This document shows positions 1-31,587 of a DNA stretch of 31,587 bases, one piece after another; position 1 is the stretch's first letter; each line of letters starts with the position of its first letter. A program made the position numbers and the translations under genes. This stretch comes from a virus: positions 1-31,587 of IMG/VR virus record IMGVR_UViG_3300050019_000099; one strand, given 5' to 3'. Under the pieces are notes generated by a model that saw only the letters and a list, made by a program, of their open reading frames with translations, ran no database searches and had not been told where the DNA came from.

Positions 1-51
1 GAACCCCTTCACCTTCGCCCTGTCGTTCGGGACGGTGTTGCTCTTGCTCAT
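1..51 (-). CDS. Partial CDS, N-terminus of a head/connector-region gene
   Basis: An ATG at 51-49 opens a frame that runs off the window edge after 17 codons (MSKSNTVPNDRAKVKGF). The Shine-Dalgarno AAGGAG overlaps the TAA stop of the preceding gene, the same stop/SD arrangement used elsewhere here. It is Lys-rich and too short to identify. Its place after the major capsid and decoration-like genes suggests a head or head-tail connector gene, but that is position only. Confidence 0.6.
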   Translation of the reverse strand, partial: MSKSNTVPNDRAKVKGF

Positions 52-61
52 GGCTCGCTCC

Positions 62-562
62 TTAGACGGCGTAGCCGACGGCGTGGACGGTGAAGTTCGA
101 TGTGCCGGTCGTGACGACACCGACGTTCTTGTGTGCGGTGGCGACGATGCCCTGGGCACCGAAGCTCAGGTTCAGCACTCCGCTCGCCGGGATCTTGTAC
201 GTTGGGGTGAGCGCGGTCTTAGCGGACGCTGTGTCGGCCTCGAGCTTGACGGTGATGGCGAGCGTGGCGTCGTTGGTGATCGAGAGCGCCGTGATGTGGA
301 TCGACTTACCGGCGCCCGGGTCTGCGATCAGCTCGACGTCGCTCTGGGCCGCGGCGTAGTTGCCGATGCCGTTGACCGGCGTGCCCATCTGGGCGGTGGA
401 GACGACGTTGACGTTCTGGTTGCCGGAAGCGTCTACGGACTCCGGCACCCATGTGGTTCCACCGTCGGACGTGCCCTCGTTCTTGACCACGCCGATGGTG
501 ATGTCGGCCACGTTCGTGACCTTGACCGGCAGAGGCGCCGGAGTGAGGAACGGGATGCTCAT
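62..562 (-). CDS. Putative capsid decoration/head fibre protein
   Basis: A 166-residue protein encoded directly after the major capsid gene. It begins MSIPFLTPAPLPVKV and is rich in Ala, Thr, Val and Gly with a regular beta-strand-like pattern, as expected for a beta-sandwich surface protein. I see no signal peptide, membrane segment or catalytic motif. The start is supported by AAAGGAAG 8 nt upstream. Small proteins immediately after the capsid gene are commonly decoration or head-stabilising proteins in HK97-type phages. I cannot name the family, so the function is an inference from position and composition. Confidence 0.6.
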   Translation of the reverse strand: MSIPFLTPAPLPVKVTNVADITIGVVKNEGTSDGGTTWVPESVDASGNQNVNVVSTAQMGTPVNGIGNYAAAQSDVELIADPGAGKSIHITALSITNDATLAITVKLEADTASAKTALTPTYKIPASGVLNLSFGAQGIVATAHKNVGVVTTGTSNFTVHAVGYAV

Positions 563-584
563 GTGACGCTTCCTTTCACACCCC

Positions 585-644
585 GTGACCCGGCGGGTGC
601 CTCTCGCCCACGATGGGGTGGAGAGGCTACCCGCTTCGGGTCAC
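585..644 (-). other. Long imperfect RNA hairpin between capsid and decoration genes
   Basis: Outer arms GTGACCC (585-591) and GGGTCAC (638-644) pair perfectly. Next inwards GCGGGT pairs with ACCCGC, and then GCCTCTC (599-605) with GAGAGGC (620-626). The 60-nt element fills most of the gap between the capsid stop (657) and the next start (562). No T-run follows on the transcribed strand, so it is not a textbook terminator. It may attenuate or stabilise the abundant capsid transcript. Confidence 0.6.
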
Positions 645-656
645 GTAAGGCTTCGG

Positions 657-2183
657 TTACTGCACCCTCAGGCCGACGATGGAGCTCTGCGCCGTCGGGT
701 GGTAGCACTTGAGCGTCTCGTTGACGAGCAGCGAGAACGGATAGCTTATGCCGCTGCGTGCGAGGTCCCAGTAGGTGTAGGGACGACGGACGTCGAGCGC
801 CCATCCGCGGGACTCACGCGAGTAGGCGTAGGGCACCTTCTCCGTGAGGAACAGGATGGTGCCGTCGGGGAACTCGGGATGCGCCCAGAAGTCGATCGAG
901 GGCTGCTGGCCGTCCAGCATGCTCCCGGCGAACTTGTTGACGTACCCACCGACGTACGCACCACCGACGAACCGGCCGCGCTCGGCGGTCAGATCGATGC
1001 GGTTGGTGAAGCCGCTGTTGATGCCCATGAGGGCGTTGGAGACGGCCGCGATGGTGTTCGCAGAGCCGACACCCAGTGTCGGGCTGATCTTGAGGCTCGA
1101 CCACAGGTTCTGCAGGATGTAGTCGAACTCGGCAATCCCTGAGCCTGTGGGGGTCAGGATGTTGCCGGCGGCGTTGTAGGTGAAGTGGTTCTGGGACAGG
1201 GCCTTGCCGTAGATCGTGTTCTTCTGCGACCAGGCGATGTAGCCCTCGTACTGGTTGGCGTTGGCCGTGCCGTCCGCCGTGCCGTGCGTCGCGCCGCTGG
1301 CCGCTCCACCGTAGACCTGACATGCGGTCTCGGTGATGTACGTCTGGCCGGTCGGGACGGTCCATGCGGTGCCGAGCACCGTCGAGGACGTGGACGGATG
1401 GGCGAGCTGGGTGGCAGGATCCACGAGCGCGGCAGCAGCAGCCGAGGCACCAGCGTAGATCTTGTAACCGACCGCACCGGGGACCGGGTTCCATGCGAGC
1501 TTCGCGCACAGCTGCGACGCACCGGTGTTGGAGGCGGTGATGTCCTGGCCCACGGACTCTCCGAGCTTCGCGTTGGCGATGACCGCACCCTTGACAGGGT
1601 CGGAGGTGGCGCTGGCGAGCGTGCCCTGATAGGTGAGGGCGGTGACGACGTAGTGGGCGACCGACGTGTACGAGCCGGTCCCCACGCCTGCCGCGGTGCC
1701 ATCGGAGGTACCGTCGACCAGTGCGGTGCGGTTGCCGCCGAACAGGTTCATCTCCTCGAGCCTGAACAGTGCGGAGAGCAGCGTCGCGGTCTCAGCGCCG
1801 AAGGGATCGTCAAACTCCTTCGCGGCGTCGATGGCCTCGAGGTTGACCTCACCCTTGATGGCCTGCGTCGCGTAGGGCGCCTGGAAAGTCGTGGCGTTGG
1901 CGTCCAGCGCAGAACCGACGGCGGCCTCAGCCGAGCCGAGCGCGCCGGCGAACGAGAAGCTGGACGGGAAGCCCATCATGACCTTGAAGTCGGCCGTGAG
2001 GGCGCCACGTGCGGCCGTGTCGGTCGGCGTGCGGCGCCGCAGGCCGTTGAAGAACGGGAGCATGAGCTTTGCCTGGGGCTCCAGGTTGACACCGTCGAAG
2101 CCTGAGCTCGATGCACTCAGCGCCTTCTCGATGTCCCCACCGTAGCCGAGCAGGGTGGCGAGCTTTGAGAGGTTGCCATTCAT
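657..2183 (-). CDS. Major capsid protein, HK97-like, with inserted FN3/Ig-like domain
   Basis: A 508-residue protein directly downstream of the protease-scaffold gene, the standard position of the major capsid protein. The first ~150 residues (helical start, 'EPQAKLMLPFFNGLRRRTP', 'FDDPFGAETATLLSALFRLEEMNLFGG') and the last ~200 (FWAHPEFPDGTILFLTEKVPY) resemble HK97-fold capsid proteins. Between residues ~155 and 300 lies an insertion with the fibronectin-III/Ig signature L-A-W-N-P-V-P-G-A-V-G-Y-K-I-Y (about 229-243), flanked by Thr/Ser/Gly-rich strands. Such insertions usually project from the capsid surface. The length exceeds the usual 300-400 residues because of it. The start ATG is preceded by AAAGGA at a rather long distance. 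Confidence 0.85.
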   Translation of the reverse strand: MNGNLSKLATLLGYGGDIEKALSASSSGFDGVNLEPQAKLMLPFFNGLRRRTPTDTAARGALTADFKVMMGFPSSFSFAGALGSAEAAVGSALDANATTFQAPYATQAIKGEVNLEAIDAAKEFDDPFGAETATLLSALFRLEEMNLFGGNRTALVDGTSDGTAAGVGTGSYTSVAHYVVTALTYQGTLASATSDPVKGAVIANAKLGESVGQDITASNTGASQLCAKLAWNPVPGAVGYKIYAGASAAAAALVDPATQLAHPSTSSTVLGTAWTVPTGQTYITETACQVYGGAASGATHGTADGTANANQYEGYIAWSQKNTIYGKALSQNHFTYNAAGNILTPTGSGIAEFDYILQNLWSSLKISPTLGVGSANTIAAVSNALMGINSGFTNRIDLTAERGRFVGGAYVGGYVNKFAGSMLDGQQPSIDFWAHPEFPDGTILFLTEKVPYAYSRESRGWALDVRRPYTYWDLARSGISYPFSLLVNETLKCYHPTAQSSIVGLRVQ

Positions 2184-2229
2184 GGCGTGTCGTCGTCCTT
2201 TCGATCCTTGACGGGTGGGACTTCGTGCC

Positions 2230-3828
2230 TTACGGCCTGCGGGACAGGTGATGGCGGACGGCCTGACCCATCTGGGCCGCGACCGCCTTCATGACCGACT
2301 GCTCGGCTTCGAGCGGATCTCCGTGCGCGGCCTCGAGGGCGGCATGCTGATCGCCAGCCTCCATCGCCTTGAGCACGGGGTCCCCGGCCGCGACCATGTT
2401 CTCGGGCAGCGGCTCGGCGATCTCCTTGGACTCGGCCTTGGCGACCTCGCCACCACCGAGAAGCTCGGCGATGACAGCCTTCGCGCCAGCGGTCGCAGCA
2501 TCCTGAAGCGTGACGCCCATCGTGGCACCGGGCGTCACGGCAGGAGCATTCTCGCAGCCCGCGGGAGCACCCGGAGCGGCGGGAACCTCGGCCTTGGTGA
2601 CGGTCGAGGGGGTCGAGGTGGACGGTGTCGAGGCGGACGACGGTGTAGAGGTGGACGGGGTGGTGGTACCGGTGCTGGTGCTGGTGGTGCCAGTGGTGCT
2701 CGGAGTGCTCTTGGAGCCGAAGCGCTTCTCGAACTCGCTGCGGACGTCCTCGTCCTTGCACATCGTCACGTCGGACGGCGTGCTCGAGGATGGCGTCGAG
2801 GATGAGGGCGGCGTGCTCGAGGATGGCGTCGAGGATGAGGACGGCGTGCTCGAGGATGAGCCGGTGGACGTGCTGGTCGAGGACCCGCTCAGGGTCGAGA
2901 CCATGTCACCGACGACGGACAGGGCCTGCTGGGCCTGCGCCAGTGCATCGGGATCAGAGCCGACCGAGCTGAGAAGCGTACTGATCTGGCTGAGCGCTGA
3001 CGAGACGTCGGACCCCTTGAGGACCTCCCTCTCCTGCAGAGCCTTGGCGACCGCGACCGTCTGATCGATGGTCCCCAGCGCCTTCACGATTCCTGCGTCC
3101 ATGCCTGTTCCTTTCGCTGACTGCGGCGCTGCCGCCTTGTTGACGAACTCTCCGATCATCTCTTCAGGCGGCCCGAGAACGATCTGGTCGCCGTTGGAAC
3201 CCCATGCGCACTCGAAGGTGCGCCCGTCAGCCTCGAACCTCACGCGGTCCACAGACCAGTCCACAACCACGCCGAGGTGCGCCTTGGATACCGCGCCGGC
3301 GATCTGCTCGCCGCGCTCCTGGTAGCTCCCGGACAGGTTTCGCATGGGCGTCCTTCCTTCGGGCTCATCGAACATCTCAGCCTTGACCACTGAGATCACG
3401 GCACGGGGGTTGGCTGGTACGTCGACCAGGCTGATCTCGATGAGCTCCAGCACGTCGATCACGGTGGTGCCACCGCTGCGGTGCGAGCTCAGCGCCTTGC
3501 CGCCGATGGAGAAGCCCTTGAGGATGCCCTCCTTGACCTTCGTGAGGGCCGCTTCGCCGTCAGGGGTGTCGGAGAGGTAGACGCAGATGTCGATCGCTTG
3601 GCGGGCCTCGTCGGGCACCCACCCCTCAAGGCGACCGACGGCGATCGGCTGGTGCATCTCACGGATGCCTAGACGATCAGCGCCCTCCTCGAACGCGGCC
3701 ACGGCCACGGAGAAGGGAACCTCGTCGCCCTGCTTGTCCTCGAACGCGTCAGTGGCGCAGCCGTATACCAGCCGCTGCTCAGCGTCGAACTTGGTGATTG
3801 CGAAGCCGAACGAGACGCGGCGCTTCAC
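2230..3828 (-). CDS. Prohead protease (XkdF-like) fused to scaffold region
   Basis: I chose the GTG at 3828 (532 residues) over the GTG at 3843 because AAGGGGG lies 5 nt before it, whereas the upstream GTG has no SD. The N-terminal ~150 residues match the XkdF/HK97 prohead serine protease fold: 'REMHQPIAVGRLEGW' with a candidate catalytic His59, 'LKGFSIGGKA' with candidate Ser107, and 'LELIEISLVDVPANP'. A mixed middle region (~150-310) is followed by a Ser/Thr/Pro linker of ~100 residues (~315-420). The last ~110 residues are Ala/Glu-rich and helical, typical of a scaffold or delta domain. It presumably nucleates assembly of the downstream capsid protein and then cleaves itself and the scaffold. 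The linker is encoded by tandem DNA repeats. Confidence 0.85.
   Translation of the reverse strand: MKRRVSFGFAITKFDAEQRLVYGCATDAFEDKQGDEVPFSVAVAAFEEGADRLGIREMHQPIAVGRLEGWVPDEARQAIDICVYLSDTPDGEAALTKVKEGILKGFSIGGKALSSHRSGGTTVIDVLELIEISLVDVPANPRAVISVVKAEMFDEPEGRTPMRNLSGSYQERGEQIAGAVSKAHLGVVVDWSVDRVRFEADGRTFECAWGSNGDQIVLGPPEEMIGEFVNKAAAPQSAKGTGMDAGIVKALGTIDQTVAVAKALQEREVLKGSDVSSALSQISTLLSSVGSDPDALAQAQQALSVVGDMVSTLSGSSTSTSTGSSSSTPSSSSTPSSSTPPSSSTPSSSTPSDVTMCKDEDVRSEFEKRFGSKSTPSTTGTTSTSTGTTTPSTSTPSSASTPSTSTPSTVTKAEVPAAPGAPAGCENAPAVTPGATMGVTLQDAATAGAKAVIAELLGGGEVAKAESKEIAEPLPENMVAAGDPVLKAMEAGDQHAALEAAHGDPLEAEQSVMKAVAAQMGQAVRHHLSRRP
2777..2860 (-). repeat. 33-bp tandem repeat encoding the Ser/Thr/Pro linker
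   Basis: A 33-bp unit starting GGCGTGCTCGAGGATGGC occurs twice in near-perfect tandem (2777-2809 and 2810-2842), with a partial third copy to about 2860. It encodes SSSTPSSSTPP-type sequence on the minus strand. A second low-complexity block at about 2605-2700 encodes further STPST/TGTTST sequence. The array probably changes length by slippage or recombination. Confidence 0.75.
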
Positions 3829-3850
3829 GGCGACCCCCTTCACCGCGAAG

Positions 3851-3856
3851 GTTATA
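3851..3856 (-). promoter_or_regulatory. Possible -10 element before the protease/capsid genes
   Basis: The only gap of appreciable size in the head operon (3844-3902) contains TATAAC on the minus strand (3856-3851), preceded by TGTGTAGG. No good -35 is visible. If used, transcription would begin about at the GTG of 3843, giving a very short leader before the SD-backed GTG at 3828. It could boost protease and capsid expression. Weak evidence. Confidence 0.3.
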
Positions 3857-3902
3857 CCTACACATGAGCCTTAGGGGAAGGAGCGAACGAAAGTGGACCG
3901 AA

Positions 3903-4310
3903 CTACACGTGGCCCTTCATCTTCCGCTTGAACTCAGCGTTGAACGCCTTGGACGCAGCAAGCTTCGCCTCGTCGAGCTTGCCGGGCCAGATAGTCTCGC
4001 CGGCCAGTGACGCCGGGCTCCTGCGCACGTTGAGCACGCACGGCGTGTAGTAGATCCCGCCCAGGTCGACACTCACGGTGGTGAGCTTCTCGCCGCGGGC
4101 CTTCATGCCCAAGTGGTGCGTGCGCTTATAGGCGACGTCCGAGGTCTTCTTGCGGGTGGCGATGTTCTGTCGCAACCCCCGCTGGGGCGGGTACTTCATC
4201 AGCGCGCCGTGCCAGCCGGCGGCCGCGAAGGCGAGCGCCTTCATCACGGACTCGGGATAGTGCTTGAGGCCGTCCGACACCTTCATTTCGAAGACTGGCT
4301 CGTCACTCAT
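3903..4310 (-). CDS. Hypothetical head/connector protein (gp10-like size and position)
   Basis: A 135-residue basic protein. The ATG at 4310 overlaps the stop of the preceding gene as ATGA, with GAGGCG upstream; an in-frame ATG 54 nt upstream is less likely. It contains 'GWHGALMKYPPQRGLRQNIATRKKTSDVAYKRTHHLG' and ends in a charged helix (AEFKRKMKGHV). Size, charge and position between Mu-F-like and protease genes suggest a head-completion or HK97-gp10-like tail-connector protein. I do not recognise it firmly. Confidence 0.65.
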   Translation of the reverse strand: MSDEPVFEMKVSDGLKHYPESVMKALAFAAAGWHGALMKYPPQRGLRQNIATRKKTSDVAYKRTHHLGMKARGEKLTTVSVDLGGIYYTPCVLNVRRSPASLAGETIWPGKLDEAKLAASKAFNAEFKRKMKGHV

Positions 4311-4486
4311 CTGTAGCGCCTCACGAACCCATGCCCTGGCACCGGCCAGTCGTGACAGACCCACGGAGGTGTAGGGTCACCATCAAGGTAGAGAGTGGGC
4401 GACTTAGGTGTCCTCTTTCCGCGTGCCAGCAGAGCGAATGCCACCGCTCCTGTAACTGTCAGGATCGCCAACAGCACTTCACTCAT
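4307..4486 (-). CDS. Small single-pass membrane protein
   Basis: A 59-residue protein starting MSEVLLAILTVTGAVAFALLARGKR. An N-terminal hydrophobic helix (residues ~4-20) is followed by a basic stop-transfer segment and a Trp/Pro-rich soluble tail. It overlaps the Mu-F-like gene at its 5' end by 8 nt (ATGAGTGA) and the next gene by ATGA, so it is translationally coupled on both sides. A membrane protein is unexpected inside a head-assembly operon. Function unknown. Confidence 0.6.
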   Translation of the reverse strand: MSEVLLAILTVTGAVAFALLARGKRTPKSPTLYLDGDPTPPWVCHDWPVPGHGFVRRYR

Positions 4487-5291
4487 CGTCTTGCTCTTCC
4501 TCGGTCCCGTCAGGCAGCACGATCGTCCGCCCGCACCGACAACCGGTATGCAGTGGAGGCGTCGTAGCGGGGTCGTCCATCTGCACTTCGGTCTGGTCGA
4601 GCCCGTCGCACTCTGAGCAGACGGCTTCATCCTCAGCCGTGTCGAATATGCCCCCCGGAGCGTTTAGCTGCTGCGCGGTCATGTTCTCGGCGATCGCATT
4701 GAGGCGCGTCGTCTCAGTGATGCCCACCTGATCGGCCTTGTAGGGCGACAGGTACGGTGCGAGGCGGTTCTCGAGGTCGCCTGCGCTCATCTCCGGGTCG
4801 TGATAGTAGTTCGTGACCTCCGCCACGATCTTGCCGGTGACGGTCTGCGATATGGACTTGATGCCACCGACGTCGTGCAGCCCCTGTGCGAGCGCCGCGG
4901 CCTGGCGCGCGGCCTCACTTGCGACCGGCAGCGCCAACGCCTTTGTAACGCGGTCGAGGTTGACGTTGTAGCGCGCCAGCATCTGACGCGGGTCCAGCGG
5001 CGCCCACTTGTAGCGCTTGCCCTCGAAGAAGGCGTTGTGGCCGTTGCACACGATGATAGCCGCCTTGGCCGCACCATCGCGCACACCTGCCTCGATCGTA
5101 TCAGCGATTGCCCCGAGCACCAGCGGGTCGCGCAGCCCCCCCACGTCGCCGCCTGTGGCGCCGGGACGCGGTATCGCGGCCTTCACCTGCCGCCATGCGT
5201 CGGCGTAGGCGCGCTTGGTGGACGCGACGAACGCCGCCTCGGCCTTGGCGCATGCCTGGCGAACCTCGGGACGGTTGGAGGACAGCTTCAC
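4479..5291 (-). CDS. Phage Mu F-like / SPP1 gp7-like head morphogenesis protein
   Basis: About 270 residues from the GTG at 5291, which overlaps the upstream stop as GTGA. The N-terminal half is helical. The C-terminal half carries the Mu-F/SPP1-gp7 signature: 'VGITETTRLNAIAENMTAQQL', then a Cys pair (CSECDG) and the closing 'PPLHTGCRCGRTIVLPDG', which normally forms a Cys/His site. Family members are minor head proteins that travel with the portal and often enter the cell with the DNA. The position downstream of the portal gene fits. The acidic C-terminal tail (GTEEEQDDE) is unremarkable. Confidence 0.85.
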   Translation of the reverse strand: MKLSSNRPEVRQACAKAEAAFVASTKRAYADAWRQVKAAIPRPGATGGDVGGLRDPLVLGAIADTIEAGVRDGAAKAAIIVCNGHNAFFEGKRYKWAPLDPRQMLARYNVNLDRVTKALALPVASEAARQAAALAQGLHDVGGIKSISQTVTGKIVAEVTNYYHDPEMSAGDLENRLAPYLSPYKADQVGITETTRLNAIAENMTAQQLNAPGGIFDTAEDEAVCSECDGLDQTEVQMDDPATTPPLHTGCRCGRTIVLPDGTEEEQDDE

Positions 5292-6043
5292 CGGGGCAGC
5301 CTGTAGGCCACACGGCAGACGGAGTCGAACATCGCGAGCCACTGATTGTAATCGGCGAGTGCCCACGCATCGCCGGGCATCGGCATCATCTCAATCGCGC
5401 CGGACAGGATCTTCGTCTCGGGACTCACGAGCATGCCCGCCATGAGCACCGTGTCCTCCTTGAGGATGCCCCGCACGTCGTCCCACCCGGGCAAGTGCGG
5501 CTTCGGTGCCGATACCTCGACAGACTCCGCGACCTGCGCCTGCTCCTCAACCACCAGCGAAGCATCAGCCGGCGGATCCTTTGACACTTCTGGGCGCACG
5601 CCGTTCTCCGCCGCGTTGTGCACCTTCATGTGGCCGCCCAGCGCGTTGCCCGTCCCGAACGTCCTGTGGCGCACGCTGCACTCGTAGTCCCCGCTTGCCC
5701 CCATCGCACTCTCCTTCGCTCTGCGTGCCTTGGCCTCGCCCACCTTGCGCGAGTGGTCCTTCGCGGCGCACTCGGCGCAGCGCTGCGTGTTGTGAGCCCG
5801 CCCCGTGATGTCGCACCCGCAGTCGACGCAGAGACGTGGCTCAGGGACGACCGGCAGCTTCGGATGGCTGAACGCGTGCAGCGCCAGCTCCCTGTGCGTG
5901 GAGAAGTGCTCGTGGCACGTGGGGCACTCGAACGCGCCGAACGCACGCACCTCATCGTGCCTCGCGACGTGACGAGCCAGCGCCTCCCCGCTTGAGAAGC
6001 GGAAGTGGCAGGTAGGACACTCGTACGGAGACTCTTGGATCAC
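5288..6043 (-). CDS. Multi-C2H2 zinc-finger protein in the head operon
   Basis: A 251-residue protein from a GTG (GTGA overlap with the preceding gene; GGAGAGG upstream). Finger 1 is canonical: YECPTCHFRFSSGEALARHV.. with C9, C12, H25, H29. Finger 2 is FECPTCHEHFSTHRELALHA.. with C40, C43, H56, H60. A zinc ribbon follows with C72, C75, C89, C92, then a basic linker. Finger 3 (C122, H138, H142) has Arg where the second Cys should be, and contains NALGGHMKVH, close to the QALGGH of plant-type fingers. Residues ~150-251 are an unrelated acidic then mixed domain ending WLAMFDSVCRVAYRLPR. It is probably nucleic-acid binding; its role beside portal and Mu-F genes is unknown. Eukaryote-style finger arrays are rare in phages. 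Confidence 0.85.
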   Translation of the reverse strand: MIQESPYECPTCHFRFSSGEALARHVARHDEVRAFGAFECPTCHEHFSTHRELALHAFSHPKLPVVPEPRLCVDCGCDITGRAHNTQRCAECAAKDHSRKVGEAKARRAKESAMGASGDYECSVRHRTFGTGNALGGHMKVHNAAENGVRPEVSKDPPADASLVVEEQAQVAESVEVSAPKPHLPGWDDVRGILKEDTVLMAGMLVSPETKILSGAIEMMPMPGDAWALADYNQWLAMFDSVCRVAYRLPR

Positions 6044-6216
6044 CGCTTACACCTCTCCATGAGGTTCCTACCGGCCCGAAGCATGATCTGTGCTGCCATC
6101 AGCGCGTCCCTGCGAGCCTGCTCGGCGTTGTGCGCGGACAGGTGCGAGTCGGCGGACAAGAGCCGCCGTTGCGCGTTCGCGAGTGCGGTCCTCGTCTCTG
6201 CGTACGGCGACTCCAT
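6040..6216 (-). CDS. Small helical protein (58 aa)
   Basis: ATG at 6216 with GAGGGGGG just upstream, and a GTGA overlap with the zinc-finger gene. The product (MESPYAETRTALANAQRRLL... to NLMERCKR) is Ala/Arg-rich and predicted to be a long amphipathic helix. It is too short for family assignment. It may be a structural or assembly peptide; the evidence is gene packing and SD only. Confidence 0.6.
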   Translation of the reverse strand: MESPYAETRTALANAQRRLLSADSHLSAHNAEQARRDALMAAQIMLRAGRNLMERCKR

Positions 6217-6226
6217 GTGCCCCCCT

Positions 6227-6490
6227 CTAGGCCAGCGTGTAGCTATGCTCGAAGTTCTCCGCGGACACGTACGACGGTGCCCAGTGGTCCAGCCCGAACA
6301 CGAAGTATCCGCCGGCCTCGTGCTCGACGCGGCAGCGCTCTACATCGATCGTGGCGCGCAGGAGATACGGCCGCTGGGCCTCGATCAGAGCAACGCGCTC
6401 CTTGTTCGTCTCAGCCGAGGACAGGTCGACGCCCTCCGTGGCCGCGACCTCCTCCAGCGCCGCCGTGCTCATACGAATCAGTGGCTTCAT
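6227..6490 (-). CDS. SAP/HeH-like small protein
   Basis: An 87-residue protein whose N-terminal ~35 residues (MKPLIRMSTAALEEVAATEGVDLSSAETNKERVALIEAQ) fit the helix-extended-loop-helix pattern of SAP/HeH/Rho-N domains. The remainder contains 'GGYFVFGLDHWAPSYVSAENF' and may form a small beta domain. The SD AAGGAG overlaps the end of the portal gene. HeH/SAP domains near head genes often bind DNA or tether to other head proteins; no specific role can be assigned. Confidence 0.65.
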   Translation of the reverse strand: MKPLIRMSTAALEEVAATEGVDLSSAETNKERVALIEAQRPYLLRATIDVERCRVEHEAGGYFVFGLDHWAPSYVSAENFEHSYTLA

Positions 6491-6494
6491 CCCT

Positions 6495-8828
6495 CTACTC
6501 CTTCTCTGTCAGTTCCGACACGGTGTGATCCTCGGGCCCCGAGGTGGTCTCGGTCGTGGCCCCCGTCGCAGCCGCCGTGTCGAGCGACACGATGGCGAGC
6601 GTCCCTGTGTCCAGTATGCGGTCGAGCCTGCCCGATGCGAGCTTGGTCGCGTCGTTGCCCACCACGCGCGGCAGGTCGTCCCAGAAGCTCGTGTTGGTGC
6701 GCAACCCGTGCAGGCGCGCCATCGAATCCTTGGACAGCTCCGCGTCCCCGAACGCCGCGAGGAACGGTGAGAAAATCGGCATGTTGCGAGTCGGGAACGT
6801 GAGCCCGTTGTCGCAGAGCACCGGGCGCATCTCATCGTCGGACGCCGTGAGCCAGTTCCCGCGGTGACGGTCGATCGAGCCGTCGATGTACTCGAGGATG
6901 GCCACGCGCTCCACCCACGCGGAGGCGTACTTGTCCGCGTCGCGGGCAGGCAGGTTGTCCGAGGAGTACATCGCCACGGAGCCGATCTCACCGTTGACGG
7001 ACGCCATGTACGCGACGGGGACGCAGTAGAACTGCAGCGCGCGGTCGAGCATGTACGCCGCCTGCTCCCTGGCGCACTGAGGGCCGCCGGCCCGCTTGAC
7101 CAGCTTCGGGTTCTCGCCGGCGAGCGGCTTCCACACGCCAGGCTTCGTCGGCAGGCCGGGTGGTGAAATCGCCACGATCTGCACGTCGTTCGCATGCCCG
7201 CCCGCGGGCCAGTCCACGTCCCCTGCCTTGAGCACAGGCGCGCCGTAATACTCGTCGTCGGTGACCGCGACCCCGGTGTTCTTCTCGATGGGGTGAGGCG
7301 CCTCGACGGACTTGGATGCAGCGGGCGGTGCGACCTCGCGCCTGAGCTTGGCGATCTCCGCCCACAGCGCCTTCTCCTCCACGCTCTGGGGCGAGGACGA
7401 TGAAGACGTGGACGGCGTGCCGCTCTCGATCATCGAGCGGCCCACCTTCTCGTCCTGCGTGGTGGCAGGTGTCGTGGAGATCGCCGCATCCCCGCCCGCC
7501 TCCTCCTCGCTGTAGCCGCTCGCGAGGAATGACGTGATCGACACCGGTACGCCGTTGCGGATCACCATGAGGATGTCGCCACCCTTGACCGGCTCCTGAT
7601 CGAAGATGGAGCGCGCCTCGTTGAGGGTGATGCAGCCGTTGATGAACCACTGCACCGCCGCAGTCTGGCGCGTCGATGGGTCGATCGAGGTCGTCGGGAG
7701 CTGCAGCTCGAAGCGTACCGCCGGGTCGAGGTCCAGGCCGTGGCGTGCGGCGTTCATCGCGCCTTCGATGTAGTCCTTCAGCGGACCGAGGCCCATGCGG
7801 AAGAAGGACTGCTGGTTGAAATCCATGTACCCGGATCCGCCGAGCCCACGGCCGGGAACCTGGCCGTACTCAGAGGGCGGCACGCCGTAACACAGGCTCA
7901 CGTTGTTGAACGCCGTGGTGTAGGCATCCTTCGGGAACTCGGCCTTCTTGCCCGAGATCCACACAGCGTCCTTGCTCGGCAGGATCTGAATGCGGCGCCG
8001 CTCCTCGGGCTGGCCGTTGAGGCGCGCGTTGTAGGTGGCCGTCCACTCCCCGACCTGCTCAGGATTCATCGTGTCTTCGCCGAATCCGAGGAAGCCCTCA
8101 GGCGTGTTGCCCTCGGTGTAGTAGGCCAGCTCGAACCCCTTGATCTGTGCCAGCAGCTGCACGTCGGACCAGCAGTCCTCCATCGGCGTCATGCCGTAGG
8201 GTGCGTCGATCCACGGCTGGGCCGGATGGTAGTAGACCTCCTCGGTCGAGAACGCCTGGAATGGCGTGCCCTGTATCACCTGCTGGAACGCGGGCGAGGG
8301 CGGACGAGGCTGGCGACCGTGCACGTCCACGAGCGCGAACAGCGTTGAGCCGTTGATGCGCCGTATCTCCTGCGCGCCACGATCGATGTAGAGCGCTGCC
8401 GCGTCGAGCACGAGGCGGTCCTGCAGCACCTGCTTGACCCACACGTCCCACGGAGTCTGGCGATCGGGGCTGCTCAGCATCCACAACTCGGGATGGTCGG
8501 CGGGCACCTGCTCACCCGTGCCCACTTCCACCAGCGCCGGTTCGAAGATCATGAACTCCCGAGTGAGAAGATGGACCGCCATCTTCACCTCGGTGATGAG
8601 GCGGAACGTCTCGACCAGCGTCTGGAACGTCGTGAGCCCGTAGCCGCTACGAGGCACGATGTTCGCGTTGACGGAGGGCTTGTAATCGATCTCGCGAGGC
8701 TTGCCCTCCTCCCACGGCTGAGCGCCGGGAGAGACGGGGAGGCCCGGCCCGAAGGTCGCACCGCTCCACGCGGGCGCTCCCTGCTGGGACGCGCCGAGGG
8801 CCTTGCTCACACGCAGGATGCCGGGCAT
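6495..8828 (-). CDS. Portal protein fused to a PI3/4-kinase/HipA-like kinase domain
   Basis: A 777-residue protein, far longer than usual portals (400-520 residues). Residues ~60-440 are a phage portal: 'WDVWVKQVLQDRLVLDAAALYIDR', 'PMEDCWSDVQLLAQIKGFELAYYTEG', 'NNVSLCYGVPPSEYGQ', 'GPLKDYIEGAMN', 'NGCITLNEARSIF'. A Ser-rich linker and short helix (~465-500) lead to a C-terminal domain (~545-745) with atypical-kinase features: K567 in VWKPLAGE, E588 in CAREQAAYMLD, a catalytic loop D653-R-H-R-G-N658, and D673-N-G in the metal-binding position. This pattern resembles actinobacterial SCO1664-type proteins and PI3/4 kinases (DRHxxN then D-x-G). The start ATG has AAGGAG that overlaps the upstream stop. 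The portal function is near certain; kinase activity is inferred from conserved residues. Confidence 0.9.
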   Translation of the reverse strand: MPGILRVSKALGASQQGAPAWSGATFGPGLPVSPGAQPWEEGKPREIDYKPSVNANIVPRSGYGLTTFQTLVETFRLITEVKMAVHLLTREFMIFEPALVEVGTGEQVPADHPELWMLSSPDRQTPWDVWVKQVLQDRLVLDAAALYIDRGAQEIRRINGSTLFALVDVHGRQPRPPSPAFQQVIQGTPFQAFSTEEVYYHPAQPWIDAPYGMTPMEDCWSDVQLLAQIKGFELAYYTEGNTPEGFLGFGEDTMNPEQVGEWTATYNARLNGQPEERRRIQILPSKDAVWISGKKAEFPKDAYTTAFNNVSLCYGVPPSEYGQVPGRGLGGSGYMDFNQQSFFRMGLGPLKDYIEGAMNAARHGLDLDPAVRFELQLPTTSIDPSTRQTAAVQWFINGCITLNEARSIFDQEPVKGGDILMVIRNGVPVSITSFLASGYSEEEAGGDAAISTTPATTQDEKVGRSMIESGTPSTSSSSSPQSVEEKALWAEIAKLRREVAPPAASKSVEAPHPIEKNTGVAVTDDEYYGAPVLKAGDVDWPAGGHANDVQIVAISPPGLPTKPGVWKPLAGENPKLVKRAGGPQCAREQAAYMLDRALQFYCVPVAYMASVNGEIGSVAMYSSDNLPARDADKYASAWVERVAILEYIDGSIDRHRGNWLTASDDEMRPVLCDNGLTFPTRNMPIFSPFLAAFGDAELSKDSMARLHGLRTNTSFWDDLPRVVGNDATKLASGRLDRILDTGTLAIVSLDTAAATGATTETTSGPEDHTVSELTEKE

Positions 8829-8838
8829 GCCGTGCTCC

Positions 8839-9012
8839 TTACATCTCGAGCCGCTTGGACTCCGCGATGATCTCGCGGAACATGCGCCGCCGTTCTATCC
8901 TGCTCATGTGAGCAGACTTCATCGTTTGGTCGAGCACCGCGAGCGCCACCAGGACGCGCTTACGGGAGCGCAGCGTGCGGCGAGCCCTCAGGTACGTACG
9001 CAGCCTCTTCAT
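8839..9012 (-). CDS. Small very basic protein (57 aa)
   Basis: Start ATG at 9012 overlaps the upstream stop as ATGA. The product MKRLRTYLRARRTLRSRKR... has about ten Arg/Lys in the first 20 residues and then a helical segment ending ESKRLEM. It probably binds nucleic acid or an acidic protein. It sits directly before the portal gene, with its stop overlapping the portal SD. No family recognised. Confidence 0.6.
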   Translation of the reverse strand: MKRLRTYLRARRTLRSRKRVLVALAVLDQTMKSAHMSRIERRRMFREIIAESKRLEM

Positions 9013-9296
9013 CGGGGCAGCCCCAGCCATAGACGCACGACCCATGTAGCCGCGGCACCGAGACGGCGCAGCACGGATACCGGGCGCCGCGTGACCTCCA
9101 TCTTCGATCCGGCCGGCAAGAAGAGCACGATGGGCGACCCGGCCCGCCACGCAGCGACAGCCTTCTCAAGCTCCGCGGCGTGCGTAGCATCCGGAGTCGG
9201 GCCCTGGTAGACGATCGTCACGCTGTCACGCGGGTGCACCTTGCGAGGGGTGGTGCGCTTGTCCACCCATCCCGCGAGTCTGTCACGGATGCTCAT
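9009..9296 (-). CDS. Hypothetical protein (95 aa)
   Basis: ATG at 9296 overlaps the upstream stop as ATGA. The middle section 'DSVTIVYQGPTPDATHAAELEKAVAAWRAGSPIVLFLPAG' has an alternating strand-helix-strand pattern. The C-terminus (VLRRLGAAATWVVRLWLGLPR) is hydrophobic and could be a short membrane-associating helix. Function unknown. Confidence 0.6.
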   Translation of the reverse strand: MSIRDRLAGWVDKRTTPRKVHPRDSVTIVYQGPTPDATHAAELEKAVAAWRAGSPIVLFLPAGSKMEVTRRPVSVLRRLGAAATWVVRLWLGLPR

Positions 9297-9547
9297 GGGA
9301 GCGTCACCTGGATCTCACGACCGTCCGCGCCGTACCACTTGCATGTACCGCCGGTCACAACTCCGGGCGCAGCGACAGAGGTCTCCCCGAGCCCGAAGTG
9401 CTCACGGATGAGCGTCTTGGCCTCGCCGTCGGTGAGGACGCCCCATTCGTACGCTCGGATCGCATCAGACACCAGCGTGTCACGGGTGACGTGACTCGGC
9501 GCTGCATCCGGCTCTCCGTACCCCTCGCGCTTACCGTAGACCCTCAT
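9293..9547 (-). CDS. Hypothetical protein (84 aa)
   Basis: Starts MRVYGKREGYGEPDAAPSHV. The ATG at 9547 overlaps the upstream HTH gene's stop as ATGA and the 3' end overlaps the next gene in the same way. The helical middle 'TLVSDAIRAYEWGVLTDGEAKTLIREHFG' looks like a small helical bundle. No recognised family. Confidence 0.6.
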   Translation of the reverse strand: MRVYGKREGYGEPDAAPSHVTRDTLVSDAIRAYEWGVLTDGEAKTLIREHFGLGETSVAAPGVVTGGTCKWYGADGREIQVTLP

Positions 9548-9828
9548 GCCCCGCTCCTTCCCCCTGCATTGTCGGCGCCATCGTACCCCTTCGAGCGACG
9601 TCGGAACATGAACATACCTGGCGAGAGCCCGGCCCACGCACACAGCGCCGCGAAGTTCTCGATGTCCGTGTTCCGACCGCTCCTCAGTCGGCAGAGCGTG
9701 GTGTGGGAGATGCCGGACTGCCTCGCCACGTCCTGCCACAGCGCTCCGCGACTGCGACGCACCTCGTCGAGCGCCGCCACGAACGCATCATGAGCGAAAC
9801 CACCAGCCCTGTCGGGTGATGCGATCAC
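9544..9828 (-). CDS. XRE-type helix-turn-helix protein between terminase and portal
   Basis: A 94-residue protein. I prefer the GTG at 9828, which overlaps the terminase stop as GTGA and has a GGGGGG tract upstream; an ATG at 9867 lacks an SD. Residues ~15-70 form an XRE-like domain: 'VAALDEVRRSRGALWQDVARQSGISHTTLCRLRSGRNTDIENFAALCAWAGLSPGMFM', with the recognition helix at about SHTTLCRLRSG. A regulator of this kind is usually in an immunity or early region, so its location inside the packaging operon is unusual. It may regulate late genes or the host. Confidence 0.8.
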   Translation of the reverse strand: MIASPDRAGGFAHDAFVAALDEVRRSRGALWQDVARQSGISHTTLCRLRSGRNTDIENFAALCAWAGLSPGMFMFRRRSKGYDGADNAGGRSGA

Positions 9829-11405
9829 ACGACCCCCCGATATGCGCGGATGCTCTCTGTCGTCCATGTGCGGGTGAGGCGGAACAGCGCCTGCGTACAG
9901 GCGTCTACCTGGTCGTCGTTGGCTCCGAAGGGGAACCGCGAGCACTCGAACACGAACTCCGCCACCCACGGTGCGATCGTCTCATCGGGAAGATACACGT
10001 TACCAGCCTCGATCGTCGGCGTCACGGCGGCCGCCCTCGCCTCCTTGCTCCCCTTCGGCGTGACCGCCTTGATGCCTGCGATCTCACGGCGCAGCTCGGA
10101 GATCACCGCGGGCCCGTTCGCGGCGTCCTCCACGAGCTTCAGCAGCGCCTGCGGCCACTTGGAGCTCAGCAGCCGCACGAGGCGGATGGTGGCAGGGAAG
10201 TCGGCGCGCTGGCGCACTTGGTCCAGCAGGTACTTCTCGCTCCCCTTCAGTCCCCACACCTGCCCCACCACGAAGTCAGAGGTCTTGGCGTCCTTGAACG
10301 CCATATCCCAAGATTGGATGATCTCGTCGAACTGCTCCGGGTCCGGCGGCTCGTGGTAGAACTGCCACCACGAGGTCTGGAACATCGCGCCCTCGGCCGG
10401 CGCGGGCTCCTGCTGGTACTGCGCCCCGAAGTCGCGGGATCCGAGAGCCACGTGCAGGCTCGACAGCTCCTTCTCGCCCTCGCGCTCAGGCCACAGCAGG
10501 TCGCCGTGGCACTTGATGGCGCCGCCGGGCAGCACCTCGAACCCGCCGCCGCGGCGATTCACCACACGCCCTGAGCGAGGGAACACGATGCGCTCGTCGG
10601 ACACCGCTATCGACGGTAGGCACAGATGCACCCACTCGTGCAGTATGTCGCGCTTGAGCACGTGCCCGGTAGGGTCGTCGTCATGCAGGCGCTGCATCAC
10701 CATCACGATGATGCCCTCAGCCTTGTTGTTGAGGCGGGACGGAAGGTCGCGGTCCATGAACTCGTTAGCCGACGCCCTGTCCGCATCCGAGTACACCTCC
10801 GACGGGTTGACCGGGTCGTCGATGTCGATCACGTCGCCGCCCTTGCCGAGCATGGTCGACCCCACCGACCCGGAGATCATCGTGCCGGAGCAGGTGTTCT
10901 CGTACTGCGTCTTGAGGTTCTGATCGTGCGCCAACACTATCTGCGGCCAGTTGGACTGGTACCACGACGACTCGATGATGCGGCGGCGCAGGACGCTGTG
11001 GTCGGTGGACAGGCTCGAGGCGTACGAGGCGAACAGGTAGCGACGCGTCGGGCGGACTATCCACTCCCAGCACGGCCACATGACCGTGACCAGCAGGCTC
11101 TTCATGGAGCGGGGCGGAATGTTGATGATGAGGCGCCGGATATCGCAGTACGTCAGGCACTCGAGGTACTCGCACAGCAGATCGATGTGCCAGTTCCACA
11201 GCAGCGGCGTGGAGGGCTCGACGATGTGCCATGCCTGGCGGACGAACTCAGCGAACGATACCTCAGCGCTTGCGCGGTCTCGGCGCCTTGCGAGCTCGCC
11301 CGTCAGTAGGGCCAGCCGTCCCACCTGATCCGAGTCGCCACTCGGCGAGGATGGACTCGGCCTCTGCGACGATGTCTTCCGTGGACCGGCTTTCGAGGTC
11401 GCCAT
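9825..11405 (-). CDS. terL: Terminase large subunit
   Basis: A 526-residue ATPase-nuclease motor. The ATPase domain has 'RLIINIPPRSMKSLLVTVMWPCW' with a Walker-A-like P97-P-R-S-M-K102-S and a Walker B at V192-I-D-I-D-D197. A coupling-like 'MVMQRLHDDDPTGHVL' follows. The RNase-H-type nuclease domain has D367 (SWDMAFKD), E426-D427 (LVEDAANG) and D497-D498-x-x-D501 (FGANDDQVDA). Family, order and length fit. The ATG at 11405 makes an unusually long 143-nt overlap with the small-subunit gene; a GTG at 11324 is an alternative that would leave all ATPase motifs intact. Confidence 0.96.
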   Translation of the reverse strand: MATSKAGPRKTSSQRPSPSSPSGDSDQVGRLALLTGELARRRDRASAEVSFAEFVRQAWHIVEPSTPLLWNWHIDLLCEYLECLTYCDIRRLIINIPPRSMKSLLVTVMWPCWEWIVRPTRRYLFASYASSLSTDHSVLRRRIIESSWYQSNWPQIVLAHDQNLKTQYENTCSGTMISGSVGSTMLGKGGDVIDIDDPVNPSEVYSDADRASANEFMDRDLPSRLNNKAEGIIVMVMQRLHDDDPTGHVLKRDILHEWVHLCLPSIAVSDERIVFPRSGRVVNRRGGGFEVLPGGAIKCHGDLLWPEREGEKELSSLHVALGSRDFGAQYQQEPAPAEGAMFQTSWWQFYHEPPDPEQFDEIIQSWDMAFKDAKTSDFVVGQVWGLKGSEKYLLDQVRQRADFPATIRLVRLLSSKWPQALLKLVEDAANGPAVISELRREIAGIKAVTPKGSKEARAAAVTPTIEAGNVYLPDETIAPWVAEFVFECSRFPFGANDDQVDACTQALFRLTRTWTTESIRAYRGVV

Positions 11406-11763
11406 CGTGTGTGGTCACATCCTGTTTCGGGGCACCCTCGGTGTAGTTCAGGATACTCGTACGGGCTGAGGCGTCGTCACGCAGCACCGCCCGAGCGGTC
11501 GTGACACCGATCGCCTCGGCGACTGTGGCAGTCTTTTCCAGCCCAAGCTGTGCGAGCTGCTCAGGCTTGATGCCGATGCTCAAGGCCGGCTGCTGAAGCA
11601 CCCACTTGTAGGCTTCGGACACCTTGGACTTGCGTGGGCGACCGGCTGGGTTCGGACTCTCCCCCGGCTTCCACGCTCCGGGGTTGCCCGGCAAGAAACG
11701 TCCGTGAGCATCACGAGCCCCGCTGTTCGGCGGCTGCTCCTGCCCGTCAACCTTACGAGGCAT
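11263..11763 (-). CDS. terS: Probable terminase small subunit
   Basis: A 166-residue protein immediately before terL. It begins with a DUF5681-like basic motif 'GRFLPGNPGAWKPGESPNPAGRPRKSKVSEAY', common in putative small terminase subunits. A helical central region (residues ~50-130) and a basic tail (RARKAPRPRKR) follow. It overlaps the ParB-like gene by 11 nt at its start. It would recognise phage DNA and load the large subunit. Identification rests on position and the N-terminal motif. Confidence 0.75.
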   Translation of the reverse strand: MPRKVDGQEQPPNSGARDAHGRFLPGNPGAWKPGESPNPAGRPRKSKVSEAYKWVLQQPALSIGIKPEQLAQLGLEKTATVAEAIGVTTARAVLRDDASARTSILNYTEGAPKQDVTTHDGDLESRSTEDIVAEAESILAEWRLGSGGTAGPTDGRARKAPRPRKR

Positions 11764-12349
11764 CCTCGAGCACCGCCTTCTCGCCCGTCAATGCTTCCCA
11801 CCTGGCGACTATCACGTCGCAGTACGCGGGGTCGAGTTCCATCGTGTAGCCACCCAGCAACCACACCGCACCGGGACACGTCACAGGCACAGCGGGAGGC
11901 TCCGGCACTTCGTCCTCTGTGACCTCGGCGCTGGGCCCGCCCGTCAGCCCTGCGATCTCGCACTCGGTGAAGCCGGTCAGCTCGAGGTCTATGTCGCTGG
12001 TGTCGATCGCACCGAGCAGGTCACGCAGCATCGGCGCGTCCACCTCGGCGAGCTCGGCGAGCTTGTCGCCGGCGATGATTGCAGCGAGCTCCTCGGCGTC
12101 GGACGCGAAGTCCTGGTCGTCGACGGGGATCTCGGTGAGCCCCATGCGCGTCGCGACCTCCCACCGTGCATGCCCGGCCACTATCCTGCCGCTACGCTTG
12201 GACACCACCACGGGGTAGCGCCAGCCGAGCTCGCGAATGTTCTTCTCAAGCAGGCGGAGCTGCTCCTTGCCATGCTTGCGCGGGTTGGACTTCGCCGGCG
12301 TGAGGTCGCCCGGCGCCACCAGGCGGTCATAGGTACACTCGATCTTCAC
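11753..12349 (-). CDS. ParB/Srx-domain protein with remnant of a fused DNA methyltransferase
   Basis: 198 residues from a GTG with AGGAGGGG upstream. Residues ~5-100 are a ParB/sulfiredoxin-type domain, with 'LTPAKSNPRKHGKEQLRLLEKNIRELGWRYPVVVSKRSGRIVAGHARWEVATRMG' and the box G-R-I-V-A-G-H at ~54-60. Phage ParB domains of this type are normally fused to an adenine methyltransferase starting 'VWLLGDHRLLCGD' and ending 'xELDPRYCDVIVxRWExxTG'. Here VWLLGG (162-167) runs directly into YTMELDPAYCDVIVARWEALTG (168-189). The catalytic core, including the DPPY motif, is missing in frame. It is a ParB protein with a methyltransferase stub; its activity is unknown. Confidence 0.8.
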   Translation of the reverse strand: MKIECTYDRLVAPGDLTPAKSNPRKHGKEQLRLLEKNIRELGWRYPVVVSKRSGRIVAGHARWEVATRMGLTEIPVDDQDFASDAEELAAIIAGDKLAELAEVDAPMLRDLLGAIDTSDIDLELTGFTECEIAGLTGGPSAEVTEDEVPEPPAVPVTCPGAVWLLGGYTMELDPAYCDVIVARWEALTGEKAVLEDAS

Positions 12350-12476
12350 GTGTCGTCCCCTCCTCGGCGCTCAGTATAACGCTGGTGCTATCCCGAGGTG
12401 GGTGCACGGCATCCTCGGCGATCATCCCCGCCCAGAACACGGCGATCAGCACGAGGATGAATGCGGACGGGATCAT
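12327..12476 (-). CDS. Small membrane protein (49 aa)
   Basis: ATG at 12476 overlaps the preceding stop as ATGA with GGAGAAG upstream; its end overlaps the ParB gene start by 23 nt. The product begins MIPSAFILVLIAVFWAGMIAE, a clear membrane helix (residues ~4-19), followed by a hydrophilic tail. Function unknown. Confidence 0.6.
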   Translation of the reverse strand: MIPSAFILVLIAVFWAGMIAEDAVHPPRDSTSVILSAEEGTTREDRVYL

Positions 12477-12793
12477 GGCTTCTCCAGCGGGAATCCGAGT
12501 ACCACCGAACCGTCGGGCTCCTGCCGCGACACCAGCGTGCGCGGTGCCGCCACCATCGAAGCCTGTGTGATCGTCACCGGAGCGCCGACCTGATACACGA
12601 GGGATCGCAACCCTGCCCTGGTATCCTCGAGCGCCAACACCAGCCGGTCAATCAGCGACACCTCCTGCCGCGCAAGCTCGCGCACACTCTCCTTGCCAAT
12701 CACCAGCTCGTCGGGTAGTCCAGCCACCGCTCGAAGCTGCGCCACGAACTCGTCGTCGGTCATGGGGCCAGGATCTCTCAGTGGTTTGCTCAC
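12473..12793 (-). CDS. Hypothetical protein (106 aa)
   Basis: I chose the GTG at 12793, which overlaps the upstream stop as GTGA; an ATG at 12763 is an alternative. A helical N-terminal half ('MTDDEFVAQLRAVAGLPDELVIGKESVRELARQEVSLIDRLVLALEDT') is followed by a strand-rich region. No family recognised. Confidence 0.6.
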   Translation of the reverse strand: MSKPLRDPGPMTDDEFVAQLRAVAGLPDELVIGKESVRELARQEVSLIDRLVLALEDTRAGLRSLVYQVGAPVTITQASMVAAPRTLVSRQEPDGSVVLGFPLEKP

Positions 12794-13146
12794 AGCCCCC
12801 ACGCCCTTCTGCAGTCGTCCAACTCAGCGCCGTCGCCGTCCATGAGCGCCCACGCGGGGAACGCCGCGACCGGCAGCGCATCCGGCTCGTTCCACTCGCC
12901 TCGGCGGGTACGGACGCGCATGACCTCGCCCGCCCCCGGCCGCGACAGGCACCGCGTCAGCTTCTCGACTACCGACAGGTAGGTGCGCCCGGTGCGGCCA
13001 GCGCGCACGTGGCACTGGCGCAGCATCTTCGGCAGCAGGGGCGTGGCGCCGAGCTTCGCCACCAGCCGCCTCAGCTCCTCCTCTGCACGCAGCTCACTCG
13101 TGTCGATGGTCGCCGCCATGATCTCGTGCACCGCGAACAAGGCCAT
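12790..13146 (-). CDS. Hypothetical protein (118 aa)
   Basis: Start ATG at 13146 shares one base with the upstream stop (TGATG) and has GAGGGG upstream. It contains 'ELRRLVAKLGATPLLPKMLRQCHVRAGRTGRTYLSVVEKLTRCLSRPG' and a C-terminal 'AAFPAWALMDGDGAELDDCRRAWGL'. It is probably a small globular protein of the pre-packaging block. Not recognised. Confidence 0.6.
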   Translation of the reverse strand: MALFAVHEIMAATIDTSELRAEEELRRLVAKLGATPLLPKMLRQCHVRAGRTGRTYLSVVEKLTRCLSRPGAGEVMRVRTRRGEWNEPDALPVAAFPAWALMDGDGAELDDCRRAWGL

Positions 13147-13697
13147 CAGTCCCACCCCTCGACGGTCTTGGTGTGCTGCTCGGCGCGGAAGGCGTCAGCG
13201 CGCGCGTCGTCCTCAATGCGCTCGACGGCAGGGATGCTGCGGTTCTCCGACGGAGACGGCGGCGTCGAGAATACGGACACGGCCTCACCAGCGCCCGTAC
13301 GCGCCGATTTGACCCTCGGTCGCGGCTCCGCGCCCACCGCTGCGAGTGTTGAGGCCGCCACGGCGTTGTCCCGTCGCGCGTCAGCGTCGAACCTTAGCGC
13401 CTGCGCATCCGAGAGCACCTGCGGCGAGTGCAGCGAGAGGTGCAGGCCGTCGGCGAACACCAGCACGCACCGCCCGCCGCGGCCCATCGCCAGCGTCGCT
13501 CCGCTCGCGTGTACCACCTCGGCGATCATGTCGAACGTCTGAACCCCGGTGCCCCGTGCATCGGGGTCAGGCCGCCACTCCTCATCCATCACCTCGCGAA
13601 ACGTGCGCCCCTCCACTCGCTCAAGGTCGAGCCGTTCTGCGATCGTCTCAGCGTAGGAACGCGTGCGATGCTTGCCCACGTACGTCGTGTCGCTCAC
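13146..13697 (-). CDS. Hypothetical protein (183 aa)
   Basis: Starts at a GTG (GTGA overlap). The N-terminal part (residues 1-110) is mixed alpha/beta, with 'TFDMIAEVVHASGATLAMGRGGRCVLVFADGLHLSLHSPQVL'. The C-terminal ~70 residues are Ala/Arg/Ser-rich and probably disordered. No family recognised. Confidence 0.6.
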   Translation of the reverse strand: MSDTTYVGKHRTRSYAETIAERLDLERVEGRTFREVMDEEWRPDPDARGTGVQTFDMIAEVVHASGATLAMGRGGRCVLVFADGLHLSLHSPQVLSDAQALRFDADARRDNAVAASTLAAVGAEPRPRVKSARTGAGEAVSVFSTPPSPSENRSIPAVERIEDDARADAFRAEQHTKTVEGWD

Positions 13698-13858
13698 CTG
13701 TGACCACCCTCCATCGTCTCTCGCGAGCTGGCACGCCTGATGGCGGCCACCTTCGCCTGCTCCTCGCGTAGCATCGCGACCATAATGTCGCGCTGCACGC
13801 TGCTGATTACGTCGAGCTGTTGGGGCGCTACGGTTCGTCCTCGCTTATGAGCCCTCAT
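13694..13858 (-). CDS. Small basic helical protein (54 aa)
   Basis: ATG at 13858 overlaps the stop of the upstream membrane-protein gene (ATGA), and the 3' end overlaps the next GTG start. The sequence MRAHKRGRTVAPQQLDVISSVQRDIMVAMLREEQAKVAAIRRASSRE.. suggests a basic N-terminus and one long helix. Function unknown. Confidence 0.55.
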   Translation of the reverse strand: MRAHKRGRTVAPQQLDVISSVQRDIMVAMLREEQAKVAAIRRASSRETMEGGHR

Positions 13859-13995
13859 CGCTTCGCCACCTTCTCGTCGTGGCCTATCAGCATTGCCATG
13901 ATCCACACGCCGATGAGCACCCCGACGATCAGCGCGCAGATCGCGACGTCCAGGCTCACGAACGGCACGCCCCTCGATACCACAAGCCTCGTCAT
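13855..13995 (-). CDS. Small membrane protein (46 aa)
   Basis: MTRLVVSRGVPFVSLDVAICALIVGVLIGVWIMAMLIGHDEKVAKR: one strong transmembrane helix (~residues 16-37) with a charged C-terminal tail. It overlaps the next gene as ATGA. It could be a superinfection-exclusion or host-envelope protein, but nothing beyond topology is visible. Confidence 0.6.
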   Translation of the reverse strand: MTRLVVSRGVPFVSLDVAICALIVGVLIGVWIMAMLIGHDEKVAKR

Positions 13996-14008
13996 GCCCT
14001 CGCCCCCT

Positions 14009-14290
14009 TCATTTGATGATGGCGAGCGCCTCTTCGACGCTCGTCGCTATCCCGGTCAGCCCGCCCGCGTCACTGATACGCTGCATGACGAGCTCTTGCA
14101 AGCGTGTCGCCTTGCCACCGGGCACCTTGACCTCGATGGCGAACAGCGACCCGTAGCGGCACCCGATGATGTCCGGCACGCCGGCCGACTGGAACGGGCC
14201 TCCGTGCACCTTGAACGCCCACGTGTGCGCCATCGTCCCGAGCTCGGTGAGGATGGCCGCCACGATCCTCGCCTCAGGCTGCGCGCTCAC
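14009..14290 (-). CDS. VRR-NUC domain nuclease
   Basis: 93 residues from a GTG that overlaps the upstream stop (GTGA). The core 'VPDIIGCRYGSLFAIEVKVPGGKATRLQELVMQRISDAGG' is the VRR-NUC/PD-(D/E)XK signature, with D40, E53-x-K55 and Q65. Stand-alone VRR-NUC proteins are frequent in phages and are thought to act on branched DNA, for example as resolvases. It may debranch replicating DNA before packaging. Confidence 0.85.
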   Translation of the reverse strand: MSAQPEARIVAAILTELGTMAHTWAFKVHGGPFQSAGVPDIIGCRYGSLFAIEVKVPGGKATRLQELVMQRISDAGGLTGIATSVEEALAIIK

Positions 14291-14586
14291 GCTGGCACAG
14301 TCCCCGCGACGCCTTGCGCCACAGCCTCTATCGTCCCGAAGAAGGCATCCGTCTGAGCGAGCGCCGGGTCGTCGGGCTTGATCGGGTCGTCGCTGTACGC
14401 CCACACGCTCGTGGCCTTGACCCGCTCGGCTCTCGCCTCCTCCACCAGCGTGCGCAGCAGCCTCGCGTGGGCTGATCGCACCGACGCAGGCTGGCGGTAC
14501 GCCTCGATCACTCTCCCGAGAGCCGCCGCGTAGCGCATGCGGTGCACCTCGCGCGGCTCAAAGTGCGCGGCGTCGGCGGTCGGCAT
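14287..14586 (-). CDS. Hypothetical helical protein (99 aa)
   Basis: ATG at 14586 with GAGGTGAG upstream; it overlaps the preceding gene by 29 nt. Mostly helical: 'HRMRYAAALGRVIEAYRQPASVRSAHARLLRTLVEEARAERVKA', then an acidic loop 'YSDDPIKPDDPALAQTDAFFG'. No recognised domain. Confidence 0.6.
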   Translation of the reverse strand: MPTADAAHFEPREVHRMRYAAALGRVIEAYRQPASVRSAHARLLRTLVEEARAERVKATSVWAYSDDPIKPDDPALAQTDAFFGTIEAVAQGVAGTVPA

Positions 14587-14905
14587 AGTCGGGCTCACCT
14601 CGCACGAGGTAGACCTGTCCGGCGCGTATCTGAGGGTATACGCCGGACACCCCGAGGGAGCGAATCGCCCCACGTATCGCCGTGTGGACTCGATCGGGGA
14701 ACTTCACACCACACATGTTGACCTGCCATGCCTTGTCCCCAGACGCGATGAACGCCTCGACCTGCCGCTGCCTGATCCCCTTCGATGAGCGGACTTCTCC
14801 GGGCAGCTCTTCTCCCTCCTTGAATCTACGAACCGGCAACTCTTCTGCATCTTTGAACCGATGAACACACAATCCTTCGACCGCGTCGGTGCTTTCCGCT
14901 GCCAC
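14558..14905 (-). CDS. Hypothetical protein (115 aa) with internal 11-residue duplication
   Basis: I chose the GTG at 14905, which has AGGGGG upstream and lies downstream of a credible promoter. Near the N-terminus the segment VHRFKDAEELP is followed at once by VRRFKEGEELP, a tandem duplication also visible at DNA level. The rest ('QRQVEAFIASGDKAWQVNMCGVKFPDRVHTAIRGAIRSLGVSGVYPQIRAGQVYLVRG') looks like a small alpha/beta domain. It is the first gene after the GATAAC-repeat region, so it may be regulated by those sites. Function unknown. Confidence 0.65.
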   Translation of the reverse strand: MAAESTDAVEGLCVHRFKDAEELPVRRFKEGEELPGEVRSSKGIRQRQVEAFIASGDKAWQVNMCGVKFPDRVHTAIRGAIRSLGVSGVYPQIRAGQVYLVRGEPDYADRRRRAL

Positions 14906-14952
14906 TCTCAACCCCCTAATATCCGCCGGGCTATATGTATAACGCCTTTTAT

Positions 14953-14981
14953 ATGTTATCCGCGCAATCCCAATAATGCAA
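14953..14981 (-). promoter_or_regulatory. Sigma-70-like promoter downstream of the GATAAC region
   Basis: On the minus strand a -35 TTGCAT (14981-14976) and a -10 TAACAT (14958-14953) are separated by exactly 17 bp, in an AT-rich stretch of an otherwise GC-rich genome. The start site would fall near 14946, giving a ~40-nt leader to the GTG at 14905. The -10 overlaps an inverted copy of the GATAAC motif (14955-14960), so the factor that binds GATAAC could block it. Confidence 0.6.
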
Positions 14982-15058
14982 GGTCGGCGGGGGTGTGTTG
15001 ACAGTTGTTGCTGATAACGCGGGAATTCCCGAAAGGTCGCGTGCCCGCGCGTCCGTAT

Positions 15059-15072
15059 GCGCGCATGCGCGC
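15059..15072. repeat. Perfect 14-bp palindrome in a Z-DNA-prone tract
   Basis: GCGCGCATGCGCGC is its own reverse complement. It sits in a strictly alternating pyrimidine-purine run from 15056 to 15072, followed after one break by a second run at 15074-15087. Such runs favour cruciform or Z-DNA under negative supercoiling. Confidence 0.7.
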
Positions 15073-15154
15073 CCGCGCACACGTGTAGACGGTCTGCAGA
15101 TTTGGCGTTACAGGCGTTATCATAGAGAGTATCTGCAGGTACTGGACTTGTTTG

Positions 15155-15200
15155 GGATAACACTACTGATAACGTATGGGATAACAACCAGGATAACGTC
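15155..15200 (+). repeat. Four GATAAC iterons with exact 12-bp spacing
   Basis: GATAAC begins at 15156, 15168, 15180 and 15192, a constant 12-bp step. Three of the four are preceded by G (GGATAAC) and the bases between them vary. Constant phasing with a conserved hexamer is the pattern of iterons or a cooperative operator. The array ends within 10 bp of the HNH gene's stop codon. Confidence 0.75.
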
Positions 15201-15206
15201 ACGTTT

Positions 15207-15653
15207 TCAGAACGGCGCATAGTCACCAGCATCCTCGTCGTCATCGTCACACTCGTCGTCCTCGGGACCGAGACCGTTGTCGCGCAGCCACTTGGCCCAC
15301 ATCGCCTTGTGCTGATTCTCGGTTCGAGTCAGCGCGCATAGGTTGGCGATGCCGCAGTTGAGCGGGTCGTCGTCGAGGTGGTCGATCTCGAGCTCCGTGG
15401 GCCCGAACGCGGCGACGTAGACGATACGGTTGACCCGCAGCGACCTCACGTGCCCGTCGATCCTGACGATGATCTTGCGATACTCCGCAGCGGCAGGGCG
15501 CTTGCCCGCCTGCTCCACGCGCTCTGTGGCGCGCCTGACGCGCCCTGTGCGCCCATCACGCGTCCACAGCGCCCCCATGCCCTGTGTGTCGACCACGAGC
15601 CGTCCCTCGGCGATGAGACGGACGATCAGATGGTCGTTGCGTGGGTGGCACAT
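15207..15653 (-). CDS. HNH homing-type endonuclease
   Basis: 148 residues from the ATG at 15653. Residues ~10-75 carry a beta-rich N-terminal part ('HLIVRLIAEGRLVVDTQGMGALWTRDGR', 'RKIIVRIDGHVRSLRVNRIVYVAAFG'). The HNH_3-like core follows: 'TELEIDHLDDDPLNCGIANLCALTRTENQHKAMW', with the D-H pair and a downstream N as metal and catalytic ligands. An acidic tail (PEDDECDDDDEDAGD) closes it. Free-standing HNH endonucleases next to replication genes are typical phage mobile elements. The SD is weak. Confidence 0.85.
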   Translation of the reverse strand: MCHPRNDHLIVRLIAEGRLVVDTQGMGALWTRDGRTGRVRRATERVEQAGKRPAAAEYRKIIVRIDGHVRSLRVNRIVYVAAFGPTELEIDHLDDDPLNCGIANLCALTRTENQHKAMWAKWLRDNGLGPEDDECDDDDEDAGDYAPF

Positions 15654-15660
15654 CAGCGCG

Positions 15661-18282
15661 TCAGAACGGGTCGCCGGGCGCTGGCGTCGACAGCGCCGCG
15701 TTGTCCAGCGTGGGCTCCTGATCGGCGCCGAGCTTGGTCTCGTCGATCCACACGACCCGCTTCTGGGAGTTGTAGACACGCTGGCTCGTCGTGCAGCCAC
15801 CTGTGGCGTCGAGCTTGACCGCGTCTCTGGCCATCAGCGCCCGCAGTGTCTTGCGGTAGGAGAACCCCGCACTCTCGAGCGCTTCTCGCAGCGCGGAGGG
15901 GAACACGAGCCACTCCGTGACTCGCTTCTCGCCGTAGAGGATGGTGGAAAACGCCTGCGTGGTGAACCGAGACTCGTTGGAGTGCAGCCAGTCCTCGATG
16001 TAGAGGCACGCCGCCTCGTCCACGTCTCCCGCCTGGCTGATTTCCACCCGGCCGAGTACTGCGAGTCCGAGCTCCTCTGCCTGTGTCATCGCCGTCTTGT
16101 AGTCACACCCGAAGAATCTCATGGACAGCACGACGTCGGCGGCGAGCACTGTGGCGATGCCGGACAGGTGCGAGGACGCGTGCTGCCGTCCATACGGTTC
16201 GATGTGGGCGAGGAGCACCTCGTGCAGCTTGACGATGGTGGACTCGCTCATCTTCGTTACCTCGTCCACGAACGCCGGTCCGAGGTGGCCGTGGGTCGCG
16301 GCGACTGTGAGGTGCATGCGTGCCGCGTCCTCCTCGCACTTGAACGGCGATCCGTAGACCTCGAGCACGCGCGTCGTGACGCCGGTCTTGGACGTGGAGC
16401 CAGACAGCGGCTCCTCTCCCGTGGCCAGCACGATGGTGCGCCAGTGCTGCTGTGCCTGCAGTCCGCCGTCACGTGCGCCCCTGACGCGTCCTGTGCCGCT
16501 CGAAAGGCTCATCACCACGCTGTCGAGGCTGCGCTGGTCTCCGCCCGCCGCCTGGCGCTCGTCAATACCAAGCGGAAGGTCGCGAAAGAGCGCCGCGCGG
16601 CGCTCGAGTCCCACGGCGGTGGCGTTGAACGTGGTCATGAGCACTTCCGGGTCGCCCCACGCGGACAGCGCCGCCTTGATCGCCGCTGTCTTGCCGCCCC
16701 GGCTGCTCCCCCAGTTGTAGACGAAGAAGATCCGGCCGCCGGTGGCGCGCAGCAGTGTCGACGCCACGCCGGCCGCGAGGATGAACCGCAGCGTCGAGCT
16801 CTTGGCCCGCGCGGCGCCGACCTCGGAAAACCACGCGTCCCGATCCCCTCGAGGCGTGAACGCCGCGACCACGTCCTCCACTCCCGGCGGCAGGTCGAGC
16901 AGCAGCCCGTGTGCGTTGGTCGGCATGAAGTGCTTGCCGCACCACCCCAGCTCGCGGGCGCTCTCCACCACAGGCACGCTGTCCATGTTCGCCTGCTCGA
17001 GCGCTCCGAGCCACTGCACTATCTTGCGCGCGTTCTCGCTCGTGATCTGTGCGCCCAGGGGGGCGAGCACCTCGACGATGTTGCGCGCGTTGAACGCGTC
17101 GGCGCGGTCGGCGATCACCTCGTGTGTCCTGCCTCCGCGCGAGAAGGCCAGCCGTACGCGCTCGTGGGACGTGGCGGCGTCCACTATCCTGCCCGTGAGC
17201 ACGATCGGTGTGGTGGTCACCAGCGTCGAGGTCTGCATCTCCTTGTTCCAGTGGTGCACGCCGCTGGTGTCGCACTTCCAGCCGCGAGGGCACGTGAGGC
17301 CGTGAGAGGCCAGCAGAGCCGCGCTGTCGCCCGCGGGGGCATCCTCCCCCGCCTCCACCGGCTCGGCTGCCGCCATCGCGGCTAGGATGGGCTCTGCGGC
17401 GTCGGAGCCGAGTGCCTTGTACAGCGCGCTCGGGTCCTTGACCTCTCCGGGCGTCGACCACCGCGACACGTCGGCCCGCCCGTTGAGCTCCGCGGCCACG
17501 CGGGAGATGAACGCCGCGGCGCCGCTGTCGCCCTCGTCGTGCACGAGGACCTCGGTGACCGAGGCGGGCAGCCACGAGGCGCGGAAGGTGGTGGCGCCCG
17601 GCACGCCGAGCGCAGGGATCCCGAGCGACCACAGTGCGTGGCAGTCGCTCTCACCCTCGACCAGCACGATGCGCGTCGCGCCGGCGTTGAGCGCCAGCCA
17701 CAGCCCGTAGAGCCCCATCGAGCCGGTCATGTGCTGCTCTCCGTCCGGGCCCTTGGCCGTGACCCAGGCGAACCGTCGTGTAGAAGCGGGGCGGTTGCGC
17801 TTGCGCACCGCGCCACTGTCGTCGCCCGGCGCGTAGGGCATCAGGACGACGTTGTGAGACGCGGTCACCCCCCACTCGGCGAGCTTCGCCGCGTCGAGCC
17901 CCTTCTCACGTGCGTAGGCAGCCACGTCGTAGGGTGGCTGCGCAGCCTTGCGCTTCGGTGCGGGGGGCGTCTTGTCCACGCCGGCGAGCTCGCAGATGAT
18001 CCGGTCGGCGTCGGCGGTGGAGATGTTGTCCTTGAGCGCGAGGAACTGTGTGGGGTTGCCTTGTCCGCACCCCGCCTCGCACTTCCACAGTCCCGAGTCG
18101 GTGGTGAACCAGAAGGCGGGGGTGTGGGTGTTGTCGTGCAGCGGGCACAGTCCCGTGTGCTTGGCGCCGCTTCTCTTGATCCGCTCCACTCCGTGCGTGC
18201 GATAGAACTCGACCCAGTCGACCTGGTCGTTGCCGTAGCTTGTGGGCACCCGCGTCGCCTCCGCTTCCCCTTCGTCGCGCAT
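15661..18282 (-). CDS. Primase-helicase: CHC2 zinc finger, TOPRIM, DUF927 ATPase
   Basis: An 873-residue replication protein. A CHC2-type zinc finger lies at residues ~40-75, with C46, H49, C68, C72. A TOPRIM domain follows at ~200-255, with VEGESD (208-213) and the acidic D249-E-G-D252. From ~325 onward it is a DUF927-type domain with a Walker A GSSRGGKT (525-532), a Walker-B-like LPLGIDE (569-575) and downstream sensor-like 'WRTIVLATGEEPL'. The C-terminal ~150 residues appear winged-helix-like. The protein should synthesise primers and unwind the phage origin. It is followed by the HNH gene and the GATAAC region. Confidence 0.93.
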   Translation of the reverse strand: MRDEGEAEATRVPTSYGNDQVDWVEFYRTHGVERIKRSGAKHTGLCPLHDNTHTPAFWFTTDSGLWKCEAGCGQGNPTQFLALKDNISTADADRIICELAGVDKTPPAPKRKAAQPPYDVAAYAREKGLDAAKLAEWGVTASHNVVLMPYAPGDDSGAVRKRNRPASTRRFAWVTAKGPDGEQHMTGSMGLYGLWLALNAGATRIVLVEGESDCHALWSLGIPALGVPGATTFRASWLPASVTEVLVHDEGDSGAAAFISRVAAELNGRADVSRWSTPGEVKDPSALYKALGSDAAEPILAAMAAAEPVEAGEDAPAGDSAALLASHGLTCPRGWKCDTSGVHHWNKEMQTSTLVTTTPIVLTGRIVDAATSHERVRLAFSRGGRTHEVIADRADAFNARNIVEVLAPLGAQITSENARKIVQWLGALEQANMDSVPVVESARELGWCGKHFMPTNAHGLLLDLPPGVEDVVAAFTPRGDRDAWFSEVGAARAKSSTLRFILAAGVASTLLRATGGRIFFVYNWGSSRGGKTAAIKAALSAWGDPEVLMTTFNATAVGLERRAALFRDLPLGIDERQAAGGDQRSLDSVVMSLSSGTGRVRGARDGGLQAQQHWRTIVLATGEEPLSGSTSKTGVTTRVLEVYGSPFKCEEDAARMHLTVAATHGHLGPAFVDEVTKMSESTIVKLHEVLLAHIEPYGRQHASSHLSGIATVLAADVVLSMRFFGCDYKTAMTQAEELGLAVLGRVEISQAGDVDEAACLYIEDWLHSNESRFTTQAFSTILYGEKRVTEWLVFPSALREALESAGFSYRKTLRALMARDAVKLDATGGCTTSQRVYNSQKRVVWIDETKLGADQEPTLDNAALSTPAPGDPF

Positions 18283-18374
18283 CTCGAGGCCCCCCGCCCC
18301 CCACAGCGGAGGGCCTCGTAGAAGTGCATCGTGTATCCGTCGACTATGCGCCCCGAGCGAGCAGCGTCGTCAAG

Positions 18375-18605
18375 CTATTTCGCGAGCGGAGTGCTCGGCG
18401 CCTTGGGAGTGGCGACCGGCTTGACCGGCTCGACGCCGGTGAAAGCGGAGAGGTTGGAGTCCTTGAGCACCACGCGGGTACGCAGGATGCCGAGCAGTGT
18501 GTCGGCGCACTCGTCGCACAGGTCCACCGGATCCTTGGTGGAGAAGATCAACATGTCCTCGCCGTCGGTGAGCCGGACCTCGAGTGACCAGGGCTTGGTG
18601 TCGCG
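18375..18605 (-). pseudogene. 5'-truncated orphan gene (CxxC protein)
   Basis: From about 18605 the frame encodes 'DTKPWSLEVRLTDGEDMLIFSTKDPVDLCDECADTLLG...' and ends KAPSTPLAK at a proper stop. It has a CDEC motif that may bind metal. No start codon with an SD exists at its 5' end. The frame simply enters from the DUF4406 remnant, out of register with it, so the N-terminus appears lost in the same deletion. An internal ATG at 18554 could restart a 59-residue product, with a poorly spaced SD. Confidence 0.55.
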
Positions 18606-18664
18606 TTGCGCGTGTTCACGCACGGGTCGGGGTGAGTGTAGGGGCCTGCGACGTAGACCCTCAT
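18548..18664 (-). pseudogene. Remnant of DUF4406 / nucleoside 2-deoxyribosyltransferase-like gene
   Basis: The ATG at 18664 overlaps the stop of the preceding methyltransferase remnant as ATGA. The first 21 codons (MRVYVAGPYTHPDPCVNTRNA) match the start of DUF4406-type proteins, which continue into a Rossmann-like domain of ~100 residues. Here the frame instead reads low-complexity Pro/Ser/Thr codons and stops at 18548. The downstream DNA belongs in another frame to the next gene. The joint at about 18602-18608 is best explained by a deletion. Confidence 0.65.
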
Positions 18665-18782
18665 AGCAGAACCTCCTGCGCGCACCGCTTGGCAGCCATC
18701 TCGAGCCAGCGCTCGTCGAGTTCGATGCCGATACATCCCCGTGGTACAGCGTCACCCAGTCGTCCTCGTAGTAGGGATTCAT
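18661..18782 (-). pseudogene. DNA methyltransferase remnant: both ends kept, core deleted
   Basis: The ATG at 18782 (ATGA overlap with the upstream gene) starts MNPYYEDDWVTLYHGD, the typical opening of phage/restriction adenine methyltransferases. After 16 codons the other reading frame encodes RGCIGIELDERWLEMAAKRCAQEVLL, ending at the TGA (18661) that overlaps the next start. That is the typical C-terminus of the same family. The SAM-binding and DPPY motifs are absent and the two ends are out of frame. The joint segment CCACGGGGA can encode both YHGD and PRG, suggesting a deletion between short direct repeats. Confidence 0.75.
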
Positions 18783-19012
18783 CGCTCGTCGCCAGCGCAG
18801 TTTTTGAGCGCGTCGCGGATGACGAGCTTCGCACCCGCCACCTGCCCCATGAACAGGTCGCGCCAGTCCTCCATCGTCTCCGGGCTGCCTTCCTCGTAGC
18901 ACTCGGCCACGAGCTGGTCGCAGGCGAGGTCAAGCGCCGCGCCGTTTTCGGCGGCGGCTTCCTTCCACATCTCGATTTCAGCCGCGAGAATCCGGATAGC
19001 AGGGTCGCGCAC
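18779..19012 (-). CDS. Hypothetical protein (77 aa)
   Basis: Starts at a GTG at 19012 and ends in an ATGA overlap with the methyltransferase remnant. It is acidic and helical: 'ILAAEIEMWKEAAAENGAALDLACDQLVAECYEEGSPETMEDWRDLFMGQVAGAKLVIRDALKN'. The SD is weak. No recognised family. Confidence 0.6.
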   Translation of the reverse strand: MRDPAIRILAAEIEMWKEAAAENGAALDLACDQLVAECYEEGSPETMEDWRDLFMGQVAGAKLVIRDALKNCAGDER

Positions 19013-19079
19013 ATCCGGCGACCAAGTGGCCCGCCTCCTTCAGCGCGGTTTCCACATCGCGTGCGTATTCAGGCTCCAC
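18978..19079 (-). CDS. Possible very small protein (33 aa)
   Basis: A GTG at 19079 has an excellent SD (AGGGAGG, 7 nt upstream). It encodes MEPEYARDVETALKEAGHLVAGCARPCYPDSRG, overlapping the next gene by 35 nt. The strong SD and the helical start support translation, but the product is too short to identify. Confidence 0.4.
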   Translation of the reverse strand: MEPEYARDVETALKEAGHLVAGCARPCYPDSRG

Positions 19080-19392
19080 CCTTGGTCCTCCCTTCACAGC
19101 AGCCGGAACCCTGCGGGGCTGGCATGTCTGGCCCCTTGTCGTCGTTCGGGTACTTCTCCAGTTTCGACGTCGAGCACGTGCGGTCGCAATCGCCCGTCTT
19201 GTCGCGGCGGTAGTCGCAGCAGTAGCAGCTGGGGAGCAGCTTGTGGAGTCCATCTCTCGCCGCGAGTGCCGCGTGATCGTGATAGAGCGCGGAGCAAAGC
19301 ACGTCGAGGTCGCGGGACCACATCGCGCCCCGGAGGGTCTTCCACATACCGACACGCTCGTGGGCGGTCAGGGGATTAAGCAATGCCCTCAC
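19069..19392 (-). CDS. Cys-rich small protein, probable zinc binder
   Basis: The start is uncertain: GTG at 19392 is used here, with ATGs at 19416 and 19347 as alternatives. It contains 'LTAHERVGMWKTLRGAMWSRDLDVLCSALYHDHAALAARDG' followed by a Cys cluster CYCCDYRRDKTGDCDRTC, and ends PQGSGCCEGRTKGGA. The Cys spacing suggests a zinc or other metal site. The function is unknown. Confidence 0.55.
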   Translation of the reverse strand: MRALLNPLTAHERVGMWKTLRGAMWSRDLDVLCSALYHDHAALAARDGLHKLLPSCYCCDYRRDKTGDCDRTCSTSKLEKYPNDDKGPDMPAPQGSGCCEGRTKGGA

Positions 19393-19684
19393 CCCGGTAC
19401 TGACGCTCGTGGACATACCGGACATATGCCTCAGCGAGGTCGCGCCCAGTTGCCCACACGTCTCGACCGCTGACGCCCCACTGGTGCATCGCGTCGGCAT
19501 CTCTGGGGTAGGTGAACTTGACGGTCAACCCCTCGTTGACGCAGCGTTCCATGAGCCGCACGACATCCGATCTTTTCGTGAGTTCTGTTAGCGCCTTGCG
19601 GTACTTGCCGGGAATCATCGAAGCGCCGCTCAACTCGGCGATCTCTACGGCCTCTTCGAGTATCCGAGCGTTGCCATCACTCAT
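19376..19684 (-). CDS. Hypothetical protein (102 aa)
   Basis: ATG at 19684 with GGAGG upstream. A helical N-terminal half ('NARILEEAVEIAELSGASMIPGKYRKALTELTKRSDVVRLMERCVNEG') is followed by a mixed C-terminal half with Tyr/Trp residues ('DAMHQWGVSGRDVWATGRDLAEAYVRYVHERQYRG'). No family recognised. Confidence 0.65.
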   Translation of the reverse strand: MSDGNARILEEAVEIAELSGASMIPGKYRKALTELTKRSDVVRLMERCVNEGLTVKFTYPRDADAMHQWGVSGRDVWATGRDLAEAYVRYVHERQYRGEGIA

Positions 19685-19707
19685 TGGGTCCGCCCTCCTT
19701 CACGGCG

Positions 19708-20139
19708 TCATTCGTCATAGTCTGCCTCCTCGAACTCCTTGCAGCGACACGGGTACGACGGTGAGTATTCGCCCGATCTACGCTGTCGCTCTACCTTCTG
19801 ACCAGGAAGCAGGCAGCAGTTGTCCACGCTTAGTTGACCGAGAAGAGTGTTCCACCGCTCATGGTAGATGCAGCCCTCGCAGGTATCAGTCATCTGCGAC
19901 CTCCGGATCGTGCGTGTGCTCCCCTCAGGAGGCATCACTAACGGAGGCGCGAGCTTCAGACATGCCAGCCTGCGCTCAAGGTCTTCCGCTGCCCGCTCTA
20001 GCCCCGTGGCATACTCTCGTTCTGCCTCGATGCTGTTCAGTAAATCGAGCATGTCATCCAGAGGGGTAGCGAGACGCGTGTTGGCAGATCGCCATGCTTG
20101 TAGCTCACCCAGCCGCTCGTCGCTCATGCGCTCGCTCAT
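19708..20139 (-). CDS. Coiled-coil plus Cys-rich module in one frame (possibly two genes)
   Basis: A 143-residue frame starting with an ATGA overlap. Residues 1-80 are a coiled-coil-like helix ('LDDMLDLLNSIEAEREYATGLERAAEDLERRLACLKLA'). Residues 83-143 start again with MTDTCEGCIYHERW and carry about seven Cys (CEGC, CC, CRC), a probable metal-binding module. A near-perfect SD (GGAGG, 6 nt before the internal ATG at 19893) indicates that the second half can be made alone. The frame may thus be a fusion of two genes after loss of a stop. Confidence 0.6.
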   Translation of the reverse strand: MSERMSDERLGELQAWRSANTRLATPLDDMLDLLNSIEAEREYATGLERAAEDLERRLACLKLAPPLVMPPEGSTRTIRRSQMTDTCEGCIYHERWNTLLGQLSVDNCCLLPGQKVERQRRSGEYSPSYPCRCKEFEEADYDE

Positions 20140-20402
20140 TCCTTCTCCTCCCCGACAATCGGGACCATGCTCGTGCGCTTGTGGTGCTCTGACGTCTGCG
20201 TGCTCAGAAAGGCCACAATCTCTGACAGGCAGGACGCATCGAACAGGCGAGCGCCAAGCGGATAGAACACGTAGCGCCGCCAGTGGGAGTACCAGCGAAT
20301 GCTACCTAGGCACTCGTCGCGGGCATCCGTACTCCACACGCCCCACTGGTTCGTCTTGCCCGACGGGCTTGTGCCAGCGTCCTTGAAGGCTAGATGGCTC
20401 AT
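20136..20402 (-). CDS. Hypothetical protein (88 aa)
   Basis: Start ATG at 20402 and end both lie in ATGA overlaps. Trp/Tyr-rich: 'KTNQWGVWSTDARDECLGSIRWYSHWRRYVFYPLGARLFDASCLSEIVAFLSTQTSEHHK'. This pattern (strands then a helix) resembles small phage proteins of unknown role that print a short beta-sheet and helix. No function can be assigned. Confidence 0.65.
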   Translation of the reverse strand: MSHLAFKDAGTSPSGKTNQWGVWSTDARDECLGSIRWYSHWRRYVFYPLGARLFDASCLSEIVAFLSTQTSEHHKRTSMVPIVGEEKE

Positions 20403-20734
20403 AGTTCCCTCTTCTCCCGGAGTATCCGCATGGACGACGACTCGTAATGAATGGGCCAGTCAATCGTTCTGAGCGGACACCACCTCGGCGGCGTCACTGG
20501 CGACGGCAGGCCGTGGTGCCCATCCCGGAGACGGTTGCGGCTCCTCTTTCGAGGACGCGTCACAAGGAACGCATTGTCGTATCCGAGCGCCCGCATATCA
20601 TCGTAGCTGAGACCCGGCTTGAATCCTCCATTGCAGCGCCACCAACCCCAGCCGGGGCGATTCGACTGGTCAAGCCACGTCACGCGCGGGCAGTCGTCAC
20701 ACGAGCCGATGAGGATTACGCGCATGGTGCTCAC
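20399..20734 (-). CDS. Zinc-ribbon-like hypothetical protein
   Basis: The GTG at 20734 overlaps the upstream stop (GTGA); ATG at 20725 is an alternative start. It contains CDDCPRVTWLDQS.. and a later WWRCNGG, reminiscent of a zinc ribbon. A basic middle (RPRKRSRNRLRDGHHG) and 'PPRWCPLRTIDWPIHY' follow. It may bind nucleic acid. Not recognised. Confidence 0.6.
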   Translation of the reverse strand: MSTMRVILIGSCDDCPRVTWLDQSNRPGWGWWRCNGGFKPGLSYDDMRALGYDNAFLVTRPRKRSRNRLRDGHHGLPSPVTPPRWCPLRTIDWPIHYESSSMRILREKREL

Positions 20735-20859
20735 GCTTCCGCGCTCCACTTCCGCAGGATGCCGCCGATGTAGTCGAGTTCCATCTCGTGGCCGGCGGCG
20801 AGCAGCTTGTCGGCTGCGATGATCGGTGTCCTGTCACGGTCGCAGAGCGTCGCCTTCAT
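20731..20859 (-). CDS. Small protein (42 aa)
   Basis: ATG at 20859 with AAGGGATAG upstream, overlapping the stop of the AbrB-like gene region; GTGA overlap at its end. MKATLCDRDRTPIIAADKLLAAGHEMELDYIGGILRKWSAEA is probably a short strand-helix protein. Function unknown. Confidence 0.5.
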   Translation of the reverse strand: MKATLCDRDRTPIIAADKLLAAGHEMELDYIGGILRKWSAEA

Positions 20860-20863
20860 GGGT

Positions 20864-21124
20864 CTATCCCTTCGTCGGGTGGAATGACACGTTCACGATC
20901 TCGTCGGTGCACCGCTCGCAGATGCAGCGTACTGGGTCGTTGCCGAACTCGGCGAGTGGACCGCGCTGTGTGCCGCACACGGCGCACCGTGGCGGGACGG
21001 GGAGCACTATCACGCTCTCCCCGTCCGCGCTCACGTCGACTTCGCACCCGGGCTCTATCCGCGAGTCACGGCGTACGTCGGCGGGCAGCTGCAGCCGCCC
21101 CTTCTCATCGACCACGATGCGCAT
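20864..21124 (-). CDS. AbrB/SpoVT-type DNA-binding domain with zinc ribbon
   Basis: An 86-residue protein. Residues 1-42 (MRIVVDEKGRLQLPADVRRDSRIEPGCEVDVSADGESVIVLP) are a swapped-hairpin AbrB domain with the typical 'D..GRLQLPADVRR' opening. Residues 47-72 carry C47, C50 and C69, C72, a zinc-ribbon-like arrangement, before the tail 'DEIVNVSFHPTKG'. AbrB-type proteins act as dimeric transcription regulators or antitoxins. With no toxin beside it, a regulatory role in early-gene control is more likely. Confidence 0.8.
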   Translation of the reverse strand: MRIVVDEKGRLQLPADVRRDSRIEPGCEVDVSADGESVIVLPVPPRCAVCGTQRGPLAEFGNDPVRCICERCTDEIVNVSFHPTKG

Positions 21125-21126
21125 GG

Positions 21127-21960
21127 CTAGAACGGCTCCGGGCCGCTTGCAGCCTCGGTCGCCGTGGCGCTCACGATCGCCGGTGTGTAGGCGGTGACCA
21201 CGCTGAGCAGGCTCTCGCCGTAGCCCTTGAGCCACGCGGTCTGCGCCGCAGGGAGCTGCTTGCCGCCACCCGCTACGTCGACCAGGGAGAACGTTGCCTT
21301 GGAGTACTTGACCCCTGAGGCGCTCGAAGCGGGCTCGAGGCCGACGCGCGTCACCACACCGTACCAGTACCGTCCCCGCGCCATGAGGCTCTTGACGGCG
21401 AACGTGCGCCAGTTCTTGAGGCTCGTGGCCGGCAGGGGCAGGAGCAGCGGGATCAGGTCACCCTCGCGCAGGATGTAGAGGTGGCGGCGGTTCTTGCACG
21501 CCTTGCCGCCGTCGGGCGAGGATCCGAACTCGTTGAGCCAGCAGCTCGCGCAGTCATGTGCCACGCTCGTGTCGTCCTGCTCGCCGGTCTCCGGGCTGGT
21601 GCCGCGGTCGCCGTGGGCGGTCACGCCGTCGGGGGACACGCAGTCCGGAGCCGTGTTGCCGCCCGTTTCCTCCATCGGTGAGGCCCAGTACGCGTTGACC
21701 GCGTGGTGCGCGACGATGACGCCGACGATCTCCTTGACCACCTCGGCGTCCGCCGGGTCGTCGGGGTTCTCGATCTGGAACGCGGGCATGTCGCCGCTCG
21801 GCATCTTGACCCGCGTGAACAGCAGCATGCCGAGGCTGGTGGGGTCCTCGCCGAGCTCGGATGCGATCGACGCGATGTCGAGCGCGGCGCCGGGCTCCAT
21901 GACCGCGAGCGGGTAGGCCCCGTCCGTCGTCGCCAGTGCGTCCTTCTTCGATGTTTTCAT
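21127..21960 (-). CDS. Conserved phage protein with four-Cys motif, possible ssDNA-binding role
   Basis: A 277-residue protein with AAGGAGG upstream of its ATG. The central motif has C107 (APDCVSPDG), C137-x-x-C140 (CASCWLNEFGSS) and C155 (GKACKNRRHLYIL), then 'EGDLIPLLLPLPATSLKNWRTFAVKSL' and a strand-rich C-terminal half. I recall this layout (D-C-x-S-x-D-G, CxxC, GKACKN, LPxTSLKNW) from many uncharacterised phage proteins in replication regions, often suspected to bind single-stranded DNA. That role is not proved by the sequence. Confidence 0.65.
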   Translation of the reverse strand: MKTSKKDALATTDGAYPLAVMEPGAALDIASIASELGEDPTSLGMLLFTRVKMPSGDMPAFQIENPDDPADAEVVKEIVGVIVAHHAVNAYWASPMEETGGNTAPDCVSPDGVTAHGDRGTSPETGEQDDTSVAHDCASCWLNEFGSSPDGGKACKNRRHLYILREGDLIPLLLPLPATSLKNWRTFAVKSLMARGRYWYGVVTRVGLEPASSASGVKYSKATFSLVDVAGGGKQLPAAQTAWLKGYGESLLSVVTAYTPAIVSATATEAASGPEPF

Positions 21961-21961
21961 G

Positions 21962-22483
21962 CTAGTCCTCCTTGGTTGCTTTGGTATTCATGACCACGAT
22001 CCTGAGCGCCGCAAGCAGCGATGCTTCTTGCCCTTCGTTGATCTTCGCACCCGCGAGGTTCGCACGCGCGAGGTCCGCACCCGCGAGGTTCGCACGCGCG
22101 AGGTCCGCACCCACGAGGCTCGCACGCGCGAGGTCCGCACCCGCGAGGTACGCACCCGCGAGGTTCGCACGCGCGAGGTCCGCACCCGCGAGGTTCGCAC
22201 GCGCGAGGTCCGCACCCACGAGGCTCGCACGCGCGAGGTTCGCACCCGCGAGGTTCGCACGCGCGAGGTCCGCACCCGCGAGGTCCGCACCCGCGAGGTC
22301 CGCACCCGCGAGGTCCGCACCCACGAGGTACGCACCCACGAGGTTCGCACCCACGAGGTCCGCACCCACGAGGTACGCACCCGCGAGGTACGCACGCGCG
22401 AGGTACGCACGCGAACCCCCATCTTTGCCGTGACGCCATTTCACGTGCGCCGCTAGGATGAGGTCCAGGTCCTTCTTCTCCAT
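21962..22483 (-). CDS. Pentapeptide-repeat protein
   Basis: 173 residues from an ATG with AAGGAGGAG upstream. A short N-terminal helix (MEKKDLDLILAAHVKWRHGKDGG) leads into 24 uninterrupted pentapeptides of A-(D/N/Y/S)-L-x-(G/R) type (residues 26-145), then a C-terminal helix (EGQEASLLAALRIVVMNTKAT). Such repeats form a right-handed quadrilateral beta-helix. Some members mimic DNA and inhibit gyrase (MfpA/Qnr), but this one is more Ala-rich and uniform. The role in the phage is unknown. Confidence 0.9.
   Translation of the reverse strand: MEKKDLDLILAAHVKWRHGKDGGSRAYLARAYLAGAYLVGADLVGANLVGAYLVGADLAGADLAGADLAGADLARANLAGANLARASLVGADLARANLAGADLARANLAGAYLAGADLARASLVGADLARANLAGADLARANLAGAKINEGQEASLLAALRIVVMNTKATKED
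22049..22408. repeat. 15-bp tandem repeats with 105-bp higher-order duplication
   Basis: 24 copies of a 15-bp unit like GCACCCGCGAGGTCC encode the pentapeptides. The blocks 22049-22123 and 22154-22228 are identical over 75 bp, exactly 105 bp (7 units) apart. The next 30 bp differ at only two positions. This shows recent expansion by a 7-unit duplication. The array has no stop codons in at least five of six frames. Confidence 0.9.
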
Positions 22484-22538
22484 GTCCTTCTCCTCCTTGT
22501 ATCGTCTCCACTCCCCCCAACCCAGGAGCGGCTTTGAC

Positions 22539-22949
22539 CTACTTCGCTGTCGCCTTGCGCATGTTGCACTTCGGCCGCTGATAGACCTCGACCACGCTCG
22601 CCAGATCCTGCGGCAGCTCCTCGGCGTCGCCCACGAGCTCGCGCAGCGTCGCGTTGATGGTCTGGGCGTTGGCGGTGACCTTGAAGATCCCTCCGCGCCC
22701 CAGCGCGTCCATCAGGTCGTGAAAGGCGTCCATGTTCGCCGCCCCGACGCGGTAGTAATCCTTGACGTCGGGCGAGAACGAGAACCCGTTGGCTGTGATC
22801 TTGGACAGCCCCGCGTCGACCATCGCGGCGAACAGCAGCGCGTCGGCGCGCTCCACCTCCGCGTTCGCTGCCTTGAGCTCATCCTCGCGCTGCGCTTTGG
22901 CGTCCTTGGCGTCGATGAGCGCCGCCGCCAGTGCGTTGAGGTCGGCCAC
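22539..22949 (-). CDS. Hypothetical coiled-coil protein (136 aa)
   Basis: GTG at 22949 with GGAGG upstream, one base after the preceding stop. Residues 1-45 form a coiled coil ('LAAALIDAKDAKAQREDELKAANAEVERADALLFAAM'). The rest ('GLSKITANGFSFSPDVKDYYRVGAANMDAFHDLMDALGRGGIFKVTANAQTINATLRELV') resembles Gam/Gp157-like early phage proteins in layout. The assignment is tentative. Confidence 0.65.
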   Translation of the reverse strand: MADLNALAAALIDAKDAKAQREDELKAANAEVERADALLFAAMVDAGLSKITANGFSFSPDVKDYYRVGAANMDAFHDLMDALGRGGIFKVTANAQTINATLRELVGDAEELPQDLASVVEVYQRPKCNMRKATAK

Positions 22950-22950
22950 G

Positions 22951-23154
22951 TCAGGCCTCCTCGCTCGGGGGGTTGTTGAACGCGTCGAGCGCCGCACACT
23001 CCTCAGGCCACGTGGTGCGCAGCAGCCGCTCGTTGCCCAGATCGGCGTGACAGAGCAGCGCGTCCAGCGCACGGAGCAGCCGCGCCTCGAACCACGTGCC
23101 CTCACCCGCCAGGATGTTGCCGACGTGCGTCTTGTCGTACGGGGACAGTGCCAT
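22951..23154 (-). CDS. Small early protein (67 aa)
   Basis: I chose the second ATG (23154), which lies 6 nt after AGGAGG; the ATG at 23160 is directly against the SD. The product MALSPYDKTHVGNILAGEGTWFEARLLRALDALLCHADLGNERLL.. is helical and similar in feel to small phage proteins seen beside recombination genes. It is the first gene after the promoter at 23209-23247. Function unknown. Confidence 0.65.
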   Translation of the reverse strand: MALSPYDKTHVGNILAGEGTWFEARLLRALDALLCHADLGNERLLRTTWPEECAALDAFNNPPSEEA

Positions 23155-23208
23155 GAGCATCCTCCTCCTGTTTGTCCGCCCGGCCCCACGCCGTGCGTGC
23201 ACATGCGA

Positions 23209-23247
23209 CTCTACGCTACCTGCCGAGGTGGGTCAACGCCCCACTTC
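23209..23247 (-). promoter_or_regulatory. Promoter with 20-bp repeated -35/operator element (copy B)
   Basis: On the minus strand a -35 TTGACC (23236-23231) and a -10 TAGAGT (23214-23209) are 16 bp apart. The -35 lies inside GTGGGTCAACGCCCCACTTC (plus strand, 23228-23247), an exact 20-bp match to 27970-27989. The element has inverted arms GTGGG/CCCAC. It starts right after the stop of the HTH gene and would drive the gene at 23154 and those after it. Confidence 0.65.
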
Positions 23248-23817
23248 TCACACCGCCACCCTCCGCCGGCCTTGCCCCGTGCGCACCGTCGGCGCCGCAT
23301 GCGGGCCCCGCGGCCTCGCCAGCCACGAGCGCACCTCGGCTGCGCCTTTGCGCGCCCTGGTCGCGGCGGTGCGGTCGTGATGCGTGACCTCGCTGCGAGG
23401 CTCGGTGGTGCGCTCCCACAGCCGCAGTATCTTCGCCGCCGTTGCCACCTCAACGTTGCACCGGTCGATCTGCAGCTGCCGTGTGTTGCCGATGTTCACC
23501 GCGATCCACGCTGCGCTGTAGCCAAGCGCCATGAGGTCGGCGATCATAGCCCACACCTCGTGCGCCGGGATGAGCTGCCTGGGCGCAAACTCGGGACGCG
23601 CCGCGAGGATCCGCGTCTCGGTCGCCTGGTTCACCCTGCGACACGGCGGGCATCCTCGCTCAGGGCGGCCGTACAGGATGCCTCGAACGCAGGTCGGCGA
23701 CACCCCGCACGCAGCGGCGATGCGCTTATTGCCCATGCCGGTGTGCAGCAGGAGCACGAGGTGTGATCGGGACGGCGTCGCGTCGACGAGGGCACTGGCG
23801 AGGTTCGGGCGGGTCAC
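23248..23817 (-). CDS. Helix-turn-helix DNA-binding protein
   Basis: 189 residues from a GTG (GTGA overlap). Residues ~18-45 are a resolvase/sigma-like HTH: 'SHLVLLLHTGMGNKRIAAACGVSPTCVRGILYG'. A Cys pair (CPPC) and 'INQATETRILAARPE'-like segment follow, then a second HTH-like unit ('MIADLMALGYSAAWIAVNIGNTRQLQ'). The C-terminal ~50 residues are basic and disordered. Related proteins are frequent in actinobacteriophages and are annotated only as HTH proteins. It lies directly upstream of promoter copy B and may regulate it. Confidence 0.8.
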   Translation of the reverse strand: MTRPNLASALVDATPSRSHLVLLLHTGMGNKRIAAACGVSPTCVRGILYGRPERGCPPCRRVNQATETRILAARPEFAPRQLIPAHEVWAMIADLMALGYSAAWIAVNIGNTRQLQIDRCNVEVATAAKILRLWERTTEPRSEVTHHDRTAATRARKGAAEVRSWLARPRGPHAAPTVRTGQGRRRVAV

Positions 23818-24023
23818 TTGGCGGCCTCTACCGCTGCGATGGCGAGGAACCACTTGTCTCGGGCGTGGTAGTACCCTGCGGTGCGCGGGTCATCATCTTC
23901 GGTGCGCCACGCCTTCGCCGCCTTGTGCTCTGCCATCAGCAGCGCTACCTTCGCTTCCAGCGCCTTCGTGTGGGCGCGCAGTTCTCGGATCGTCTGCTCG
24001 GTGTTGTTGTCTCCGGAGCTCAC
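23814..24023 (-). CDS. Small helical protein (69 aa)
   Basis: GTG at 24023 (GTGA overlap) and a GTGA at its end. A coiled-coil N-terminus ('NNTEQTIRELRAHTKALEAKVALLMAEHKAAKAW') is followed by 'GYYHARDKWFLAIAAVEAAK'. No function recognised. Confidence 0.6.
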   Translation of the reverse strand: MSSGDNNTEQTIRELRAHTKALEAKVALLMAEHKAAKAWRTEDDDPRTAGYYHARDKWFLAIAAVEAAK

Positions 24024-24547
24024 GCTGCACCCGCTTCCCGGTGATGGTCACGGTGGCACCTATGGCAGAGCCACCTGACTGATAGCGGCTTGGAGTAGTC
24101 ATCGTGATGGGCTTCTGCCCTGCCCGTATTGCTGCACGCTTCGCATACGCAAGGGTTCACGACCTTGCCCGTTCGAACGGCGCGGTTCAGAACATCATGC
24201 GCGTGGGCCGCTTGCGGATTCTCTGCTCGCCATCGAGCGGTAATGGCAAGAGCTTGTTCGGGATGCTTTGCACGCCACCGCGACGAGAATGCCTTCACAC
24301 TATCGGGGTGCTCGGCACGCCAACGCGACACAGAGGCAGATGCTTTCTCAGCGTTCTCCTTGTGCCATTTGGCTGTCGCAGCGTTGGCCTTCTCGGGATT
24401 CGCCTGTCTCCACTTCCGAAGTTCTACCGTGCGGCAGCTCTTACAGCGCGACCGCAGCCCATCCGACTTGCGAGCGTCGCGATCAAACTCCGACAGCGGC
24501 TTGTTCTCGCCGCAGCCCGTGCACTGCTTGCGCTCTGTGGCGCTCAT
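24020..24547 (-). CDS. HNH endonuclease with zinc ribbon and tandem 'RWRAEHPE' repeats
   Basis: 175 residues from the ATG at 24547 (ATGA overlap). An N-terminal zinc ribbon (CTGCGENKPLSEF ... CKSC) is followed by five or so repeats of a ~15-residue helix with the core K/R-W-R/H-x-E-N/H-P-E (RKWRQANPEK, AKWHKENAEK, SRWRAEHPDS, SRWRAKHPEQ, ARWRAENPQA). The C-terminus contains 'VCEACSNTGRAEAHHDDYSKPLSVRWLCHRCHRDHH', an HNH/treble-clef motif. These proteins are common free-standing phage endonucleases; the repeats probably contact DNA. Confidence 0.85.
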   Translation of the reverse strand: MSATERKQCTGCGENKPLSEFDRDARKSDGLRSRCKSCRTVELRKWRQANPEKANAATAKWHKENAEKASASVSRWRAEHPDSVKAFSSRWRAKHPEQALAITARWRAENPQAAHAHDVLNRAVRTGKVVNPCVCEACSNTGRAEAHHDDYSKPLSVRWLCHRCHRDHHREAGAA

Positions 24548-24753
24548 GGCTTGACCTCTGGGACATAGGGCGTCCAATGGGCTTCGCAGCGCCATGGCTT
24601 CTTTGATTGCGGATGTGCCATGCACGGATGGCCCCACATATCGGGATTGTTCGCAGCTTCGATACGCGCGCCCTCGTCGGGCATGGAGCTTCCACACTCG
24701 TCACACACCCACACGCGCTCTGCGTTCGGCTTTCCGAGAATGTCTGCGCTCAT
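24544..24753 (-). CDS. Zinc-ribbon-like small protein (69 aa)
   Basis: Starts MSADILGKPNAERVW with ATGA overlaps at both ends. Contains CDECGSSMPDEG and later HPCMAH and WRCEAH, which together could ligate zinc. Likely a small metal-binding accessory protein; function unknown. Confidence 0.6.
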   Translation of the reverse strand: MSADILGKPNAERVWVCDECGSSMPDEGARIEAANNPDMWGHPCMAHPQSKKPWRCEAHWTPYVPEVKP

Positions 24754-25442
24754 CGCTGCGCCTCCACCCAGTCGAGGATGGTGCGGATGCGCTCCACCGG
24801 AACGGAGTCCATCCACTTGTGGCTGTAGGAGGTTGCCCCTTTCACGCGCTCCCGCATCCTCTTCGCCGCCTCCCGCACATCCTCGGGTACTCCGATGGGG
24901 GATTCGAGAGCGGCGGTGAGGGCGGCGTCGACGGTTGCGACAGCGATGCGGCCGCCTTCACCGTTCATGAAGAAGTCGTAGCCCCCGCAGGCGTTAGTGG
25001 CTTCCCAAGCGGCTTCCAGTCCGGCTTGTGTCCCGCGCTCCATCGCCTCTGAGCGGGAGACGGTCTGCGCGTCCTTCTGCTGCGCTCTCACGGCGTCGAT
25101 GATGTAGCGGGCAGCGGCGTCGAAGGCTGTGAAGCACCCGCCTAGCTTCCCGGCGTCTCCTGTGTACCGTTCCCATGCTCTCGCGCGAATGTCATCCGGT
25201 GACAGTTCGTCTCCATCGGGATTGATACCGACAGCGAGAAGGTCATCCTCGGCTGCGAAGTGATACTGCGGCTCGCCGTTGATTACGTCGCCGGTCGGCT
25301 TGGCAAGGTCAATCCAGTCGCCTTCCTCGCTCTCCACGAACCTCTTGCTGAGCGGGACCGTATCACCCTCACAGACGGGTGGCAGGAGCGGGGTGACGGC
25401 TGCGATGAAGTCGTCGTGCGTTCCGTCGGTGTAGCGGCTCAT
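24750..25442 (-). CDS. Hypothetical protein (230 aa)
   Basis: ATG at 25442, overlapping the helicase stop as ATGA. Begins MSRYTDGTHDDFIAAVTPLLPP. An acidic N-terminal half and a helical middle ('AFDAAARYIIDAVRAQQKDAQTV') are followed by a C-terminal region ending 'RVKGATSYSHKWMDSVPVERIRTILDWVEAQR'. No catalytic motif or family is recognised. Confidence 0.65.
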   Translation of the reverse strand: MSRYTDGTHDDFIAAVTPLLPPVCEGDTVPLSKRFVESEEGDWIDLAKPTGDVINGEPQYHFAAEDDLLAVGINPDGDELSPDDIRARAWERYTGDAGKLGGCFTAFDAAARYIIDAVRAQQKDAQTVSRSEAMERGTQAGLEAAWEATNACGGYDFFMNGEGGRIAVATVDAALTAALESPIGVPEDVREAAKRMRERVKGATSYSHKWMDSVPVERIRTILDWVEAQR

Positions 25443-27151
25443 GGCTTTCTGCTTTCGTCGTAGGCAGCGATGTCGTCCAGCAGCCGAGTCCATGTGCTGA
25501 AATGGGCGGCGAAGATCCTCGCGCCCCGGTTCACGATGAGGTCGGCCACGTTACGCTTGAGCCTCAGGGCCTCGGCGATCTGCTCGTCGACCGTGCCAGT
25601 GGCGAGCACGTGGTAGTAGGTGCACGGACGCGTCTGCCCGATGCGGTGGATCCGCGCCTTGGCCTGTTCGTAGGATGCGTAATTGAAGTCGAGCGAGGCG
25701 AACACCATCGTGGAGGCGGCGTGCAGCGTGATCCCGGCTCCGCCCACCTGGAGCTGCGCCACGAGTACCCGAACGTCCTCGTCCTCCTGGAACCGGCGCA
25801 CCAGCTCCCCTCGCTCGCCCGTCGGCGTGTCGCCGGTGAGCTCGACGCACCCCGGCAGGCGTGAGACCAGCTCGGCGATCTCGGAGCGGAAGCGGGCGAA
25901 CACGACGACCTTGTCCCCTCCGGACACCGCGTCCTCGACGATCTCGATCACCGCGTCGGCCTTGCTCGTGCCGAGCCGCTGCACCGTCCCGTCGTCCAGG
26001 GGTACGCTGCCCGAGGCGATCTGCTGCAGCCGTAGCAGCCTCGTGAGCACGTTGGCGACGCTCACCTCGCCGGCTGCGAACTCTGCCACGCTGTCACGGG
26101 CGAGCTGCTGGTAGGCGCCGCGCTCCGCGCTCGAGAGCTCGACGGGCACCGTGACGTCCGTCGTGGCCGGCAGGTCGAGCGCGTCAGCCTTGGTGACCCT
26201 GTAGGCGATGGAGTGGGCCCGCTCGGTGAGCCGCTCGAGCGCCTTGTAGCCGACCACCTGTTTGCCCTCGAATCCGCCCATGACGGCGTAGGTGGCGCGG
26301 AAGGCGTAGTAGCTCGGGCCGAAGATGGACGGGTCGAGGTACCGCCACTGCGCGAACACGTCCATCGGGCCGTTGGTGACAGGTGTGCCCGAGAGCGCCA
26401 GGCGATACCTCGCACGGGCCGCCAGCGCTGTGACGCCCTTGGTCTGCTTCGATGCGTGCCCCTTGATGCGCTGGGACTCGTCGGCGATCACCATGTCCGG
26501 CTTCCACGCCGCGAGCTCGCGACCGAGCCGCCACGCGCTCTCGTAGTTGATGATCGCCACGGCGATAGAGTCCGCGCCGCAGATGCGCTGCGCCTCCTGT
26601 AGCCAGCTGAGCGCGTCGAGGCGCTTGGTCTTGGTGCCGAGCAGCTCGGCGTAGGAGACCGCGCCTCGCGGCCGGTCGAGGAACTGTGCGATCTCGCGTG
26701 ACCACACCGGCACCACCGAGCTCGGGCAGACGATGAGTACCCGGCGCACCTTGCCCTGTCGGTGGAGTCGCGCCGCAAGCTCCAGCGCCGCGAGGGTCTT
26801 GCCACACCCCATCTCGAGAAGCAACGCGAAGCCGGGCCGACCACTCTCGAACGCCTGCATCGCCGCGGCGACCGCCTCGCGTTGGTGCGCGTAGGGTGTG
26901 GCGGCTGTGAGCCACCGTCCTGTGTCTCGCGGAGCCTCGCGTGCCTCCACCCTCGGCAGCAACGCACGCACCTCGGGCGGCAGGGTCGGACAGACGGCCG
27001 CGAGCGAGGCCGCGTTGCTCGGGGTGGCGTCCACCGTCCAGCACTTGAGCGCCGGGCTCCACATCGCCCCCGTGAGTGCCGCGATGGCGGTCCGCTCGCG
27101 GTATGCGTCGGACACGGCGATCAGGCCGTGGGGCAGCAGCGTGACGTTCAC
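25439..27151 (-). CDS. SNF2-family DNA helicase/translocase
   Basis: 570 residues from a GTG (GTGA overlap). Motif I is LEMGCGKT (112-119). Motif II is DESQ (224-227), and motif III is SGTP (254-257). The second RecA domain includes 'KVVVFARFRSEIAELVSRL', 'QLQVGGAGITLHAAS' and motif VI QAKARIHRIGQTR (496-508). The N-terminal ~80 residues may be a HARP-like substrate-recognition region. Phage SNF2 proteins are thought to help replication-fork remodelling or recombination. The gene lies early in the cluster downstream of promoter copy A. Confidence 0.93.
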   Translation of the reverse strand: MNVTLLPHGLIAVSDAYRERTAIAALTGAMWSPALKCWTVDATPSNAASLAAVCPTLPPEVRALLPRVEAREAPRDTGRWLTAATPYAHQREAVAAAMQAFESGRPGFALLLEMGCGKTLAALELAARLHRQGKVRRVLIVCPSSVVPVWSREIAQFLDRPRGAVSYAELLGTKTKRLDALSWLQEAQRICGADSIAVAIINYESAWRLGRELAAWKPDMVIADESQRIKGHASKQTKGVTALAARARYRLALSGTPVTNGPMDVFAQWRYLDPSIFGPSYYAFRATYAVMGGFEGKQVVGYKALERLTERAHSIAYRVTKADALDLPATTDVTVPVELSSAERGAYQQLARDSVAEFAAGEVSVANVLTRLLRLQQIASGSVPLDDGTVQRLGTSKADAVIEIVEDAVSGGDKVVVFARFRSEIAELVSRLPGCVELTGDTPTGERGELVRRFQEDEDVRVLVAQLQVGGAGITLHAASTMVFASLDFNYASYEQAKARIHRIGQTRPCTYYHVLATGTVDEQIAEALRLKRNVADLIVNRGARIFAAHFSTWTRLLDDIAAYDESRKP

Positions 27152-27351
27152 AACTCGTCCTCGTCGGCGAGCAGGTAGGAGTAGTGGACGCCGAGCTTCA
27201 CGGCCATGCGGTCCAGGTTCGCTATGGAGAGCTTATCGCCCCGCTGCGCGCGACAGAAGCTGCGCGCGAAGGCGACGCCGTAGACCTCGGGTGCGCTGTC
27301 ACCGAGGGCGCGCATCAGCGCAGGCAGGTCGACTCGCACCATCTCACTCAT
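27148..27351 (-). CDS. Small XRE-like HTH regulator
   Basis: 67 residues from the ATG at 27351, overlapping the previous gene by 8 nt. The sequence '..EVYGVAFARSFCRAQRGDKLSIANLDRMAVKLGVHYSYLLADEDEL' fits the second half of a Cro/CI-type fold (recognition helix then 'LDRMAVKLGV'). The first helices are degenerate, so DNA binding is plausible but not certain. It is near promoter copy A and may be an early regulator. Confidence 0.6.
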   Translation of the reverse strand: MSEMVRVDLPALMRALGDSAPEVYGVAFARSFCRAQRGDKLSIANLDRMAVKLGVHYSYLLADEDEL

Positions 27352-27709
27352 TGGGGAGCCACACCAACCCGCCGAGCGTGCGGTACTCCACCGGCCTGTC
27401 GCAGCCGATGGCGTCCCTGATGCCCTGCTTCATCCCATCTGTGATCCCGAGGTCGGCGTAGACGACGGTCGCGTCGGCGCGCTGCGCCCACGCCAGTCCG
27501 GCTTCGATGCCCAGCTCGCGCTCATCGGGGTCGCTGTCGCGTAGCACTCCGGGCTGGGTGTAGAGCAGGTGGCTCGCGAAGGGAGCCTCGCCGCGGCTGA
27601 GGCAGTCAGCCATGCAGGCACGGGCGTAGACGGTGTTACGTGCCACTTCGCCCGCGTACGGGCTCTCGACGACCACACAGCGTACCGTGTCGAGGTCCGG
27701 GGCGCTCAT
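27344..27709 (-). CDS. DUF7768 / nucleoside 2-deoxyribosyltransferase-like protein
   Basis: 121 residues from an ATG (ATGA overlap). The opening 'VVVESPYAGEVARNTVYARACMADCLSRGEAPFASHLLYTQPGVL' and 'ERELGIEAGLAWAQRADATVVYADLGITDGMKQGI' match DUF7768-type proteins, relatives of nucleoside 2-deoxyribosyltransferases and DUF4406. They may act on nucleotides during phage DNA modification or salvage. The substrate is unknown. Confidence 0.8.
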   Translation of the reverse strand: MSAPDLDTVRCVVVESPYAGEVARNTVYARACMADCLSRGEAPFASHLLYTQPGVLRDSDPDERELGIEAGLAWAQRADATVVYADLGITDGMKQGIRDAIGCDRPVEYRTLGGLVWLPNE

Positions 27710-27894
27710 AGATCCTCATCCCTCGCCGCGTCGATCGCCCTGTCCGCTACGTCGTCCATCGCATCAGCCCAGCATGCTCTCAGGTCATAGTCGAACCCGC
27801 ACCGCTCGTAGCGAGGACAGTCTTCGCACTCGTCGCGGCGGTAGAGATCGTCGATCGTGGCGTCGGTGACGCCGGGGGGAAGGTTGGACAGCAT
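27706..27894 (-). CDS. Small Cys-containing early protein (62 aa)
   Basis: ATG at 27894, first gene after promoter copy A. The product MLSNLPPGVTDATIDDLYRRDECEDCPRYERCGFDYD.. has CEDCPRYERC, a small metal-binding-like motif, then a helical acidic tail. Its lead position suggests an early protein acting on the host. Function unknown. Confidence 0.65.
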   Translation of the reverse strand: MLSNLPPGVTDATIDDLYRRDECEDCPRYERCGFDYDLRACWADAMDDVADRAIDAARDEDL

Positions 27895-27949
27895 TCGAAT
27901 GCCTCCTCACTCGTTGCGCGCTGAGCCCCACGCCCAGCGCTGCCCCGTC

Positions 27950-27989
27950 AGAGTACCGCTTCGCGCAATGTGGGTCAACGCCCCACTTC
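27950..27989 (-). promoter_or_regulatory. Promoter with 20-bp repeated -35/operator element (copy A)
   Basis: A -35 TTGACC (27978-27973) and a -10 TACTCT (27955-27950) on the minus strand, separated by 17 bp. The -35 is embedded in GTGGGTCAACGCCCCACTTC (27970-27989), identical to 23228-23247. A start near 27943 gives a ~50-nt leader to the gene at 27894. It follows three GC-rich hairpins, so it is well placed as the first early promoter. Confidence 0.7.
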
Positions 27990-28001
27990 AAGGGACGGAG
28001 C

Positions 28002-28033
28002 GGGGGTCCGCGCGTCTCGCCACGCGGACCCCC
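28002..28033 (-). terminator. GC-rich hairpin, candidate terminator
   Basis: GGGGGTCCGCG (28002-28012) and CGCGGACCCCC (28023-28033) are perfect 11-bp arms with a 10-nt loop. No long T-run follows on the transcribed strand, which is common for actinobacterial intrinsic terminators. It lies between the lysis genes and promoter copy A. Confidence 0.5.
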
Positions 28034-28036
28034 TGC

Positions 28037-28072
28037 GGTGCGCCCGAGCGAACGCTGTGGGGGGGGCGCACC
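28037..28072 (-). terminator. Second hairpin of the terminator cluster
   Basis: Perfect 9-bp arms GGTGCGCCC (28037-28045) and GGGCGCACC (28064-28072), with an 18-nt loop containing its own small AGCG/CGCT stem. It directly precedes the hairpin at 28002-28033 in transcription order. Confidence 0.45.
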
Positions 28073-28118
28073 AGGCACTCGGAGGAGGAGTGTCGCCTCT
28101 ATCGTAGCACGCGAAAGC

Positions 28119-28153
28119 GAGGCCCTCGGGCCGGGGCGGGTCCCAAGGGCCTC
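28119..28153 (-). terminator. First hairpin after the holin gene
   Basis: Perfect 8-bp arms GAGGCCCT (28119-28126) and AGGGCCTC (28146-28153), followed on the transcribed strand by GCTTTCGCG. It lies ~36 nt after the holin stop and is the likely end of the lysis transcript. Confidence 0.5.
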
Positions 28154-28188
28154 TATGGCAAACGAGCGGCGCGCAGCGCTCGGGAGCC

Positions 28189-28425
28189 CTACTTGTTGAC
28201 GCCGACGCCGTACTTCGTGAAGGCCGGCGAGAGATAGTTGTACGCGAACACGGCGACGGCGGCGATGCCGGCGGCCGCCACGGCCTTCCAGTCGCCCATC
28301 GACTTGTCCAAGATGGACGGCCCCCATGCGATCACGACGCCGAGCGCGGCGCCTATGAACACCTTGAGGAGTGTCTCGCCGATAGCGACGACCTGCTGGA
28401 ACGGGGTGGGGGTGGGTGTGGTCAT
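28189..28425 (-). CDS. Holin
   Basis: 78 residues from the ATG at 28425 (SD TAGGAGG overlapping the endolysin stop). Two hydrophobic segments: 'LKVFIGAALGVVIAWGPSIL' and 'WKAVAAAGIAAVAVFAYNYL', with a short charged N-terminus and a C-terminal tail. The size, two-helix topology and the position after the endolysin gene are typical of holins, which form the membrane lesion that releases endolysin. Confidence 0.8.
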   Translation of the reverse strand: MTTPTPTPFQQVVAIGETLLKVFIGAALGVVIAWGPSILDKSMGDWKAVAAAGIAAVAVFAYNYLSPAFTKYGVGVNK

Positions 28426-28435
28426 GGTGTACCTC

Positions 28436-29299
28436 CTAGAGAGTGGCGATGAACGCGTCTGCCTGTGCCTGCGTCGAGTCCGACGTCGTACGGCTGTGCA
28501 TCGTGAGTCCGCGCGTCTGTCCGTTGAGCACGATCGCCCGAGCACTCGCTGTCGGGGTGAGGATGAGGCCGGTCCGGCGCAGCCGCCCCTTGTGTGACTC
28601 GATGTTCTTGCCGCCGGCGAACGAGCGGAGCCACTGGTCGACCTGCGCACGCTTGATGACTGCCGCGCCGTTCCACACGTAGGTGCGCGGGAGGCTCGGG
28701 GTGGGCGCCGGCACGGGAGTGGGACTGTAGCCCCACTGTCCCACGTCCGCGGCGAGCATATCGTCAGCGTCGTAGTCGGGCATGATGCTGCCGTACTTCT
28801 TGCCGAACTGCAGCAGCACAAGGCCCTTGGGGCGCAGCCCGTAGCCGGGGAAGCCGGTGGACAGGCTCCTCCACCCCTTGGTGACGTGACCCGCCTTGAG
28901 CGCCGCGGCCACGAACGAGCCGGACGCGTAGACGCCGACGTTCTGCTTACCGATCGCCTGGGCGGCGCCGGCGAGCCAGTCGTTGCGCTCAGAGGTGTAG
29001 GGGACGTCCTCGTCGCAGGTGAAGTAGCAGAAGGGCCCCACGCCGCACGCCTTCATCGCGGCTTTCGCCTTGATCGCCGCGTTGGATCCGGCGGTCTTGC
29101 CGCCGCTGTCCATCATGGAGACGGTCGTCTCGTAGACGCAGGCGATGCCGAGGCCGGCCTTCTTGAGCGCGTCCGCCTCGGGCTTGGACAGGCACTTCCA
29201 CGCCGACGTGCCGACGTAGCGGATCACGACGGAGACTCCCGCCGCCTTGAGCTTGGCGATGTAGGGTCGCGTGTCGTTCGTGCAGTCGATCGCTCTCAT
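28436..29299 (-). CDS. Endolysin with DUF1906 (glycoside-hydrolase-like) domain
   Basis: 287 residues. The N-terminal ~195 residues match the Rv2525c-like DUF1906 TIM-barrel: 'MRAIDCTNDTRPYIAKLKAAGVSVVIRYVG', 'LSKPEADALKKAGLGIACVYE', 'GPFCYFTCDEDVP', and 'PKGLVLLQFGKKYGSIMPDYDADDML'. A Pro-rich linker (PTPVPAPTPSLP) leads to a C-terminal domain ('WNGAAVIKRAQVDQWLRSFAGGKNIESHKGRLRRTG') that may bind the cell wall. DUF1906 endolysins are typical of phages of Actinobacteria. No signal peptide is seen, consistent with holin-dependent release. Confidence 0.85.
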   Translation of the reverse strand: MRAIDCTNDTRPYIAKLKAAGVSVVIRYVGTSAWKCLSKPEADALKKAGLGIACVYETTVSMMDSGGKTAGSNAAIKAKAAMKACGVGPFCYFTCDEDVPYTSERNDWLAGAAQAIGKQNVGVYASGSFVAAALKAGHVTKGWRSLSTGFPGYGLRPKGLVLLQFGKKYGSIMPDYDADDMLAADVGQWGYSPTPVPAPTPSLPRTYVWNGAAVIKRAQVDQWLRSFAGGKNIESHKGRLRRTGLILTPTASARAIVLNGQTRGLTMHSRTTSDSTQAQADAFIATL

Positions 29300-29311
29300 C
29301 AGTGCCCCTCT

Positions 29312-30049
29312 CTAGAGCAGTTTCAGGTCCGCTTGCAGCTGCGCGAGTGAGAACCCCTCCATCGACTTCCCGGCGGTGAGCATCTCGGGCGAGAGGATGC
29401 ACCACGCCTCATCCACGTACTTCGTGAGGAACGCGGGCGTGAGCGCTTGCAGCTTCCCCCACGTCACGCAGTAGAGGTCGCCACGGAGCGCCACGAGCGG
29501 AATGTAGTGGCCGCCCTCTATCTTCGAGCGCGCGACCACGCTCCACGGCTTGCCTGCGTTGAACTGCGTCATGGCGCTCGCGGGGAACCGGATGCCGATG
29601 CCGGCCGCCCCGAAGAGATAGACGGCCTCCTCTATCTGCGTGAGGCCCTTGAGCGCGACGTACGCGCCGATCCTGTGGCGAACGCCCTTGGCGTCGAGCA
29701 GGCCCGTCTTGGCGCGGTACTTGAGTGCGGTGCGCACGTCTGTGCCCTGGTCGCTGTTCGGATCCGTCGGCGTGTAGCCGGTGACGGCGGAGTAGTCGGA
29801 GAGCACCGACGCGTCGGTGAAGGGCGCCTGATGCCCCGTCTCGGTCGTCCACAGCATCGTCTCGTGCGCGGCTCCGGCGAACACACAGTCGCCCACGGTG
29901 TCGTTGCCGAGCATCCCCCACAGCCCGACCGGACCCTCATGGCCGAACGTCCTGGGGTGCGGGGGCAGAGGGCCGGTGCGATACGAGGAGAAGCACAGGT
30001 CCCGTGAGTCCTTCGTCGCTTCGCGCTTGCCGAGCTTGTAGCTGTCCAT
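29312..30049 (-). CDS. Papain-like cysteine peptidase, putative lysis or virion protein
   Basis: 245 residues from the ATG at 30049 (GAGAGGA upstream). The motif 'WGMLGNDTVGDCVFAGAAHE' carries candidate C55, and 'EGGHYIPLVAL' carries candidate H181, followed by 'VTWGKLQAL'. These match the papain/C39-like peptidase pattern. I recognise the opening ('LGKREATKDSRDL..', 'LPPHPRTFGH') from actinobacterial phage proteins of unproven role. It is likely a peptidoglycan endopeptidase or a virion protease working with the next-door endolysin. Activity is inferred. Confidence 0.75.
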   Translation of the reverse strand: MDSYKLGKREATKDSRDLCFSSYRTGPLPPHPRTFGHEGPVGLWGMLGNDTVGDCVFAGAAHETMLWTTETGHQAPFTDASVLSDYSAVTGYTPTDPNSDQGTDVRTALKYRAKTGLLDAKGVRHRIGAYVALKGLTQIEEAVYLFGAAGIGIRFPASAMTQFNAGKPWSVVARSKIEGGHYIPLVALRGDLYCVTWGKLQALTPAFLTKYVDEAWCILSPEMLTAGKSMEGFSLAQLQADLKLL

Positions 30050-30071
30050 CGTTGGTATCCTCTCGCGTTCC

Positions 30072-30096
30072 CTTACCTGAGTGCAGGTGTGGTAAG
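30072..30096 (-). promoter_or_regulatory. Leader hairpin before the papain-like gene
   Basis: Arms CTTACC (30072-30077) and GGTAAG (30091-30096), with an inner CCTG/CAGG stem, lie just upstream of the SD of the gene at 30049. A regulatory or mRNA-stabilising role is possible. Confidence 0.35.
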
Positions 30097-30127
30097 TCTT
30101 GTCCCGCAACCCTCTCCATGCAGCTGT

Positions 30128-30193
30128 TGGTGGAGCGTCCCGGCAAGCTTGCTGCCTTCCATGAGCTGTCTTGCGGCCCGGGTCGGACGCTCC
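30128..30193 (-). ncRNA. Possible structured RNA ending in ACCA
   Basis: In the 157-nt gap 30050-30206, perfect 9-nt arms GGAGCGTCC and GGACGCTCC (minus strand; 30193-30185 and 30140-30132) enclose 44 nt, with the sequence ACCA directly after the closing arm. An inner GGCA/TGCC stem with a 7-nt loop is also possible. It lacks the conserved tRNA D-loop, anticodon and T-loop bases, so I do not call it a tRNA. It could be a leader structure. Confidence 0.3.
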
Positions 30194-30206
30194 GCCGCAG
30201 TCCATG

Positions 30207-30359
30207 CTACTCCTCGGGAGACTGGCCGTCTGCCTTCGCTGCAAGCGCCTCTTCCGCGTGGTGCATCCGGTACATGAGCGCGTCGAACCACTCAAGCGAG
30301 CACGGTGGCAGAATGTCCGCGATCTCGCGCCTCAGTTCACGCTCGGCACCTTCGTCCAT
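30207..30359 (-). CDS. Small protein (50 aa)
   Basis: ATG at 30359 with GGGGAGA upstream. MDEGAERELRREIADILPPCSLEWFDALMYRMHHAEEALAAKADGQSPEE is acidic and helical. It lies between the small basic gene at 30375 and the papain-like gene. Function unknown. Confidence 0.5.
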   Translation of the reverse strand: MDEGAERELRREIADILPPCSLEWFDALMYRMHHAEEALAAKADGQSPEE

Positions 30360-30374
30360 CTCGTCTCCCCTGGG

Positions 30375-30536
30375 CTACACGTAGTGTAGTTCCACTCCTA
30401 CCCCGCGACGGTTGCCCCACGTCTTGCGCTGCCCGCCGCGGACGCCTGCCAGTTCGTGCGGGTACAGCTCGCGATGAGCCTTACCCTCGACAGGAGATTG
30501 AGCGTTCCACCACTCCGCGGTCTGTCGGAACTCCAT
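30375..30536 (-). CDS. Small basic protein (53 aa)
   Basis: ATG at 30536 with AGGAG overlapping the stop of the previous gene. The sequence MEFRQTAEWWNAQSPVEGKAHRELYPHELAGVRGGQRKTWGNRRGVGVELHYV is Arg/Gly/Trp-rich. No family recognised. Confidence 0.55.
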   Translation of the reverse strand: MEFRQTAEWWNAQSPVEGKAHRELYPHELAGVRGGQRKTWGNRRGVGVELHYV

Positions 30537-30545
30537 GCGCAGCTC

Positions 30546-30995
30546 CTAGTCCGTGTACTCGGCCCGGGGGCGCTCGTCGTCGAGCGTCGTCTTGCGCTCC
30601 GTGCAGGTGGGGGCGAACACGCAGCGATACATGCGGTTGTCCTCCACCAGCTCCGCGATCTTGCGCTCAAGAGCCTTGCGGACCTGTGTGAGCTGCTTGG
30701 AGTAGGACGCCTGCATCCTGAGGCTGCGGAGTTCGAACTCCGTCTTGACCACGTCGACCTTCTTGTCAGCCTCGCGCTGGATCAGCTTGATGAGCCGATC
30801 GTTCGCCTCCTGCTCGGAGTCCTCCTTGAGCTTCGCGGCGGTTATCTCGAGCGTCTCTTCCTCGCGATTGCTCCGACGCCGGTTGTAGTACTGGTTGCCC
30901 ACGATCCCGAGGATCGTGAACAGGGCGGACACCGCGGCGACCGCGGCGACGAGCAAGGCCGGGTTGCTCATGAAGCTCGCGATGATGTGTTGCAT
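30546..30995 (-). CDS. Membrane-anchored coiled-coil protein
   Basis: 149 residues. An N-terminal membrane helix ('ALLVAAVAAVSALFTILGIVGNQYY') is followed by a basic stretch (NRRRSNREEE) and a coiled coil ('LEITAAKLKEDSEQEANDRLIKLIQREADKKVDVVKTEFELRSLRMQ', to ~residue 120). The C-terminal part has two Cys (RCVFAPTC). Position upstream of the lysis genes suggests a holin-like or spanin-like accessory, but a structural role is possible. Confidence 0.65.
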   Translation of the reverse strand: MQHIIASFMSNPALLVAAVAAVSALFTILGIVGNQYYNRRRSNREEETLEITAAKLKEDSEQEANDRLIKLIQREADKKVDVVKTEFELRSLRMQASYSKQLTQVRKALERKIAELVEDNRMYRCVFAPTCTERKTTLDDERPRAEYTD

Positions 30996-31012
30996 CGGTC
31001 GATCCCTTCCGG

Positions 31013-31183
31013 TCAGGTGGGTATCTTGGTCTTGCGCCGCGAGGAAGAGACGTCCTTTGCGGCGGCCTGTTCGACGAGCATCTGCTGAAGAGTCTTGACC
31101 TGCACTCGTGCCAGGTGGAGCTGCAAAACCACCTCATCGAGAGTGGCTCGGTACTCCGCTATCAGCATGTCCTTCTCGTCCAT
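31013..31183 (-). CDS. Small coiled-coil protein (56 aa)
   Basis: ATG at 31183. MDEKDMLIAEYRATLDEVVLQLHLARVQVKTLQQMLVEQAAAKDV.. is one long heptad-type helix with a basic tail (SSSRRKTKIPT). It probably forms oligomers; it may be a tail or chaperone-type peptide. No family recognised. Confidence 0.55.
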   Translation of the reverse strand: MDEKDMLIAEYRATLDEVVLQLHLARVQVKTLQQMLVEQAAAKDVSSSRRKTKIPT

Positions 31184-31196
31184 CGGGTGTCGCCTC

Positions 31197-31587
31197 CTAC
31201 TGGGTAGCTTGTGCGGGGCTTGTGGTGATGAGTCGCGGTGTGCCAGACGTCGCGTCCTGTGTGATCCAAAGTCGTCCCGAGGAGTCGAGCCACAGGGTGC
31301 AGCCCTTGGACCCGTTGTTTGAGAAGTAAAGGCCGTTGGTGGTGCCGGTCGGCGAGATGCCCATGCCCCCGGTGAGTCCCATGCCTCCGTTGGCGGTGAG
31401 GGTGCCGGTCATCGTGCCGCCCGCCTTCGGAAGATAGGACGACAGCGACGACGCATAGGCGAGCACATTGCTCTGGTAGGTCAGATGCCCCGACCCGTCG
31501 ATGTCGAGTCGGTAGGTCCCTATGTTGTCGCGGAAGTCCAAGTGGGCAAGGTCGCTGATGGCGTTATTTCCACAGTCCATGTTGGCA
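31197..31587 (-). CDS. Tail fibre protein, C-terminal part (truncated by window)
   Basis: The frame enters from the window edge and ends at 31197. It contains 'YLPKAGGTMTGTLTANGGMGLTGGMGISPTGTTNGLYFSNNG', the typical phage tail-fibre repeat (LPKAGGTMTGxL), then 'LWLDSSGRLWITQDA'. These repeats form trimeric fibre shafts that contact the host surface. The in-frame ATG at 31580 is probably internal, because the frame stays open to the edge. Confidence 0.8.
   Translation of the reverse strand, partial: ANMDCGNNAISDLAHLDFRDNIGTYRLDIDGSGHLTYQSNVLAYASSLSSYLPKAGGTMTGTLTANGGMGLTGGMGISPTGTTNGLYFSNNGSKGCTLWLDSSGRLWITQDATSGTPRLITTSPAQATQ

Follow-up and report, generated by a model that had tools for sequence, protein, structure and literature searches.

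A PI4KII/Fam20-like kinase domain fused to the HK97-type portal protein in an environmental phage lineage

The DNA analysed here (referred to as the window in the rest of the text) is a 31,587-base IMG/VR virus record from a soil phage. Its minus strand encodes, in this order, a terminase, a portal protein carrying a C-terminal kinase domain, a zinc-finger protein, a MuF-like protein, an S78 protease and a probable capsid protein (Table 1), the portal-kinase gene lying between the terminase and protease genes in the packaging operon. The first-pass annotation of this DNA had delimited the ORF exactly (6495-8828) but had given no strand, which is minus. The gene starts with an ATG codon, and GC3 stays between 0.83 and 0.95 along the whole ORF, including the linker and the kinase domain.

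Table 1. Coordinates of the portal-kinase gene, its parts and its neighbours in the window.
Feature	Position	Strand	Remarks
Portal-kinase fusion gene	6495..8828	minus	777 aa, single uninterrupted frame
Ribosome-binding site AAGGAG	8835..8840	minus	7-12 nt 5′ of ATG
HK97-type portal core, residues ~60-440	7509..8651	minus	PF04860 4.9e-13; PHROG_2662 1.3e-29; model match to solved portals
Linker, residues ~431-515	7284..7538	minus	Ser/Thr-rich: 26% S+T, run of 7
Kinase domain, residues ~516-750	6579..7283	minus	PI4KII/Fam20-like fold
K567, ATP-binding lysine in KPxxGE motif	7128..7130	minus	invariant in 15 aligned fusions; kept in 22/24
E588, proposed salt-bridge glutamate	7065..7067	minus	invariant in 15 fusions; replaced by A or D in some outliers
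Catalytic loop D653-R-H-R-G-N658	6855..6872	minus	D653, R654 and N658 invariant in 15 fusions
D673-N-G, metal-binding Asp motif	6804..6812	minus	invariant in 15 fusions
Terminase large subunit, upstream neighbour	9825..11405	minus	up to 41% identity to phage terminases
C2H2 zinc-finger protein	5288..6043	minus	multiple fingers, PF13912 1.6e-10; flanked by portal and MuF in head operon
Separate MuF-like head protein	4479..5366	minus	PF04233 2.8e-6, just below cut-off
Prohead protease S78, C-terminal part Ser-rich	2230..3843	minus	PF04586 2.3e-6, above cut-off
Probable major capsid protein	657..2183	minus	position only; no Pfam match

The window also contains a perfect 57-bp inverted repeat with sharp ends (6315-6371 and 8360-8416), the two copies of which are about 2 kb apart. 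The repeat corresponds to portal codons ~138-157, the reversed copy of which lies in the non-coding stretch that follows the portal gene, and was also found, with one mismatch, in a second contig (see below). It could permit inversion, fold into a hairpin between distant parts of the mRNA or be the scar of a recombination event. At 22046-22410 lie 24 copies of a 15-bp unit (88% match), within an ORF that reads (P-R-[GA]-C-[GEV])n.

The portal core that the first-pass annotation had placed at residues ~60-440 was recovered by profile searches. Pfam Phage_portal (PF04860) covers residues 105-408 with a score of 49.4 bits against a cut-off of 39.1 (4.9e-13), PHROG portal families provided a further match (1.3e-29), and the portal part of a full-length structure model resembles the solved portals of phage 812, HK97 and a gene transfer agent. 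The full-length model (pLDDT 65.5, pTM 0.41) is poorer than the kinase-profile model described below, and its linker, for which pLDDT is mostly <50, is predicted to be disordered. The Ser-rich linker between portal and kinase is present in the window as claimed (26% S+T). However, the S+T share of the linkers varies from 7 to 35% across 15 fusions, most of which lack any S/T run longer than 3. Since the linker is not consistently rich in Ser/Thr, the earlier argument that these tracts are the obvious kinase substrate fails. A short segment, [DE]xxxAxx[ML][IL]xxG, located just after the portal crown (residues ~458-472 of the window protein), is kept in most fusions despite their divergent linkers and may represent either a protease site or a helix of the crown. 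Potential internal start codons for a kinase-only product are present in the linker (GTG462, ATG466 and GTG483), none of them with a clear ribosome-binding site.

Queried as a single sequence, the C-terminal part of the protein gave no match in 50,697 phage records, only three insignificant matches in plasmids, only the phage's own contig in IMG/VR and no confirmed match in bacterial and archaeal species genomes. The window sequence alone matches PI3_PI4_kinase (PF00454) at 0.0056 (17.1 bits, below the cut-off of 27.1) and the SCO1664 family (TIGR03843) at 1.2e-6 in two colinear stretches (28.1 bits against a cut-off of 172.4). A DNA scan of IMG/VR for the catalytic loop D-R-H-x-G-N-W returned 44 loci, the majority of them encoding this type of domain, and 31 phage sequences from these loci were used to build a profile (A4). 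Compared with the PDB, A4 matched human PI4K type II (2e-14), Fam20 (5e-8 to 9e-5), VPS34 (2e-5) and CtkA (2e-4). The AlphaFold2 model of A4 (pLDDT 87.8, pTM 0.84) contains a C-lobe (helices 162-228), and a Foldseek search with this model ranked PI4KII first (2.5e-8), followed by Fam20, VPS34 and CtkA; the C-terminal part of the full-length model matches PI4KII as well. Identity to the solved cellular enzymes PI4KII, Fam20 and CtkA in structural alignments is 12-19%. A profile made of 25 distant phage kinases, without the window and its close relatives, recovered the window protein at E=3.2e-25 (residues 541-686) and gave no other match among 4,310 sequences, reversed decoys included. Structure matches in viral databases carry portal, ADP-ribosyltransferase and PI3K/PI4K titles, one of them being an ADP-ribosyltransferase entry of Mycobacterium phage Onyinye, and the public entry A0A6J5S481, titled ‘Phage portal protein, HK97’, matches the same fold. 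Searched as an alignment, the motif was confirmed at 33-43 viral loci and at 2 in species genomes, a ratio that is only indicative as the patterns differed slightly.

The catalytic K, the DRHxxN loop and the D-x-G of PI3/PI4-kinases are all found in the window domain, and K567, E588, D653-R-H-R-G-N658 and D673-N-G occupy the positions that had been claimed for them. The proposed assignment to a PI3/4-kinase/HipA/SCO1664-like class held in part: PI4KII is the nearest fold, but HipA is absent from the best 50 structural and the best 60 profile matches, in which CtkA is present, and SCO1664 remains far below its cut-off. Many distant phage relatives of the kinase exceed the PF00454 cut-off; because the window domain lies below it, we refer to this domain as PI4KII/Fam20-like and not as a PF00454 member. 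Based on profiles and structure models, we consider the kinase fold of the C-terminal domain to be settled, while its catalytic activity is a prediction.

The same gene was found in a second IMG/VR contig, which differs by only 4 SNPs over 12.3 kb. When a close kinase alignment was used as the query, 17 further loci of the clade were found, most of them with portal and kinase in one ORF. A first portal alignment had yielded 80 portal relatives, none of which but the window had a kinase, as its pattern had missed the right lineage. As a kinase-free check, we searched with the portal half only (portal alignment A7). All 19 uncut relatives recovered in this way have a kinase domain, which is fused to the portal in 17, split from it in one and encoded by a separate gene in one; a further portal of the lineage, cut off by a contig end, was left out of this count. 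In L225 (L174/L225), a frameshift inside a 2H domain separates portal-2H from 2H-kinase. L226 is a natural un-fused relative, in which the portal lacks a kinase and the kinase is a stand-alone gene of 254 residues (6977-7738) located 1.4 kb downstream. Altogether, portal and kinase share one frame in 20 distinct contigs, i.e. the 17 above, L164, L176 and the window. The frameshift in L174/L225 indicates that assembly or sequencing errors do happen at such genes, and an error of this kind could in principle have joined two genes in the window. We regard the probability of this as next to nil, as the gene has no internal stop, codon bias is unbroken through the linker, and the same fusion occurs in about 20 distinct contigs from many metagenomes, so that the relatives already refute it. 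The near-identical contig and some 19 divergent ones thus bear out the earlier view of a true fusion.

Across 15 aligned fusions, K567, E572, R587, E588, D653, R654, N658 and D673-N-G are invariant, and in a wider set K567, D653, N658 and D673 are all kept in 22 of 24 relatives. L216 (3791-5995) and L222 (3812-6022) encode pseudokinases on the same portal, which have lost the ATP lysine, the DRHxxN loop and the DNG motif and have kept the fold signal. Such proteins would be expected if the domain were a structural part of the crown or a pseudokinase, its fold being kept for capsid or DNA packing and not for catalysis. Yet the retention of K, D, N and D in nearly all relatives, together with a kinase dN/dS of 0.12-0.39 where measurable, makes this explanation very unlikely.

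Two loci of the set, L177 (5200-6273) and L179 (5280-5702), have identical portals and are 100% identical over 4.3 kb downstream, whereas their kinases differ over the last ~135 residues, a segment that begins shortly ahead of the catalytic loop. In one of the two, an HNH endonuclease-like ORF directly follows the changed segment. A polymorphic-toxin-like cassette exchange was considered, but the adjoining HNH ORF makes homing with co-conversion likelier, and this is the probable origin of the difference.

The same kinase class is joined to several other head proteins. These include Mu-type portals (L131 and L142, 1e-57), a lambda-type portal (L122, a weak match at 7.8e-7, just below the cut-off), an HK97 portal with MuF following (L124), MuF proteins at six loci (L129, L133, L138, L151, L153 and L156), MuF2 (L118) and head-maturation-protease-like proteins (L128 and L136). 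Within the window's portal lineage, the domains are arranged as portal-2H-kinase (L166 and L178), portal-kinase-2H (L218) or portal-kinase-MuF (L171), and L168 and L219 have uncharacterised C-terminal extensions beyond portal-kinase. By eye, the C-terminal part of L219 (3848-7030) contains an HNHPGGS motif and appears JAB/RadC-like. The slot behind the crown is filled by NUDIX in the related portal of Arthrobacter phage Sonali and in L229 and L230, two more distant portals with the same core, in which it takes the kinase's place. L045 (3929-6952) has the order portal-Acb1-MuF, the anti-CBASS protein Acb1 being identified by Pfam at 7.9e-38, and L066 (170-2557) combines a portal with a pesticin/phage-lysozyme-like domain (1.5e-37). 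MuF was found in 24 of 51 related portals scanned, and the slot may hold MuF alone. Both the head carriers and the partner domains are therefore exchangeable. In a kinase tree, the HK97-portal fusions of the window's lineage form a single clade (support 100/100) and the other head fusions fall elsewhere, from which we infer that this kinase class became fused to head proteins more than once; the deeper branches of the tree are long and uncertain.

Enzymes fused to portal or MuF proteins have been proposed to be packaged, injected and to act early on the host, and the portal fusions surveyed by Iyer and colleagues are those with PBECR, 2H, InPase, NUDIX and ART (PMC5512222; PMC9503650). Like the polyvalent head proteins defined in 2017, the window fusion places an enzyme on a portal in a head-packaging operon and belongs to a set of head fusions with varied partner domains (2H, NUDIX, ART, MuF). 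The kinases of that survey belong to a Ser/Thr/Tyr group that has lost the C-terminal subdomain and comes mostly from Verrucomicrobia-Chlamydia and Bacteroidetes (pro)phages, and its text mentions neither PI3 nor HipA (PMC5512222); the window kinase, in contrast, is PI4KII/Fam20-like and its C-lobe is intact. In Arthrobacter phages Sonali and Mufasa8, the crown of a related HK97-type portal is likewise followed by an enzyme, but this is a NUDIX domain with MuF fused, whereas the window has a kinase and encodes MuF as a separate gene. In ‘Gratiaviridae’, a kinase gene likewise lies in the head module, between the portal and capsid genes, but it is a separate gene of the HipA family (PMC8008677). 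The same kinase class matched gp54 of Mycobacterium phage McProf, a minor capsid-ART fusion, and gp16 of halovirus HCTV-6 (‘phosphatidylinositol kinase’), both in or next to head genes; unlike the window, neither is a portal fusion, and their similarity is weak, at 31-34% across a portion of the domain. PI4-kinase type II, Fam20 and CtkA, which have the fold and catalytic motifs in common with the window kinase, are cellular enzymes. In the open-access literature, we found no paper describing a portal-kinase fusion or this kinase class on a portal, in agreement with the first-pass annotation; the fusion is nevertheless no one-off, as a whole portal lineage has it. Enzymes on portals were already known, and it is the kinase class that we did not find described among polyvalent head proteins.

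Given the published proposal of injected portal and MuF enzymes and the counter-defence-type partners, Acb1 and 2H above all, we favour, at slightly better than an even chance, an effector kinase that the virion carries in the manner of polyvalent head proteins and that is used on the host at the start of infection. Each portal subunit would bear the kinase on a flexible linker at its C-terminal crown end and, by comparison with HK97-type portals, twelve copies would lie inside the head around the crown. The kinase would be packed with the DNA, in a position that other phages use for different cargo (NUDIX, Acb1, 2H, ART or lysozyme-like domains). Once infection begins, the kinase would phosphorylate a host molecule and thereby favour takeover or blunt defence. 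We know of no portal that is ejected or leaves the head; it must therefore be assumed either that a prohead-protease cut in the linker would let the kinase reach the cytoplasm or that the kinase would act from the head at the entry site. We infer the capsid position, the activity and the early action of the kinase. L216 and L222, in which the domain is kept without its catalytic residues, speak against an effector.

Fam20 and CtkA are protein kinases, and the substrate may for this reason be a protein, which seems most likely; it may be a lipid because PI4KII is the nearest fold, and a small molecule is also conceivable. A phosphoinositide or other membrane-directed lipid kinase working at the entry site, like its closest structural relative, would agree with PI4KII alpha/beta being the best profile and fold matches. 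We consider it quite unlikely, since the superfamily also includes protein kinases and Fam20 and CtkA match too.

The main rival to an effector role, already raised in the first-pass annotation, is a kinase that phosphorylates head proteins, e.g. the portal, the scaffold-protease or the capsid protein, during assembly or maturation. The kinase is located in the portal and no uncut member of the portal lineage lacks it, it remains close to the portal as a separate gene in L226, and HCTV-6 has a related kinase gene inside its head module; its almost constant occurrence within a single portal lineage might also reflect a role in assembly. On the other hand, the S/T tracts are not conserved together with the kinase, the slot of sister portals holds enzymes without obvious use in assembly (Acb1, NUDIX), and the same kinase class sits on unrelated head carriers. 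We therefore judge a role in morphogenesis unlikely and retain the host-directed effector as the preferred reading.

More broadly, we tentatively suggest, at somewhat less than an even chance, that these proteins represent a new class of PI4KII/Fam20-like kinases that travel in the virion, attached to several unrelated proteins of the head interior (portals of three types, MuF and protease). Such kinases would enter the host by themselves or together with anti-defence enzymes and phosphorylate a target there within the first minutes, and the portal crown would act as a dodecameric rack for this cargo. For direct tests, the lineage provides aligned sequences, active-site residues and naturally occurring pseudokinases. 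The portal is usually seen as nothing but a gate for DNA, yet in environmental phages it repeatedly serves as a mounting point for enzymes, and a kinase class is now added to the list of these enzymes. Should the kinase indeed be active inside the host, it would parallel the T7 kinase, but as an enzyme that arrives with the virion and is at work before any phage gene expression.
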